Source of the DNA: Labilibaculum antarcticum
GTDB taxonomy: Bacteria; Bacteroidota; Bacteroidia; Bacteroidales; Marinifilaceae
Length of the DNA: 64,000 nucleotides
Direction: 5' to 3'
Assembly: GCF_002356295.1 (NCBI RefSeq)
Contig: NZ_AP018042.1
Coordinates: 3,814,361 to 3,878,360 of the forward strand
Shown one piece after another: positions 1 to 64,000 of this stretch (positions within the stretch are counted from its first letter, which is position 1; every line of letters begins with the position of its first letter). The notes below the pieces were generated by a model, which saw only the letters and a program-made list of their open reading frames with translations, made no database searches and was not told the DNA's origin. The translations under genes and the position numbers were made by a program.

Positions 1-2
1 CA

Positions 3-1664
3 TGTTCTGTGTCAAACGCTCAGGAACAAAGAGATTTAAATAAAGAGGTTAAGGTAAAAACAGCTTACCAGCCAAAAATCAATAAATCAAAACGAATTGG
101 TGAATTGCCTGTCGTTCAGGATACGGCAACTTTTACTCCTTCCTTTTCTTATTTTATACAAACGAAGCCTCTTACAGTTGGATTTTCGCCGGCTTTAATT
201 CCAGCAGCTCGAATTGTTGGTGAGCCTTTAAAATCAATAAATAGTCACGTGTTAACTCTTGCCGGCGGTAATTATTCTACCCTTTTAGGGGATTATCGAT
301 TCAATAACCAGCGTTCTAAGACTACTGATTTTGGAATTCATATTCGCCACTATTCAACCAATGGGAAATTGGAATTGAAAAATGACCGAAAGGTAAAACC
401 TGATTGGACAGAACAATTGGTTGAAGCATATGGCAGTACCTATTTAGATGAGGCTAAAGTTGCAGGAAGGGTTTATTACAAACACAAAGGATATAACTTT
501 TTTGGTTCTCAATTAAGCGATGATCTTCCTGCAAATTATATTGATTTATTTCCATATTCTGAACAGGTTCAAAATCGTTTTGGTTTTGCTACTGACTTTA
601 AAACCACCTTTAAAGATGAGGAAAAATTGAATTTTGGCATTGGCTTGCAATACGAGCATTTCTCGGATGATATATTTGTTACCGAGAATGATGTTTTGAT
701 TAGCGCAGAGGCTAAAATTCGTCGTGGTGATGGCTTTTGGAGTTTGCGTTCTGCTTTTGATTATTTTGCAACCGATGGATTGTATAATCTTGATCAGCTT
801 GGTTTATCTGAAAGAAAAACCATGCTTTGGAATTTGAATCCTCAATATTCGCTTCAAACCGGTCAGTTGAATCTTAAATTGGGCGTGAATACCGTAATTG
901 CAATCGGTGATGACTCAGAAGCAAAAATATATCCTGATATCGCTATCGATTTTGAAGCGATTGATGGCATTATGACCCTGTTTGCTGGTATCGATGGGAA
1001 TTTAAATATGAATAATTACAACAATATTATTGCAGAGAATCCATTCGTTTATTCAGGTTTGGATGTAATGTCTTCCAATCAGAAATACAGATTGTTTGGT
1101 GGCTTTAAAGGGAGTCTGTCTTCTAATTCATCATTTAAATTATCTGCAGAATATAGTTCTGTTGATGATCAGTATTTCTTTGTGCAAAGAAGTGCTGGTG
1201 CTGCAAATACGGCTTACTCTGGCCCAACTTATTCAAATAAATTCGATGTGGTTTACGATGACATCAGTTTGTTTCGTTTAGGAGCAGAAGTAACCATTGG
1301 TTGGACCGATAAAATGCAATTGAATTCATCGGTTTGGTTTAACAAGTATACTCTCGATAAACAGGATGAAGCTTGGCATAAACCGGAATTTGAAATGAAT
1401 GTAAATGCTACTTATGCTTTTACTTCAGAATTGGAGTTTCAGGCAGGAGTAAACTTATTAGGCGAGAGATCAATTTTGGTAGGTTCTCAGACTCAAACTA
1501 TAGATGCCGTATATGATCTGAATATTGGTGCTAATTATAGTTTAAATAAGCATTTTACGGCTTTTGGTAAAATCAATAACCTATTTGCAGATAAATATTA
1601 CCAGTGGGATGGATATCCTTCTCAGGGACTAAATTTTTTATTAGGTGTGAAAGTTGTATTTTAG
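3..1664 (+). CDS. TonB-dependent-receptor-like outer membrane beta-barrel (5' partial)
   Basis: The reading frame is open to the window start and begins with a Cys-Ser-Val-Ser-Asn-Ala-Gln tail that looks like the end of a signal peptide, so the true start lies upstream. A GTG at 9 is formally available but is probably internal. The roughly 550 visible residues are rich in alternating aromatic and polar beta-strand patterns. The end reads NNLFADKYYQWDGYPSQG and finishes with an aromatic residue, as in TonB-dependent receptor barrels (known family feature). No plug domain is visible here. Function is inferred to be outer-membrane uptake or a receptor-like role; the substrate is unknown. A hairpin terminator follows at 1687-1719. 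Confidence 0.7.
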   Translation, partial: CSVSNAQEQRDLNKEVKVKTAYQPKINKSKRIGELPVVQDTATFTPSFSYFIQTKPLTVGFSPALIPAARIVGEPLKSINSHVLTLAGGNYSTLLGDYRFNNQRSKTTDFGIHIRHYSTNGKLELKNDRKVKPDWTEQLVEAYGSTYLDEAKVAGRVYYKHKGYNFFGSQLSDDLPANYIDLFPYSEQVQNRFGFATDFKTTFKDEEKLNFGIGLQYEHFSDDIFVTENDVLISAEAKIRRGDGFWSLRSAFDYFATDGLYNLDQLGLSERKTMLWNLNPQYSLQTGQLNLKLGVNTVIAIGDDSEAKIYPDIAIDFEAIDGIMTLFAGIDGNLNMNNYNNIIAENPFVYSGLDVMSSNQKYRLFGGFKGSLSSNSSFKLSAEYSSVDDQYFFVQRSAGAANTAYSGPTYSNKFDVVYDDISLFRLGAEVTIGWTDKMQLNSSVWFNKYTLDKQDEAWHKPEFEMNVNATYAFTSELEFQAGVNLLGERSILVGSQTQTIDAVYDLNIGANYSLNKHFTAFGKINNLFADKYYQWDGYPSQGLNFLLGVKVVF

Positions 1665-1686
1665 ATCAGGTTAAAAGTATTTATAT

Positions 1687-1719
1687 AAGGATGTTCTGTT
1701 CATAGAGCATCCTTTTTTT
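1687..1719 (+). terminator. Rho-independent terminator after the barrel gene
   Basis: AAGGATG pairs with CATCCTT around a short loop and is followed by a T run. Confidence 0.75.
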
Positions 1720-1803
1720 ATTTTGCTTATGTTTGTAAATTGTTTTTAGCACGCTTTTTGCTAATTTTAATACTATTATTAATTAGTAATCAAATTTAGG
1801 CTC

Positions 1804-2298
1804 TTGAAATTGATCAATAAATTTAAATATATACTTCTATTTACGTTCATACTTTTTATGCATGTAAGTAAGCTTAGTGCTCAAAAAGAAGAACGTTGGA
1901 AGCTTTCAGTTAATAAGGACCGTAAAGCACTTGAAATAGTAATGGATCTTGGTGCGGATGCTAAGGGAGTAATCTATTTGTTTGATATCACCAGAGATAC
2001 ACTTAACCTGGCTTTTGTTGCGGAAGAATCTGTTGACTGGAATACGCATGGGATTAGTGTTTGTGCGATGCCTAAGAATAAAGAAGTGCTTAAAATAAAG
2101 TTGGATGATATTGACTTGGAAAACGTTCAGGTTGTTTTTCACAAGATGTGGGAAGCAATGCCGAAAAGATTTAAGAACGTAACTACTTTATTTGAGCTTA
2201 AAGAATATGGAGTTACGGATTCGGGTCCTGAGGTCAGTAGTTTTATCATCCGGTTTAAGATGAAAAGACCCCGCCGAAGTAATTCTATACAGTTTTAA
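1804..2298 (+). CDS. Secreted protein of unknown function (164 aa)
   Basis: I do not recognise this protein. It begins at a TTG codon whose downstream sequence gives a clean signal peptide (MKLINKFKYI, a hydrophobic core, then KLSAQ with cleavage after the Ala). The only nearby ATG, at 1858, would remove most of that signal, so TTG is preferred. The mature part of about 138 residues has no obvious motif and ends in a basic tail. It stands alone between a terminator and the gyrB upstream region. Confidence 0.55.
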   Translation: MKLINKFKYILLFTFILFMHVSKLSAQKEERWKLSVNKDRKALEIVMDLGADAKGVIYLFDITRDTLNLAFVAEESVDWNTHGISVCAMPKNKEVLKIKLDDIDLENVQVVFHKMWEAMPKRFKNVTTLFELKEYGVTDSGPEVSSFIIRFKMKRPRRSNSIQF

Positions 2299-2644
2299 AC
2301 ATAAAGGAATCCATTTCTTTGGTGATTAAGCCTTTTAAAAATACTTCGTCAAAAACAATGAAAAAGCACGATTTTTCTAAATGAAACAGCCTGAAAACTC
2401 ATCATTTTTACTATCTTTGTTTTACTTTTGTTTGCAGGTTCTGGAAGGAGTGTAATGTGTTGATTGTTAATGTGTTTTGTCTTTTCTTCCGTTGCTGTTT
2501 TTTATCTCTTTTTTTAGAGGAAAGCTTCCCTGAGAATAAATTAATTTTTGTACAAAAAAAATATTAGAATATAAGATCATGATTTGATCAATAATTATTT
2601 GATTATTGGTCTTATTATTTGATTGACAACTAAAGATCGGATAA
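2299..2644. other. Intergenic region upstream of gyrB
   Basis: This is 346 bases without a gene. It holds one good match to the Bacteroidetes -7 element, TATCTTTG at 2412-2419, with no clear -33 TTTG at the expected distance, plus AT-rich sequence close to the gyrB start. I see no RNA gene. Confidence 0.4.
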
Positions 2645-4606
2645 ATGAGTGATTCAGAAAATAAGCCAAGAGTGAAGAATGAATATTCAGCGGATAGTAT
2701 TCAGGTACTGGAAGGATTGGAAGCGGTTCGGAAACGCCCTTCCATGTATATTGGTGATGTAAACGTTAAAGGTTTGCACCATTTGGTATATGAGGTGGTA
2801 GATAACTCAATTGATGAGGCCTTGGTTGGATATTGTAAAAATATCGATGTATTTATCAATGAGGACAATTCCATTACCGTTAAGGATGATGGTCGTGGTA
2901 TTCCTACTGAATTGCACGTGAAAGAAAATAGATCGGCTCTTGAGGTAGTAATGACTGTTCTGCATGCTGGTGGTAAATTCGATAAGGGTTCATACAAGGT
3001 ATCTGGTGGTTTGCACGGTGTTGGTGTGTCTTGTGTTAATGCATTGTCAATACTTTTAACTGCTGAAATCCATCGTGATGGGAAAGTTTATCGTCAGGAA
3101 TATTCTAAAGGGAAACCTTTGGCTCCTGTCGAAACAATAGGAGAATCTGATTTGACAGGAACTTATATTACTTTTAAGCCAGATGATTCAATTTTTCTAG
3201 TTTTAGAGTATAAATACGATATTTTAGCGGCACGTTTAAGAGAACTTGCTTTTTTAAATAAAGAGATTCGATTGAATCTTACAGATAAACGGGATTTGAA
3301 TGAGAATGGCGAATGCCGTTTCGAATCATTTTATTCAGAAGAAGGGTTAAAAGAGTTTGTTGAATTCCTTGATAGCACAAGGGAACGATTAATAGAGGAA
3401 ACGATTCATTGTTCATACGATAAGAATGAAGTTCCTGTTGAAATAGCTCTTCAATACAATTCTTCTTATTCTGAAAATATTCACTCTTACGTGAATAATA
3501 TTAATACAATCGAAGGGGGAACTCACCTTACAGGTTTCCGTCGTGGATTGACCCGAACTTTAAAAACATTTGCTGATAAATCAGGAATGTTGTCAAAATT
3601 GAAGTTTGATATTAGTGGCGATGATTTTCGTGAGGGATTAACTGCAGTTGTTTCTGTGAAAGTTGCAGAACCTCAGTTCGAAGGTCAAACCAAAACAAAA
3701 TTAGGAAACTCAGAAGTAAGTCTTGCTGTTGATCAGGCCGTAAGCACAATGCTGGCTAATTATCTGGAAGAACATCCAAAAGATGCCAGAACTATTGTAC
3801 AGAAGGTTATAATGGCTGCTACGGCTCGTCATGCAGCTAGAAAGGCTCGTGAATTAGTTCAGCGGAAAACTGTTTTGGGCGGGTCTGGCTTGCCAGGTAA
3901 ATTATCTGATTGTTCCGATAAAGATCCTGTTAACTGTGAAGTATTCCTTGTCGAGGGTGATTCGGCGGGTGGTACTGCCAAACAAGGTCGTGATCGTAAA
4001 TTTCAAGCGATTCTTCCACTAAAAGGAAAGATTTTGAATGTTGAGAAAGCCATGCAACACAAGGTTTTCGAAAGCGAAGAAATCAAGAATATATTTACAG
4101 CCTTAGGTGTTACAATAGGAACCGAAGACGATAGTAAAGCTGCTAATGTTGAAAAAATTCGTTACCACAAGATTGTTATCATGTGTGATGCGGATGTTGA
4201 TGGTAGTCATATTGCAACTCTTATCATGACCTTCTTTTTCCGTTACATGAAATCATTAATCGAAAGTGGTTACTTGTATATTGCTACACCTCCTTTGTTT
4301 TTGGTTAAAAAAGGAAAGAATGAAGAATATTGTTGGAGTGAAGGTCAACGCCTACGCCTAATTGAACAATGGGGTGGTGGAAAAGAATCTGGTATGCACA
4401 TTCAGCGTTACAAAGGTCTTGGAGAGATGAGTGCTGAGCAATTGTGGTCAACAACAATGAATCCAGAGGCTAGAACTTTACGTCAGGTAACCATTGAGAA
4501 TGCTGCTGAGGCAGATCATACATTCTCAATGTTGATGGGAGACGATGTTCCACCAAGACGTGCCTTTATTGAAAAGAATGCAACTTATGCAAATATTGAT
4601 GCCTAA
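2645..4606 (+). CDS. gyrB: DNA gyrase subunit B
   Basis: This is the ATPase subunit of type II topoisomerase, which introduces negative supercoils together with GyrA. It has a GHKL ATPase domain at the N-terminus (EVVDNSIDEA and DDGRGIPTE), the transducer domain in the middle, then the TOPRIM domain with VEGDSAGG and the DADVDGSHI metal-binding acidic cluster. It ends with the usual GyrB tail containing QRYKGLGEM. The 653 residues are normal for Bacteroidota GyrB, which lacks the E. coli insertion. The start is ATG at 2645. It is followed by a strong hairpin terminator and is likely monocistronic. parE is an alternative for this fold, but length and tail fit GyrB. Confidence 0.95.
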   Translation: MSDSENKPRVKNEYSADSIQVLEGLEAVRKRPSMYIGDVNVKGLHHLVYEVVDNSIDEALVGYCKNIDVFINEDNSITVKDDGRGIPTELHVKENRSALEVVMTVLHAGGKFDKGSYKVSGGLHGVGVSCVNALSILLTAEIHRDGKVYRQEYSKGKPLAPVETIGESDLTGTYITFKPDDSIFLVLEYKYDILAARLRELAFLNKEIRLNLTDKRDLNENGECRFESFYSEEGLKEFVEFLDSTRERLIEETIHCSYDKNEVPVEIALQYNSSYSENIHSYVNNINTIEGGTHLTGFRRGLTRTLKTFADKSGMLSKLKFDISGDDFREGLTAVVSVKVAEPQFEGQTKTKLGNSEVSLAVDQAVSTMLANYLEEHPKDARTIVQKVIMAATARHAARKARELVQRKTVLGGSGLPGKLSDCSDKDPVNCEVFLVEGDSAGGTAKQGRDRKFQAILPLKGKILNVEKAMQHKVFESEEIKNIFTALGVTIGTEDDSKAANVEKIRYHKIVIMCDADVDGSHIATLIMTFFFRYMKSLIESGYLYIATPPLFLVKKGKNEEYCWSEGQRLRLIEQWGGGKESGMHIQRYKGLGEMSAEQLWSTTMNPEARTLRQVTIENAAEADHTFSMLMGDDVPPRRAFIEKNATYANIDA

Positions 4607-4626
4607 GTAGTAAGATACATAATGTG

Positions 4627-4660
4627 AAGCCCTTGAGAATACCTCAAGGGCTTTTTTTTA
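4627..4660 (+). terminator. Rho-independent terminator of gyrB
   Basis: GCCCTTGAG pairs with CTCAAGGGC, followed by eight or more T. Confidence 0.9.
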
Positions 4661-4748
4661 TGATTTCACAAGAGATGTTTTGACTCTTATTTTTGTCATG
4701 TAAGGGAAATTGAATACTTTACTAGTCGTAAATTTTAATCGTAAAAAG

Positions 4749-5315
4749 ATGAATGTTTGTGTATTTTGTTCTTCGAGTAATTCTGTAGCTGAAAAGTATT
4801 TCCAGGAAGCTAGAAATTTAGGTTTGGCAATCGGTACTGCTGGACATAATTTGGTGTATGGAGGAACCAATATAGGGCTTATGAATCAGGTTGCCGTTTC
4901 GGTGAAAGAGGCTGGGGGCAAGGTGATTGGTGTGGTGCCAAAGTTGATTGATGACTTTGGTGTATCGGCTGATTTTTTGGATGAATTAGTTATAACTCCT
5001 GATATGGCGGAACGAAAAAAAGTTTTGCGTGAAAAGTCGGATGCATTTGTGGCTTTGCCTGGTGGTTTTGGTACTCTTGAGGAGATTTTAGAAGTGATAA
5101 CTTTAAAGCAGTTGGGATATCATAATTTACCAATCGTGTTTGTTAATACGGATGGGTTTTATGATTTTTTAAAAGACCAATTCGAACTTTCTTATCAGGA
5201 GAATTTTGCCAAAGAAGATTATCGGAATTATTATGAGTTTGTAAATAATTATGATGACGTTATGGCTTATGTTCTTAACTATAAAAAAGTACAATTAAAA
5301 ACGAAGTGGGATTAG
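4749..5315 (+). CDS. LOG-family (TIGR00730) Rossmann-fold protein
   Basis: This 188-residue protein carries the PGGFGTLEE motif (family PGGxGTxxE) typical of LONELY GUY cytokinin-riboside phosphoribohydrolases, formerly annotated as lysine decarboxylase-like. Known members hydrolyse nucleoside 5'-monophosphates such as cytokinin ribotides or AMP; the substrate here is not shown. The start is taken at ATG 4749 (MNVCVFCSSS), which matches the family N-terminus. An upstream in-frame TTG at 4710 would add 13 unlikely residues. Its stop overlaps by 4 bases the stop of the convergent sensor kinase gene. Confidence 0.85.
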   Translation: MNVCVFCSSSNSVAEKYFQEARNLGLAIGTAGHNLVYGGTNIGLMNQVAVSVKEAGGKVIGVVPKLIDDFGVSADFLDELVITPDMAERKKVLREKSDAFVALPGGFGTLEEILEVITLKQLGYHNLPIVFVNTDGFYDFLKDQFELSYQENFAKEDYRNYYEFVNNYDDVMAYVLNYKKVQLKTKWD

Positions 5316-8116
5316 TTTTTTGAAATCAATTTTTCAATAGAATCCAGTAGTTTACAAGTTTTAATTGGTTTTATTAAATAGTCGTCGCAACCAGCTGCCA
5401 TTACTTTTTGTTTGTATTCTTTTTGAAAGAAAGCTGTTTGCCCAATAATCGGAATTCTCGAGTAGAGAGATTTGATTTCTTTCATTGCATCATAGCCATT
5501 CATAACCGGCATTTGTATGTCCATTAGAATAAGATCGATTGTATTTGATTGACACATTGTTATTGCTTCGCGTCCATTTTTGGCCCATAGAATATCAGCC
5601 TGGGTTTTTGCAAGGCTTGCTTTAAAGAAGGTGAAATTGTTTTTCTCATCATCTACAACAAGAATACTTTTTCCTGTCCAGTTGTGGTCTTGTTTTTCAA
5701 CAACTTCTATTTTTTCAATTTTAGATTTGTCCGTATTGTATGGGAGAGTTATGAAAAAACAAGTTCCTACATTCTCCTCCGATTCAACTCTAATATTTCC
5801 GCCAAGTATTTCGGCTAATCGGTTCGATATTGTTAAGCCTAAACCAGTACCGCTGTACTGCCTTGTATCCGAACCATCCATTTGTCTAAAGCTTTTAAAA
5901 ATATGATCTATGGATTGATTGGAGATTCCAATTCCTGTGTCTTTTACAAAGAATTCAATTTTGTTTTGATCAATAAGATGGTAGCCTAGTTCGATAAAAC
6001 CTTCATTGGTAAATTTGATGGCGTTGTCAATTATGTTGGATAATAATTGTTCTAATCTTCGAGGATCAGTATAAATTATTGAGTCTTCGTCGCTTAAAGC
6101 CTTTTGTATTCTCAAGATTAAGTGAGCCTTGTTATTTTTGTTTTTAAGAGCGTAAAATTTTTCATATAATTCGGATAGTAAAATATTAACAGGGGTGTGA
6201 CAAAGTGCAAGATTGATTTGTTTGCATTCTATTTTTGATAGATCAATTATGTCGTTAATGAGTTGCAGTAAACTATCCCCGCTTTGTTTTATTAGTGCTC
6301 CGTATTCTCGTCTTTCGTTTTCGTCTATTTGCTGAGATGTCATAATTTCAGTAAATCCAAGAATATGATTCATTGGAGTTCTAATTTCATGTGACATATT
6401 TGTCAGGAAGGCTGATTTTAATTTATCAGATTCTTCGGCTTTGTTTTTCGCTTCGGTTAGGTGCTTTTCATATACTTTTCTTTCTGTAATGTTTCTGTAT
6501 ATTCCAAATATTGCAATTTGCTTGCCTCCAACTTCAATTGGGTTCCCCATAATAGAAACATCAATTAATCTACCATCTTTGCATTTTCGCATCGTCTCAA
6601 TTTCTACAAGCTGCCCTTTAGCTGTAAGGTAATTCAGACTATTAGCCTCTCCTTGTTTTGTTTCATCAGCAAGTAAGCTATCTATAACAACTCCTTTAAG
6701 ATCTTCTTTTGTGTAGCCAAAAAGAGAGGTGAATTGTTTGTTAATTTTTATTCCCTTACTCTCATTATCTGTTATTGCGATTGCTTCCGGCGAATTTTCG
6801 AAAAGTTGTTCAAAATAGGCAGTCTCAATACTGAGTTGGTGTTCGATCCGTTTTCGTCTTATAACCATTGCGTTAGCGTGCTCACCTAGAATTTTAAACT
6901 CTTTGAAATGAAGTTTAGATACATCAATTAAGTGTGAATCGGTCGCGGCATTCCTGTAAAATTGGGTTAGAATCTCTAGCCCTGATTTACTGATTTCAAC
7001 AACAAATCGGGTGAAAATAATAATGATGAAGAGTGTCAATAAAAATACCAAGCCTGCCTTGATAAAATACTCAATCAGATTTGCTTTTAACTCATTCCTT
7101 TTATTTTTAATTGATTCTGTAAGTTTGTCAATATGAACACCACTGCCGATAACCCATTGCCAGTCCTTATACGATTTTGCAAACATTAGCTTTGTTGAAT
7201 CATGATTAAAAGGATCAAGATATCTGACGAAGCCTCCATTTTTGTCTGTTCCTCGGGTAATTATCTCCTGCACAACTTTTACACCCTCTTTGTCTTCTTC
7301 ATTCCAGAGATTCTGTCCAACAAGCTCCTTTCGTGTATGAGCTAAGCAAGTTCCATCAAAACTAAATACTGCAATTGAGAAGCTTTCATCAAATCTCATG
7401 TCTGTAATTTTATTGAGGATCTTCTCTTGAATTCCCAGACGATAATTTTCGACATATTGTGTGCAACCGATATACCAATTGTAGGGTTTGAATATCTTTA
7501 CAAAAGATATTTTGGGATGGATTTTTTGTCCTTTATCTTCTTGCCAAGAGTAGTTTGAGTAGCCTTCCCCTTGAGTCTTCGCAATTTTGATTTCATTTTT
7601 AATAATCGGAATTCCAAAAACATCTTTTAAAATTAGTTTGTTTTGTCCTTCCCAGTTTAGATTTTCAGGATCCATTTGCACAACTCCAGTCAAGCTGTTT
7701 ATATAGAAAAAGCCACTTCCATCATTAAAACGAACGGAGCGTAAAGCGTTAATGATTAGTTCTTTTATTCGGCTTTCCGATAGGTCGTTTTTACAACTGT
7801 TGTATATGTTTGTTGCAATTGAGTGTGCTTCATGAACTCGGCTGTTTATGTCTTTCTTTAGTGCATTTCTTGTTTGCTCTCTTTCGTTTTCAATATAATT
7901 AATAAGAGTTTGCGTTTCGTGTTGCAGGGTTTTTTCTTGCATCCTGAAAAAGTCGGACTTAATTTGTTGAGACTCTTTATTGAATTTTTGCCTTTCTTGC
8001 TGCACCCAAAAAATTCCAAGAATTGATATCAAGAGCAGAGAAGTAGAGAGAAGTGAAACCAAAAAGACTTTGGAAATACTCTTGTCTTCAAAAATTTTAG
8101 CAAGAATGAATTTCAT
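5312..8116 (-). CDS. Cache-PAS hybrid sensor histidine kinase with receiver domain
   Basis: This is a membrane two-component kinase of about 934 residues. The order is: transmembrane helix near residues 15-35, a long extracytoplasmic region with two Cache-like halves (DGSGFFYI and WEGQN..., then PYNWYIGCTQY and KDWQWVIGSG), a second helix near 345-370, a PAS domain (EAIAITDNE...), HisKA with the phospho-acceptor His in MSHEIRTPMN, a HATPase with NAIKFTNEG, DTGIGIS and GTGLGL, and a C-terminal receiver with acceptor Asp in ILMDIQMPVMNG and Lys in LIKPIK. The start is placed at ATG 8116 (MKFILAKIF), because the longer frame runs into dapF. It begins 26 bases after dapF stops, suggesting co-transcription. 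No separate output domain is present, so the phosphate probably passes to another protein. The ligand is unknown. Confidence 0.9.
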   Translation of the reverse strand: MKFILAKIFEDKSISKVFLVSLLSTSLLLISILGIFWVQQERQKFNKESQQIKSDFFRMQEKTLQHETQTLINYIENEREQTRNALKKDINSRVHEAHSIATNIYNSCKNDLSESRIKELIINALRSVRFNDGSGFFYINSLTGVVQMDPENLNWEGQNKLILKDVFGIPIIKNEIKIAKTQGEGYSNYSWQEDKGQKIHPKISFVKIFKPYNWYIGCTQYVENYRLGIQEKILNKITDMRFDESFSIAVFSFDGTCLAHTRKELVGQNLWNEEDKEGVKVVQEIITRGTDKNGGFVRYLDPFNHDSTKLMFAKSYKDWQWVIGSGVHIDKLTESIKNKRNELKANLIEYFIKAGLVFLLTLFIIIIFTRFVVEISKSGLEILTQFYRNAATDSHLIDVSKLHFKEFKILGEHANAMVIRRKRIEHQLSIETAYFEQLFENSPEAIAITDNESKGIKINKQFTSLFGYTKEDLKGVVIDSLLADETKQGEANSLNYLTAKGQLVEIETMRKCKDGRLIDVSIMGNPIEVGGKQIAIFGIYRNITERKVYEKHLTEAKNKAEESDKLKSAFLTNMSHEIRTPMNHILGFTEIMTSQQIDENERREYGALIKQSGDSLLQLINDIIDLSKIECKQINLALCHTPVNILLSELYEKFYALKNKNNKAHLILRIQKALSDEDSIIYTDPRRLEQLLSNIIDNAIKFTNEGFIELGYHLIDQNKIEFFVKDTGIGISNQSIDHIFKSFRQMDGSDTRQYSGTGLGLTISNRLAEILGGNIRVESEENVGTCFFITLPYNTDKSKIEKIEVVEKQDHNWTGKSILVVDDEKNNFTFFKASLAKTQADILWAKNGREAITMCQSNTIDLILMDIQMPVMNGYDAMKEIKSLYSRIPIIGQTAFFQKEYKQKVMAAGCDDYLIKPIKTCKLLDSIEKLISKN

Positions 8117-8142
8117 ATTGAGCTGAAAAGGGAGTTTGATTG

Positions 8143-8928
8143 TTAGGTTGTGATAGTTCCTGTGAAAACATGTGTTGCAGGCCCTACCAACCAAATGTTT
8201 TCGATTTGTGTGTCGTTTGTTTTTCTGAAATGTACTTCCAGATGGCCGCCTTTAGTTTTAATCTTAAATTGGTTTCTGCCAGTTTTAAAACTGGCACTTA
8301 TGGCCGATGCAACAACTCCTGTTCCGCAAGAATATGTTTCATCTTCAACACCTCGTTCGTAGGTGCTTACTGTAATGTCTTGATCCTGAAATGAGACAAA
8401 GTTTACATTTGTTCCTTCCTCCGCAAATCTATTATTGTATCGAATCTTTTTCCCTTCGGTAAATGTGTCGAAATTATCATGTTTGGATATGAATCGAACA
8501 AAATGAGGTGAGCCTGTATTTAAAAAATAAAAATCGTCACCCAATTCAACATCTAAAACATCAATCATTTTAAGACTAACCTGAACTCCATTCTCAGTCT
8601 TAATGATTTTTGCTTCATGTTCGCCGTCAACAGCAATGAATTTGGCAGTTTCCGAAATAAGTCCTAGGTGATAGGCAAAAGCAACAATGCATCGTCCTCC
8701 ATTTCCGCACATACTTCCTTCTTTTCCATCTGAATTGTAGTATCTCATCCGAAAGTCGAATCCTGAGGCATTATCCAGTAACATTAGTCCATCTCCACCA
8801 ACACCAAATCTTCTGTCGCAAAGTTTTTTGATTAATGTAAAGTTATTAGCATCAATTATGTTATTACGATTATCTATTAAAACAAAATCGTTCCCAGTTC
8901 CCTGATATTTTGAAAATTCAACTTTCAT
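8143..8928 (-). CDS. dapF: Diaminopimelate epimerase
   Basis: This enzyme converts LL- to meso-diaminopimelate for lysine and peptidoglycan synthesis, without a cofactor. Both catalytic cysteine motifs are visible: MCGNGGRC (first Cys) and YSCGTGVVAS (second Cys). The N-terminal KYQGTGNDFVLID is typical. The 261 residues match the family. It starts at ATG 8928 and is followed closely by the sensor kinase gene on the same strand. Confidence 0.95.
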   Translation of the reverse strand: MKVEFSKYQGTGNDFVLIDNRNNIIDANNFTLIKKLCDRRFGVGGDGLMLLDNASGFDFRMRYYNSDGKEGSMCGNGGRCIVAFAYHLGLISETAKFIAVDGEHEAKIIKTENGVQVSLKMIDVLDVELGDDFYFLNTGSPHFVRFISKHDNFDTFTEGKKIRYNNRFAEEGTNVNFVSFQDQDITVSTYERGVEDETYSCGTGVVASAISASFKTGRNQFKIKTKGGHLEVHFRKTNDTQIENIWLVGPATHVFTGTITT

Positions 8929-9203
8929 TTTTAAATCTTGTTAAGAAGTGTTAAATACCAATAATTTATGAACACTTGTTAAGTAATATCGTTAAAATTG
9001 TCGTATAAATGTAAGAATCGTATCGGTAGCGGCTCTTTCGCCACTCAAGAAACTCAAAATAATTCGATCAATAAAATAAATTGATTTTTATTTTGATCGT
9101 AAAGGCAACATTCGATATTTATTTTTGTTGTATAATAAGAAAACAATCCTGTTTCAATTTTAAGCAGGCATATTAGGGGTATTAATTAATAAAGTTTTTT
9201 CAG

Positions 9204-10652
9204 ATGAAAGTGAAATTGTTTTTGGGAAAATTAGCAATTGCTGTCTTAGGCGGTACAATTGCCATTTTATTATTTGTGTTATTTGTTGATAAAAAAGAGC
9301 GGATTATTTCGGTTCCGGAAGCTCGAACGACACAGCTTGCGAATCATTCTTTTGCAAGTGTTGCTCAGGTGGATTTAACTTATGCGGCTGAAAGGTCGGT
9401 GAAGTCAGTGGTTCATGTGAAAACACTTTATTCAAATGAGGAGTATCAATCCAATCCTTTTTACGATTTTTTGTTTGGCGAAAATGGGAGACAACAACAG
9501 CCAAAGGCCATTTTGGGATCTGGTTCAGGAGTGATCATTTCGGAAGATGGATACATTGTAACTAATAATCATGTTGTTCAAGGCTCTAATCTCATAAATG
9601 TTGTACTCTATGATAAAAGAGAATACGAAGGTAAATTGGTAGGGCATGATCCGTATACCGATTTGGCCTTAATTAAAATTGATGAAAAGGATCTTCCGAA
9701 AATGGATTTTGGAAATTCGGATGCTATAAAGCTTGGTGAATGGGTATTGGCCGTTGGTAATCCCTTTAATCTCACTTCGACCGTTACGGCGGGTATTATA
9801 AGTGCAAAAGCAAGAACCTTGGGTTTAACTGGCAACAGAATGAGCATTGAGTCTTTCTTGCAAACGGATGCTGCCGTTAATCCTGGAAATAGTGGAGGTG
9901 CTCTGGTTGATGCGAAAGGTCAGTTAATTGGAATTAACACTGCCATTGAATCAAGAACGGGCTCCTATTCGGGTTACTCTTTTGCAATTCCTGTAACTAT
10001 AGTTGAAAAAGTAATCGGGGATTTGAAAAAATACGGTGAAGTTCAAAGAGCATTTATTGGAGTTTCTATTCGAACTGTAGATGCTAATTTAGCGGATGAA
10101 TATAAAATTGATAAAATTGAGGGAGTGTATGTTGCCGATCTAAATGAAAATGGTGCCGCAGAAGAATCAGGAATAAAAAAAGGAGATATAATATTGAATA
10201 TTGATGGGCAAGTTGTAAATTCTAGTTCTGAACTTCAAGAACAGGTAAGTAAGTTTCATCCAGGCGACAAAATTAGTGTTTTAATAAAAAGAGACAAGGA
10301 AAGGAAACAAATTGATGTAATCTTACGTAATAAACTAGGAAATACCAATGTTATAAAGTCAAAAGATCTAGCTTTTCTTGGAGCAGAATTTGAGCCTATA
10401 TCAACGAAGGAGAAGTATCGTCTCCAAATAAACAGAGGGGTTAGGATAAAGAGTTTGCGCAGTGGAAAGTTTAAAGACGAGGACATTAAAGAGGGTTTTA
10501 TTATTTATAAAATTAATGAGACCCCAATTTCCAATGTAGATGATATTAAAGATGCGCTTCAGAGTGTGAAAGATGGAGGAGTTTTTATTTCAGGAATTTA
10601 TCCTGATGGAAGCGTAAAGTACTATGCCTTTTCTTTAATTAATAAAGATTAG
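9204..10652 (+). CDS. HtrA/DegP-family periplasmic serine protease
   Basis: This is a Do-family protease or chaperone acting on misfolded envelope proteins. It has an N-terminal membrane anchor or uncleaved signal (KLAIAVLGGTIAILLFVLFV). The trypsin-like domain carries His in VTNNHVV, Asp in DPYTDLALIKI and Ser in NPGNSGGALV. A PDZ domain follows near residues 290-375, and a second, weaker PDZ-like region lies at the C-terminus. The length of 482 fits DegP/DegQ. It lies upstream of rpoD with 105 bases between and may have its own promoter. Whether it is DegP, DegQ or DegS in role cannot be told from sequence. Confidence 0.93.
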   Translation: MKVKLFLGKLAIAVLGGTIAILLFVLFVDKKERIISVPEARTTQLANHSFASVAQVDLTYAAERSVKSVVHVKTLYSNEEYQSNPFYDFLFGENGRQQQPKAILGSGSGVIISEDGYIVTNNHVVQGSNLINVVLYDKREYEGKLVGHDPYTDLALIKIDEKDLPKMDFGNSDAIKLGEWVLAVGNPFNLTSTVTAGIISAKARTLGLTGNRMSIESFLQTDAAVNPGNSGGALVDAKGQLIGINTAIESRTGSYSGYSFAIPVTIVEKVIGDLKKYGEVQRAFIGVSIRTVDANLADEYKIDKIEGVYVADLNENGAAEESGIKKGDIILNIDGQVVNSSSELQEQVSKFHPGDKISVLIKRDKERKQIDVILRNKLGNTNVIKSKDLAFLGAEFEPISTKEKYRLQINRGVRIKSLRSGKFKDEDIKEGFIIYKINETPISNVDDIKDALQSVKDGGVFISGIYPDGSVKYYAFSLINKD

Positions 10653-10700
10653 GAAAATAAGTGGGAAATTAATAATAATCCGAATAAAAGAGCAATTAAT

Positions 10701-10732
10701 TTTGACTTTAAGTATTAAAAAGGCTAATTTTG
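10701..10732 (+). promoter_or_regulatory. Bacteroidetes-type promoter of rpoD
   Basis: TTTG at 10701-10704 and TAATTTTG at 10725-10732 are 20 bases apart and match the Bacteroidetes -33 TTTG / -7 TAnnTTTG consensus. The predicted start lies about 20 bases before the rpoD ATG. Confidence 0.6.
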
Positions 10733-10757
10733 CAAAATATTTCGATGAAAAGGGACT

Positions 10758-11618
10758 ATGAGACAATTAAAGATAACCAAATCAATTACCAATCGTGAAA
10801 GTGCTTCTTTAGACAAGTATTTACAGGAAATTGGTAAAGAAGATCTTATTACGGTAGAGGAAGAAGTTGAATTGGCGCAGCGAATAAAAAAAGGCGACCA
10901 AAAAGCTTTGGAAAAATTAACCCGAGCCAACTTACGCTTTGTTGTTTCTGTTGCAAAACAGTATCAAAATCAAGGTTTAAGTCTACCTGATCTTATTAAT
11001 GAGGGTAATTTAGGTCTGATTAAAGCAGCTGAAAAGTTTGATGAGACACGAGGATTCAAATTCATCTCGTATGCCGTTTGGTGGATCCGTCAATCTATTC
11101 TACAAGCTTTAGCAGAACAATCAAGAATTGTTCGTTTGCCATTGAATCAAGTTGGTTCTTTGAATAAAATTAACAAAGCTTTTTCTAAATTCGAACAAGA
11201 GCACGAAAGAAAGCCTTCTCCTGAGGAGTTAGCTGAATCTTTAGAGTTACCTGCTGATAAAGTAGCAGATACGCTTCGTGTTTCTGGTCGTCACATTTCT
11301 GTTGATGCTCCATTTGTTGATGGTGAGGATAACAGTTTATTGGATGTATTGGTGAATGATGATTCTCCAATTGCAGACAGAAATCTTTTGAATGAATCTC
11401 TTACAAAAGAAATTGATCGTGCACTAGCTACTCTTACTGAAAGAGAGAGTGACATTATCAAACTTTTCTTTGGTATCGGTATTCAGGAAATGACTTTGGA
11501 AGAAATTGGCGAGAAATTTGGGTTAACACGTGAGCGTGTTCGCCAGATTAAAGAAAAAGCGATTCGTCGTTTACGTCACACATCCAGAAGTAAATTATTG
11601 AAAACTTATTTGGGATAG
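10758..11618 (+). CDS. rpoD: RNA polymerase primary sigma factor (short Bacteroidetes type)
   Basis: This 286-residue sigma-70 factor lacks the long region 1.1 found in proteobacterial RpoD, as is usual for the Bacteroidota housekeeping sigma. Visible parts are region 1.2 ([20 protein letters not shown]), region 2 ([16 protein letters not shown] and the core-binding [15 protein letters not shown]), region 3, and region 4 with the helix-turn-helix [20 protein letters not shown]. It recognises the TAnnTTTG promoters seen elsewhere in this window. The start at ATG 10758 has an AGGG ribosome site just upstream. A nearby ATG at 10745 is out of frame. A bidirectional terminator separates it from uvrB. 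Confidence 0.95.
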
Positions 11619-11641
11619 TAAATCTCATTACGATAATTAAA

Positions 11642-11672
11642 AAGCAGTTTCGAAAGAAACTGCTTTTTTTTA
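11642..11672. terminator. Bidirectional terminator between rpoD and uvrB
   Basis: AAGCAGTTTC and GAAACTGCTT form a 10-bp stem around GAAA and are followed by a T run. It serves the convergent rpoD and probably uvrB. Confidence 0.9.
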
Positions 11673-13679
11673 TTTTTTTTCTTCCAGCTGTTTCTGGAGT
11701 TTGTACATTTCATCGCGATATTGCGCTGCTTGCAAGAAGTCCATTTCCTTTGCAGCTTTTTGCATGGCTTTCTTTGTTTGCTCGATTGTTTTTTCTAAGC
11801 TGCTTTTGCTCATGTACTGAACAACAGGGTCTGCAGCAATTTCAATTGAATCAGGTCCGGAATAAGCCACGCTTTCTTTGTCTTTTCCATGATTCATCAT
11901 GCTTGCTTTCGATCGGGTAATTTGGGTTGGAGTAATGTTGTTTTTAATATTGTAGGCCAATTGTTTTTCTCTTCTATGATCGGTGGCATCCATTGTTTCC
12001 TGCATCGATCGGGTAATTTTATCTGCATACATGATCACTTTTCCGTTAATATTACGGGCGGCTCTTCCTGAAGTTTGAGTTAGCGATCTTGTAGATCGTA
12101 AAAATCCTTCCTTATCGGCATCTAAAATTGCAACGAGTGACACTTCCGGAAGATCCAATCCTTCACGCAAAAGGTTAACACCGACAAGAACATCGAAAAC
12201 ACCATTTCTTAAATCTTCCATGATCTTCACACGATCCAAAGTCGTAACATCGGAATGGATGTATCGACAACGAATATTTAAGTTGGTGAAATACTCTGAT
12301 AATTCTTCCGCCATTCTTTTGGTCAGCGTGGTTACCAATACTCTTTCGTTAATTACAGTTCGTTGATGAATTTCAGCAATTAAATCATCTATTTGATTCA
12401 GGCTAGGACGAATACTGATCTGAGGATCAAGCAGACCTGTTGGTCTAATTACTTGCTCGACCACAACGCCTTCGCATTTTTCCAATTCGTAATCGGCCGG
12501 TGTTGCACTTACGTAGATTGTTTGTTTTGCGATCTGTTCAAATTCTTCAAATTTTAAGGGGCGATTATCCAGTGCCGAAGGCAATCTAAATCCGTATTCA
12601 ACCAAGTTGATTTTTCTGGAGTGATCACCACCATACATGGCTTTAACCTGCGAAAGGGTAACGTGACTCTCATCAACTACAACAAGAAAATCATCAGGAA
12701 AATAATCCATTAGGCAGAAGGGGCGAGTTCCCGCAACTCTTCCATCAAAGTATCGCGAGTAATTTTCGATTCCCGAACAATGTCCTAATTCTCGGATCAT
12801 TTCTAAATCGAAATTTACTTTTTCTTCTATTCTTTTTGCTTCTAAATGCTTTCCAATATCTTTTAAAAAAGCAACTTGTGCTACCATGTCATCCTGAATT
12901 TGGTGAATGGCTTGCTGCACGCGGTCTTTGCTGGTAACAAATATGTTTGCAGGATAGATGGTGATTCTGTCGTAGGAATCCAGTTTTGATCCATTAAGAG
13001 GATCGAATGAGTAAATTTCTTCAATCTCATCGTCCCAAAAGATCATCCGGTAGGCAAAATCAGCGTAAGCAGGATAGATATCAATCGTATCTCCTTTTAC
13101 TCTAAAATTTCCACGCTGAAACTCTATTTCATTTCTTGAATACAAGGCATCAACAAAGGAGAGAAGAAGTTTGTTGCGTGAAATTAATTGCCCTTTTTTA
13201 ATTTCGGTAACATTAGCATGAAAATCTTCGGGGTTTCCAATGCCGTAAATGCAGGAAACGGATGAAACTACAATTACATCTTTTCTTCCTGATAAAAGAG
13301 CCGAGGAAGCACTTAGTCGGAGTTTTTCAATTTCATCATTAATAGATAAATCTTTTTCGATATAAGTACCAGTTGCCGGCAAATAGGCTTCTGGTTGGTA
13401 GTAATCGTAGTAGGAAACGAAATATTCGACTGCATTATTTGGGAAAAATGTTTTGAATTCGCCATATAATTGTGCTGCAAGAGTTTTATTGTGACTTAAA
13501 ACTAGGGTAGGACGTTGTACCTGCTCAATTACATTGGCAATGGTAAATGTTTTACCAGAACCGGTAACTCCAAGCAGAGTTTGAAAAGGAGCTCCATCAT
13601 TTAAGCCATTACACAATTCTTTAATCGCGTTTGGCTGATCTCCTGTTGGTTTAAATTTCGATTCAATTTTAAATTTCAT
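11670..13679 (-). CDS. uvrB: UvrABC excinuclease subunit B
   Basis: This is the DNA-damage-verifying helicase subunit of nucleotide excision repair, partnering with UvrA and UvrC. It has Walker A in GVTGSGKTFTIANV, the beta-hairpin region (YYDYYQPEAYLP), the DEAD-like VVVDESHVTL, helicase motif VI around QTSGRAARN, and a C-terminal UVR motif (KEMDFLQAAQYRDEMYKL). The start is chosen at ATG 13679 (MKFKIESKF), giving 669 residues as usual. A 20-residue upstream extension in the same frame looks non-coding. Confidence 0.96.
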   Translation of the reverse strand: MKFKIESKFKPTGDQPNAIKELCNGLNDGAPFQTLLGVTGSGKTFTIANVIEQVQRPTLVLSHNKTLAAQLYGEFKTFFPNNAVEYFVSYYDYYQPEAYLPATGTYIEKDLSINDEIEKLRLSASSALLSGRKDVIVVSSVSCIYGIGNPEDFHANVTEIKKGQLISRNKLLLSFVDALYSRNEIEFQRGNFRVKGDTIDIYPAYADFAYRMIFWDDEIEEIYSFDPLNGSKLDSYDRITIYPANIFVTSKDRVQQAIHQIQDDMVAQVAFLKDIGKHLEAKRIEEKVNFDLEMIRELGHCSGIENYSRYFDGRVAGTRPFCLMDYFPDDFLVVVDESHVTLSQVKAMYGGDHSRKINLVEYGFRLPSALDNRPLKFEEFEQIAKQTIYVSATPADYELEKCEGVVVEQVIRPTGLLDPQISIRPSLNQIDDLIAEIHQRTVINERVLVTTLTKRMAEELSEYFTNLNIRCRYIHSDVTTLDRVKIMEDLRNGVFDVLVGVNLLREGLDLPEVSLVAILDADKEGFLRSTRSLTQTSGRAARNINGKVIMYADKITRSMQETMDATDHRREKQLAYNIKNNITPTQITRSKASMMNHGKDKESVAYSGPDSIEIAADPVVQYMSKSSLEKTIEQTKKAMQKAAKEMDFLQAAQYRDEMYKLQKQLEEKK

Positions 13680-13785
13680 GCAACACTTTTGAATGGTTCT
13701 TAGTCTAATTTGCAAAAGTATAGAAACTATACAAAGCAAGGTAGTTTTATCGTAAAAATCTATTGTTTTTCGAGTTTATTGATAG

Positions 13786-13827
13786 AAAAACAGCTGATTA
13801 CCGTATTGGTGACCAGCTGTTTTTTTA
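13786..13827. terminator. Hairpin terminator downstream of the EEP lipoprotein gene
   Basis: AACAGCTG pairs with CAGCTGTT, extended inward by ACC/GGT, with A and T runs on either side. It can act in both directions. Confidence 0.8.
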
Positions 13828-13841
13828 GGGGTTTAATTTTC

Positions 13842-14858
13842 TTAACGGCTTAACTGAAAGTAGACTGGGAAATGATCGCTATAACCACCAAAGTATCTTG
13901 GTCCGGCATAAGAGCGACTAGGAAGAGATAATCCATCCGGGTTTTTGTAACAAATCCATTCTTCAGTGAATATTCTTCCAGATTTGTGGTTTGTGTGAAT
14001 GCCATCTGTATTGCTAATAAGGCTGTTGGAAACAATTAGATTGTCGAGCATGTTCCAATTCCCTTTGTAGTTATAAGTACCTTTGCCTTCCAGCTTTAAA
14101 TCATACATTAGATTGTAAAGAGCTTTTGGATTTGAGGTGTTGGTATTATTTGTTGCAGCTAAAGCTTCTTCAGCAGATTTATTGTTAGGTTCATCGTTAA
14201 AATCACCCATGATGATGATTTTAGCTTTTGGATTCTTTTCTTGTAATTTATTTACAGCCAATTTTAATTGTTCCGCAACAAACACACGGTTCTTTTCCGA
14301 TTTCTCCATTCCGCCAATTCTCGAAGGCCAATGGTTAACAAATATATTCAAGGTATCCGCAGCCCCCAAAATTCCTTGAACGTATAAGATGTCACGTGTT
14401 TTAAAGTTTGGTTCATTTGGAAAGTGAATTCCTATGGTATTGTGATTTAAGTATTTGAATTCGTTTTTCTTATACAATAAGGCACAATCGATTCCTCTTG
14501 CATCCGGACTGTCCGTATGTGCAATGCCATACTCAGCATCTTTCAATTTGTCTTGACCGATTAGAGCATCCAATACGGAGCGATTTTCAATTTCGCACAG
14601 ACCAATAATTGCAGGGAAACTATTTTTGTTGATAGAAGACAATACAGAAGAAAGGTTTGTCAACTTTTTTTGATAGCGTTCCGCTGTGTATTCTAATTTT
14701 CCTTCAGGGGTAAAATCGTCATCCCTGGTATCTGGATCATTAATGGTGTCAAATAAATTTTCAACATTGTAAAAAGCAATTGTGTACTCTTTTTTTTCCT
14801 GTGAACAAGAAAAGGCAATGAGAGCCACCATAAGAAAGAATAGTAATTTTTTCAACAT
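13842..14858 (-). CDS. Endonuclease/exonuclease/phosphatase-family lipoprotein
   Basis: This 338-residue protein has a lipoprotein signal (LIAFSC with the lipid Cys near residue 18) and an EEP fold. The metal and catalytic motifs are visible in order: FYNVENLFDT, CEIENR, FVNHWPSR, MGDFND and SDHFPVYF. These belong to the DNase I-like superfamily. It is presumably anchored in a membrane and acts outside the cytoplasm. The substrate could be nucleic acid, a phosphodiester or a phospholipid headgroup; sequence alone does not decide. It is preceded 19 bases upstream by the HAD phosphatase gene on the same strand, so the two may form an operon. Confidence 0.88.
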   Translation of the reverse strand: MLKKLLFFLMVALIAFSCSQEKKEYTIAFYNVENLFDTINDPDTRDDDFTPEGKLEYTAERYQKKLTNLSSVLSSINKNSFPAIIGLCEIENRSVLDALIGQDKLKDAEYGIAHTDSPDARGIDCALLYKKNEFKYLNHNTIGIHFPNEPNFKTRDILYVQGILGAADTLNIFVNHWPSRIGGMEKSEKNRVFVAEQLKLAVNKLQEKNPKAKIIIMGDFNDEPNNKSAEEALAATNNTNTSNPKALYNLMYDLKLEGKGTYNYKGNWNMLDNLIVSNSLISNTDGIHTNHKSGRIFTEEWICYKNPDGLSLPSRSYAGPRYFGGYSDHFPVYFQLSR

Positions 14859-14877
14859 GTAATAATTTTAATTGATT

Positions 14878-15462
14878 CTAATAAAAAGGAGTCACATCAG
14901 TTACCTTCATGCCAGCAGCTTTTGCCGCTTGAAATCCCAATGTTGCATCTTCGAACACTTGACAATTTTCAGGTGAAATCCCCATTAATTCAGCACATTT
15001 TAAAAATGTTTCTGGTTCTGGTTTGTGATTTACCACATCATCGGCACTCACCAGAATGGGAATGTACTTGTCTAAACCTAAAATTTGTAATGTTTCAGCT
15101 GCAATGTTGCGTTTTCCGCCGGTTCCTACTGCCATTGGTATTTTACCATGGTATTTGTATACCAAGTCGGTAACGGCAGTAATCTCTTTGATTTTGTGCA
15201 TTTCCTTCGCAAAAAATTCTTCTTTTATATCAGAGAATTTTTGTGGATCAATAGTACGGTTGTTTTTCTCGTTTAGTAAATCGATAATTTTAGATGATGG
15301 CATTCCTGCACAGCTCTTTAAAAAATCGAGACTAAATTCTAAGTTCATGATTTCGGCTGTTTTTGCCCAAGCGTCATAGTGCAAAGGCATGGTGTCAGCT
15401 AATGTTCCATCTAAATCAAAAATAAATGCTTTAGTGGTTGGAAATATATCTATGGTCTTCAT
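14878..15462 (-). CDS. HAD-superfamily phosphatase / beta-phosphoglucomutase-like
   Basis: This 194-residue cytoplasmic HAD hydrolase has the nucleophile motif FDLDGTLADTMPLHYDAW, a small helical cap, motif II/III region (VGTGGKRN and HKPEPE) and the C-terminal EDATLGFQAAKAAG motif IV. It falls in the beta-phosphoglucomutase/phosphatase group known for sugar phosphates. The residue pattern does not separate a mutase from a phosphatase. It is the first gene of a likely two-gene unit with the EEP lipoprotein. Confidence 0.88.
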   Translation of the reverse strand: MKTIDIFPTTKAFIFDLDGTLADTMPLHYDAWAKTAEIMNLEFSLDFLKSCAGMPSSKIIDLLNEKNNRTIDPQKFSDIKEEFFAKEMHKIKEITAVTDLVYKYHGKIPMAVGTGGKRNIAAETLQILGLDKYIPILVSADDVVNHKPEPETFLKCAELMGISPENCQVFEDATLGFQAAKAAGMKVTDVTPFY

Positions 15463-15768
15463 GGTTTTTGTTTTAATTACCTATTTTTAAGTATATTATT
15501 TTCTGATGTTCGTGATTGTGCAAATTTACCTTAGATTACTTAGAAAGGGATGCCTAAAGTATTAAATTAATTTTAATTAATTGCATTGCGTTTTTATTAA
15601 TTATAGATTCGGGAAGATATGCTATATGGTCTGAATAACAGCCTGTTAAATTGCGTTTCGTTTGGATGTTCCGTTAAATTTATTTAAATTTCCATTGTTT
15701 TAACAACTTTTTATTTAATTAGTCGTTATTACAACTGTTTGATTGATGTGAAAATTAAAAATCAGTAT
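15463..15768. other. Divergent intergenic region
   Basis: About 306 AT-rich bases separate the HAD gene from the divergent small secreted protein. I see no gene, strong hairpin or clear promoter match. Confidence 0.4.
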
Positions 15769-16134
15769 ATGAAGATTATAGCTAGAAGTTTAGTTCTACT
15801 ATTTGTGTTGGTGAGTTTTACTGTGAGTGCTAAAAATAATTCTGCGGTTACAAAAAGAGCAAATCTAATTACATCCTGGATGGAGAAGAAATTGGATTTA
15901 TCTGCTGATCAGATTTCTAAGGTAGAGATTCTAAATTTGAAGTACGAAAATGAGATAGAAAATCTAACATTAGAAAAAGAAGGCTTTCCTTGCATGCAGG
16001 CAGTGCGTGATAGTTTGAAACGAAAGGAAGTTGAGATGAGAGATGTTCTTTCTGAGAAACAGTTGGCGAGCTACATTGAATGTAAATGTGAGTTGAAGGA
16101 AGAACTTAAACGAAACTGTAAAGAATTGAAATAA
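15769..16134 (+). CDS. Small secreted Spy/CpxP-like helical protein
   Basis: This 121-residue protein has a signal peptide (MKIIARSLVLLFVLVSFTVSA) and a helical, charged mature part. The segment LDLSADQISKVEIL resembles the LTxxQ-type motif of Spy/CpxP periplasmic proteins (inference from a short match). Four cysteines lie in the C-terminal half. The start is ATG 15769; an upstream in-frame TTG at 15739 adds ten residues with no sense as a signal. A terminator follows. The role is unknown; an envelope stress or metal-binding role is possible. Confidence 0.55.
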   Translation: MKIIARSLVLLFVLVSFTVSAKNNSAVTKRANLITSWMEKKLDLSADQISKVEILNLKYENEIENLTLEKEGFPCMQAVRDSLKRKEVEMRDVLSEKQLASYIECKCELKEELKRNCKELK

Positions 16135-16153
16135 TTAATTTATAAATAATAGG

Positions 16154-16184
16154 ATCCCAATCGATTAAGGTTGGGATTTTTTTT
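16154..16184 (+). terminator. Rho-independent terminator
   Basis: ATCCCAA pairs with TTGGGAT and is followed by eight T. Confidence 0.85.
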
Positions 16185-16239
16185 GTCTGAAATTTTAAAT
16201 GAGATAAAAAGATAAAAAAATCTGAATTATTTTAGTGTT

Positions 16240-16255
16240 TGTAACATCCGTTACA
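16240..16255. promoter_or_regulatory. Crp/Fnr-type palindrome upstream of hcp
   Basis: TGTAAC-N4-GTTACA is a perfect 6-4-6 palindrome about 140 bases before the hcp start. Such sites are bound by Crp/Fnr-family regulators such as HcpR/DNR that sense nitrosative stress (established for hcp in several phyla). That the same regulator acts here is inference. Confidence 0.6.
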
Positions 16256-16392
16256 CTTTTTGCAATTCTCCTGTCGCATCTTTGTGGTATTGAAAGAGGG
16301 AATCGGATTTCTTTTTAGAAATTATTTAGTTGCTCCCTTCACAATATCGTAACTTGAATAATCAAATATCAATAATACTAAAAAATATAATT

Positions 16393-18039
16393 ATGGCTAT
16401 GTTTTGTTATCAGTGCCAAGAGGCAGCAAAAGGAACTGGATGCACAGTTAAAGGTGTTTGCGGAAAAACCGATGAGGTTGCAAATATTCAAGATTTACTA
16501 ATGTACGTGATGAAAGGTATTTCAGTTTTCAGTACTAAAGCTCGTGAAGCTGGTGTTGAGAATGATAAGGTAAATAACTTTATCATGACTGGATTGTTCA
16601 TGACTATTACTAACGCCAACTTTGACAAAGTGAAATTTGTTGCAGCTATTCGCGAAGGTCTTAAATTACGCGAAGAAATTAAAACTCAGGCTGAAGCGGC
16701 AGGTGTTACTTTTGAAAACCTTCATCATTCTGCAACATGGTTTGCTGATAAAGAGAATGATTTTGATGCAAAAGCCCGTGTGATTGGTGTTTTATCTACA
16801 GAAAACGAAGATGTTCGCTCTCTAAGAGAATTGACAATTTATGGGTTGAAAGGATTTGCCGCTTACGTTGAGCACGCTTTCAATTTAGGTCTTGAGAAAG
16901 CTGAAATGTATGCATTTATGCAGAAAGCTTTAGAAGCAACTACTGATGATACATTATCTGTTGACCAATTGGTTGCTTTAGTTATGGAATGTGGTGCTAA
17001 TGGTGTTACTGCTATGGCTGTTCTTGATGAGGCAAATACAACTGCTTACGGTAATCCTGAAATTACTGAAGTAAATATCGGAGTAAGCGATAAGCCAGGC
17101 ATCTTGATTTCGGGTCATGACTTGAAAGATATGGAGCAATTGTTGAAGCAAACTGAAGGAACTGGTGTTGATGTTTACACTCACTCTGAAATGTTGCCAG
17201 CTAACTACTATCCAGCATTTAAAAAATACAAGCACTTTATAGGTAACTACGGAAATGCATGGTGGAAGCAAAACGAAGAGTTTGAAACTTTCAACGGACC
17301 TATCTTGTTTACAACCAACTGTATTGTTCCTCCTAAAGCAACATCTACATACCAAGATAAAGTATATACTACAGGAGCTTCTGGTTTTCCAGGATTCAAG
17401 CACATTACTGCTGATGAAAATGGAATTAAAGATTTCTCTGAGATTGTTGCTGTAGCGAAGAAGTGTGCTGCACCAATTGAGATTGAAAAAGGAACTATTG
17501 TAGGTGGTTTTGCACACAATCAAGTTATGCAATTGGCTGACAAAGTTGTTGATGCTGTAAAATCAGGAGCTATTCGTAAGTTCTTTGTAATGGCAGGTTG
17601 CGACGGTCGTATGAAAGGTCGTGATTATTATACTGAATTTGCAGCAGCTTTACCAAAAGATACTGTAATCTTAACTGCAGGTTGTGCTAAGTACCGTTAC
17701 AACAAATTAGAGTTAGGTGATATCGGAGGAATTCCAAGAGTATTGGATGCAGGTCAGTGTAACGATTCATATTCATTGGCTGTTATCGCATTGAAATTGA
17801 AGGAAGTATTTGAACTAAACGATATCAATGATCTACCAATTGCATACAATATTGCATGGTACGAGCAAAAAGCAGTTATCGTATTGTTAGCTCTTCTTTC
17901 ATTAGGGGTTAAGAACATTCACTTAGGACCAACATTGCCAGCTTTCCTTTCTCCAAATGTAGCTAAAGTGTTAATTGATACTTTCGGAATTGCTGGAATT
18001 GGTACTGTTGACGAAGACATGAAAATGTTTTTAAACTAA
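16393..18039 (+). CDS. hcp: Hybrid-cluster protein (hydroxylamine reductase / NO reductase)
   Basis: This 548-residue iron-sulfur enzyme protects against nitric oxide and hydroxylamine. The N-terminal cysteine motif [15 protein letters not shown]...C binds the cubane cluster. Downstream Cys, His and Glu residues that hold the hybrid 4Fe-2S-2O cluster occur around [24 protein letters not shown] and CAKYRYN, and the C-terminal NLHLGP-like region reads [12 protein letters not shown]. The start is ATG 16393 (MAMFCYQCQ); a longer frame from 16330 lacks support. It appears monocistronic and is likely induced through the palindrome at 16240-16255. It should not be confused with the type VI secretion Hcp/TssD encoded at 27574. 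Confidence 0.95.
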
Positions 18040-18152
18040 GATTAAGTCTGAAATTTTAAAAAGCGTTTCGTGTGTGATGAATGATAGAGGTGAATTGTAA
18101 TCGGAGCGTTTTTTTTAAGGGTTTGTTATATAATAGTTTGTTAGGGTAAATG

Positions 18153-18199
18153 ACTGCCTAATGTGGATGATATAAACTCTGCATTAGGCAGTTTTTTTA
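18153..18199 (+). terminator. Rho-independent terminator between hcp and the PepSY-type gene
   Basis: ACTGCCTAATG and CATTAGGCAGT form an 11-bp stem, followed by seven T. It argues against translation starts at 18163 for the next gene. Confidence 0.85.
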
Positions 18200-18252
18200 T
18201 GTGTGGTTTTGTTGTCGTTTGGGGAACAATTTGTGTAATATTATATGCAGTT

Positions 18253-19776
18253 ATGGATCGATTTAAAACAATAAAATTCTTAAAAAAATATCATAAGTGG
18301 CCTTCGCTGGCTCTAACTATCTTCATATTGTTATTTTCAATATCGGGAATAGTAATGAATCACCGAGGCGTATTTTCGTCTGTTGATGTAGATCGGCAAT
18401 ATTTGGGAAGTGAGTATCAGTACTCTAATTGGAATAAGGCTGCAGTTAAGTCGGGTGTTACAATTCAAGGAGATACAGCATTGATTTACGGTAATATCGG
18501 AATCTGGAAAACTACAGATAATTTTAAAACCTTTGAGGATTTTAATTCTGGTTTTAAATCTGGTGTTGACAATCGGAAAATTGAAAAAATCATTAAGACT
18601 GACTCTGGTGAAATGTACGCAGGAACTTTATTGGGGCTCTTTCATCAAAATACAGCTACTGAAAGTTGGGAAGCATTAAGCTTACCGGTAGCCGAAGAGA
18701 GGATTGTTGATTTGGTTGAAATAAAAGACGAATTATTTGTGCTTACCCGATCGAATTTGTTGAAAAAAACAAATGAAGGTTTTCAAATAGTTGAACTTCT
18801 TCCTTCCGAAACGTTTGATAATAAGATTAGTTTGTTTAAAACTCTGTGGGAAGTTCATAGTGGAGAGGCTTTTGGATTGTTTGGGCAGTTGTTCGTTGAT
18901 TTTATAGGATTTGTGTTCATATTTCTCTGTGTAAGTGGCTTCATTTATTTTATTTATCCTGATTGGATTAAAAAACTGAAAAAGAAAGGGAAGGATGTTA
19001 AGAGGAAGATTAATTTCTTAAAATTCAATTTGAAATGGCACAATCATTTCGGGAATTGGTTAATTGTATTCCTTGTCCTAACGACATTGACTGGAATGTT
19101 CTTGCGTCCGCCTTTATTAATTGCAATAGTCTCCAATCGGGTTCCTAAAATTCCATTTACACATTTGGATAACCCAAATCCATGGTACGATCAACTGCGC
19201 AGAATAATGTACGATGAAGAATTAGACCGAATTCTACTGGCAACCAATGAGAGTGTGTATTATTCTGATGATGTTTTTATTTCTGCTCCTAAGGCCTTTA
19301 TCGTGCAGCCTCCAATTTCAGTAATGGGAGTGAATGTTTTCGAGAAAGCAAATAGCGGGAGTTATTTGGTAGGTTCGTTTAGTGGACTTTTTTATTGGAT
19401 CCCAGAAAAAGGAATGGTTTTCAATTACATTACTAAGAAACCTCATGTTCCGGTAAAAACCATGGGACCTCCGATTTCGGCTCACCCAATTGCAGGGTAT
19501 TTAAAAGATGTAAAAGGAAAAGAAATTTTGTTTGATTATAATTTGGGTGCCGGAAATTTAAGTGATACTTCGGGTTTTACTCAGATGCCTGAAAATATTC
19601 TGCATTCGCCCATGTCACTATGGAATTTGTGTTTGGAAATTCATACTGGAAGAATCTATCAATATGTTTTTGGTAAATTCTATATCCTTTTTATTCCATT
19701 AGCAGGATTAAGTATTTTATGGATCTTGATTACCGGATATATATTGTATCATAAGCAGAGAAAAGGAAAGAAATAA
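18253..19776 (+). CDS. PepSY-associated transmembrane protein
   Basis: This roughly 507-residue inner-membrane protein begins MDRFKTIKFLKKYHKWPSL, with a first helix (ALTIFILLFSISGIVMNH) and His residues before and after it, as in PepSY_TM proteins. Further helices are FIGFVFIFLCVSGFIYFIYP, NWLIVFLVLTTLTGMFL and a C-terminal pair (FYILFIPLAGLSILWILITGY split at most by short polar residues). Conserved His in LKWHNHFGNW and LEIHTGR could bind haem or metal. The extracytoplasmic middle is large and folds like a sensor/propeller segment (GNIGIWKTTDNFKTFEDF). In other genomes such proteins sit beside iron or TonB receptors. The start is taken after the terminator hairpin that covers an in-frame GTG at 18163. 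Confidence 0.75.
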   Translation: MDRFKTIKFLKKYHKWPSLALTIFILLFSISGIVMNHRGVFSSVDVDRQYLGSEYQYSNWNKAAVKSGVTIQGDTALIYGNIGIWKTTDNFKTFEDFNSGFKSGVDNRKIEKIIKTDSGEMYAGTLLGLFHQNTATESWEALSLPVAEERIVDLVEIKDELFVLTRSNLLKKTNEGFQIVELLPSETFDNKISLFKTLWEVHSGEAFGLFGQLFVDFIGFVFIFLCVSGFIYFIYPDWIKKLKKKGKDVKRKINFLKFNLKWHNHFGNWLIVFLVLTTLTGMFLRPPLLIAIVSNRVPKIPFTHLDNPNPWYDQLRRIMYDEELDRILLATNESVYYSDDVFISAPKAFIVQPPISVMGVNVFEKANSGSYLVGSFSGLFYWIPEKGMVFNYITKKPHVPVKTMGPPISAHPIAGYLKDVKGKEILFDYNLGAGNLSDTSGFTQMPENILHSPMSLWNLCLEIHTGRIYQYVFGKFYILFIPLAGLSILWILITGYILYHKQRKGKK

Positions 19777-19840
19777 TTTACTGATTTAGGAAATTAGATG
19801 AATAAAAGGATGTTTAAAATACTAATCGAATTAGTATACT

Positions 19841-19878
19841 AAAAGAGGCTGAATCGTAGTGATTCAGCCTCTTTTTTT
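19841..19878. terminator. Bidirectional terminator
   Basis: AAAGAGGCTGAATC and GATTCAGCCTCTTT form a long perfect stem, with T runs, between two convergent genes. Confidence 0.9.
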
Positions 19879-19897
19879 TATGTCGGGAATGAAAGAA

Positions 19898-20584
19898 TCA
19901 CTTCTTTTTTTGTTGCAAAAGCCAATCGTATAATTCAGGATTATTATAGGTTTCAGTCCATGAATTGTGAGTGGCCTCAGGATAAATCGTGAATTTCACA
20001 TTGCTTCCCAATTTTTTTAATCCATCAACCATTTCTTTTGAACGAATAAGAGGAACAACATCATCTTTTGCTCCATGAAAAACCCAGATTGGGATTGTTT
20101 TAATGGATTTTAGTTTACTTGGATCACCACCGCCACAAATAGGAACTGCCGCAGCAAAAAGATCTGGTTTGGCAACAATTGAACCCCAGGTTCCAAAGCC
20201 TCCCATACTCAATCCGGTTATGTAGATCCTATCCTTGTCAATCGGATAGTTCACAATTATTTCATCGTAAAAGGGAAGAAGCAAGTCTTCGTTCCAATAA
20301 ACAGAGTCAGGGCATTGTGGAGAAATACAAATAAATGGGAAATCTTTTTTGTTATCCAAAAAAGAAGGAGGTCCATGAAACTTCACCAGGTTTAGGTCAT
20401 TGCCTCGTTCACCCATTCCGTGCAGGAAAATCAGCAAAGGAAGCTTTTCTTCCGATTGTTTTTCACTGGGTAAGTATTCCCAATAGTGTACTCCTAATTT
20501 TGATTGTTTCTCAACTTGTTGTGCCTTCATACCAATGAACGAAAAAAGTAAAACTGAGGTTGCTAAAATTGTGTGCCTGTACAT
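19898..20584 (-). CDS. Secreted alpha/beta hydrolase (esterase/prolyl-oligopeptidase-like)
   Basis: This 228-residue protein has a signal peptide (ILATSVLLFSFIGMKAQ). The fold is alpha/beta hydrolase: oxyanion region FLHGMGERGND, nucleophile Ser in GLSMGGFGTWG, acid in HGAKDDVVP and His in EATHNSW. It is close in layout to the predicted peptidase/phospholipase group of Bacteroidetes. The substrate is unknown; it may be a carbohydrate ester or peptide. It faces away from the divergent nucleoid-associated gene. Confidence 0.85.
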   Translation of the reverse strand: MYRHTILATSVLLFSFIGMKAQQVEKQSKLGVHYWEYLPSEKQSEEKLPLLIFLHGMGERGNDLNLVKFHGPPSFLDNKKDFPFICISPQCPDSVYWNEDLLLPFYDEIIVNYPIDKDRIYITGLSMGGFGTWGSIVAKPDLFAAAVPICGGGDPSKLKSIKTIPIWVFHGAKDDVVPLIRSKEMVDGLKKLGSNVKFTIYPEATHNSWTETYNNPELYDWLLQQKKK

Positions 20585-20697
20585 GTTATAATACGTTGTT
20601 TCTATAAATCTACTAATTGTAAATGATTAGTTCAAAAGGGAAAAGATTATTTAACTAAAGTCTGTATCTTTATCGCCAGATTAAAAAAAAGAAAGCC

Positions 20698-21744
20698 ATG
20701 TTCAATTTCGAAGATATAAATCTGGACCGTATTGTGGTTCACAATGTAGGAAATAAACATCACGATGAAGATTTGAAACTTTCTAAATCAGAAATCCAAT
20801 TGGATGATGATGACGTGAAGGAGGTCCTGTTAAAGTACTTTCTAACAGCCTTTAATAGGGAGGAATTCTATAATTTTCAGCATGAGACAGATTTGAACAT
20901 GAATGAGGTTTTCTGCTATGCCTCTGAGTATTTTGAGGAGAATGTTTCCTTTTACGATCAGTCAACCAATATCGCTGTTCATTTGTACGAAAAATCCAAC
21001 CATCCGAACATTAAAGGCGGGGAATTTTATTTAGTAGGCTTCTCCAATTGTGTTGTTGATGGCGAAGTGTGTGATGCATTGGGTATTTTTAAATCAGAAA
21101 ATAAAGATACCTTTTTAAAGGTATACCAGAAGCAGGAAAATATTGAATTGGGTTGCGAGAATGGGATCAATATCAAGAAATTGGATAAAGGATGCCTGAT
21201 TTTTAACTCTGAAAAGGATAAGGGCTTTAAAGTTTGTATTGTAGATAAAACCAATTCAAACAAAGAGGCATTGTACTGGAAAGAAGACTTTTTGAATTTG
21301 AAACTTCGCGAAGATAATTTTTATCATACCCAAAACTACTTGGATATGTGTAAGGGTTTTATTGGCGATGTGTATAACGACGAGAATGAGGTGGCCAAGG
21401 CCGACCAGATCGATTTAATGAACAAATCAATCAATTTCTTTAAGGATAAAAAACAATTCAACGAGGAATTATTTAAAACAGAAGTGATTGAACAGCCTGA
21501 GGTTGCTACTGCCTTTGATGAATACAAAACCTATTATCAGAACGAACAGGGAACTGAAGTGACTCCTGAATTTACAATCAATAATGATGCTGTAAAGGGA
21601 GAGCAAAAACACTTTAAGCACATTCTGAAACTGGATAAAAACTTTCATGTTTACATTCACGGACAAAGAAAATTCATCGAAAAAGGATACGACGCTGCTC
21701 GTGATTTAAGCTACTACAAACTGTTTTTCAGAGACGAGAATTAA
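20698..21744 (+). CDS. Nucleoid-associated protein (NdpA/YejK-like)
   Basis: This 348-residue protein resembles the 37-kDa nucleoid-associated family (PF04245). It shows N-terminal LDRIVVHNVGNK, the mid region FYLVGFSNC...DALGIFKSENKDTFL, and LDKGCLIFN. Family members bind DNA and are non-essential; some occur in phage or defence regions. It lies in an ordinary core stretch. Upstream is TATCTTTA at 20665-20672, close to the -7 consensus. It is probably monocistronic. Confidence 0.8.
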   Translation: MFNFEDINLDRIVVHNVGNKHHDEDLKLSKSEIQLDDDDVKEVLLKYFLTAFNREEFYNFQHETDLNMNEVFCYASEYFEENVSFYDQSTNIAVHLYEKSNHPNIKGGEFYLVGFSNCVVDGEVCDALGIFKSENKDTFLKVYQKQENIELGCENGINIKKLDKGCLIFNSEKDKGFKVCIVDKTNSNKEALYWKEDFLNLKLREDNFYHTQNYLDMCKGFIGDVYNDENEVAKADQIDLMNKSINFFKDKKQFNEELFKTEVIEQPEVATAFDEYKTYYQNEQGTEVTPEFTINNDAVKGEQKHFKHILKLDKNFHVYIHGQRKFIEKGYDAARDLSYYKLFFRDEN

Positions 21745-21836
21745 ATCAAGTGCCCAAGTAAAAAGTGCGAAGGATCAAGTTTAAAGTAGACCTGTTAGAG
21801 TATTTTGTACCTGATAGCGTAAATGGTACAGATTAA

Positions 21837-22817
21837 CTACTTTACGGTAATTTTATAACCCAGAACTGGCTCGTTGTTGAAGTAAATGATCAACTCATTA
21901 TTGCCTTTCGACTTAGTTGGTACCGAGAAGTTAATTTGCTTGTTTTTTCTAATTGGCTTTACAAGTTGTCCAAATTTATCACTTTTAAAGTGATAAGCAA
22001 TCTGAATGCCACTTGGAATATTTTCAATCGAAAAGTCAATCTTATTTCCTTTTCTTACAGAAAGAGAACCATTTTTCGGACTAATTATTTTGTATCCTTT
22101 GCCAAGGAATTGATTGAAAACGGCAGGCTGAAGAGTAAATTCTTCTCTGGTAAAGGGCCTTTTTAAAAGCAACCATTCCTGATTGTCCGGATAATGCTTC
22201 ATCGCAAATTCTTCCGGATCGGTATCGAAATAAGCAGGAGTATATTCTTTATGGAATTCCATTTTCGCGTAGTCGACAGAACCTGCGGCCCATGTTACAT
22301 CTACCAGTTTCCATTTGCCATTAATTTTCACTGCATTCCATGCATGGTTCGAAGGCAAATTAGACTTGCTAATCTCGGAAATAAATCGTTTTGCCGTTCC
22401 GGGAATTAGTACACATTCAATATTTAGCAAAGCACAAATCTCCTGATAAAGGGTTGCGTAGCCTTCACACAAAGCCTTTCTACTTTTAATTGTTTTTAGC
22501 GCAAGCTCCTTTCTAAACTGATATTTTTGTGCCTGCAAATCTTCTTCCGAAGTATACGAAAAGCGAATTTTCTGAATCTTGTCTATTCCTTTTGTTTTGT
22601 ATTCAACATTCATGGCTATCCATGCAAAGGCCGCTCTGGCTCTATCTTCATCTGTGGTAAAATCAGCTGATATTTTATCCGCTAATTCCTCATAGGAGTC
22701 GGATTTGCTTGGGTATTTACTGACAATATCATCTATCTGGTTTTGTGAGAAACTTACAAAATGAAGAAGAGAAAGGAATGTCACTATTATAAACCGATAT
22801 TTAAAAGTATTGTTCAT
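21837..22817 (-). CDS. Secreted transglutaminase-like protein
   Basis: This roughly 326-residue protein starts at ATG 22817 (MNNTFKYRF) with a signal peptide ending SFSQ. A longer frame from 22868 adds 17 improbable residues. The transglutaminase-core Cys lies in SRKALCEGYATLYQEIC, His in LPSNHAWNAVKING and Asp in WKLVDVTWAAG, forming the Cys-His-Asp set. The C-terminal half looks like a beta-sandwich. Such bacterial proteins are usually proteases or peptide ligases rather than true cross-linkers; which one is unknown. Confidence 0.85.
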   Translation of the reverse strand: MNNTFKYRFIIVTFLSLLHFVSFSQNQIDDIVSKYPSKSDSYEELADKISADFTTDEDRARAAFAWIAMNVEYKTKGIDKIQKIRFSYTSEEDLQAQKYQFRKELALKTIKSRKALCEGYATLYQEICALLNIECVLIPGTAKRFISEISKSNLPSNHAWNAVKINGKWKLVDVTWAAGSVDYAKMEFHKEYTPAYFDTDPEEFAMKHYPDNQEWLLLKRPFTREEFTLQPAVFNQFLGKGYKIISPKNGSLSVRKGNKIDFSIENIPSGIQIAYHFKSDKFGQLVKPIRKNKQINFSVPTKSKGNNELIIYFNNEPVLGYKITVK

Positions 22818-23016
22818 GTATTTGTTTATTACAAGCTGTAAAGTAGCTTGTTCGAATGGAAAAAGCAATTACGATGCCATTATTTAATTGCATAAGTAAT
22901 GCCATCATCGCTTCTCTTGTATCTTATAATTTAGATATATGTCTGTTTTTAGTATTGACATTGGTATTTTTATGTTTTACATTTAATAGTTCTAACACTT
23001 TAAACTAATAGTTACT

Positions 23017-24456
23017 ATGAAAAAAATTATCGTTTTTTTAGTGGCAGGACTATTCTTTAGTGCCTGTTCTAATCAGTTTGTTGAAGAGGATTTAGACCTT
23101 CAAAGTCAAGAATCAGTTAACAAAGTTAAAACTCAAAAGTTGTCAGCAGCTCAAAGTCCAACCTTCAAGGCTAGCGGATATCTTATTTTGTCGGATGATT
23201 TCTCATCCCAAATGGAAGCTGAAATTGGTAAGGCCAGCGGAAAGATTAATCGTAAACTTTCAGAAATAGGAATGTATGTGGTTGAATCGAATGAAGTTGG
23301 TTTTATTGCAAAAGCAAAAAAGATAAAAGGGGTGAGCGACGTATTGCCGGATCTTCAATTGCAATGGTTAGAGCCTAAGACTACAGACGAGGCACAGTTC
23401 GTACCCATGCACATTGGTTCCAATGAGACCTTCTATGCTTATCAGTGGGGAATGGATGCAATTGATGCTCCGGGAGCTTGGGATCAAGGGTTTACTGGTA
23501 ATGGAGTTAAGGTATTTATTCTTGATAGTGGAATAGATGCAGAACATCCTGATTTAGCACCAAATTTAAATACGAGCTTGTCAACTTCTTTTGTGCCGGG
23601 TGAAGATTATAATATTCAGCCGGGCTATTACTTTAACCATGGAACTCATGTTGCCGGTATTATAGCTGCGGCTGATGGTCCTGCTTCAGGTCTTGGTGGA
23701 GATTTTGGAGTTATTGGTGTTGCACCAAAAGCAGAAATTGTTGCCGTAAAAGTTCTTTCGGAATATACCGGCAGTGGTTCTTTCTCAGGAATTAATGCAG
23801 GTGTGGTTTATGCTGCAAATAATGGTGCTGATGTTATTAATATGAGTTTGGGTACTTCTTTGCCAAGAAATGGTTTCTTTGTAGAATTACCTGATAGTTC
23901 CATTGTAAAAGTAGGAGCAAACGAAGTTGCAGCCTACATTAATGCTTCTCAAAAGGCAATTACCTATGCTTACCAAATGGGTTCACTTGTGATTGTCGCT
24001 GCTTCCAACGATGGTTTAGACGCGAATCATACCGGTAATTTGGTATTTATTCCTGCTAGTCTTAATCATTTAATGGCAGTATCGGCTACAGCTCCTTATG
24101 GTTATGCTTACGATACAACAACCGATTTGGATGTGCCTGCCAGTTATACCAATTACGGACAGTCTTTAATTGATATTGCGGCTCCGGGAGGGGATTTTGA
24201 TCACCCGGGTGATTTATGGTATTACGATATGGTTTTTAGCACCATTAGCAGTGGTTGGGGGTTTTCAGCAGGAACAAGTATGGCTTCTCCTCATGCAGCA
24301 GGTGTAGCTGCTTTGGTATTTGAAAAATTGGGAGATGATGCTAAACCAGCTCAGGTAATGACTGTGTTACGACAAAGTGCTGATGACCTTGGTAAGCCAG
24401 GGAAAGATGCTTACTTCGGAAATGGTAGAGTAAATGCAGCAAGGGCTGTTCAGTAA
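23017..24456 (+). CDS. Subtilisin-family (S8) serine protease lipoprotein
   Basis: This 479-residue protein has a lipoprotein signal (LFFSACSNQ, lipid Cys near residue 17), an inhibitor-like propeptide to about residue 140, and a subtilase domain. The catalytic Asp is in FILDSGIDAEHPDL, His in NHGTHVAGIIAA and Ser in AGTSMASPHAAGVAAL. The oxyanion Asn lies in VIVAASNDG. It is likely exposed on the cell surface or in the periplasm and degrades proteins. It is flanked by its own terminator and appears monocistronic. Confidence 0.93.
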   Translation: MKKIIVFLVAGLFFSACSNQFVEEDLDLQSQESVNKVKTQKLSAAQSPTFKASGYLILSDDFSSQMEAEIGKASGKINRKLSEIGMYVVESNEVGFIAKAKKIKGVSDVLPDLQLQWLEPKTTDEAQFVPMHIGSNETFYAYQWGMDAIDAPGAWDQGFTGNGVKVFILDSGIDAEHPDLAPNLNTSLSTSFVPGEDYNIQPGYYFNHGTHVAGIIAAADGPASGLGGDFGVIGVAPKAEIVAVKVLSEYTGSGSFSGINAGVVYAANNGADVINMSLGTSLPRNGFFVELPDSSIVKVGANEVAAYINASQKAITYAYQMGSLVIVAASNDGLDANHTGNLVFIPASLNHLMAVSATAPYGYAYDTTTDLDVPASYTNYGQSLIDIAAPGGDFDHPGDLWYYDMVFSTISSGWGFSAGTSMASPHAAGVAALVFEKLGDDAKPAQVMTVLRQSADDLGKPGKDAYFGNGRVNAARAVQ

Positions 24457-24479
24457 ATAAAATAGATTAAAATAATTGA

Positions 24480-24515
24480 AAGTTCATGTTTTGAAAGAAG
24501 CATGAACTTTTTTTG
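24480..24515 (+). terminator. Rho-independent terminator of the S8 protease gene
   Basis: AAGTTCATG pairs with CATGAACTT and is followed by a T run. Confidence 0.85.
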
Positions 24516-24567
24516 TTTTAGATAGATAAGTTGGATGATGGAAATGAAACAGCAGAATTTACCCCAC

Positions 24568-24609
24568 AAAAAAGACCCACACTCACGGAAGCTTGAGAAT
24601 GGGCCTTTC
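24568..24609 (-). terminator. Terminator of the M14 carboxypeptidase gene
   Basis: On the minus strand AAAGGCCCA and TGGGTCTTT pair, with a second inner TCTCA/TGAGT pairing, followed by a T run. Confidence 0.65.
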
Positions 24610-24641
24610 GAGTAATATACTTAGTAGTATATGCTTTGAAA

Positions 24642-25769
24642 TTATCTTAAGTGATTTACCACTTGATAGATTGGTTGAAGAACGGATTCTCCGAATAAAA
24701 TACTCCTTTCGGGAGACCAACCATATTCAGGGTCTGGTAAATCATTATTGTCTTTGAATGGCATTTCAAGTGTTAAAGATAAACATTTATATCTTTCCCC
24801 AATGTGTTTGGAGCAAATTGCTAAGTTTCCTGTTCCCGGTTCGTTCTTTGGGTAGCTGTGAGTGTCCTGAAGATCAGGGCATGTAGCGATCCATGAGCCT
24901 ATGAAATTTTCTGTTAATTTTTTCAATCTTTCATCGAAAGAAGGGATACCTTCTATGCCCGAAATGAAATTATAAGGTAAACCTTCATCCCCGTGGATAT
25001 CCAAATTTAAGTCACAACCATATTCGTCCATTAAATTACGAACATGGAAAACCTCAGGACTGTTTTCAATCGAAGGTTCTGCCCATTCTCGATTGTAGTT
25101 GATTCCTTTTGTGTTTACGCGCAAATTACCCGCAATACTGCCATCAATATTCATGTTAGGCACCAAATAAAAAACAGCTTTGTCTAGCAAACTTTTCGAA
25201 ATGGGATCATCCTGATCCAACAGTCGATCCAGTAAACCTTGCATAAACCATTCGGCCATGGGTTCGCCAGGATGCTGACGGGCAATTACCCAAATGCTTT
25301 TTTTCTCTTCGTCCGCTTCACCAACAATTAGCATGTCGATGTCTTTCCCTTCAACAGTTTTTCCTATGGAAACCAATTCACATTCCGGCGACATTTGCGC
25401 CTGATGAACCAAATCAAGATGCTGATCGTAGGTGTAAGGAGCAAAATAAGCGTAATAAACCGAGTTGTAAACCGGTGTATGCTCAATGGTCAACTCTTTG
25501 CCATCATAGTTCGATGGAACCCGAAACCAATTCTCCCGATCGTAGGATGCTACAGCATTGTAACCTTCATATCCTTCCGGATAAGATGCTTTGCTGGCAT
25601 TTGTAATCCGTATTTTAACAGATTCTTCCATAGCGCCCATCAATCTGAAATAAAACCATTGAAAATGTTCCGAATTCGTATCGTTGGGTATGCTTAATTG
25701 TATATTTTGAGGATTGGAAGCATCAATAACTTCAATTTTACCACCATCAAAATTCGATGAAATGTTCAT
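24642..25769 (-). CDS. M14-family zinc carboxypeptidase (cytosolic carboxypeptidase-like)
   Basis: This 375-residue protein has no signal peptide. An N-terminal beta-sandwich domain (QWFYFRLMGA, RITNAS) is followed by the M14 catalytic domain. The zinc ligands are in RQHPGEPMAEW (His and Glu) and LDIHGDEG (His), and the general base Glu is in SLTLEMPFKD. This matches the subfamily of AGBL/CCP-type peptidases, which trim acidic C-termini in eukaryotes; the bacterial substrate is unknown. It is cytoplasmic and monocistronic. Confidence 0.9.
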   Translation of the reverse strand: MNISSNFDGGKIEVIDASNPQNIQLSIPNDTNSEHFQWFYFRLMGAMEESVKIRITNASKASYPEGYEGYNAVASYDRENWFRVPSNYDGKELTIEHTPVYNSVYYAYFAPYTYDQHLDLVHQAQMSPECELVSIGKTVEGKDIDMLIVGEADEEKKSIWVIARQHPGEPMAEWFMQGLLDRLLDQDDPISKSLLDKAVFYLVPNMNIDGSIAGNLRVNTKGINYNREWAEPSIENSPEVFHVRNLMDEYGCDLNLDIHGDEGLPYNFISGIEGIPSFDERLKKLTENFIGSWIATCPDLQDTHSYPKNEPGTGNLAICSKHIGERYKCLSLTLEMPFKDNNDLPDPEYGWSPERSILFGESVLQPIYQVVNHLR

Positions 25770-25993
25770 GTGTGAGTTGTTTTTTTTTGAGATTCATTCA
25801 AAGATATATTTTTTGATTTTTACAGCCAAGGAATCTGGCGAATTCTTAAATCACACTAACGAAGTACTAATTCACCACTAGTAAACGTTTAAATCATCAC
25901 AATTTCTTTTATTTTTGGGAGTCTGTTCATCTGGGAAATATTATTTCTTTATTTTTGCAGGCCTAAGCTTGTATTTATTTTTAATTCAAACTA

Positions 25994-27064
25994 ATGATCA
26001 ATTTATTTCGTCTGAAAGGCGTGCGTTCAAAAAAGCGGAAGTTTATAGTGATTGCTGTAATGCTTGTATTAGTAGTAACAGGAACTGTATTTATTAAACT
26101 TTATCAGGATGTTTATTCAGCAAACATTAATTTAGGCGAAGAAGAAACCAGCTTTCTGTACATACCTACCCATTCGAATCAGGCAGATGTTCTGCGAATT
26201 TTAACAGAAAACAACTGGCTTAAAAATAGCACTTCACTCCAATGGGTGATGGAAAAGAAAAATTATGCCAGTCACATTCATCCGGGGCGCTACCAAATTA
26301 AAAATGGCATGTGCAATAATGAATTAATCGATTTGTTGCGTTCGGGTGTGCAATCGCCACTCAATCTCACTTTCAATAATACTCGTACGCTGGAAGAGTT
26401 TGCAGGCAAAATTGCTGCTCAAATCGAAGCTGATTCAATTAGTATTCTATCGCTGTTAAAAGACGAATCGAAACTTCAAAAATACGGATTTGCGCCTCAT
26501 ACCATCATAGGAATGTTTATCCCCAACACTTACCAGGTTAACTGGAATTTAAGTGCTGAAAATTTCATTGATAGAATGAATACAGAGTATGCCAAGTTTT
26601 GGAATGCTGAGCGCCTGCAAAAGGCTGAGATTTTAGGTCTTTCACCTATCGAGATTAGCACCTTGGCTTCAATCGTCGATGAGGAAACCATTAAGAGCGA
26701 TGAAAAAAAACGTGTTGCCGGCGTATACATGAATCGCTTAAAGCGTAAAATTAAATTAGATGCCGACCCAACTTTAAAGTTTGCTTTGGGCGATTTTACC
26801 ATCCGCAGAGTGCTTAACAAACACAAAACAATCGATTCTCCATACAATACCTATAAGTATCGTGGATTACCGCCAGGCCCAATTCGTCAGGCATCTATTT
26901 CTGGTATCGAAGCCGTTCTAAACTGCGAAAATCACAAGTACTACTACTTTTGTGCCAGTCCCGAATTTAACGGCTATCACGTATTTGCCAAATCGCTTCG
27001 CGAACACAATCAGAATGCCCGCCGATATCAGAATGCCCTCAACCAAAGAGGCATCATGAAATAA
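25994..27064 (+). CDS. mltG: Endolytic murein transglycosylase MltG
   Basis: This 356-residue inner-membrane protein cuts nascent glycan strands and sets their length. It has one N-terminal helix (FIVIAVMLVLVVTGTVFIKL), a LysM-like region and the YceG catalytic domain with the Glu in LASIVDEETIKSDEK and the conserved VYMNRLKR, LDADPTL and LPPGPI motifs. TATTTTTG boxes at 25910 and 25950 may be promoters. The last 30 bases of the gene (encoding ALNQRGIMK and the stop) are one copy of a direct repeat that recurs at 31978-32007, so the 3' end looks like the integration site of the following island. Confidence 0.95.
   Translation: MINLFRLKGVRSKKRKFIVIAVMLVLVVTGTVFIKLYQDVYSANINLGEEETSFLYIPTHSNQADVLRILTENNWLKNSTSLQWVMEKKNYASHIHPGRYQIKNGMCNNELIDLLRSGVQSPLNLTFNNTRTLEEFAGKIAAQIEADSISILSLLKDESKLQKYGFAPHTIIGMFIPNTYQVNWNLSAENFIDRMNTEYAKFWNAERLQKAEILGLSPIEISTLASIVDEETIKSDEKKRVAGVYMNRLKRKIKLDADPTLKFALGDFTIRRVLNKHKTIDSPYNTYKYRGLPPGPIRQASISGIEAVLNCENHKYYYFCASPEFNGYHVFAKSLREHNQNARRYQNALNQRGIMK
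27035..27064 (+). repeat. Direct repeat, left copy (att-like, mltG 3' end)
   Basis: These 30 bases, covering the last codons and stop of mltG, are identical to 31978-32007. Together they bracket the type VI secretion island, as left and right attachment sites would. Confidence 0.85.
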
Positions 27065-27080
27065 TTTTTGTTTTTCCTTT

Positions 27081-27125
27081 GTATTTGTAATCTGCGGGTT
27101 CTGGTTAAGGATTTGTGATTCTCTT
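27081..27125 (+). repeat. Dispersed intergenic repeat, copy 1
   Basis: It shares TTTGTAATCT, a GGTTA-type core and TCTGTAATTCTC-like end with 37934-37984. A shorter match lies at 45331-45360. Confidence 0.55.
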
Positions 27126-27169
27126 AAATAATGAATACTCTGTAATTGAACTCCAACCTTTCCTATCTG

Positions 27170-27251
27170 GGCGTTCCCTTCGGGCGGGCTTTACGCTAAA
27201 CTCCTCACTCGCCTTGGCTCGTTGCGGGGTACCGCTACTATCCCTAACGCA
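27170..27251. other. Hairpin-rich GC-higher intergenic element
   Basis: GCGTT at 27171-27175 pairs with AACGC at 27246-27250. Inside is a tight CCC-TTC-GGG hairpin at 27176-27184. The element is richer in G and C than its surroundings. It resembles structured intergenic elements I associate with Bacteroidetes genomes (memory, unverified). It could be a REP-like unit or an RNA. Confidence 0.4.
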
Positions 27252-27573
27252 TCACTCATTCAATTTTTTGTTTTTAAATTTAGTTGTCAGCCTATTTGTT
27301 CAAAAATGGTCTTTCTTGGGTCGATTTCGTAAGCTTAATTACACTTGGTGAAATAAATATTGCCTTGCACATGTCTGTGGATAAGCGGTTAATGTGCTTT
27401 TAATTAATTTAGAGCTGAATTTTATTTACAATAATTCCTATCTGTTAAATGCACATAATTTAATTTTATTATCTTTACTACTTGTAAATTATAGTTAAGC
27501 AAAAGAATAATGTTCTCCAGCTCAGGTTTTACGGGAGAAGTTAACATCTTTTTACAGTTAAGCGAAACATAAA

Positions 27574-28284
27574 ATGAGTATAAAAGCAAAAATGTATGTA
27601 GACGATCTGGTTTACAACATACGAAAATTAGATTTTGGTTTCGATCAAAAAATAAATACAAATGGAACTGCTTCCACTCAGCCTTTGGGTGGATTATTCA
27701 ATATAGAAGTCGAAAGTCCTAAAAATACCCATTTGTATGCCTGGGGAGCCAGTAATTTGGATATGAAGTACGTTAAATTGGTGTTTTCACCCCTTACTCT
27801 GGCTTCCAAAAGCCGAACCATCGAGTTGTACGATACCCTATGCATTCGCCATCACGATTACTTTCACCACGAAAGTAAAGATCCCATGATCAGCGTTCTT
27901 CAACTCTCACCCGCCATCATCGTTCAGGATGGCCAAACTCTCGTCGAAAAAAACTGGAAAGTAAGCGATTTGAGTCGACAGAATGTGGAGCCTACAGCTA
28001 CTCCTGTTGCTAGTGAGGAACAACAATTTACTGAGGTCTATTTGTTGGATTCTGGTGGAAGTAAAATAGAAGATTTAGATAAGGAACAGGATATAACTTT
28101 AGTTATTAAAACCACGGGATTGATTGGCAAAACGATCAATACCATCGACCTACACAACGAAGAGTATGATTTCTTATATCAAGGGAAAAGATTGATTGAT
28201 GATAAATTAAAAAATTACATCATTAATAGCAATGAGGATAAGTTATCTCTAAAAGTAATCGAACAAGATCAATCCAACTCTTAA
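27574..28284 (+). CDS. tssD: Type VI secretion tube protein TssD (Hcp) with C-terminal extension
   Basis: The first 130 residues match the Bacteroidetes TssD/Hcp family. They show MSIKAKMYVDDLVYNI, QPLGGLFNIEVES and the KLVFSP...RTIELYDTLCIRHHDYF strands of the ring-forming tube subunit. A linker (PTATPVASEEQQ) leads to about 85 extra residues with an Ig-like look (VYLLDSGGSKIEDLDKEQDI...). Such extensions usually carry or dock an effector. The stop is 3 bases from the start of the next gene, so the two are co-translated. No sheath, baseplate or ClpV gene is in the window, so this is an orphan Hcp cassette. Confidence 0.85.
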   Translation: MSIKAKMYVDDLVYNIRKLDFGFDQKINTNGTASTQPLGGLFNIEVESPKNTHLYAWGASNLDMKYVKLVFSPLTLASKSRTIELYDTLCIRHHDYFHHESKDPMISVLQLSPAIIVQDGQTLVEKNWKVSDLSRQNVEPTATPVASEEQQFTEVYLLDSGGSKIEDLDKEQDITLVIKTTGLIGKTINTIDLHNEEYDFLYQGKRLIDDKLKNYIINSNEDKLSLKVIEQDQSNS

Positions 28285-28287
28285 GTC

Positions 28288-30345
28288 ATGGCATATATAG
28301 AACTCGAAATCGAAGGACAAACCCAAAAATATGAATACGAAGAAAGTATACAAGGAGAAGTGGTATACGATATCAACACAAATGAAGTTGGAATTATAAG
28401 GGAAGATCAACGAAGTTCTTTTAAACAAGAGGTTGATTGGATGGATGCATTTACTCCGTACATGGCTTCTTTTCAAAAGAAAGAGCAGGATGAGGCAAAA
28501 GAAGAAGATCGCAAATATTTAGCATTGGCAACTTTGATTATTTATGATGAGTTTGTTAATGCTTCTAACGATGCTACCGCCGCTGATATAATTAATCATT
28601 TGGATGCTAAGATAAATGAAAAGAAAGAGGAGTTAAAAGCCGATGGACCAATAGATACTAGTGCTGTTAATATTAGCGATAAGGTGCATTCTGAAATCTT
28701 ATGGGCTGAAGGCAAACGAATGGTTAGAGTTCGATCTGAAAAAATAAAAAATCATAACCGATGGTTTGGAAAAAAGCAAGTTCAACAGCAGATCGAAGCT
28801 GGTAATGAAAGTGAAAACGAAAAGACTGCAAAGACTGCAAAATCCGCAGAAATTAAAATACTTGAGAAAAAATTCTGGAGCGAAGATGGCGCTATTAATG
28901 ATAAGTTTGAAGCAATAAACAAAGATTTACACAAGGATTTTTTCGAAGATAATAATAATATCAATTCTTCTCTTGATGCAAAATTATTTAGATATACTAC
29001 CGAGGCCGCAGCGGATACAAAGTTCGATTGGACGGATAAAAAAGAACTCAAAGCGACAGCAAAAGCAAGTGGATCTTTTAGTCTAGCTGAGGCTACAGGT
29101 AAGTTTTCCGTGGCTTTACCTGATCAATATGGTTTTGGATTAATGCAGTATTGTAAAAGTATTGCTCCAGATTTTATTGATGATGATTATACTGAAATAT
29201 TTTTAAAAATCATTTTAGGTTTAGATGGTTCAGCATTCGTTGGTATTTGTGCTTCTGTTTCTGGAGAAATAGGTTTGTCAGTAACGGAAGGGAAAGAAAA
29301 TGGTTCAGCACAAGCAGGTCTTGACATATTTGCTGGCGCTAAAGGTGAAGCGAAAGCTTCATTCGAAATTAAGATGATGTTTGTTGAGGACTATGTGATG
29401 GATGCAATGCGAGACCGATTGAAAACGGTTGGTGAGCGAGGAGAAACGGTAGTATCTAGTAAAGAAATTGAAGCTGACAAATTATCTAAATGGGAAAAGT
29501 TAGGCAGTGCTGAAATTGGTGGATTTGTTGCAGCGGGTGCTGGTATTAGTGGCGTTTTTGCAGTAGGATACTTTGATGGACAATTAAGATATCAAGCAAA
29601 AATTGCCTTAGTTGTTAAAGTTGGTGGGGGTACATTCATGAAAGGATTTGTGGATGCTAAATTGGTTGGTAAATTTATTCTTACTGTCGCACATGGTCTT
29701 AACTGGAAGAATATGTCGGATGCTTTAGATAAGCAAACAGAATTATTATACCATACCATTATGAATAACTGTTTTTATTTACAAAGAACAGTTGCTGAGG
29801 TGTATGGAGAGCTGGAAGGGAAGTTTAAGGAGATCATGGACACGATTCAGGACTTGCGAGATTTACCAGAAAAGGGTCTTGAGCAATTCAAGATTGCAGA
29901 TGATAATTGGGATGAAAATGTACCTGGGTATTCTAGTTTTAAGCAGTATAATTTGGCTTTTTTAGTTTTGAAGAGTACTTATTATTCCTTAAAGCAAAGA
30001 AATGAAAATTTATCAGAAAAAGAGGCTGCAATAGCTTTGGTAGAAAAAGCGCAACAAAATAAAATTAGTTGGAACTATGCCACTTGGCAAATGAAAATTG
30101 ATCTTATTTACGATATGCGCCATGATGGTTCGGGTGCTTTTGGGGGATTCTCGGAAGAAGATAAGGAAGATGCGGTAATTGCTGTATTGGAGAGCAGTAG
30201 GAATAGTGAGGAATTTAAGAAAATCGAAGAGAACTTAAAAACACCTAAACAAGGTACTGGTAGAGAGGCTATTTTTATTGATGATTTAGTAGATTTCTCT
30301 CAGCAAGATAGATTAGATTACTTAAGAAATATTAAATATCGATAA
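28288..30345 (+). CDS. Putative T6SS effector, VasX-like Gly/Ala-rich region
   Basis: I do not recognise a named family for all of this 685-residue protein. It starts with a short beta domain, followed by a long charged coiled region to about residue 240. Between about 255 and 460 is a Gly/Ala-rich stretch (FAGAKGEAKASF, then VAAGAGISGVFAVGYFDGQLRY and ALVVKVGGG) that resembles the central part of VasX/BTH_I2691-type membrane-active T6SS effectors (from memory). The C-terminal 200 residues are helical and acidic. No catalytic motif is obvious. It lies directly downstream of tssD and just before a lipoprotein gene, as effector genes do. Pore formation is inference. Confidence 0.55.
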   Translation: MAYIELEIEGQTQKYEYEESIQGEVVYDINTNEVGIIREDQRSSFKQEVDWMDAFTPYMASFQKKEQDEAKEEDRKYLALATLIIYDEFVNASNDATAADIINHLDAKINEKKEELKADGPIDTSAVNISDKVHSEILWAEGKRMVRVRSEKIKNHNRWFGKKQVQQQIEAGNESENEKTAKTAKSAEIKILEKKFWSEDGAINDKFEAINKDLHKDFFEDNNNINSSLDAKLFRYTTEAAADTKFDWTDKKELKATAKASGSFSLAEATGKFSVALPDQYGFGLMQYCKSIAPDFIDDDYTEIFLKIILGLDGSAFVGICASVSGEIGLSVTEGKENGSAQAGLDIFAGAKGEAKASFEIKMMFVEDYVMDAMRDRLKTVGERGETVVSSKEIEADKLSKWEKLGSAEIGGFVAAGAGISGVFAVGYFDGQLRYQAKIALVVKVGGGTFMKGFVDAKLVGKFILTVAHGLNWKNMSDALDKQTELLYHTIMNNCFYLQRTVAEVYGELEGKFKEIMDTIQDLRDLPEKGLEQFKIADDNWDENVPGYSSFKQYNLAFLVLKSTYYSLKQRNENLSEKEAAIALVEKAQQNKISWNYATWQMKIDLIYDMRHDGSGAFGGFSEEDKEDAVIAVLESSRNSEEFKKIEENLKTPKQGTGREAIFIDDLVDFSQQDRLDYLRNIKYR

Positions 30346-30346
30346 A

Positions 30347-31114
30347 ATGAAAAAAAGCACTTTATTATATTCTATTATAGTTGTTTTGATATTCTTGTCA
30401 TGCGGAAATAAGAGTAATAGGAACAAATACAAAAGACACGATCATAATTCGTTAAATTATGCATTAATGATAATGACAACTGAACCTTGGAGTAATTCTT
30501 TTGATGATGTTTTTGAAATTCTAGAAAGAGGAGCTGATATTGAATACATTGATTCCAGTAAAAAGGCTTATACAACCCCCTTTCTTAACGCTTCAGGTGC
30601 CTTAAAATGTTTACGAGAGAAAGATCAGCGTCGTCCTGGAGAAATAGACTCCATGGAAATTGAAGCAGTAAAAATCGTGAAATACTTGGCAAAAAAAGGA
30701 GCTGATATTCATGCCACGACGTCCGGGAATAATTTAAATGCATTGCATTTAGCAGCCAACGGCGGTCGAGAGAAGATGATCCCAGTTTTGGTAAAATTAG
30801 GTTTAGATATTAACTCCAGAAATGGAGATCCTGATTATGGAGGTACTGTATTGTGGCATGCTATAAATGCGGGTGATTTAGCAACTGTAAAAGCTGTAGT
30901 TGAAGCAGGAGCAGACATAAACTTATGCCTTTTAGATGGCAATAGTCCTTTGGATTGGGCCATGGCCTATGCCAATCCGAAAGCCAAAGAAGCACTTTGG
31001 TTAGTTCCCTATCGCGACCAAGAAGCCATTGCCGATTACATGCAAAGCATAGGCGCCAAGCATGGCAAAAATCAGTTTAAAGGCATGTTGTATTTTGATG
31101 AAAGTAAGCGATAA
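30347..31114 (+). CDS. Ankyrin-repeat lipoprotein, possible immunity protein
   Basis: This 255-residue protein has a lipoprotein signal (IVVLIFLSCGNKS). At least four ankyrin-like repeats follow (ILERGADIEYIDS, LAKKGADIHATTS, LVKLGLDINSRNG, VVEAGADINLCLL). Its start is 1 base after the stop of the effector gene, so it is translationally linked to it. Ankyrin proteins next to effectors are frequent immunity partners (known trend). Its likely location in the inner or outer membrane facing the periplasm would fit neutralising a membrane-active toxin; this is inference. Confidence 0.7.
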   Translation: MKKSTLLYSIIVVLIFLSCGNKSNRNKYKRHDHNSLNYALMIMTTEPWSNSFDDVFEILERGADIEYIDSSKKAYTTPFLNASGALKCLREKDQRRPGEIDSMEIEAVKIVKYLAKKGADIHATTSGNNLNALHLAANGGREKMIPVLVKLGLDINSRNGDPDYGGTVLWHAINAGDLATVKAVVEAGADINLCLLDGNSPLDWAMAYANPKAKEALWLVPYRDQEAIADYMQSIGAKHGKNQFKGMLYFDESKR

Positions 31115-31187
31115 GTTAATAATCCCAATTGAAGGGGTGATTATTTAAAGATTGACAAAAAGAACTCCGGATAAAAAAACGAAACTC

Positions 31188-31904
31188 ATGAAAAAGAAAA
31201 CGATTAAAATTATAAGTTATTTATTTGCCGGAGTTGGGATAATCTTTTTATTATTTGGAATGAACGGTACCTGGGACAATATTTCTTTTATAAAAAAAAG
31301 TACAGAAACCTTGGGTACGGTTGTGGATATGAAAGTTAAAGATAAAACAGACTCAGAAGGTGTCAGTCAAACCTATTACTATCCTGTTGTTGAATATACT
31401 GATGCCAATGGCGCACAGCATGTTTTAAATTCAAGTATGGGTAGTGGACGTCCGGAGTGTGAAATAGGAGAAGGGATTCAAGTTCTTTATTTGCCAGAAA
31501 ACCCTTCTGATGGTAAAATTGGAACATTTGGACACATGTGGGGAGGAATGTTGATTGTATGGATTTTAGCCATCGTGTTTATAATTACGGGTTTCCTGAT
31601 TGAATTTTTCTCCAAGAGAGATAAACGCAGGAAGAAAAAAGCGGAAAGATACAGCGCCACCGTCGATGCCAAAGTAAGCGAGGTAATATACAATACCAGC
31701 GTGGAAGTAAACGGCAGGTCGCCATTTCAAATACATGCGCAATGGCATGATGAGCAAAGCAACAAGATTTACATCTTTAAGAGTAAAAACTTCTGGTTTG
31801 ATCCAAGCGAATTTTTACACGATACCATTGCAGTTAAGGCCGACCCTGCCAACTATAAAAAATATTGGATGGATACATCCTTTATTCCTGAAATGGCAGA
31901 GTAG
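31188..31904 (+). CDS. DUF3592-type membrane protein, possible second immunity factor
   Basis: This 238-residue protein has a helix near residues 5-25 (IISYLFAGVGIIFLLFG) and another near 125-150 (MLIVWILAIVFIITGFLIEFF), around a beta domain (TLGTVVDMKVKD...YYYPVVEYTDANGAQH) typical of DUF3592. A second, similar beta domain lies in the C-terminus. The start is ATG 31188 (MKKKTIK); a TTG at 31152 is unlikely. It is the last gene before the right-hand direct repeat. The function is unknown, but membrane immunity proteins are common beside VasX-like toxins. Confidence 0.65.
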   Translation: MKKKTIKIISYLFAGVGIIFLLFGMNGTWDNISFIKKSTETLGTVVDMKVKDKTDSEGVSQTYYYPVVEYTDANGAQHVLNSSMGSGRPECEIGEGIQVLYLPENPSDGKIGTFGHMWGGMLIVWILAIVFIITGFLIEFFSKRDKRRKKKAERYSATVDAKVSEVIYNTSVEVNGRSPFQIHAQWHDEQSNKIYIFKSKNFWFDPSEFLHDTIAVKADPANYKKYWMDTSFIPEMAE

Positions 31905-31977
31905 AGGTGCAGTCGGATCTTTAGCTTACAACAGTTCAAAAGAATATTTTTAAGAAGTATCGCATCTCTATCAACAA

Positions 31978-32007
31978 GCCCTCAACCAAAGAGGCATCAT
32001 GAAATAA
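31978..32007 (+). repeat. Direct repeat, right copy (att-like, displaced mltG 3' end)
   Basis: This is identical over 30 bases to 27035-27064. Read in frame it gives YQQALNQRGIMK and a stop, against YQNALNQRGIMK in mltG. It is therefore a remnant of an mltG 3' end, with homology starting near 31969. No mltG coding precedes it. Confidence 0.85.
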
Positions 32008-32202
32008 ATCGCACTCTTGCTTCTGTAAATGTGTATGGGGGATTGGCGATCCTCTGAATTAAGTTGTTCGGTTGAGTAAAGGCAATTTGAAAATCGAGAA
32101 CTCTTCAACTTCAGATTACAAATTTAATAGCCTTCAAAAATAAGTGGCTCGTCTCACATTCCGTAGCAAAGGATTTGTTATCATTGCAAAAAAGTAAACT
32201 GA

Positions 32203-33132
32203 ATGATTGGAGCACAAACAAAAGGGACCATTATGGTTCTTTTATCAGCAATATTTTTTGGCTTGATGCCTTTTTTTGCCATTAAAACCTATGCCGAAGG
32301 TTTTGATGTTAGTAACCTGTTGTTCTATCGGTTCAGTTTTGCATTTGTGCTGATTGGTTTGTTTTGTATCTACAAAAAGATTAGTCCCCGAATCAATAAA
32401 AAACAATTTTTTCTATTGCTGATTGCCGCATTTGGTGGCACCATGATGACTACCTACACACTTTTTTTATCCTATCAGTATATTTCGTCGGGATTGGCAA
32501 GCACACTTCATTTTGTGTACCCGATTATCACCATTGTTTTTGCAGGCATTATCTATAAAGAGAAATTTACGGCAAAAAAAATCATTGCTCTTGTTTTATC
32601 CATCATCGGAATTGCTCTGTTATCGGTGGGTGGCGGTGCCGAAATTAATACGATAGGTGTTTTATGGGCTTTGGTATCGGGCTTATTTTACGCCATCTAC
32701 ATTTTATGTATGGCCAACCCCGAACTAAGGAAAATTTCGCCTTATAGTGTTGCTTTATGGGTTTTTGGCATTACGGCACTTCTATTTTTTGGCAAATGCT
32801 TGTTCGTAGATGGCATCAAGACAAATCCCAGTGCCATGTCTTTATTTTATATCCTAAACCTTAGTTTTTGGTCTACTTTTTTGTCAGTTGTGTTGTTTTA
32901 CAAGGGCATGAAATATACCGGACCAGGGAATGCATCTCTTCTGTCAACCCTTGAACCTCTTACCGGAGTAATGGTAGGCGTGTTTGTGTTTAATGATGTA
33001 ATGGACTTGAAAAGTTCTTTGGCCATTCTTCTGATATTGACTTCTGTTTTTATTGTGGTGCAAACCAATAAGAAGCCAAAATACCGAATGCTTTTCCGCA
33101 AATTAACTCCCCGCAGACTCAGAAGAGCTTAG
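32203..33132 (+). CDS. DMT-superfamily (EamA) transporter
   Basis: This 309-residue inner-membrane protein has about ten helices in two EamA repeats. The first runs from GTIMVLLSAIFFGLMPFF to IGIALLSVGGG; the second starts at IGVLWALVSGLFYAIYIL. FVYPIITIVFAGIIYKEKFT is the typical EamA motif. Members export or import small metabolites such as amino acids or nucleosides; the substrate is not evident. It stands alone, just right of the island boundary. Confidence 0.85.
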   Translation: MIGAQTKGTIMVLLSAIFFGLMPFFAIKTYAEGFDVSNLLFYRFSFAFVLIGLFCIYKKISPRINKKQFFLLLIAAFGGTMMTTYTLFLSYQYISSGLASTLHFVYPIITIVFAGIIYKEKFTAKKIIALVLSIIGIALLSVGGGAEINTIGVLWALVSGLFYAIYILCMANPELRKISPYSVALWVFGITALLFFGKCLFVDGIKTNPSAMSLFYILNLSFWSTFLSVVLFYKGMKYTGPGNASLLSTLEPLTGVMVGVFVFNDVMDLKSSLAILLILTSVFIVVQTNKKPKYRMLFRKLTPRRLRRA

Positions 33133-33157
33133 TATTTATTAATCTAGCAACAGCTTG

Positions 33158-33308
33158 TAACACCATTTTGAATAATTAGTGAACCATGGCAAGTTGCCGG
33201 TCTTAACTTTTATCGGGAGAGCTCATGGTCTGTTTAGGGTATCGAAAAACACATCTGTAATTATTCGTGAATAAATAAAGCGCACCGATTTCTCCAATCG
33301 GGATTATT
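33158..33308. mobile_element. MITE-like element, copy A
   Basis: The left end (ACCATTTTGAATAATTAGTG, then AACCATGGCAAG) matches copy B at 53659 with 29 of 32 bases. The right end TCCAATCGG[G/T]ATTATTT also matches. The ends are imperfect inverted repeats, and there is no coding capacity. Confidence 0.55.
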
Positions 33309-33448
33309 TCTTCCTATAAAAAAACGGAAGGATAAATTTTAAACAGTTTACAAACCAATTGTTGTTTTTCATGAACTCTGGCAGCAAGCCTGATTATTTA
33401 CTTGACTAAATGGGAGAATAAAAAAATGAAATCTAGACCCATTCGTTC

Positions 33449-33467
33449 TGTTTGAATTTTGTAATTT
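33449..33467. promoter_or_regulatory. 19-base motif before the AraC gene
   Basis: TGTTTGAATTTTGTAATTT ends 6 bases before the AraC ATG. It recurs with one change at 34361-34379 in front of the aldo/keto reductase gene. A shared operator is inferred. Confidence 0.4.
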
Positions 33468-33473
33468 AGCTTC

Positions 33474-34358
33474 ATGGAAAAGAGTGAAGATTTAAACGCA
33501 TTTTACGATAGAATAAAATACAAGCCTGATGAGGAACTGTCTTTGAGTAAACCTCATATTAATGTTTTTGAACGGTCAGCTTGTACAGGGCCACTCACTT
33601 ATTCACGAAGAGATTACTACAAACTAACTTTGATATTGGGCGAAGGAAGACTCGATTATGCCGATAAAAGTATTCACATAGACAGACCGGCTTTACTGTT
33701 TTCGAATCCGTTGATTCCCTATAATTGGCAGAATATTTCCAAAGAACAGACTGGTTGGTTCTGTATTTTTAACGAGTTCTTCGTAAAACAGAGGGATGAG
33801 TTGCTAACGGATCTTCCGATGTTTCAATTGGGATACGATAAAGTCTATTTCCCGGATGAAAATTCAGTGAAAGAAATAACTGATTTATATCGAAAAATGA
33901 TGGCGGAAAATGAAGGTTCTTATATCTACAAACAGGATGTTCTGCGCAATTACCTGCATTTGATTGTTCATTATGCCCTTAAGATGGAACCTGCAAAAAA
34001 TGACGCGCAAACACAAAATGCCGCATCGCGGATCGCTTCTCTTTTTATGGAATTGCTGGAGCGTCAGTTCCCTATTGATTCAATGCAGAATCAATTGAAA
34101 CTAAAATCTGCGAATGATTATGCATGTCAGCTTTCTGTGCATACCAATCATCTAAACAGAGCGGTAAAAGAGGTTACGGGGAAAACTACAACGGAACATA
34201 TTGCCGGCCGCACAATTATTGAGGCAAAAGAATTGCTTGTACATACCGATTGGCCGGTTGCTGAAATTGCCTATTGTCTGGGCTTTGAGTATCCCGCTTA
34301 TTTTAATAATTTTTACAAAAAAGCAACGGGTATGACTCCAAAGGAAGCAAGATTGTGA
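33474..34358 (+). CDS. AraC-family transcriptional regulator
   Basis: This 294-residue protein has an N-terminal cupin-like sensor part (YYKLTLILGEGRLDYADKS, ALLFSNPLIPYNW) and a C-terminal pair of helix-turn-helix motifs. They include LSVHTNHLNRAVKEVTGKT and the signature VAEIAYCLGFEYPAYFNNFYKKATGMTPKEAR. It lies 88 bases before the aldo/keto reductase gene on the same strand and shares an upstream motif with it, so it probably controls that gene. The inducer is unknown. Confidence 0.9.
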   Translation: MEKSEDLNAFYDRIKYKPDEELSLSKPHINVFERSACTGPLTYSRRDYYKLTLILGEGRLDYADKSIHIDRPALLFSNPLIPYNWQNISKEQTGWFCIFNEFFVKQRDELLTDLPMFQLGYDKVYFPDENSVKEITDLYRKMMAENEGSYIYKQDVLRNYLHLIVHYALKMEPAKNDAQTQNAASRIASLFMELLERQFPIDSMQNQLKLKSANDYACQLSVHTNHLNRAVKEVTGKTTTEHIAGRTIIEAKELLVHTDWPVAEIAYCLGFEYPAYFNNFYKKATGMTPKEARL

Positions 34359-34360
34359 AT

Positions 34361-34379
34361 TGTTTGAATTTTATAATTT
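34361..34379. promoter_or_regulatory. Second copy of the 19-base motif, before the aldo/keto reductase
   Basis: TGTTTGAATTTTATAATTT differs in one base from 33449-33467. Confidence 0.4.
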
Positions 34380-34446
34380 TCTGTTTGATTCCTATCGTTT
34401 CCATTGAAACAGGATCAGTAATTTTGTTAATCATTCAAATATCATT

Positions 34447-35436
34447 ATGAAATACATAAAATTAGGAAAAACAGATGATCAGCTTTCTATAATTGGCTTA
34501 GGCTGCATGGGGATGTCGCATGTTTATGGTAAGAAGAATAATGAGGAAAGTATCGCCACTATGCACAAAGCATTGGAATTGGGGATTAATTTTTGGGACA
34601 CGGCAGATTTTTATGGAGGAGGAGCGAATGAGCAGCTTATTTCAAAAGTACTGAAACCAAATAGAGACAAGATATTTATAGCAACTAAATTTGGGTTTCA
34701 ATATGGTGGGGAAGACCTACTCGCCAGTAAATTTGATGGTTCGCCCAAATATATGCGTAAGGCTGTGGAGCTAAGTTTGCAAAGATTGGGTATTGAAACC
34801 ATCGACTTGTATTATGCCCACCGCGTGGATCCAAACATTCCGATTGAAGAAACTGTGGGAGCCATGGCGGAACTCGTAAAAGAGGGAAAGGTACGTCACC
34901 TAGGGCTTTCGGAAGCATCCCTTAGCAATATCAAAAGAGCGAATGCCGTACATCCTATTTCGGCACTGCAAAGTGAATATTCGCTTTTAACAAGAGATGT
35001 AGAGAAGAAAGTACTGCCCGAAATCGCAGAAATGGGCATCACACTTGTTCCCTACTCACCTTTGGGTAGAGGAATGTTTACCGAGAATTTTAACGTAGAT
35101 GATATTGCTTCAAATGATATCCGCATGCATATGCCTCGCTTTCAGGGGAAACATCTAATTAACAATCAGAATCTGATGAAAGCGTTGGATGAATTGGCAT
35201 ACGGTAAATGCATCAATACGGCTCAACTGGCATTGGCATGGCTGTTGGCAAAAGGCGATAACATCATCCCGATTCCGGGAACAAAAAAACGCAAATACCT
35301 GGGACTGAATGCGGGCGCTGCCGATATTGAATTTACAGCCAATGAAGTAGCCGCAATTGAAGCCATTATTGCGAAGTATCCCAATACCGGCGAGCGTTAT
35401 CCTGAAGCGGCAATGAGATTGGTAGATCAAGACTAA
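34447..35436 (+). CDS. Aldo/keto reductase
   Basis: This 329-residue NADPH-dependent oxidoreductase has the catalytic tetrad in [10 protein letters not shown] (Asp, Tyr), ATKFGF (Lys) and YYAHRVDP (His). The cofactor-binding C-terminal region holds [12 protein letters not shown]. Its closest known types reduce aldehydes or ketones such as methylglyoxal, but the substrate is not set by sequence. It probably forms a regulatory pair with the preceding AraC gene. A terminator follows. Confidence 0.93.
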
Positions 35437-35799
35437 GCACAATTAGGAACTATTATATCAAAATTTAAAGACCGGGCATCAGGCTCGGTCTTTTTTTGCT
35501 TGCTACACTGGAACTGTATCGAAGATTTGCATGAGTATTGGCGAACTTTTAATTCGCATATATCCCATTTCGATAGCTCTTGTGAACTTCTAATCCCAAT
35601 AGCTATCCTCTAGGTTTGCATAGTTAAGCTTAGGGTTAGTGATTTTGTAGCTTAGTAGCCATTAATCGGTTATCAGTTACGAAACATTGTATCCCATTAT
35701 TCTTACATTTGTGATAACTACATTGTGAAACTGACATGGAATATGCCGCGCCTACATTCTTGGCTGGTGCTAAATAAAATCATTATTAAATAGGAGATC
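35437..35799. other. Intergenic region
   Basis: This is 363 bases with a terminator at 35467-35497 and then AT-rich sequence. TACATTTG near 35706 is a match to the -7 promoter element for the epimerase gene. Nothing else is recognised. Confidence 0.4.
35467..35497 (+). terminator. Rho-independent terminator of the aldo/keto reductase gene
   Basis: GACCGGGC pairs with GCTCGGTC, flanked by AAA and a run of seven T. Confidence 0.85.
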
Positions 35800-36702
35800 A
35801 TGACTAAAAAGCGAATATTTTTTACGGGAGGATCAGGAAAAGCAGGAAAGCACGTGATACCTTACCTTCTCGACCAAGGACATCGAGTGATGAATGTAGA
35901 CCTGGTGCCTTTGGATTGTCCAGGGGTGGACAATCTGGTAGCTGATATTACGGATTCAGGTCAAATCTTTAATGCCATGAGTTCGTATGCCGGCTTAGAT
36001 GAGTTGGAATCGGGTAAAGGCGTACCCAAATTTGATGCTGTAGTACATTTTGCAGCCGTGCCCCGAATATTGCTTAAACCTGATAACGAAACTTTCCGGA
36101 TCAACACCATAGGCACGTACAATGTGATTGAAGCGGCTGTTAAACTTGGAATTAAGAAGATTATTATTGCTTCCTCAGAGACTACCTACGGGATCTGCTT
36201 TTCAGATGGCAAAACCAATCCTACTGCTCTGCCTTTGGAGGAGGATTATGATGTTGATCCCATGGATAGTTATGGATTATCGAAAGTCGTGAATGAGAAA
36301 ACGGCACGCAGCTTTCAGCGACGGTCAGGCTTTGATATTTATGCCCTTCGTATCGGAAATGTGATTGAGCCTCATGAATACACTGAACTGTTTCCGCATT
36401 ATTTTGAAAAGCCTGAAGTGCGCCGTAGAAATGCGTTCTGTTATATTGATGCGCGTGACCTGGGACAGATTGTGGATTTATGTTTGAACAAAGATGAGCT
36501 TGGTTATCAGGTTTTCAATGCAGGAAACGATCACAACGGTGCGATTATCCCCAGCAAAGAATTGGCTAAACAGTTTTTTCCTGATGTGCCAATTACCCGT
36601 GAATTGGAGGAACATGAAGCATTGTTTTCAAATCGCAAAATCCGCGAAGTTCTGGGCTTCAAAGAACAACATAACTGGCAGAAATACTTGAAAAAGGACT
36701 GA
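35800..36702 (+). CDS. NAD(P)-dependent epimerase/dehydratase (extended SDR)
   Basis: This 300-residue protein has the Rossmann motif TGGSGKAGKHV near the start, the DLVPLDCPGVDNLVADITD second strand, and the catalytic Ser/Tyr-x3-Lys set (ASSETTYG and YGLSKVVNEK). Extended SDRs of this size act on nucleotide sugars or on hexuronates (for example uronate dehydrogenase-like). The substrate is unknown. Start is ATG 35800 with GGAG just upstream. Confidence 0.88.
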   Translation: MTKKRIFFTGGSGKAGKHVIPYLLDQGHRVMNVDLVPLDCPGVDNLVADITDSGQIFNAMSSYAGLDELESGKGVPKFDAVVHFAAVPRILLKPDNETFRINTIGTYNVIEAAVKLGIKKIIIASSETTYGICFSDGKTNPTALPLEEDYDVDPMDSYGLSKVVNEKTARSFQRRSGFDIYALRIGNVIEPHEYTELFPHYFEKPEVRRRNAFCYIDARDLGQIVDLCLNKDELGYQVFNAGNDHNGAIIPSKELAKQFFPDVPITRELEEHEALFSNRKIREVLGFKEQHNWQKYLKKD

Positions 36703-37000
36703 TTGTCAGTTTGGAAATCCCACCAAAATACGGCCTTAATTTTTCCCAATGAACTTGACTTTACTGGTGTGACAAAAAAACGCACATTAAATAGAAATGT
36801 ATACAAAGGTAAATGTTTGAAGAAAACAACGAAGGGCTAACACAAGCTCTGGTGCATGAGGGCTTCATAGCTTAGCGAAGTTTGCGGCTCGTGAAAAAAG
36901 TTGCTGTAAACTAAAAGAAAATAGCCTTGTAATTTCGCACGACACTATACCATCAAACTTGCTTAGTAAATTTAAGGAACAAACTATTTAAAATTGAATT
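36703..37000. other. Intergenic region before the ZIP gene
   Basis: 298 bases without a gene. It contains a short repeat at 36924-36951 that recurs after the ZIP gene (37731-37754). Confidence 0.4.
36924..36951 (+). repeat. Short repeat flanking the ZIP gene, left copy
   Basis: GCCTTGTAATTTCGCACGA and a TATACC end match GCCTCGTAATTCTGCACGA...TATACC at 37731-37754. Confidence 0.45.
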
Positions 37001-37708
37001 ATGTTGCAGAAAATCATCTTGTTTTCAGGATTTGCCGGAGTTACCGTTTTTATAGGAGGACTTTTGGCAATTTGTTTTAAACATCATATTAAAGAGAGTC
37101 CTATTAAATATGAAATTATCCATACTCTGAAGTCTTTTGGTGCCGGTATTATTTTATCTGCATTAGCATTAGTGTTAATTCCGAAAGGAATGGAGGAATT
37201 GGAATTATTTCCTTTGGCCATTTCATTTTTAGCAGGAACGATCATCTTCATGTTTATCGATAGATATTTGGCTAAAAAAGGAGGTAAAACAGCTACATTA
37301 TTAGCAATGATGATGGATTTTATTCCAGAGGCTATCGCCCTTGGTGCTTTATTCGCTATTGAGCCCGATATGGCTACTCTTTTGGCAGTATTCATTGGTC
37401 TGCAAAATTTACCCGAATCATTTAATGCATTCAGAGATTTAGTACAAAGTGGTTACCCGGTAAAAAAAACCTTAGTGATATTCTTTTTCTTAAGTTTCTT
37501 TGGGATCATAGGAGCCTTAATAGGACACTTTTTTTTAAGCGGTTATCCCGATTTGACTGCTCATTTAATGACTTTTGCGAGTGGCGGTATTTTGTATTTA
37601 TTAATTCAAGATATTATTCCTGATAGTAAGTTGAAGAAAAATTATTTAACCTCACTTGGAGCATCGCTTGGATTTTTAGTAGGAATAATACTTGCAGGAA
37701 TAGTATAA
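37001..37708 (+). CDS. ZIP-family metal transporter
   Basis: This 235-residue inner-membrane protein has about eight helices. The metal-path helices IV and V are recognisable: MMMDFIPEAIALGALF and FIGLQNLPESFNAFRDL, with polar and acidic residues in helices. ZIP proteins import zinc, iron or manganese, and some bacterial ones work as channels. The exact metal is unknown. It is monocistronic and bracketed by a short direct repeat. Confidence 0.85.
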   Translation: MLQKIILFSGFAGVTVFIGGLLAICFKHHIKESPIKYEIIHTLKSFGAGIILSALALVLIPKGMEELELFPLAISFLAGTIIFMFIDRYLAKKGGKTATLLAMMMDFIPEAIALGALFAIEPDMATLLAVFIGLQNLPESFNAFRDLVQSGYPVKKTLVIFFFLSFFGIIGALIGHFFLSGYPDLTAHLMTFASGGILYLLIQDIIPDSKLKKNYLTSLGASLGFLVGIILAGIV

Positions 37709-37730
37709 AACTACTTACTGATCAAAAATC

Positions 37731-37754
37731 GCCTCGTAATTCTGCACGATATAC
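37731..37754 (+). repeat. Short repeat flanking the ZIP gene, right copy
   Basis: It matches 36924-36951 with a 4-base gap. Confidence 0.45.
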
Positions 37755-37933
37755 CCTAAAACGTTAAATCCCCATAGGCCAAGTCCTAGCTTTTTCTTTT
37801 TTATCTTATCCATTTAAAACCTCTTACCGATTTTGCAAGTGCTGACAAGCTTACCCTCAAGGCGCTTTTCATCCTCCCTGAGCAGTTAGCTTTCCCAAGT
37901 TTGCATCAACTGCTTGCTAAGTATGCCGCTTCT

Positions 37934-37984
37934 GTATATTTGTAATCTAAGGGTATTTCGGTTAGGATCTGTAATTCTCAGAGT
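37934..37984 (+). repeat. Dispersed intergenic repeat, copy 2
   Basis: TATTTGTAATCT, then CGGTTAGGATCTGTAATTCTC, related to 27081-27125 and 45331-45360. It lies just left of the Cas13b locus. Confidence 0.5.
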
Positions 37985-38243
37985 GAAAGAATTTGGTTTA
38001 ATTACAAGTCTCCGACTTAAAATCTGAGGGTCTCACTTTAGGTGAGGCTCTCAGTGCATGCAATAAATTGCTAAATCCAGAAGGCGTGGAAGGCCTGTCA
38101 GCGTTTTAACAATAATTTCTTGTTTTATTACCAATTAAATATTTTGTTAACCAATTATTGTTTCGTAGATTCGAGTTTGCAATTGGCTTTGTGCTAGAAT
38201 TTACCTTCCAGCGAAAACCGGAGTTTAATCAAACAATAATAAG

Positions 38244-38969
38244 ATGGGGAAGTTTTCACTTTACGATTTATTAGGGCTGCTACTGCCAGGAGTTCTCTTT
38301 TTGTTTTTTAGCGGTGTGATAAGTCATATTTATGGCTTGCTACCAGCATTTCTCGGAGTACTTAATTGGCAAGTAAATATTGGCATTACACTCTGCTTTG
38401 CCCTTATTATTGGAGCTACGCTTTACGCGACAAATTTCCATTTAGTAAAAAAATCATGGTACAACCGGCTTTTGGGAATGTACAAACATGTTACTGTTCT
38501 TTATTTAAAAATGAAATTTCTTCATCAATTGATGAATGAAACTTTGAATATAAAATCAAAAGAATGGTACGGAAAGAATATCTTTTTTAATAAAGCTGAT
38601 TTCGATATTCTTACGGCAGAAAAACAGAAAGAAACGGAAGATTTGCAGGATGAGTTTTACGACCGTATGTATTACGAATTGGAGTATCATGGTAAAATAG
38701 AACATGCAAAAACGGTCCAAAGCTTTCATTTTTTCTTTCGGCAAACCGCCTTGGCCTGCATCATACTTCTCTTACTGAATATTGTATTATTTGCCTTGTA
38801 TTTTATTTTCAAACCGCATACACGTAAATCTGATATATTCGCCACCCTTTTGCTTGATGGATTATTGTTCTCTATTCTTTTTGTTTCGGCACGACTTGCC
38901 CAATGGTATCGCAAACGAATGGTAATGAAAATGTATTGGGCTTATTTTACTCACCTAAAACAAATTTAG
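38244..38969 (+). CDS. csx27: Csx27-like membrane accessory protein of the type VI-B locus
   Basis: This 241-residue protein has four predicted helices: near residues 8-33 (LLGLLLPGVLFLFFSGVI), 43-63, 168-190 (ALACIILLLLNIVLFALYFIF) and 198-217. A charged cytosolic part of about 100 residues lies between helices 2 and 3. Its stop is 4 bases from the cas13b start, so the two are one operon. VI-B1 systems encode Csx27, a multi-helix membrane protein of about this size next to Cas13b (established), and the repeat here matches the Csx27-bearing Bergeyella type. Direct sequence similarity to Csx27 cannot be checked here, so the symbol rests on context. The N-terminal FSLYDLLGLLLPG motif also occurs in other defence-linked membrane proteins. 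Confidence 0.6.
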   Translation: MGKFSLYDLLGLLLPGVLFLFFSGVISHIYGLLPAFLGVLNWQVNIGITLCFALIIGATLYATNFHLVKKSWYNRLLGMYKHVTVLYLKMKFLHQLMNETLNIKSKEWYGKNIFFNKADFDILTAEKQKETEDLQDEFYDRMYYELEYHGKIEHAKTVQSFHFFFRQTALACIILLLLNIVLFALYFIFKPHTRKSDIFATLLLDGLLFSILFVSARLAQWYRKRMVMKMYWAYFTHLKQI

Positions 38970-38973
38970 TACC

Positions 38974-41900
38974 ATGGAAACAATCGAAAAAGCAGAGCAT
39001 AAGGGATTGAATGTATACAAAACATTGAAGAGTGATCCTCAGTATTTTGGTGGATACCTGAATATGGCGCGGTCAAATATCTTTAGTATTAACAATTCTG
39101 TGGCCCATAAAATTAAAATATCAACTCTTCCTGATGAAGAAAAAATATTGGATAGTTTTTTATGCAACAACAATAGAAAGCATCTCAACTGGAATCTGGC
39201 CCATTCTATTGCAGTTAAGTTTCTGCCAATTATAAAGGTCTTTGACTTTGAGAGCCTACCAAAATCGGAAAGAACCGGAGACCTGAATAATCTGAATACA
39301 GGAAAAGACTTTGCCGCAATGGCAGCTTCTTTACGATGTTTGTTTCGCGAAATTCAAGAGTTCCGAAACGATTACTCTCATTATTATTCCATAGCAAATG
39401 GGACTAAAAGGAAAACGATAATCTCGGGAGAATTGGCTGAATTTCTTAGGCTTAATTTTGCACGGGCTATTGAATATACAAAGGAGAGGTTCAATGGTGT
39501 TTTAAACGATGACGATTTTGAACCTGTAAAAGAACGTGTACTTGTAAATCAGGATAACACAATTACGACTGATGGTTTTGTCTTTTTAATTTCGATGTTT
39601 TTAGAGCGGGAACATGCCTTTCAGTTTATTGGGGAAATTAAAGGCTTAAAAGGAACACAGTTCAATAGTTTTATTGCCACACGAGAAGTGTTAATGGCCT
39701 TTTGTGCCAAACTACCGCACGATCGATTTGTGAGCGAAGATAAAAAGCAGGCATTCACATTGGATATCATCAATACTCTGAACCGATGTCCCAAAGAATT
39801 ATATGGTGTAATTACCGATGAGGAAAGGAAAGCATTCAAACCATGTTTGGATAAGCTAAATCTTGAAAACTTGTTGGATAACAGCACCAACGACAAGGCT
39901 GATGTTGAAGATTACGACAAGTATATCGAGGCTCTTACACGAAAAATAAGACACAGCAACCGCTTCTCTTATTTTGCATTAAAGTTTATCGATGAAACGG
40001 ATATCTTTAGCAAATTACGTTTCCAGATTAATCTGGGTAAACTATTAATTGACGAATATGAAAAGCCCATTAATCGTGAAATGTATCCGCGAAGTATTGT
40101 GCAAGATGTAAAAGCATTTGGAAAATTAAGTGATTTTGAAGATGGGGCCGAAGTCTTAAAACAGATCGACAAAGACGGAAATTCGTTGGGCTTTGAGCAA
40201 TACGCACCCTTTTATCATACAAAAAACAATAAAATTGGTTTACACACCAACAATGCGAAAGCGATCGTAATTCACAAGCCAAATTCACAATCGAAAGTTA
40301 AGAAAAGCCTTAAGCAAGCCTTGCCCGAAGCCTTTCTTAGCTTACACGAGTTGCCAAAAATTATTGTATTGGAACATCTGGAAAAAGGAAAATCGGAAGA
40401 ACTGATTAATGATTTTGTTTTGGCCTGCAACAGTAAAATCACCAATAAACAGTTTATTGATGAGGTGAAGAGGAAGTTGCCAAACGACTGGAATGAATTC
40501 AGTAAAAGATCGGATTCGCAAAAAGAGTCTGCCTACAAACCAAATGCATTGGCTTATTTAAGAATGCGTAAAAAAATTGTAGATGAGGTGTTGGCGCCAT
40601 ACAATTTGAATCACAAACAAATACCAACACGCATTTTAGACTACTGGTTGTGCATTGTTGATATTAATGCCGATCGGGCCATTTCCGATAGAATTAAACG
40701 AATGAAGCGTGAGGGCATGGATCGGCTAAAAGCGTATCAGAAATTTACCAAAACCGGAAAGGGGAAAATCCCTAAGATTGGCGAAATGGCTACTTTCCTG
40801 GCAAAGGATATTGTTGATATGGTGATCAGTACTGATAAAAAGAAAAAAATCACCTCTTTTTATTACGATAAAATGCAGGAGTGTTTGGCTTTGTTTGCTG
40901 ATCCCGAAAAAAAATCTCTGTTTGTTGATCTTATCAGTAAAGAGCTTCATCTTAACGAGGCAGACGGACATCCATTTTTGAAAAATATTGAATTCAGTAA
41001 AATACGTTACACGCAAGATCTTTACTTGATTTATCTTCAGGAGAAGGTAAATAAAATGATAGATGTTAAAAACTTTCGATCAGGAAAGACAAGTACCATC
41101 GATAAATCGTGGATGATGTGCACCTTTTATAAAAGAGAGTGGAATCAGGAAGCCGGCAAACAACTTACCGAAGTGAAGTTGCCCGATAATTTGTCAAGCA
41201 TTCCTTTTACGCTTCGCCAGCTAAAAGAGAAAATAAGCTCTAATCTGGATGAATGGCTGCATAACCTAACAAAAGGAAATGAAGCAAATGATGGTAAAAC
41301 GCCAATCAATTTACCAACCAACCTGTTCGATGAACCCCTAATTCGTTTGCTGCAAAACGATTTGGACGCGCAGCAGGTGGAATACTCGGCAGATGCCAAA
41401 TACAACGAGCTTTTTAAAATTTGGTGGCGAAATCGTGGCGACAGCACGCAAAGTTTTTACCATGCCGAAAGGGAGTATTTTATTTTTGATGAGAAAGTGA
41501 ATTTTAAGCTGCAGGAAAATGCAATGTTTGCCGATTTTTATTCCCTTAGTGTAAAAAAGGCCTTTAGAGCAAAGCAAAATGCAAGAAGAATAGAACAAAA
41601 AACCAACCGTCGTTTGCCGGATATTCAGTTTAGTCAGGTCGAAAAAGTGTTTAAGCGAAGCATTTCGAATACCGAAAAACAAATTCGACTGTTGCAGGAA
41701 GAAGATCAAATATTGCTTCTCATGCTGGAAAAACTGATAAGTTCCGATCAGGACTTGAACCTGAAGCTGAACCAAATCGATATTCTTTTAAACGAGACCA
41801 TTACCGTTAAGGAACCGGTTCGCGGAAACTTATTTTTCGATAACAATGCCGAAATAACAAGAAGAATTATCGATCAGCGCAAGCGAAAAGATCACAGCAT

Positions 41901-42330
41901 GCTGCATAAGTATGTTTTCGACCGACGATTGCCCGAGTTGTTCGAATATTTTGCCGAAAACGAAATTCCTTTGCAGGATCTGAAAAACGAATTGGAGGCC
42001 TATAATAATGCCAAACAAATGGTTCTTGCTACGGTATTTAAATTCGAAGAAGCACTAGTTGCAAATAATCATGCCGATGATTTTATGGATGCCGACAGTA
42101 AAACCGGACACATTCCGCACAAAGCCTATTTGCAATGGCTAAAAAAAGAGGGGATGATAAACGAAAACGAATTTCAGTTTTTAAATAGGGTAAGGAACTG
42201 TTTTTCGCACAACCAATTTCCCCCAAAAAACACAATGAGTTTGTTTGTTAGCCAGTGGGCTGATGGTAATTTTGCCCTGCAAATAGCAGAACTTTACAAT
42301 GAAAAAATTGACGCCATACTAGCCATATAG
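38974..42330 (+). CDS. cas13b: Type VI-B CRISPR RNA-guided RNase Cas13b
   Basis: This 1118-residue protein has the size and layout of Cas13b, with one HEPN domain at each end. The RX4H catalytic motifs are RNDYSH (Arg131 to His136) and RNCFSH (Arg1074 to His1079), both intact. The middle carries long basic, coiled stretches expected for crRNA binding and processing. Cas13b binds a crRNA with the repeat at its 3' side and, after pairing with target RNA, cuts target and bystander RNA (known family behaviour). It lies between the csx27-like gene and the array on the same strand. No cas1 or cas2 is present. It is expected to be cytoplasmic and active, as no frameshift is seen. Confidence 0.96.
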   Translation: METIEKAEHKGLNVYKTLKSDPQYFGGYLNMARSNIFSINNSVAHKIKISTLPDEEKILDSFLCNNNRKHLNWNLAHSIAVKFLPIIKVFDFESLPKSERTGDLNNLNTGKDFAAMAASLRCLFREIQEFRNDYSHYYSIANGTKRKTIISGELAEFLRLNFARAIEYTKERFNGVLNDDDFEPVKERVLVNQDNTITTDGFVFLISMFLEREHAFQFIGEIKGLKGTQFNSFIATREVLMAFCAKLPHDRFVSEDKKQAFTLDIINTLNRCPKELYGVITDEERKAFKPCLDKLNLENLLDNSTNDKADVEDYDKYIEALTRKIRHSNRFSYFALKFIDETDIFSKLRFQINLGKLLIDEYEKPINREMYPRSIVQDVKAFGKLSDFEDGAEVLKQIDKDGNSLGFEQYAPFYHTKNNKIGLHTNNAKAIVIHKPNSQSKVKKSLKQALPEAFLSLHELPKIIVLEHLEKGKSEELINDFVLACNSKITNKQFIDEVKRKLPNDWNEFSKRSDSQKESAYKPNALAYLRMRKKIVDEVLAPYNLNHKQIPTRILDYWLCIVDINADRAISDRIKRMKREGMDRLKAYQKFTKTGKGKIPKIGEMATFLAKDIVDMVISTDKKKKITSFYYDKMQECLALFADPEKKSLFVDLISKELHLNEADGHPFLKNIEFSKIRYTQDLYLIYLQEKVNKMIDVKNFRSGKTSTIDKSWMMCTFYKREWNQEAGKQLTEVKLPDNLSSIPFTLRQLKEKISSNLDEWLHNLTKGNEANDGKTPINLPTNLFDEPLIRLLQNDLDAQQVEYSADAKYNELFKIWWRNRGDSTQSFYHAEREYFIFDEKVNFKLQENAMFADFYSLSVKKAFRAKQNARRIEQKTNRRLPDIQFSQVEKVFKRSISNTEKQIRLLQEEDQILLLMLEKLISSDQDLNLKLNQIDILLNETITVKEPVRGNLFFDNNAEITRRIIDQRKRKDHSMLHKYVFDRRLPELFEYFAENEIPLQDLKNELEAYNNAKQMVLATVFKFEEALVANNHADDFMDADSKTGHIPHKAYLQWLKKEGMINENEFQFLNRVRNCFSHNQFPPKNTMSLFVSQWADGNFALQIAELYNEKIDAILAI

Positions 42331-42403
42331 TAGAAAATACTTCCGTTTTTTGCGGGGCGAAAAACGGTTTATCCTTTGAAAATAAGGCATTTATAACAGG
42401 CAG
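42331..42403 (+). promoter_or_regulatory. Cas13b-array spacer / presumed leader
   Basis: Seventy-three bases between the cas13b stop and the first repeat. CCGTTTTT at 42343 pairs with AAAAACGG at 42360, making a hairpin. TA-N3-TTTG at 42370-42378 is a near-match to a promoter -7 box. The intact repeats lie on this side, so it is the likely leader end. Confidence 0.5.
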
Positions 42404-43617
42404 GTTGTAATTGCTCTTATTTTGAAGGGTATACACAACGCTATATATCTGTATGTTGCAAAACATGTTGTTGTAATTGCTCTTATTTTGAAGGGTATAC
42501 ACAACACTAACTACACACAAAATAATTGCTAGAAAGTTGTAATTGCTCTTATTTTGGAGGGTATACACAACGTTGAATACATATACTGACTAAGTATTTT
42601 AGTTGTAATTGTCTTTATTTTGAAGGGTATACACAACTAAGTTGGGTTATTGTGTTGTTTAAGTTCTGTTGTAAATGCTCTTATTTTGAAGGGTATACAC
42701 AACATGAAATAAGTTATTGTCACTTGAATTCCAGTTGTAATTGCTCTTATTTTGAAGAGTATGCACAACTTATCAACGGGTTTGCCCGATAAACCTTTTG
42801 TTGTACTTGCTCTTATTTTGAAGGGTACACACAACTTTGATTTTTGCATAAAAGAAATAAAATCTGGTGTAACTGCTCTTATTTTGAAGGGTATACACAA
42901 CACGTATAGCAAAGAGTTTTGTGACAAACATGTTGTAATTGCTTTTATTTAGAAGGGTATACACAACTTGTAGGTTAATACTCCATCAATGAAGAAAGTT
43001 GTAGTTGCTCTTATTTTGAAGGGTATACACATTGTAATTTTTTAAATCTCTAATCATATCGGTTGTAATTGCTCTTATTTTGAAGGGTATAAACAACATT
43101 CATTGCCCCGTGCTTTAGCTCGGGGTTTTGTGAAAGTTTTGATTTTGAAGGGATACACAACAATTTTCAATGCTCATAATTTTAATTTTGAGTTGTACTT
43201 GCTCTTATTTAGAAGGGTATACACAACAGTTAATGATGCGTTCAAAGAGATTTTATTGTTGTAACTGCTCTTATTTTGAAGGGTATACACAACATCCATT
43301 GCCCCGTGCTTTAGCTCGGGGTTTTGTGAAAGTTTTGATTTTGAAGAGTATGCACAACATCCATTGCCCCGTGCTTTAGCTCGGGGTTTTGTGAAGGTTT
43401 TGATTTTAAAGGGTATGCACAACTCTTTCCCATGATTTGAAATTTCACATTGTTGCAATTGCTTTTATTTTGAAGGGTATACACAACATCCATTGCCCCG
43501 TGCTTTAGCTCGGGGTTTTGTGAGAGTTTTTATTTTGAAGGGTATACACAATATCCATTGCCCCGTGCTTTAGCTCGGGGTTTTGTGAATATTTCCATTT
43601 CGAAGGGTACACACAAC
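42404..43617 (+). CRISPR. Type VI-B CRISPR array, 19 repeats of 36 nt and 18 spacers
   Basis: The consensus repeat starts GTTGTAATTGCTCTTATTTT and ends GTATACACAAC. It closely matches the known Bergeyella zoohelcum Cas13b repeat (GTTGGAACTGCTCTC...TCACAAC), with terminal GTTGT/ACAAC pairing and an internal CTCTT/AAGGG stem. Repeat starts: 42404, 42470, 42536, 42602, 42668, 42734, 42800, 42866, 42932, 42998, 43062, 43127, 43192, 43258, 43323, 43388, 43452, 43517, 43582. Spacers are mostly 30 nt (28-30). Repeats at 43127, 43323, 43388, 43517 and 43582 have a diverged 5' half, and each follows the same hairpin spacer. The degenerate end is distal to cas13b. Transcription on + is assumed from the repeat orientation. 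Confidence 0.97.
43098..43581 (+). repeat. Five identical hairpin spacers interspersed with ordinary spacers
   Basis: Spacers at 43098-43126, 43294-43322, 43359-43387, 43488-43516 and 43553-43581 all read CATTGCCCCGTGCTTTAGCT followed by CGGGGT. CCCCG/CGGGG and GC/GC pair to form a stem-loop. The first copy differs by one base at its left end (ATT for ATC). Each is 29 nt and followed by a repeat that begins TTTGTGA instead of GTTGTAA. Confidence 0.9.
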
Positions 43618-43663
43618 AAATATGGCATGTTAGGGAATTTTGCAGCAGATATTTCTAAAAGGT

Positions 43664-43688
43664 CAGGCTCTCAGCCTGGTTTTTTTTC
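43664..43688 (+). terminator. Rho-independent terminator after the CRISPR array
   Basis: CAGGCT-CTC-AGCCTG followed by eight T, 46 bases after the last repeat, on the array's sense strand. Confidence 0.85.
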
Positions 43689-43698
43689 TTGTCCAATG

Positions 43699-44177
43699 AA
43701 AAAAATGACTTCTATGAGTTTCATATGAGCCCACCAAGCAAAAGAAAGTCTTGCATGAGTTTCAGATGAGCCCACCAAGTAAAAGAAAGTCTCGCATGAG
43801 TTTCAGATGAGTTCACCAAGCATAAGAAAGTCTCGCATGAGTTTCATATGAGCCCACCAAGCAAAAGAAAGTCTTGCATGAGTTTCAGATAAGCTCACCA
43901 AGCAAAAGAAAGTCTCGCATGAGTTTCAGATGAGCCCACCAAGTAAAAGAAAGTCTCGCATGAGTTTCAGATAAGCTCACCAAGCAAAAGAAAGTCTCGC
44001 ATGAGTTTCAGATGAGCCCACCAAGTAAAAGAAAGTCTCGCATGAGTTTCAGATGAGCCCACCAAGTAAAAGAAAGTCTCGCATGAGTTTCAGATAAGCT
44101 CACCAAGCAAAAGAAAGTCTTGCATGAGTTTCATATGAGCCCACCAATCAAAAGAAAGTCTCGCATGAGTTTCAGAT
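43699..44177. repeat. 41-bp tandem repeat, about 11.7 copies
   Basis: The exact period is 41 bases with no spacer. Anchoring on GCATGAG gives positions 43712 (variant), 43753, 43794, 43835, 43876, 43917, 43958, 43999, 44040, 44081, 44122 and 44163. Units differ at a few fixed places, giving alternating types (GATGAGCCCACCAAGT, GATAAGCTCACCAAGC, TATGAGCCCACCAAGC). The period is not a multiple of three, so it is not a coding repeat. It ends at a CCCGTT-C-AACGGG hairpin (44180-44192). Confidence 0.95.
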
Positions 44178-44505
44178 ATCCCGTTCAACGGGAAAAATGT
44201 TTTGTATGAACTTAAGTTAGGGTGAAGCAAATATTGGTTAAATAGCATACGGGGCAGCTTGTTTGAGGAGTTTAAAATTATTTTAAAAAAAAATATTCTT
44301 GATTATTTGTAAAGCTGAAGTCTGCTTAATACAGCATGATAAATTTAGTTTATTTTGATTGGTGATGTTGCTTGTTTTTGTTCTGGTCTCTTACCAAGAG
44401 TCGATTGTGTTGTTGTGTATGCTCATAATATTTGTACTAATGTTTGTTTTTAATAATATTATTGATAATTTAGATTTTTATTTTTTTAACCAAACCCAAA
44501 TAGTA
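44178..44505. other. AT-rich gap before the DUF6261-like gene
   Basis: About 330 bases, with a short hairpin at 44180-44192 and then very AT-rich sequence. A longer in-frame start at 44359 would add a hydrophobic 49-residue leader that looks non-coding. Confidence 0.45.
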
Positions 44506-45240
44506 ATGAAAAAAGTACATGCAAATGCAATTACCAATGAAATTGCAGAGATCTGCAAAGGAATAATAGAATTAAGTAAAAGATACCCAATTGAGCTTGA
44601 TGACTATTTCATCTTTATATTTCAAAAATTATCCGGAAAATCGGTCGAATTAGTCGGAAAGATTAATGCAGGCTGGCTGAATAGTGAACTAAAGGAAAAG
44701 GATGATGCCCGTGATTTGGATGTGCGCGCCATTTTTTATGAAGTAAAGGCCAAATGCATGCGCCGCCCAAGTGCCGATCAGGAAAAAGCTTTGCGGATAA
44801 AAGAAGTTTTAGATCGCTACGGGATGAAAATTACCGAAGATTCTTACACCATAGAAAGTGCCGGGGTACGGGCCATGTTGAGTGATTTAAATGCTCCTGA
44901 ACTGGAAGACTGTGTTGCTTCTAATGCCGATTTTAAAATTTTACTGGATAATGCAGAGCAATCGATGGCTGAATTTGATGTTTCGGCATCGAAACTGATC
45001 GAAGACAAAAACGAACGGGAAAATGCCAAATCGGCATCGGTCGTTGGCCAGGAACTGAAGGGTATTATTAATAATGAGTTGTTGATTTATTTAGCAGCGA
45101 TGTCAAAGGCAAATCCAACGAAATACAAGCCTTATGCCGATGTGGTAAATACATTGATTGAAGACAGCAATAACAAGGTTCGCGACCGTTTGGCAGCTTT
45201 TAAGCGTAAAAAGGAAAAGATAAATCCTGAATTGAATTAG
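44506..45240 (+). CDS. DUF6261-like cytoplasmic protein
   Basis: This 244-residue protein starts MKKVHANAITNEIAE and is largely helical and charged. It matches in style the Bacteroidetes-specific DUF6261 family, where the middle holds paired helices and the C-terminus is rich in Lys and Arg. I recognise it from memory only. The function is unknown. The start ATG 44506 is chosen over 44359 because it fits the soluble protein. It sits directly beyond the tandem repeat, but nothing shows that it belongs to the CRISPR system. Confidence 0.6.
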   Translation: MKKVHANAITNEIAEICKGIIELSKRYPIELDDYFIFIFQKLSGKSVELVGKINAGWLNSELKEKDDARDLDVRAIFYEVKAKCMRRPSADQEKALRIKEVLDRYGMKITEDSYTIESAGVRAMLSDLNAPELEDCVASNADFKILLDNAEQSMAEFDVSASKLIEDKNERENAKSASVVGQELKGIINNELLIYLAAMSKANPTKYKPYADVVNTLIEDSNNKVRDRLAAFKRKKEKINPELN

Positions 45241-45270
45241 AGAATATTATTGTAACTACATACTGAAGCA

Positions 45271-45306
45271 AACCCCTTCGAGCAATTGTTCGAAGGGGTT
45301 TTTTTA
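45271..45306 (+). terminator. Rho-independent terminator of the DUF6261-like gene
   Basis: AACCCCTTCGA pairs with TCGAAGGGGTT and is followed by seven T. Confidence 0.9.
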
Positions 45307-45330
45307 TGTGTTTGCCATTGTTATCTATTG

Positions 45331-45360
45331 GTTTCGTGTTGGGAATCTGTAATTCACGGA
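45331..45360 (+). repeat. Dispersed intergenic repeat, partial copy 3
   Basis: GTTTCGTGTTGGGAATCTGT then AATTC resembles the right part of 37934-37984. With copy 2 it brackets the Cas13b-to-DUF6261 block. Confidence 0.35.
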
Positions 45361-45453
45361 TAAAGAATCCAGTTCAATAAACTTCAATTTAAAATCTAAC
45401 TTCCTGGCATCAGATGATTATCAGGAATAGGAATGACGCTCCATTTAAAAAAG

Positions 45454-45482
45454 AAAAGACGCCTTGGTAAAGGCGTCTTTTT
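45454..45482. terminator. Hairpin terminator downstream of the M43 protease gene
   Basis: AAAAGACGCC and GGCGTCTTTT form the stem, with A and T runs on the two sides. Confidence 0.85.
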
Positions 45483-45507
45483 ATGAATTTTAATATTGTA
45501 ATACTGC

Positions 45508-46572
45508 TTATTGAATTACAAAGCTTTCTCTTTCTCCGCCTGCAGCGAAAATAGCTCTGATTCTATCATTCTGTCCATTGGTAAACATATACATGCACTG
45601 ATCGTCTACATAGTCCATGTAGTTCATTGTCATGTCGTTTGATCTGCAATTTACAGTTGGGTAGGAAGGACATCCGTAGTTTGCCTGATCAGAACCAGGT
45701 GTGTCAGTTACAAAATCATCTTGTCTGCAGTTGCCATCGCCCCAAATGTGACGTAAATTTAACCAGTGACCCACTTCATGGGTTGCAGTTCTGCCGTAAC
45801 CATACTGTCCCCCAAGTGTGTTTCGTCCAAAGTAATCGCTTCCAATAACAACACCGTCGGTTGCTAATGCTCCACCAGGAAATTGAGCGTATCCTAAAAT
45901 ACCACCACCAATTTCACAAATCCAAAAGTTTAGATAGAAAGAAGGATCTGTGGCATCAATTCCACCCTGACTTGAGAGTTTCATTGCGTCATTGGTTCCC
46001 CATGATGTTTTGGTGGATACTTTTCTGTTTATACCAGCCAATACAAATGTAATATCAACATTGGCTATCGCATTGTTAAATTCACTTGGCACAGCACCTG
46101 TTGCAGGATTAAGATCATTATAATCATCATTTAAAATATCAATCTGAGAATCGATATTTGCTTGCGTAACAGGATGATTTGCATCCTCCAGAATGTTTAT
46201 AATAACAGGTATTGTGATGCTTCCCTGATATGGTGTTGGATCTGGTGTATCACCTGGTTTAACTGGTTTACCTTTATTGGTGCTGCTGGAACTTTTGGCT
46301 GCAATTAATTGTCTTGTGTGTTTTTCGATTGCATACAAGCGGTTTTCTAAACCTGGGTTTTCCTTTAGCTGTCGGTTTAAAACGGTCATACTTCCACACT
46401 TTGGACCATGAACATGTCCTGATTTAACAGTGTTGTCATCACTTGTGTAAACGTAAAAATCGCTCATATCGACAGCGATTTCTTGTTGCTCTGGAGTAAT
46501 GTCGTTTGCATTTTTTTGGCAAGAACCCAAAATAAGAGCCAAGCATGCCATTGAAAAAATAATTTTTTTCAT
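45508..46572 (-). CDS. M43-family zinc metalloprotease (pappalysin-like) lipoprotein
   Basis: This 354-residue protein has a lipoprotein signal (ALILGSCQKN). The zinc motif HEVGHWLNLRH fits HExxHxxGxxH, and a Met-turn is in MNYMDYVDDQCMYMF, as in cytophagalysin/pappalysin. An N-terminal region of about 130 residues may be a propeptide. It likely acts at the cell surface or is released. It is monocistronic, convergent with the DUF6261-like gene. Confidence 0.93.
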   Translation of the reverse strand: MKKIIFSMACLALILGSCQKNANDITPEQQEIAVDMSDFYVYTSDDNTVKSGHVHGPKCGSMTVLNRQLKENPGLENRLYAIEKHTRQLIAAKSSSSTNKGKPVKPGDTPDPTPYQGSITIPVIINILEDANHPVTQANIDSQIDILNDDYNDLNPATGAVPSEFNNAIANVDITFVLAGINRKVSTKTSWGTNDAMKLSSQGGIDATDPSFYLNFWICEIGGGILGYAQFPGGALATDGVVIGSDYFGRNTLGGQYGYGRTATHEVGHWLNLRHIWGDGNCRQDDFVTDTPGSDQANYGCPSYPTVNCRSNDMTMNYMDYVDDQCMYMFTNGQNDRIRAIFAAGGERESFVIQ

Positions 46573-47300
46573 AATAAAATGTACTTTCTAAGTTAATAAT
46601 GTGATTTGGTATATTAAAATTCGATTGAATTTAAAGATAAGAATCCATAAAAAGAAATTAAACGGCTCAGTTTTAGTGATGAATGTTTGTATTTTGAATA
46701 CGAATATTTGGCAACAGTACTGTTTATGGCGTGTTTTAAATATTCCTTAAGAGTGAAAATAAATTATGAAGGGAGTTTTTTGTGTGTGATTATTCATTCA
46801 GTTATTGTTTTTGTGTTAGTCTTTAGTAGACAAGCAAGTAATTCTACAAACTGATGAAAAGACTTTCAGTCAATGCAAAAATGTATGGTAAATGGAATTT
46901 AGAGTACTAATTACAGATTTTCGGTTTCGTTCAAGCTTCTTTCAAAAAGTAAAAGGATAAAATATTTTTAGATTGGATACAAGAGTTTCAGCAATAAATT
47001 TAAGCATCCACACTGTTCTAAAAGAAGAAGACGATTCATACCTCCTGCAATCCAATGAACTTTTGGGGTAGCAATTTGAGGAAAATCTCGTTTTCTCTGC
47101 CTGCAAAATAAAACCAAATTGCAGCATCTCCGGCAGTCTGCACTATTCCAATTTAAAAACACAAAGGCTTGTATAAGAGCCGATTTATTGCCGCTAGCCC
47201 GCTTCTAAAATAGTTTCTACAACATCTTGACTTTTTCATCAGAATATCTTAATTTAATTACTCTTAAAGGAGAATGGTTCTCATTAGATATTAATTACAT
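46573..47300. other. Intergenic region between M43 and fur genes
   Basis: 728 bases. The minus-strand frames at 46942-47162 translate to Cys-rich, low-complexity sequence with no family match that I recognise; they may be a degraded gene. The GAGAA-TGG-TTCTC palindrome is near the right end. Otherwise AT-rich. Confidence 0.4.
47270..47282. promoter_or_regulatory. Palindrome upstream of the Fur/PerR gene
   Basis: GAGAA-TGG-TTCTC lies 19 bases before the gene. It may be an autoregulatory operator; it does not match a known PerR box well. Confidence 0.35.
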
Positions 47301-47726
47301 ATGAAAGTTGGAGAAATAAGTGCGAAATTAAATGAGAAAGGACTAAAAGTGACTCCTCAAAGGATTGCTGTTTTTGAAGCTATTAGTAAGCTTAGCAATC
47401 ATCCTACTGCCGATAATGTTATCGACTACATAAGAAATAAACATCCCAATATTGCAACAGCAACTGTTTATAAAGTTCTTGATGCTTTGGTCTCAAACGA
47501 ATTAATAAAAAAAGTAAAGACTGAAAAAGATGTTATGAGATACGATGCTATTTTAGAAAAACATCATCATTTGTATTGTTCGGAATCGGATAGAATTGAG
47601 GATTTTAATGATGAGGAGTTAAATAATATTCTTGAAATGTATTTTAAGAAAAAGGAAATTCCCGATTTTAAGATTGAAGATATTAAGCTGCAAATTATTG
47701 GGAAGTTCACAAAAGGGGATCAGTAA
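47301..47726 (+). CDS. Fur-family regulator (PerR-like)
   Basis: This 141-residue DNA-binding repressor has an N-terminal winged helix (KVTPQRIAVFEAI, TATVYKVLDALVSNELIKKV) and the Fur-family metal region HHHLYCSESDRIEDF. The structural zinc CxxC pairs usual in Fur and PerR are absent: only one Cys is seen at that place (CSESD). Because its gene is 35 bases from katG on the same strand, it is probably a PerR-type peroxide sensor controlling katG. Metal and ligand are inferred. Confidence 0.85.
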   Translation: MKVGEISAKLNEKGLKVTPQRIAVFEAISKLSNHPTADNVIDYIRNKHPNIATATVYKVLDALVSNELIKKVKTEKDVMRYDAILEKHHHLYCSESDRIEDFNDEELNNILEMYFKKKEIPDFKIEDIKLQIIGKFTKGDQ

Positions 47727-47749
47727 ATTGATTGTTCATTAATATATAA

Positions 47750-49966
<2,217 letters not shown>

Positions 49967-50094
49967 CTTTTCCTGACTCTGGAGTTTTGTGAGATGTAAG
50001 GAAAATGATTTTGCCCTCCAGTCAATTAATACTGTAAGAGCATTGCAGCTGGCCCAGCAAATGAATGGCCACAGATTGCAATAAAACCTTAAAA

Positions 50095-50128
50095 GGCTGT
50101 CTCACAATTGTGAGACAGCCTCTTTTTA
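50095..50128 (+). terminator. Rho-independent terminator after katG
   Basis: AGGCTGTCTCAC and GTGAGACAGCCT form a perfect 12-bp stem around AATT, with T run. Confidence 0.85.
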
Positions 50129-50305
50129 TATGTTCCTGTTGTGGGATGTTTTGGACCACCGATAAAAGTTGGGCCTGAGATTTGAATTAGCTATTTTTAA
50201 GCTCTAATATTAAGTTCATGAATTTGCAAAATTGCAATCTTTCGAGGATGTAGATTTGACATTGAGTCCGGAGATCGGGACCCGTTTAGTGAAGGGAGCG
50301 TTAAG

Positions 50306-50343
50306 AACAAAAAGCTGTTTGAGCGTAGCGAGTTCTTTTTGTT
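50306..50343. repeat. Intergenic inverted repeat
   Basis: AACAAAAAG and CTTTTTGTT form a 9-bp stem around 20 bases including GAGCGTAGCGAG. It is not followed by a T run of terminator type. Confidence 0.45.
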
Positions 50344-50663
50344 TAGCAATCGAACTAGTAACGGGTGATTGAGGACGTTGTCAATGATTTTTTGTTTCGT
50401 TTTTTATCCTAGAAAAAATGAAAAGCCCGTCCGGCTAAAGGACAAGCAAAAATAATGAGGTTCATTTTTTTTATTGAAAATTGGTAACATTCGAAACCAT
50501 CCCAAAATCAAGCTTTGATTCACGAATTATCGGGCCTGTCCTAAGGTTAGTATTTCAACTTTTCAGGCTTCGACGATAAGCCTTTTGCTATTCCGACGCA
50601 AATGCGAATTGCTTTCCAAATGTTTTTTTTAACCTGCGCCGGTACTTACTGCTACATTAATAT

Positions 50664-50725
50664 CCCAGGGTGGCATTCGCTGTGCTCATTTACCCTGGGC
50701 TATTATATTTGAGCCCTTCAGGCTC
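50664..50725. repeat. REP-like double hairpin
   Basis: CCCAGGGT (50664) pairs with ACCCTGGG (50692), followed by GAGCC/GGCTC at 50711-50725. This type of CCCAGGG hairpin is frequent in Bacteroidetes intergenic DNA (from memory). Confidence 0.5.
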
Positions 50726-50914
50726 GAGAAAAAATTGATAACAAAGGGACGAATGCAAAATTTTCCCCTGATTTTAACAAGACCCAAAATTATCTCCTGA
50801 TCCGATATTTTTAAATACTAAAATCGAATTTGAGACCATCTCTTTTTTGTGAAGAACCCGTTAAAGTTAAACGAGTCTCTTTTAGGTAGAGAGTGACTCA
50901 TGGCATTCAGCTAA

Positions 50915-51928
50915 TTAAATCGCATTTACTTCCATTTCCAGCTTAATGCCAAATTTGTACAGTACTGATTTTTTAATTTCGTTGGCCAGTTCAAGAATTT
51001 CAGATCCTTTTGCATTGCCATGATTCACGATAACCAGAGCCTGATCTTTGTGTACACCAGCATCGCCAATTTGTTTGCCTTTCCAGTCACACTGTTCAAT
51101 TAACCAGCCGGCGGCCAGCTTGCTTTGTGTTTCGTTTAGCTCGTAAACGGGCATGTCTTCGTGTTTGGCTTTTAGGGCATCGGCTTCCTGTTTGGCAACA
51201 ACCGGATTTTTGAAAAAACTACCTGCATTGCCAAGTACTTTAGGATCGGGTAATTTGCTTTCGCGGATTTTGATAATTACTTCGCGGATATTTTTGAGAT
51301 TCACTTTATCGTAAGCTTCCAATTCTTTCGCAATTGCACCATAGTGAACTTTGAATTGGGCTTGCTTGCTAAATCGGAAGTTAACGTGTGTAATGATGAA
51401 TTGATTTTTGTATTCGTTTTTAAATACGCTGTAGCGATAGTCGAATTCGCAGTGTGCATTGTTGAAAGTTACCTTTTTGTTGCTCTCTATGGATATGGCT
51501 TCAACACTATCAATCACTTCTTTTACCTCTACTCCGTAAGCTCCAATGTTTTGGATAGGTGCTGCACCAACCACACCTGGAATTAGGGAAAGATTTTCGA
51601 TTCCCGGTAAATTGTTTTCAACACTCCAGCCTACAAATGCGTCCCAATCTTCGTTGGCACCAACCTGAACCAAAACCGAATCTTCATCTTCTTCAATAAT
51701 TTTTATTCCTTTTACCATTGGGTGAATAACCAGACCGTTAAAATCTTCGGTAAACAAGAGGTTACTACCTCCACCCAATAGTAAATACTGAATGTTGATA
51801 ACATCATTTTTACTCAGGAAATCTTGTATTTCTTCGGTAGTATCGAATTCGAAAAAATATCTGGCATTGGCTTCTATGCCAAATGTATTGTAATTTTTTA
51901 AAGCAACGTTTTTACGAAGTGCAGCCAT
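50915..51928 (-). CDS. murB: UDP-N-acetylenolpyruvoylglucosamine reductase
   Basis: This 337-residue FAD enzyme reduces UDP-GlcNAc-enolpyruvate to UDP-MurNAc in peptidoglycan synthesis. FAD-binding motif LLGGGSNLLFTEDFNGLV, the GAYGVEVKEV region, the YRYSVFKN segment of type I enzymes and the catalytic Ser in LGNAGSFFKNP are visible. It starts 31 bases after the ltaE stop on the same strand, so it is likely the second gene of a pair. Confidence 0.95.
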   Translation of the reverse strand: MAALRKNVALKNYNTFGIEANARYFFEFDTTEEIQDFLSKNDVINIQYLLLGGGSNLLFTEDFNGLVIHPMVKGIKIIEEDEDSVLVQVGANEDWDAFVGWSVENNLPGIENLSLIPGVVGAAPIQNIGAYGVEVKEVIDSVEAISIESNKKVTFNNAHCEFDYRYSVFKNEYKNQFIITHVNFRFSKQAQFKVHYGAIAKELEAYDKVNLKNIREVIIKIRESKLPDPKVLGNAGSFFKNPVVAKQEADALKAKHEDMPVYELNETQSKLAAGWLIEQCDWKGKQIGDAGVHKDQALVIVNHGNAKGSEILELANEIKKSVLYKFGIKLEMEVNAI

Positions 51929-51959
51929 TGTTTCAGTTATCAGTTATCAGTAAACGGTT

Positions 51960-52985
51960 TTAAAGTACTTGTTTCAGAAGCTTTACAAAACCAAGAATGT
52001 CCTCTTCAGTAGTGTCGAAAGAGCACAGCCAGCGAACTTCTCCTGCATGTTCATCCCAAACCCAGAAAAAGTACTCTTCCTGAAGTTTTTCTATTTTATC
52101 TTTAGGGATGAGGGCCCAAATACCATTGGCTTGTACCTTTTGTGTGATTTTAACCTGATCTATCTTCTGAACTTCCTGTTCGAGAAGCTTGGCCATTTTA
52201 TTGGCATGACGGGCCGTTTTCAACCACAAATCGTTGGTGAGCATGGCATCGAACTGCGCACCTATGTATCTCATTTTAGAGAAAAGCTGCATGCTTTGTT
52301 TGCGAACATACTTGGCTTCTTTCGATAATTCCGGATTAAAAAAGATGACTGCTTCGCCCAGCATCATTCCGTTTTTAGTACCGCCAAAGCTTAGCACATC
52401 AACACCTGCATGGGTCGTAAATTCTTTTACATCAACATCCAAACTCACAACAGCATTTGCCAGACGTGCTCCGTCCATATGAACGTACATGTTATTGGCG
52501 TGTGCCAAATCGCAAATTGCCTTCACTTCTTCGGGCGTATAAACAGTTCCCAATTCGGTGCACTGAGTGATCGAAATCATTTTTGGCTGCGAATGATGCT
52601 CAAAACCAAATCCATGCAAATGAGGGAGAATTAGCTCAGGACTTATTTTTCCATCAGGAGATTCAATAGGAATTACCTTACATCCTGTAAATTTATCCGG
52701 GGCACCGCATTCGTCTACCTGAATGTGCGCTGTGGCAGGACAAATAATGGAATGATAGGATTGCGTTAAGGTCGAAAGACCAATAACATTGGCTCCGGTT
52801 CCGTTGAATGCAAAGTACACATCGATATTTTGTCCGAAAAGACTTTTGAATTTTTTGATTGCTGACTCTGTGTAGGGGTCTCCTCCGTAAGCCACTACGT
52901 GACCTTGGTTAGCATTCTGAATAGCCTCCATTACTTCTGGCAATACTCCTGAAAAATTGTCGCTTGCAAATCCTCTTTTGTTCAT
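51960..52985 (-). CDS. ltaE: Low-specificity L-threonine aldolase
   Basis: This 341-residue PLP enzyme of fold type I cleaves L-threonine or allo-threonine to glycine and acetaldehyde. The start ASDNFSGVLPEVMEAI, the substrate region GDPYTES, HMDGARLANA (Asp binding PLP) and the Schiff-base Lys in SFGGTKNGMM are typical. It is the first gene of a probable pair with murB. The exact specificity for threonine is by family. Confidence 0.93.
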   Translation of the reverse strand: MNKRGFASDNFSGVLPEVMEAIQNANQGHVVAYGGDPYTESAIKKFKSLFGQNIDVYFAFNGTGANVIGLSTLTQSYHSIICPATAHIQVDECGAPDKFTGCKVIPIESPDGKISPELILPHLHGFGFEHHSQPKMISITQCTELGTVYTPEEVKAICDLAHANNMYVHMDGARLANAVVSLDVDVKEFTTHAGVDVLSFGGTKNGMMLGEAVIFFNPELSKEAKYVRKQSMQLFSKMRYIGAQFDAMLTNDLWLKTARHANKMAKLLEQEVQKIDQVKITQKVQANGIWALIPKDKIEKLQEEYFFWVWDEHAGEVRWLCSFDTTEEDILGFVKLLKQVL

Positions 52986-53108
52986 GTTCTGTGTGTTTAT
53001 TTCGAAGCATTAAAAGTAAACTTTATTCCCTGAATATTTCAATAAAACGCCTGAAAATGCACTCCTGACATCCAAACAAAGTATTTTAGTTGTTGGGAAG
53101 AGAAATAG

Positions 53109-53660
53109 TTAAACAGTTTCTAAAAGGATTTTAATTTTTTGAAGTAAGTCTGATAAATTATCAGGATTAGGCTCTCCTTTTGCAATGAATTGAATAATAC
53201 CTTCTTTGTCGAGCAGAAAAAGGTAACACAGCTTTTTGTCCTGTACATCGAAGTAGTCAAAATAGCTTCCCAAAGGACCATAATAGGTCATTACATTTTT
53301 GTGCATCGATTCAGCAATACCACTTCGCATTCCATTGTCGATATAGTGCGACATCCAATTGTAAAGATTACTGATCATGGGCACCTCAATAAACCGAAAA
53401 TCGCTGTGAATGCTAAATTCTTTCATCAGAGGTTTTGTCCATTCATCGATTTGTGGCTGAGTTCCTCTTTTAAACGCAATAATCAGCACACTCACTTTTC
53501 CTTTACAGTGATCGGGTAGGGAGATCATTTTGGAAGATAATAATTCACCTTTTATCTCAGGGAAAAGATCCCCTGATTTTAATTTGTTCGGATTCTGTGC
53601 CGTCACTTGCGAAATGATGACAATGCCTAGAAGCAAAGCAATTGCAATTGATTTAATCAT
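53109..53660 (-). CDS. Secreted thioredoxin-fold (ATP10-like) protein
   Basis: This roughly 183-residue protein starts at ATG 53660 (MIKSIAIAL) with a signal peptide ending QVTA. The mature part resembles thioredoxin-fold ATP10-like proteins (LFPEIKGELLSSKMISLPDHCKGKVSVLII, shown in two parts: PEIKGELL and GKVSVLIIAF). It lacks a CxxC motif, so thiol redox activity is unlikely. An upstream frame to 53714 runs into a MITE-like element and is rejected. That element ends at the start codon, so it may supply the promoter. Confidence 0.6.
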   Translation of the reverse strand: MIKSIAIALLLGIVIISQVTAQNPNKLKSGDLFPEIKGELLSSKMISLPDHCKGKVSVLIIAFKRGTQPQIDEWTKPLMKEFSIHSDFRFIEVPMISNLYNWMSHYIDNGMRSGIAESMHKNVMTYYGPLGSYFDYFDVQDKKLCYLFLLDKEGIIQFIAKGEPNPDNLSDLLQKIKILLETV

Positions 53661-53788
53661 TATACCATTTTGAATAATTAGTGAGCCCTGGCGAGCTAGA
53701 AGTACTCGCTCCAATGCCGATGTAATAAATAGGAAGCTATCCCGAGCAAGGCGAATGATAGCCCACTAATTTATCCAATCGGTATTAT
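53659..53788. mobile_element. MITE-like element, copy B (about 130 bp)
   Basis: The left end TACCATTTTGAATAATTAGT and the reverse complement of the right end (TACCGATTGGATAAATTAGT) match at 14-15 of 20 bases. It spans from the stop codon of the 112-aa gene to the start codon of the ATP10-like gene and has no coding capacity. Confidence 0.6.
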
Positions 53789-54123
53789 TTTTGTTCTTGA
53801 TAATGATTGAGCAGAAAAGTATATGTATTCTTAGAGGTTTTCATTCGTTCTATTATCGAAGGCTCTTTTAATTGACTTTTGATTAATTTATAAAGTTCTG
53901 AAACCTGCTCATATTCTTTCGAGTCTTTCAAATATGTTTCAGATTGTCCAATGTAAATTCCCGGACTGCTTTCAACTAAAGGAGCCAAGTTGGTCCATTT
54001 ATTAGTTAAGGTTATCGTGAGTTTCGCTTTTAGTCCAAGATCTGCATTTCCTAGAACGAGATCGCCATCTGCATTAATGGCCCAAAAATATTTTTCTGGA
54101 TTTGTAAGTAATTTTTCAAGCAT
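53785..54123 (-). CDS. Small cytoplasmic protein of unknown function (112 aa)
   Basis: I do not recognise this 112-residue protein. It has no signal peptide or helix of membrane type. It starts MLEKLLTNPEKYFWAINADGD and has a beta-rich first half followed by a helical charged tail. The stop codon lies inside the right end of the MITE-like element, so the native 3' end may have been replaced. It is divergent from the metallophosphoesterase gene. Confidence 0.5.
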   Translation of the reverse strand: MLEKLLTNPEKYFWAINADGDLVLGNADLGLKAKLTITLTNKWTNLAPLVESSPGIYIGQSETYLKDSKEYEQVSELYKLIKSQLKEPSIIERMKTSKNTYTFLLNHYQEQK

Positions 54124-54237
54124 ATCTTAAAGTTTTTAGTTTTACCTGAATGTAATTGTAAGTTTGCATATATAATTTATAAATTTTTTAGAACTTTTGC
54201 AGGTATTAAAGGTCTTGAATTTTAAAGATAAGTAAAA

Positions 54238-55110
54238 ATGATTTGTGATATTCAGTTGGGGAGATTAATGATTGTGTCGGATTTGCATGGCAACGGATTG
54301 GATTTCCGTCAGGTTTTGAAGGTGTATCGAAAACTAAAAAGCGATGGGAAAGCTGATTGTCTGGTTTTTTTGGGCGATTTGATTCATGCTTATCCCGGTA
54401 AGCGAAAAGATGAATCTCTGGAAATGGTTCAGGAGCTCATTAAAATGGGTGCAAATCAGGAGGGAAGCGATGTGATTTGTCTGCTGGGAAACCATGAGTT
54501 CGTTCACATCTATCATATTCCCTTGCAGCGTGGCAATTTAGAGTTTACATCATGGTTCGAGAACCGAATTCGAAAGAACAGGGAAGATATTATACGCTTT
54601 TTTATGGATATGCCATTTATGCTGAGAACAAAAGGAGGCGTTTTATTGAATCATACCGGTGGTTCTAATCGTTATTCCGAGACTGAAAGTTTTGATTTTA
54701 ATTGGTTTAAAAATTACCAGCATAAAGGTGAATTTGCGGCACATATAGATCATATTCATCGCTACGATCCACAAATTGGTTCCCAATTTATGAGCACAGC
54801 TGAAGGAGATTATTTGTGGGAAGTGCTGATGAACGGGAATGAACGGCAGTTTGGAGAAGAATATCTCAATATGGTAACAGATTTGCTTCAGTTCGCAAGT
54901 AAGGATCGGGAACATGATCCGCTAAAAGCATTGGTTAGCGGGCATATTGGTGTCGATTATGGAGCCGAAATGATAGGCGAATACAAACTACGTTTGTGCA
55001 GCAGCGCAGGTTGCTTACGCGATTTGGAAAAGAAATACCTGCTTATCGATGCTGAAAAAGCTTACACCAATTCAATGGAATTACTGGATTGCTGTCACGA
55101 TCTTTACTGA
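54238..55110 (+). CDS. Metallophosphoesterase (calcineurin-like)
   Basis: This 290-residue cytoplasmic protein shows the five metallophosphatase motifs: SDLHGNG, LGDLIHAY, GNHEF, and C-terminal SGHIGVDYG. Two metal ions would be bound by these Asp, His and Asn residues. The class resembles PP2A-like or diadenosine tetraphosphatase proteins; the substrate is unknown. It is convergent with the AraC gene. Confidence 0.88.
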   Translation: MICDIQLGRLMIVSDLHGNGLDFRQVLKVYRKLKSDGKADCLVFLGDLIHAYPGKRKDESLEMVQELIKMGANQEGSDVICLLGNHEFVHIYHIPLQRGNLEFTSWFENRIRKNREDIIRFFMDMPFMLRTKGGVLLNHTGGSNRYSETESFDFNWFKNYQHKGEFAAHIDHIHRYDPQIGSQFMSTAEGDYLWEVLMNGNERQFGEEYLNMVTDLLQFASKDREHDPLKALVSGHIGVDYGAEMIGEYKLRLCSSAGCLRDLEKKYLLIDAEKAYTNSMELLDCCHDLY

Positions 55111-55129
55111 TTTTTTTCGCTGAAAAATT

Positions 55130-55990
55130 CTACTCTTTTTCTCTCAGCTGAAGAGGCGATTTTCCTGTCGCTGATTTAAAAGTCTTATTAAAATAAGAAG
55201 GACTATTGAATCCACATTCATAGGCAATTTGAGAAACGCTTAATCTTCCTTCGGCAAGTAGTTTTTTAGCGTAATTGATGCGCATTTCATTTAAAAATTC
55301 AGAAAAGGTTTTCTTAGTCTTGCTTTTAAAGAAGCGACAAAATGCAGTTTTACTCATGTTTGCAATTTTAGCGGCTTCATCCAATTCTATTTTTTTCTGA
55401 AAGTTTTTGCTTACAAATTCATATATCTGATATAATTTTTGGTTGCTTCTTTGCTGAAAGGTTTCTACAAAATTATCCGATGCCAAATATTCCAAATCAT
55501 CCGATTGGGCCAAAACCTGCAATATCTGAAGTAAAATAATAATTCGTTGCGAGTATTCCGAAGAATGAAGAGTTTTTAGATATTGAATAATCTTGTATTT
55601 GGTACTTCCTTCAATTCGAACACCTTGAAACGATTTGGTTAGGAACTTTTTGATTCGATACATTTCAGGCAATAGAAAGAACTCTTTGCCAAAACTATCT
55701 TCTTTGAAATGAACCACCCAGGCAATAACTCTTAGGTCCGATTTCTTTTGGAAGTAAGATTCATCGTTGGTCATCACATGAGGAGTATTGGGACCAATAA
55801 ATATTAAATCTCCATCATTAAAATTGTCAATACAGTCACCAACAATTAATGTACCTCTACTTTTTTCAATGTGGATTAACTCAAATTCAGGATGGTGATG
55901 CCACGGAACCTCGATGTGTGGTAAAACATCAATCTTAGATCGAAACGAATGCTCGTTTTTTGTTGAAATCTCCTCAAGTACTATTGACAT
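55130..55990 (-). CDS. AraC-family regulator with cupin domain
   Basis: This 286-residue protein has an N-terminal cupin (HIEVPWHHHPEFELIHIE and GDLIFIGPNTPHVM) and a C-terminal AraC double helix-turn-helix (MSKTAFCRFFKSKTKKTFSE, SQIAYECGFNSPSYFNKTFK). It is divergent from a FucP-type sugar transporter and ROK kinase operon, with a 254-base spacer, so it probably regulates that operon in response to a sugar. Confidence 0.9.
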   Translation of the reverse strand: MSIVLEEISTKNEHSFRSKIDVLPHIEVPWHHHPEFELIHIEKSRGTLIVGDCIDNFNDGDLIFIGPNTPHVMTNDESYFQKKSDLRVIAWVVHFKEDSFGKEFFLLPEMYRIKKFLTKSFQGVRIEGSTKYKIIQYLKTLHSSEYSQRIIILLQILQVLAQSDDLEYLASDNFVETFQQRSNQKLYQIYEFVSKNFQKKIELDEAAKIANMSKTAFCRFFKSKTKKTFSEFLNEMRINYAKKLLAEGRLSVSQIAYECGFNSPSYFNKTFKSATGKSPLQLREKE

Positions 55991-56244
55991 TATTGGATTA
56001 TTTTACCTGTAATGATTTAAAATTAGATAATAAAAGGTAATATATTACTTCTTGTGTCTGGTGTTAAATACGAATGCTGAAAGAACACCTTTAAAAACAA
56101 CACTTGTGTATTATTATCGTATTTTTGCTTTTATTATATTGTGTGTGCAAATATAGTACAATAAAAGGATAAGATAATAAAATCGATTTAAGAGGAATTG
56201 ATTGATATTTGTAAACGAATACAAACGATTGAAAAAATATACTT

Positions 56245-57471
56245 ATGGTCTCAATTAGTACGAATGTTAAAAGTAGTTCAGGCTCGCAAGCTTCAGGAAT
56301 GAATTTTAAAGGAGCATTGTCTCTGCTAACTACTCTATTTTTTATGTGGGGATTTTTAACCTGCATGAATGATATTTTAATACCTCATTTAAAAGGATTG
56401 TTCGATTTGACAATTACGCAAGCCATGCTTGTGCAGTTTACCTTTTTTGGGGCATATTTCTTAATGTCTTTGCCTGCAGGCTGGATTATAGGAAAGATTG
56501 GTTATAAAATGGGAATTGTGAGCGGATTGATGGTTGCTGGTATCGGTGCTGCTATGTTTTATCCTGCTGCAGCATTACATTCTTACGGATTTTTTCTTTG
56601 CGCTTTCTTTGTCTTAGCTTCGGGAATTGTTGTTCTGCAGGTGGCTGCAAATCCTTACGTGGCCGCATTGGGTACGCCCGAAACAGCATCAAGTCGATTG
56701 AATTTAACACAAGGATTTAATGCATTAGGAACTACGGTTGCTCCGATTTTTGGTGGATGGTTAATATTAAATAATACAAGTCAGGATTTGGCGAGCCAAG
56801 CGCAATCCGTGCAGACTCCTTATGTAGGTTTGGCAATTACTTTGGTGGTGATTGCTTTGGTATTTGCCTTTGTGAAATTGCCTAAAATACAGGATTCAGA
56901 GGAGACTAAAGCAGAAGGATCGGCTTGGAAAATCCGCCATTTAATATTGGGTGCTTTAGGAATATTCGCCTATGTTGGTGCCGAAGTTTCAATTGGCAGC
57001 GCTTTGGTAATGTATTTTGGTGACGAAGGTTTGCATTTGTATGGGGAAGCGGATGCTGCCAAATATGTAGCTATTTTTTGGGGTGGCGCTATGGTAGGAC
57101 GTTTCATCGGTTCTGCAGTGATGCAGAAAATATCTGCTGCAAAAGTATTGGCTTTTAACTCGGTTATGGTGGCTATTTTAATTGTTATTAGTATGCTGAC
57201 TACCGGTTATGTGGCTCTTTGGAGTATTGTTTTGGTCGGATTGTTTAATTCAATCATGTTTCCAACTATTTTTACTTTAGCAATTGATGGTTTAGGAAAA
57301 CACACCAGTCAGGGATCTGGAATTCTCTGTTTGGCAATTGTGGGTGGAGCAATCGTACCTATGATTATGGGTGTTTTGGCAGATAGATTTGGCTTGGCCA
57401 ATTCCTTTGTTGTGGCAATTGTATGTTATGGCTACATTCTCTTTTATGCTTTAAAAGGGCATAAGCATTAA
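56245..57471 (+). CDS. FucP/GlcP-family sugar:proton symporter (MFS)
   Basis: This 408-residue inner-membrane protein has about 12 helices. The N-terminal [20 protein letters not shown], the [16 protein letters not shown] region and the [12 protein letters not shown] loop are typical of the fucose/glucose permease group of Bacteroidetes. The substrate is probably a hexose, consistent with the ROK kinase whose start lies 24 bases downstream. It is divergent from the AraC regulator. Confidence 0.9.
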
Positions 57472-57495
57472 AATTAATCTTTGAAAACAATAGTA

Positions 57496-58446
57496 ATGAA
57501 AGAAGTTGCTTTAGGTATAGATATAGGAGGAACCAATACCGTATTTGGTTGTATTGATTCAGAGGGAAATTGTTTGGTAACAGGAAGTTTACCAACTCAA
57601 AAATACGCGGATATAGAAGATTATTTGAATGAATTGTTTGTTGATGTTGAGTCGGCTATGTATAGTTCATTGGAAAAAATGAAAATAATTGGCGTTGGTA
57701 TTGGTGCGCCTAATGCCAGCTTTTATACTGGAACAATTGAAAACGCTGCTAATTTGCGATGGAAGGGGAGTGTACCTTTAGCTAATTTAGTGAAAAAGAG
57801 AATTGATGTTCCTGTTATTATAACGAATGACGCCAATGCTGCGGCAATGGGAGAGAAGGTTTTTGGAGCCGCAAAAGGAATGAATAATTTCATAGTGATT
57901 ACTCTGGGAACAGGATTGGGAAGTGGAATTGTTGTGAATGGTGATTTGTTGTATGGTCATGATGGTTTTGCAGGAGAAGTGGGTCACATAATTGTTCGCG
58001 CAAGCGGACGGGAATGTGGTTGCGGTCGCAAAGGTTGTTTGGAAACTTATGTGTCGGCAACAGGTGTGAAAAGAACGGTTTACAAGCTGCTTGCAAGACA
58101 TATGGGAGATAGTGAACTAAGAGATATCCCTTTTAGTCAGTTGACCGCAAAAATGGTTGCTGAAGCTGCGAGTCGGGGAGATGTAGTGGCACAAGAGACT
58201 TTTGCTTATACTGCAAGAATGCTGGGAGAAGTGCTGGCTAATGTGGTGGCTGTAATCAGCCCACAAGCTATCTTCTTATTTGGGGGATTAACAAAAGCGG
58301 GAGATATTCTCTTTAAACCGGTTGCTGAAACATTGGAAGAACAACTTCTTTCTATCTACAAAGGGAAAATTAAAGTATTGGCTTCAGGAATTAAAGAGAA
58401 TGCTGCAGTTTTAGGTGCAGCTTCCTTAATATGGAACAAAAGATAA
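57496..58446 (+). CDS. ROK-family sugar kinase (glucokinase-like)
   Basis: This 316-residue kinase starts at ATG 57496 (MKEVALGIDIGGTNT). It has the ATP-phosphate motif at the N-terminus, NDANAAAMGE (catalytic Asp), TLGTGLGSG and the ROK zinc motif in ECGCGRKGCLE. It phosphorylates a hexose, probably glucose or another sugar brought in by the adjacent FucP-type symporter, with which it forms an operon. It has no DNA-binding domain, so it is a kinase rather than a ROK repressor. Confidence 0.92.
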   Translation: MKEVALGIDIGGTNTVFGCIDSEGNCLVTGSLPTQKYADIEDYLNELFVDVESAMYSSLEKMKIIGVGIGAPNASFYTGTIENAANLRWKGSVPLANLVKKRIDVPVIITNDANAAAMGEKVFGAAKGMNNFIVITLGTGLGSGIVVNGDLLYGHDGFAGEVGHIIVRASGRECGCGRKGCLETYVSATGVKRTVYKLLARHMGDSELRDIPFSQLTAKMVAEAASRGDVVAQETFAYTARMLGEVLANVVAVISPQAIFLFGGLTKAGDILFKPVAETLEEQLLSIYKGKIKVLASGIKENAAVLGAASLIWNKR

Positions 58447-58484
58447 CCTGTAGCTTTCATACCTAAATTGAAAGTTAACCTCTT

Positions 58485-58511
58485 ATGCCTGCATTCGTGC
58501 AGGCATTTTTG
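58485..58511 (+). terminator. Rho-independent terminator after the ROK gene
   Basis: ATGCCTGCA pairs with TGCAGGCAT around TTCG, followed by T. Confidence 0.8.
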
Positions 58512-58738
58512 GTTTGTAGAAATTGTTCCCACAATCTGTGGGAAAGATTCCACACATTTTCCGAAATTTGAAATTGTTAGATTTTGAATGGGTTTTTTTA
58601 GAGATTCGTTATTGTGTTGATAATGAGTGTTTATTCGTCTTTTTTTGAATGGGTTTTTGTGTCATTCTGTTTTTGGCACAGATTTCTCATATTGATCTGT
58701 GAATTTGAATTGATGTAAACTTGTTAAAATTATAAATT

Positions 58739-59608
58739 ATGAGAAAGTTAGTCTTTGCACTGTTAGTATTACCTCTGTTTACAGCTTGTAATCAGAAAGA
58801 ATTAAAGCAATTGCGTGAGCAAAATGTTCAATTAACTCAAATGGCTCAGGAAAAAGATTCTACCATTGATGATTTTGTTGAATCGTTTGATGTCATTGCT
58901 GCAAATCTTGCAATTATTAAAGAGAAAGAAAATATCATTTCTGTAAGTGCTGGTGAAAATCCAAGCGTTGGAGAAAAGGAACAAATCGTTACAGATTTAG
59001 GATTAATGCGAGATCTTTTGGAAGAAAATAAAGCAAAATTGGAAGACCTTGATAAGAAATTGAAAAATAGTTGGTACCAAAATTCAAAACTGAATAAATT
59101 GGTTGCTGGTTTAAAGTCACAAATTGAAGCAAAAGATATTTCCATTAATGCTTTGTCTGAGCAAATTGCACAGCTTACTGTTGAAGTAGGTAGCTTGAAT
59201 GGTCAGGTAACTGATTTGAATGGAGCTGTTATAGCTTTAAATACTGAGAATGACAGTATAAATAAGGCGATTGCTGAACGAACTGCTAACTTAAACACAG
59301 CACATTACGTTATTGGTGATATTAAGGAGTTGAAGCAGAAGGAAGTTGTGACAAGTACTGGCGGTATTTTAGGAATTGGAACAACTAACAAGTTGAATCA
59401 GAAAATTAATCCTGATAATTTCAATAATATTGATATTACTCAAACATTAACGATTCCAGTAGTAGGAAGGAAAGTTAGTTTGGTAACATCTCACCCAAGT
59501 AGTTCATACCGATTTGAAGGAACTGATAAAGAAATTGAAGCAATTACAATTCTTGATCCGAATGAGTTCTGGAAAGCGTCAAAATATTTAGTTGTTGCAG
59601 TGAAATAA
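58739..59608 (+). CDS. Coiled-coil lipoprotein of unknown function
   Basis: This 289-residue protein has a lipoprotein signal (LPLFTACNQKEL) and a long coiled coil from about residue 20 to 210 (QLREQNVQLTQMAQEKD, LSEQIAQLTVEVGSLNGQVT), then a compact C-terminal domain (STGGILGIGTTNKLNQKI). The C-terminal domain resembles those of Bacteroidetes coiled-coil lipoproteins without known role. It is likely anchored in the outer membrane. Terminators flank it. Confidence 0.7.
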   Translation: MRKLVFALLVLPLFTACNQKELKQLREQNVQLTQMAQEKDSTIDDFVESFDVIAANLAIIKEKENIISVSAGENPSVGEKEQIVTDLGLMRDLLEENKAKLEDLDKKLKNSWYQNSKLNKLVAGLKSQIEAKDISINALSEQIAQLTVEVGSLNGQVTDLNGAVIALNTENDSINKAIAERTANLNTAHYVIGDIKELKQKEVVTSTGGILGIGTTNKLNQKINPDNFNNIDITQTLTIPVVGRKVSLVTSHPSSSYRFEGTDKEIEAITILDPNEFWKASKYLVVAVK

Positions 59609-59631
59609 TAAAAACAAAATAGCTTGGTTTT

Positions 59632-59660
59632 AAGCATCCCTTTTTGGGGTGCTTTTTTTG
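59632..59660 (+). terminator. Terminator of the coiled-coil lipoprotein gene
   Basis: AGCATCCC pairs with GGGGTGCT, then seven T. Confidence 0.75.
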
Positions 59661-59668
59661 TGGTGTAG

Positions 59669-59694
59669 AAAGGCCATCTGTTAGGATGGCCTTT
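59669..59694 (-). terminator. Terminator-like hairpin downstream of the DoxX-like gene
   Basis: AAAGGCCATC and GATGGCCTTT form a 10-bp stem. Confidence 0.6.
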
Positions 59695-59717
59695 GTTCTT
59701 ATGGTATTGCAAAGTAT

Positions 59718-60080
59718 TTAATTGACAATTACTTTACTGTCATATATTCTTGATACAATCAATAATACAATAGCGATTGCAGCCATGCCGAATTGTCCAT
59801 CGGCAGCAACGAGATGAGCTCCAAGTGCCAATACGAAATCGAAGAAAAATCCGGCGTAAGCCCATTCTTTTAGAAGTTTCGATTTATTAGACCATATAGC
59901 CAAAAGGCCAACTAGTTTGGCAACGGCTAATGGGTAAATTATAAAGCTTGGAAATCCTAAAAAGCTAAATGTCTCACTCACCATTTCGTGTTTCATAAAA
60001 TACATGCTTGCAGACATTAGCATAAGTCCGGATAGTAAGCCTGTTGCTACCCAATAAATTATTTTATTTCTTTTTTCCAT
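59718..60080 (-). CDS. DoxX-like small membrane protein
   Basis: This 120-residue protein has four helices (VATGLLSGLMLMSASMYF, FIIYPLAVAKLVGLLAIW, FFFDFVLALGAHLVA, GMAAIAIVLLIVSRIY) and the helix 2-3 arrangement of the DoxX family (inner membrane, often stress- or redox-linked). The function is not defined. It is divergent from citrate synthase. Confidence 0.75.
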   Translation of the reverse strand: MEKRNKIIYWVATGLLSGLMLMSASMYFMKHEMVSETFSFLGFPSFIIYPLAVAKLVGLLAIWSNKSKLLKEWAYAGFFFDFVLALGAHLVAADGQFGMAAIAIVLLIVSRIYDSKVIVN

Positions 60081-60353
60081 CTGTTGTGATTTTCTGCGAT
60101 TAATAATTGATAGAAAAGTTAGCTCTTTTTAATTGATTCCAAATAGGAGTGATTGTGAATCTGTTCCATTTGCAATGTAGCCGATAATATTCTGTTTGGT
60201 TCTACTATTTTTCACTCAATAAACTATTAGTAGTCTGGGTGTTGAATTTCTTAATTAAGCGTTTTTTTTGTAACTTATTACTCATCCTTTTGCCCCTATA
60301 AAGTGTAGCCTGATACACTGTGCTGTTGATTTGTGTTGAAACGGAATAATTAG

Positions 60354-61646
60354 ATGGATATGTCTGATATAAAAGAAGGGATTCAAAACCATTTACTTGA
60401 ATTGCAGTTAGAAATTGATGATATTTTTGCCAAAGGCCGTGATTCTGTAGTTTCGGAAGTGACCATTGGGCAAATATATGGTGGAATGCGTGGATTGATT
60501 GCATTGGCTTGCAACACATCCTATGTCGATCCTTATTCAGGACTTCATATTAGCGAGTATACAACAGATGAATTTTCGGATAAGCTGCCTGAGGAAATAT
60601 TTTTTCTCTTGTCTACAGGGAAATTTCCCGACAGGAAATCACTTGCTGAGTTTCAAAATGATTTGAGTCTCCGCGCTACAATACCTCAATATACTTGGAA
60701 TGTTTTGCGCAGTCTGCATAAAGATACTCATCCAATGACCATGTTGAGCCTGGGTATTTTATCCATGGAAAATGAGTCCGTTTTCAAGAAGGAATATCAA
60801 AAGGGATTAAAAAAATCGGAATATTGGGAATATACTTTGGAGGATGCTATGAATATACTCGCAAAGTTACCAGGACTTGCAGCAGGTATCTATCAAATAA
60901 GGTTTGGCGATGGAAATTTAATTCCTCATGATTCCAATTTAGATTGGTCAGGTAATTTGGCAAATATGCTTGGCATTAGTAATGATAAGGGGTTTGCGGA
61001 TTTAATGCGTCTGTATTTGGTTTTACATTGCGATCATGAAGGAGGGAATGTAAGTGCATTTACATCGAGAGTAGTGAATTCAGCTCTTTCTGATCTGTAT
61101 TATGCCGTTTCCGCAGGACTTAACGGTTTGGCAGGCCCATTGCACGGATTGGCGAATCAGGAATGTTTACGGTTTATTTTAGAAATTCATGATAAATTTG
61201 GAGACGATCCGGATGAGGACGTGTTGAGAGCCTATATTTTAGATATTTTGAATTCGGGTAAAGTGATTCCTGGTTACGGGCATGCTGTATTGCGAGTTAC
61301 AGATCCTCGATTTACAGCTTTTATGAATTTTGGTGAGGCCAATTGCGCAAGTAATCATTGTTTTAAGATTGCAAAGAAACTCTTCTCGGTTGTTCCGGAT
61401 ATTTTAATTCATTATAAAGGAGGTAAAGTAGCAAATCCATGGCCAAATGTTGATGCGATGTCTGGTTCACTACTGAATCATTACGGACTGAATGAGTTCG
61501 ATTTTTATACCGTTTTATTTGGTGTGTCGAGAGTAATGGGTTTCTGTGCTCAAAATATTCTTGCACTGGGATTAGGACAGCCAATTATCAGACCTAAAAG
61601 TGTTACTAACAGATGGGTACTTGAAAAGCTTACAGTGCCCGGATAA
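60354..61646 (+). CDS. gltA: Citrate synthase
   Basis: This 430-residue enzyme joins acetyl-CoA and oxaloacetate to citrate in the TCA cycle. Active-site His residues are in LAGPLHGLANQE and VIPGYGHAVLR, and the catalytic Asp is in WPNVDAMSGSLLNHYG. The layout follows the eukaryote-like group, common in Bacteroidota. ATG at 60354 and 60360 are both possible starts; the first is listed. Confidence 0.92.
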   Translation: MDMSDIKEGIQNHLLELQLEIDDIFAKGRDSVVSEVTIGQIYGGMRGLIALACNTSYVDPYSGLHISEYTTDEFSDKLPEEIFFLLSTGKFPDRKSLAEFQNDLSLRATIPQYTWNVLRSLHKDTHPMTMLSLGILSMENESVFKKEYQKGLKKSEYWEYTLEDAMNILAKLPGLAAGIYQIRFGDGNLIPHDSNLDWSGNLANMLGISNDKGFADLMRLYLVLHCDHEGGNVSAFTSRVVNSALSDLYYAVSAGLNGLAGPLHGLANQECLRFILEIHDKFGDDPDEDVLRAYILDILNSGKVIPGYGHAVLRVTDPRFTAFMNFGEANCASNHCFKIAKKLFSVVPDILIHYKGGKVANPWPNVDAMSGSLLNHYGLNEFDFYTVLFGVSRVMGFCAQNILALGLGQPIIRPKSVTNRWVLEKLTVPG

Positions 61647-61779
61647 ATGCGTTTTGCGTTTAAGTCTGATAGATGTACTTTGATAGAATTTGAATGAATT
61701 TTATATAAATGGATTTTATAATTAGTTGAAAAAAAATAAAAATGATGGCATAGCTAATTTCAGATCTACTCAAAGTGAT

Positions 61780-61787
61780 TACCTTTG
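61780..61787 (+). promoter_or_regulatory. -7 promoter element for the ABC-F gene
   Basis: TACCTTTG is an exact TAnnTTTG match 21 bases before the ATG. A -33 TTTG is not clear. Confidence 0.45.
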
Positions 61788-61808
61788 CGGCTCACTTAAA
61801 TAAATGAG

Positions 61809-63446
61809 ATGATTAGTGCAGATGCTTTAGCGGTTGAATTTGGAGGGACCACATTGTTTAAAGACATTTCCTTTGTGATTAATGAAAAGGATAGAATTGC
61901 TTTGATGGGGAAGAATGGAGCTGGAAAATCGACTCTTTTAAAAATTGTCGCAGGAGCCGAAAGTCCTTCTCGTGGGAGAATTTCAGCTCCTAAGGATAAG
62001 GTGATTGCCTATTTGCCACAGCATTTAACAACCGATAATAGCCGTACTGTATTTGATGAGGCAGCTCAGGCTTTTGCCTCTGTTTTCGAAATGGAGAGGC
62101 AGATTGAGCAAATGAACGTGGAATTGGGGACACGAACTGATTTTGAGTCGGATAGTTACTACAAACTGATTGAGAATGTTTCTGCTTTAAGTGAAAAATA
62201 CTATTCTATAGAAGAAATAAATTACGATTCTGAAGTTGAAAAAACACTATTTGGATTGGGTTTTGTGAGAGAACATTTTACAAGACCAACAAGCGAATTT
62301 AGTGGTGGATGGAGAATGAGAATCGAATTGGCAAAGATTCTTTTACAAAAACCAGATCTGATTCTTTTGGATGAGCCGACTAATCATTTGGATATTGAAT
62401 CGATACAATGGTTGGAGGATTTTTTAATAAATTCAGGAAAAGCTGTTGTTATTATTTCTCACGACAGGGCTTTTGTTGATAAAATAACAACCCGAACCAT
62501 TGAAATAACAATGGGCCGAATTTACGATTACAAAGTAAACTACTCTGAGTATTTGGAGCTTCGAAAAGACCGAAGAGTTCATCAGCAAAAAGCATTTGAT
62601 GAGCAACAAAGAATGATTGCGGATAATCAGGTTTTTATTGATCGTTTCAAGGGCACTTATTCGAAAACATTGGCGGTTCAGTCGCGAGTTAAAATGCTCG
62701 AAAAACTCACAATTGTTGAAGTCGATGAGGAAGATAACTCTGCACTGCGTTTAAAATTCCCACCATCACCACGTTCAGGAAATTATCCTGTAATTGCTGA
62801 AGATGTAGAGAAGAAATATGGAGATCATGTTGTGTTTTCAGGCGTTAATTTTACGATACAAAGAGGAGAGAAGCTTGCTTTTGTTGGTAAAAACGGAGAA
62901 GGGAAGTCCACTTTGGTAAAAGCCATTATGCAGGAAATTAAGCATTCAGGTGCTTTAAATTTAGGGCATAACACAATGATTGGGTATTTTGCTCAGGATC
63001 AGGCTTCGTTGATGGATGAAAATCTTACCGTTTTTCAGACTATTGATGATATTGCAAAGGGAGATGTGCGAACAAAAATTAAAGATATATTAGGGGCTTT
63101 CATGTTTGGCGGGGATAATTCAACCAAGAAAGTGAAAATTCTTTCGGGAGGAGAAAAAACTCGATTGGCAATGATTAAATTGTTGCTGGAGCCTGTTAAT
63201 TTGTTGATTCTTGATGAGCCAACAAATCATCTGGATATGAAAACCAAAGATATTTTGAAAACTGCATTGAAAGAATTTGATGGAACTATAATTCTGGTTT
63301 CTCACGATCGTGATTTTCTGGATGGTTTGGCCGAGAAGGTATACGAATTTGGAAACAAAAAGGTAAAGGAACATTTGGGAGATATTTACTCATTCCTGAG
63401 CAAGAAGAAAATGGAGAATTTAAATGAGCTTGAACGTAAAAATTAG
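61809..63446 (+). CDS. ABC-F family ATPase (ribosome-associated)
   Basis: This 545-residue soluble protein has two ABC domains and no membrane part. Walker A motifs are GKNGAGKSTLLKI and GKNGEGKSTLVKAI; signatures are FSGGWRMRIELAKILL and LSGGEKTRLAMIKLLL; both Walker B segments read LILLDEPTNHLD or LLILDEPTNHLD. The linker between them is charged. ABC-F proteins act on the ribosome (translational regulation or antibiotic protection). It is nearest the housekeeping type by layout, with no resistance context nearby. A terminator follows. Confidence 0.93.
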   Translation: MISADALAVEFGGTTLFKDISFVINEKDRIALMGKNGAGKSTLLKIVAGAESPSRGRISAPKDKVIAYLPQHLTTDNSRTVFDEAAQAFASVFEMERQIEQMNVELGTRTDFESDSYYKLIENVSALSEKYYSIEEINYDSEVEKTLFGLGFVREHFTRPTSEFSGGWRMRIELAKILLQKPDLILLDEPTNHLDIESIQWLEDFLINSGKAVVIISHDRAFVDKITTRTIEITMGRIYDYKVNYSEYLELRKDRRVHQQKAFDEQQRMIADNQVFIDRFKGTYSKTLAVQSRVKMLEKLTIVEVDEEDNSALRLKFPPSPRSGNYPVIAEDVEKKYGDHVVFSGVNFTIQRGEKLAFVGKNGEGKSTLVKAIMQEIKHSGALNLGHNTMIGYFAQDQASLMDENLTVFQTIDDIAKGDVRTKIKDILGAFMFGGDNSTKKVKILSGGEKTRLAMIKLLLEPVNLLILDEPTNHLDMKTKDILKTALKEFDGTIILVSHDRDFLDGLAEKVYEFGNKKVKEHLGDIYSFLSKKKMENLNELERKN

Positions 63447-63470
63447 ATCATTAAAATACAATTATATAGA

Positions 63471-63498
63471 AAGAGACGCCATCGCGTCTCTTTTTTTG
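63471..63498. terminator. Terminator between the ABC-F and glutathione peroxidase genes
   Basis: AAGAGACGC and GCGTCTCTT form the stem around CATC, then a T run. Confidence 0.85.
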
Positions 63499-63509
63499 TT
63501 GAATATGAT

Positions 63510-64000
63510 TTACTGTTGCAACCATAAGATCACTTTTTCGCAATTCGGTTTCTCTTTTGGAGAAAGAACATCAACAAGCTTTCCATCTTCATCAATCAGG
63601 TATTTTTGGAAATTCCATTTTACTTTGGAATCCATAACTCCATTTTCCGATTTTTGTGTCAACCAACTGTAAATAGGGTGAATGTCATCTCCTTTTACAG
63701 ATATTTTTGACATCATGGGAAAACTAACACCATAATTCTTCGTGCAAAATTCTTTAATTTCCTGATCAGTTCCAGGTTCTTGCCAAAGAAAGTTGTTGGC
63801 AGGAAAGCCTACAATCACGAAGTTTTCAGCTTGATATTCCTGGTATAAAGCCTCAAGTAATTCGTACTGAGGAGTCAATCCGCATTTAGATGCTGTATTA
63901 ACGACCATGACTTTTTTGCCCTTCAAATCAGCAAAATTAAATTCGGAACCATCAATTGAAGTAACGGTAAATTGATGAATGCTTTCTTGGGCATAACTTG
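63510..64000 (-). CDS. Secreted glutathione-peroxidase-family protein (5' partial)
   Basis: The frame is open to the window end and reads SYAQESIHQFTV at the edge, so a signal peptide (...SYAQ) lies beyond. The visible part has the peroxidatic Cys in NTASKCGLTPQY, Gln in FLWQEPGT and Trp in VKWNFQKYL. An internal Met at 63926 is not the start. It reduces hydroperoxides with thioredoxin- or glutathione-like partners, in the periplasm here. It is convergent with the ABC-F gene. Confidence 0.88.
   Translation of the reverse strand, partial: SYAQESIHQFTVTSIDGSEFNFADLKGKKVMVVNTASKCGLTPQYELLEALYQEYQAENFVIVGFPANNFLWQEPGTDQEIKEFCTKNYGVSFPMMSKISVKGDDIHPIYSWLTQKSENGVMDSKVKWNFQKYLIDEDGKLVDVLSPKEKPNCEKVILWLQQ

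Follow-up and report, generated by a model that had tools for sequence, protein, structure and literature searches.

The oldest entry in the Cas13b-associated CRISPR array of Labilibaculum antarcticum looks like a copy of a hairpin repeat that lies scattered over the bacterium's own chromosome, and as an array entry it is probably useless. In the window, by which I mean the whole stretch of 64,000 nucleotides that was analysed, this palindrome occupies five of the 18 spacers of the array, each time followed by a diverged repeat. I consider it likely that a spacer derived from the host's own REP-like DNA, together with the decayed terminal repeat behind it, has been multiplied by recombination between the repeats of the array.

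The steps of this proposal would be as follows. A REP-like palindrome of the host, in the form found downstream of an OmpR-type response-regulator gene, would have been captured as a spacer before three Labilibaculum species split, and the terminal repeat behind it would then have decayed. Recombination among the direct repeats of the array would have multiplied the unit, which is present once in L. euxinus, twice in Labilibaculum sp. K2S and five times in the window, and would have left chimeric repeats, with a 5' part from the decayed terminal repeat and a 3' part close to the ordinary repeats. With a hairpin as spacer and repeats that are not predicted to fold into the normal handle, the units would probably give few or no guides and sit in the array as inert inserts or trailer.

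The array and its palindromic units

The profile matches of cas13b (NF038190) and csx27 (NF040557) place the locus in type VI-B1 (Table 1). It has the genes of such systems, their 36-nt GTTG...CAAC repeats, their 30-nt spacers and a leader/first-repeat hairpin, and most of the 14 ordinary units combine a 36-nt handle-folding repeat with a spacer of about 30 nt. However, type VI-B1 arrays differ from this one, in which 5 of 18 spacers are a single host-like palindrome accompanied by diverged repeats. The leader contains an inverted near-copy of the repeat, as it does in K2S (locus L030, genome G034) and in L. euxinus A4 (L031, genome G027), whose leaders are identical to each other and show a similar leader/first-repeat fold (11322-11433, z -5.0). 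This arrangement is described for type VI-B in PMC13187072, with tests in a VI-B2 system and predictions for several subtypes of type VI. As the leader lies on the cas13b side and repeats 1-2 are perfect, with changes present in later repeats, the far (trailer) end appears to be the old end of the array.

Table 1. Features of the type VI-B1 locus, in window positions
Feature	Position	Strand	Basis or remark
csx27 (type VI-B1 accessory protein)	38244..38969	+	NF040557 156 bits vs cut-off 65; PADLOC Csx27
cas13b effector, 1118 aa	38974..42330	+	NF038190 851 bits vs cut-off 150
Intrinsic-terminator-like hairpin 3' of cas13b	42343..42367	+	pattern scan
Leader/first-repeat hairpin, marker of leader end	42370..42431	+	RNA fold of 42331-42439: -37.8 kcal/mol, z -7.0
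CRISPR array, 19 repeats of 36 nt (one of 35), 18 spacers	42404..43617	+	unit-by-unit reading
Hairpin unit 1	43098..43161	+	palindromic spacer 43098-43126, diverged repeat 43127-43161
Hairpin unit 2	43294..43358	+	spacer 43294-43322, diverged repeat 43323-43358
Hairpin unit 3, tandem with unit 2	43359..43423	+	spacer 43359-43387, diverged repeat 43388-43423
Hairpin unit 4	43488..43552	+	spacer 43488-43516, diverged repeat 43517-43552
Hairpin unit 5, terminal; position common to two other species	43553..43617	+	spacer 43553-43581, diverged repeat 43582-43617
Trailer, intrinsic terminator at its end (stem 43657-43685)	43618..43685	+	alignable in L030, L031 and orphan copy L006
41-bp tandem repeat, 11.3 copies, after trailer	43714..44177	+	

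Tandem tracts with a 41-bp period follow the CRISPR terminator not only in the window but also in L030, L031 and the orphan copy L006 described below (1660-1860), with a sequence specific to each species. A gene for a DUF6261 protein lies 3' of the array (44506-45237), and by eye L030 and L031 have a similar sequence in the corresponding position.

The original prediction held that five of 18 spacers carry one palindromic core, that the repeats behind them are diverged in the 5' half and kept in the 3' half, and that these repeats vary more than the spacer copies do. All of this is confirmed when the 19 repeats and 18 spacers are read singly. Spacers 11, 14, 15, 17 and 18 are one palindrome of 29 nt each, whose first 28 nt differ at a single position (ATT in copy 1, ATC in the others); copies 2-3 and copies 4-5 form tandem pairs. 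In the repeats at 43127, 43323, 43388, 43517 and 43582, between 7 and 9 of the first 15 bases match the consensus, whereas the last 21 bases show 19-20 matches in four of the five and equal the consensus apart from one deleted base in the fifth (43127). Across the five copies, 12 of 37 columns vary in the diverged repeat, the deletion counted, against 1 of 28 in the spacer (Fisher p 0.004, a guide value only, as the copies are related). A 21-nt core of the palindrome is found with up to two mismatches at 7 places in the 5.72-Mb genome, 5 of them in the array, and its backward control at none; chance is excluded as the source of the five copies.

Two rare substitutions in the diverged repeat at 43323 recur as a pair in a single ordinary repeat, that at 42734, as would be expected from an exchange between repeats by recombination or conversion. 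Gene conversion of a spacer-repeat unit, one of the processes originally suggested, is supported to this extent. The block 43258-43451 matches the block 43452-43645 at 157 of 194 positions; a simple duplication of a three-unit block is not supported, as the third element agrees at only 7 of 28.

The unit at the array end of related species

Matches to cas13b are present in 5 of 56 genomes of the family. Three are close (84-100% identity, full length, all Labilibaculum), while the other two are distant (28%, G022) or weak (G030), so that a close full-length cas13b is found in 3 of the 9 genomes of the genus, that of the window included. In both close relatives, K2S and L. euxinus, the palindromic unit stands last in the array (2 of 10 and 1 of 6 spacers, respectively), and in all three genomes it lies directly before an alignable trailer and terminator. 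Apart from the palindrome, spacers of the window have fewer than 11 bases in common with any spacer of K2S or L. euxinus. As the unit holds the last position in three species while the other spacers differ, it is ancestral and was multiplied in the window array. The comparison of the array in relatives, proposed with the original prediction and carried out here on two other Labilibaculum species, thus agrees with the claim that the five spacers do not reflect ordinary acquisition, and five independent acquisitions can be rejected. An assembly error is unlikely, since the window genome is a single contig and two other assemblies carry the unit at the array end.

The two copies in K2S share changes of their own, so this duplication looks separate from that in the window. 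The history of the copies is not a clean tree either, as window copy 1 and the K2S copies have ATT in the palindrome and the remaining copies ATC. Spacer 6 of L030 and spacer 2 of L031 overlap by 24 nt with a shift of 6 nt, as if one target had been sampled twice; this sequence has no exact match in the viral contigs.

Cas1 was not found in any of the three cas13b genomes (G000, that of the window, G027 and G034). It is present in 5 of the 6 other genomes of the genus (one of the five 63% complete), none of which has a full-length cas13b. Given its absence from the cas13b genomes, array change by recombination is easier to explain than new acquisition, and for the same reason the capture of the palindrome is unexplained today; acquisition must have occurred in the past of this lineage.

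CRISPR arrays are known in which the oldest unit is common to relatives, the last repeat is decayed and one spacer has extra copies. SpacerPlacer is reportedly a study that bears on such trailer-end repeat decay and spacer duplication. The window array has all three traits, but differs from the usual trailer-end decay in that its decayed unit is nevertheless present in five copies, which are interleaved with other spacers and match repeats of the host.

A decayed orphan copy of the 3' end of the array lies 87 kb from it (L006, ~1460-1860; G000:C1 ~3944840-3945240). It consists, in this order, of a degenerate repeat, the palindrome (28 of 28 positions), a degenerate repeat, the trailer, the terminator and repeats of the 41-bp type, with 83% identity to the array end over ~180 nt. 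The window genome has no second cas13b match, its only one being that in the window. Outside this genome, long matches to the orphan itself were found only in the arrays of L. euxinus and K2S. The open reading frame behind the orphan (147 aa) has matches in 8 of 8 other genomes of the genus and received no name from any search; it is preceded in one relative by a similar tandem tract (L155) and in two by one or two units (L152, L153). Recombination between two tandem-repeat tracts would explain the origin of the orphan copy. Its neighbours are a repeated element with 5 further long copies in the genome (84-89%) and PtuA/PtuB-like genes for an ATPase and an HNH protein (L136).

When one copy per lineage is compared (window copy 5, K2S copy 2, L. 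euxinus and the orphan), the palindrome varies in 3 of 28 columns, the diverged repeat in 19 of 37 and the trailer in 25 of 63 (p 0.0006 and 0.006 for the two contrasts with the palindrome, indicative only, as the sequences are related). Of the variable positions in the palindrome, one is in the flank, one in the loop and one at an unpaired mismatch, and none of them alters a stem pair. Plain decay fits badly with a palindrome that is better conserved than its surroundings, and this conservation could come from selection on the hairpin or from homogenisation within the REP family.

Mainly for this reason I retain an alternative, although I think it unlikely: selection keeps a structure at the 3' end of the pre-crRNA, as a decay cap or unprocessed trailer, and extra copies were favoured. 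Put more specifically, and with a similarly low probability, a REP hairpin of the host would have become, by domestication, a fixed element at the 3' end of Cas13b arrays in Labilibaculum, a selected unprocessed tail that was multiplied for altered stability or processing of the pre-crRNA. The unchanged stem pairs agree with this, as do the amplification of the unit in two species and the intact 28 of 28 positions in an orphan whose matched stretch has fallen to 83% identity. However, the orphan has kept the palindrome with no cas13b nearby, homogenisation of the REP family could yield equal conservation, the terminator pattern was called only at 42343-42367 and 43657-43685 and not at the palindrome, and the core is absent from the Cas13b loci fetched from outside the genus.

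Chromosomal relatives of the palindrome

A search for the core outside the array had been suggested as a check on the origin of the unit, and it found relatives. With up to two mismatches, the 21-nt core occurs at two such places in the same genome, the orphan copy and a site downstream of a response-regulator gene (L007). With up to three mismatches, the 20-nt palindrome is found at 16 distinct sites, of which 11 lie outside the array, and its backward control at none. The core, with up to two mismatches, is present in 8 of the 9 genomes of the genus, the window genome included and some without cas13b (backward control 0), and 31-nt exact matches lie outside any array in G032, G033 and G034.

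In 8 of 9 loci checked, the core lies 3' of one OmpR-type response-regulator gene and is sense to it (L007, L037, L038, L052, L081 and L035 in Labilibaculum, L072 and L074 in another genus of the family); beside the core in the ninth, L073, this gene was not seen. The eight genomes (G000, G027, G029, G032, G033, G034, G049 and G050, from two genera) have 1 to 4 palindromes per site, with an exact match to the array form in three of the eight, and in G049 and G050, which belong to the other genus, the palindrome has a form beginning with AATTG. Since the site is common to two genera, it is more likely the source of the array copy than its product. A BLAST of the whole array against its own genome listed 47 matches at E up to 10; those outside the array with E<0.1 number 6, every one of them in a hairpin unit, and a clear self match is thus lacking for the remaining spacers. 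A single exact 25-nt search of the viral contigs with the palindrome gave no match, a result too narrow to exclude a viral source.

The window element resembles the REP/RAYT palindromes in being small and scattered, and a related type, though not this exact one, is clustered round a Y1 transposase gene. It differs from them in that the exact form is low in copy number (the two outside places with up to two mismatches), stands in the spacer position of an array and lacks an end tag. REP super-families with a GTAG or CGTC tag are named in PMC3733652; by eye neither tag is present here, the flanks of the window copies reading ATYCATT and TTTTGTGA. There are 6 Y1_Tnp matches in the genome, and at L161 (G000:C1 ~1772440) a Y1 transposase gene lies amid 11 sequences built on GCTTTAGC/GCTAAAGC within 3.3 kb, which is likely a REP-RAYT locus.

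These transposase matches, and the cluster at L161, raise the possibility that a RAYT-type Y1 transposase inserted the palindrome into the array, replacing a spacer and the 5' half of a repeat. A further point in favour lies at the border between palindrome and repeat, where likeness to the response-regulator REP extends past the end of the spacer. The first 11 bases after the palindrome in the window copies match the REP flank of L007 and L081 at 9-10 positions and that of L038 at 8-9, against only 6 of 11 for the CRISPR repeat; the fraction of window positions with 10 of 11 matches is 7e-5 to 2.5e-4, the array's own copies included. In K2S the scores are 7-8 for the flank and 4 for the repeat, and about equal scores are seen in L. 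euxinus (8-9 and 8) and the orphan (7-8 and 8). On the other hand, most palindromes around L161 have the TTGTCCCCTGCTTTAGCTGGGGCAA form, a related type that differs from the array palindrome, and the units have a normal size (63-65 nt) and start right after a repeat in nine of nine copies, so I hold such an insertion to be quite improbable.

The border also bears on the preferred reading, capture followed by recombination, as flank likeness past the spacer border is not predicted by plain capture of 29-30 nt and counts against it. Within the REP flank at the response regulator stands TTTGTGAA or TTTGTAA, a sequence similar to the beginning of the repeat. Over its full length the diverged repeat beats shuffles as repeat-like in all nine copies that follow a palindrome; its first 15 bases do so clearly only in L. 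euxinus (p 0.02), with p 0.06-0.5 in the window, K2S and the orphan. The likeness may stem either from capture of ~41 nt, from later conversion with a chromosomal copy, or from a coincidence helped by the shared TTGT.

Spread of a REP-like hairpin inside the array, as originally suggested, is thus upheld as regards the REP-like origin in a genus-wide family and the duplication of a spacer-repeat unit from the trailer end, and not as regards movement of the hairpin by itself.

Predicted folding and guide function

The 14 ordinary repeats have predicted fold energies of -4.7 to -10.9 kcal/mol and the five diverged repeats of -3.0 to -4.5 kcal/mol, a gap that is narrow at its edge, where the ordinary repeat 42602 stands at -4.7. 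Compared with shuffles, the diverged repeats reach z +0.1 to -0.7, while six of eight ordinary-repeat variants tested reach -2.3 to -3.7; weak folds among the ordinary repeats are those of 42602 and 43452 (z -0.7 and -1.3). The outer stem TTGTG/CACAA is retained in a shifted register in the predicted fold of four of the five diverged repeats, and one of the two diverged repeats of K2S still folds above shuffles (z -2.6). The palindromic spacers themselves fold at -13.4 kcal/mol and the other 13 spacers at 0 to -5.6, the most stable of the latter being spacer 6 (42770-42799) with a short palindrome, CGGGTTTGCCCG. As the predicted handle fold is mostly lost in the five diverged repeats and the spacers fold on themselves, the palindromic units are predicted to be poor guides; probably they give few or no working guides and are inert inserts or trailer.

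Regulatory crRNA-like guides are known in other CRISPR types. The original prediction had named a selected crRNA-like element as one possibility, and the palindrome is conserved, adjoins degenerate repeats and had no viral match in the one exact search. Nevertheless, a guide that pairs with transcripts of its own locus is very improbable here, and this part of the prediction is not supported as regards a guide, although the hairpin may be under selection for some other reason: the spacer is predicted to fold on itself next to a weak handle, and, the exact complement on the opposite strand of the array set aside, the best complementarity to the palindrome among the stretches listed in the window is 18 of 28 positions, inside the array, against 16-19 in shuffles. 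In the csx27 region it is 15 of 28, and nothing in the window rises above shuffles. Beyond the window, guide targets in the own genome were sought with a near-exact pattern and the BLAST of the array.

The unit is also no general feature of type VI-B systems. The NF038190 profile has a match in 5 of 392 genomes of the phylum (3 over the cut-off), in 22 of 393 of the order (15 over the cut-off) and in 4 of 395 of the order of G261 (3 over the cut-off), these sets overlapping and each being drawn from a larger group. Among 171 loci fetched, the pattern CATTGCCCCGTGCTTYAGCYCGGGG is confined to Labilibaculum (52 loci), and the core pattern is absent from the Cas13b loci from outside the genus; of the 19 cas13b regions other than the window's own, 10 had their arrays read and 9 were only scanned by script.

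One might still regard repeat, hairpin and 3' repeat half together as a long direct repeat of the kind that gives long type VI-B crRNAs. The review PMC8209922 describes a composite repeat, 88 nt long, in which a 5' and a 3' fragment of the repeat flank an intervening stretch, and the window likewise has a hairpin before a kept 3' half. In the type VI-B array of L121 (G612), two identical 86-nt long repeats (8365-8450 and 8679-8764) have a hairpin insert of ~50 nt in the repeat loop with the handle stems kept (fold z -5.2). What the window unit has in common with them is a hairpin within repeat-derived sequence and more than one copy per array. However, L121 keeps its handle around the loop insert, while in the window the 5' half is altered, the handle is weak and the span would be 101 nt instead of 88. 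The unit thus does not consist of repeat fragments round an insert with the handle kept, and I give this interpretation scarcely any probability.

The palindromic unit is unusual but built from known processes, and it is not categorically new. At the level of titles and abstract openings, none of the papers listed describes the multiplication of a REP palindrome within a CRISPR array, the subscription literature being mostly outside the scope of this search. The array offers a traceable case of a CRISPR system that holds and multiplies a piece of its own host's repetitive DNA, and this in a system directed against RNA, in which spacers taken from the host could do harm. Such a spacer could be tolerated by its sense orientation to the host gene, by folding on itself or by the decay of its handle. 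The case also suggests that array change by recombination is still possible in a genome without detectable Cas1. Should selection act on the hairpin, it would represent an array element of a new kind, and if it has indeed been domesticated at the 3' end, a unit of the array would have lost its role as memory and gained a structural one.
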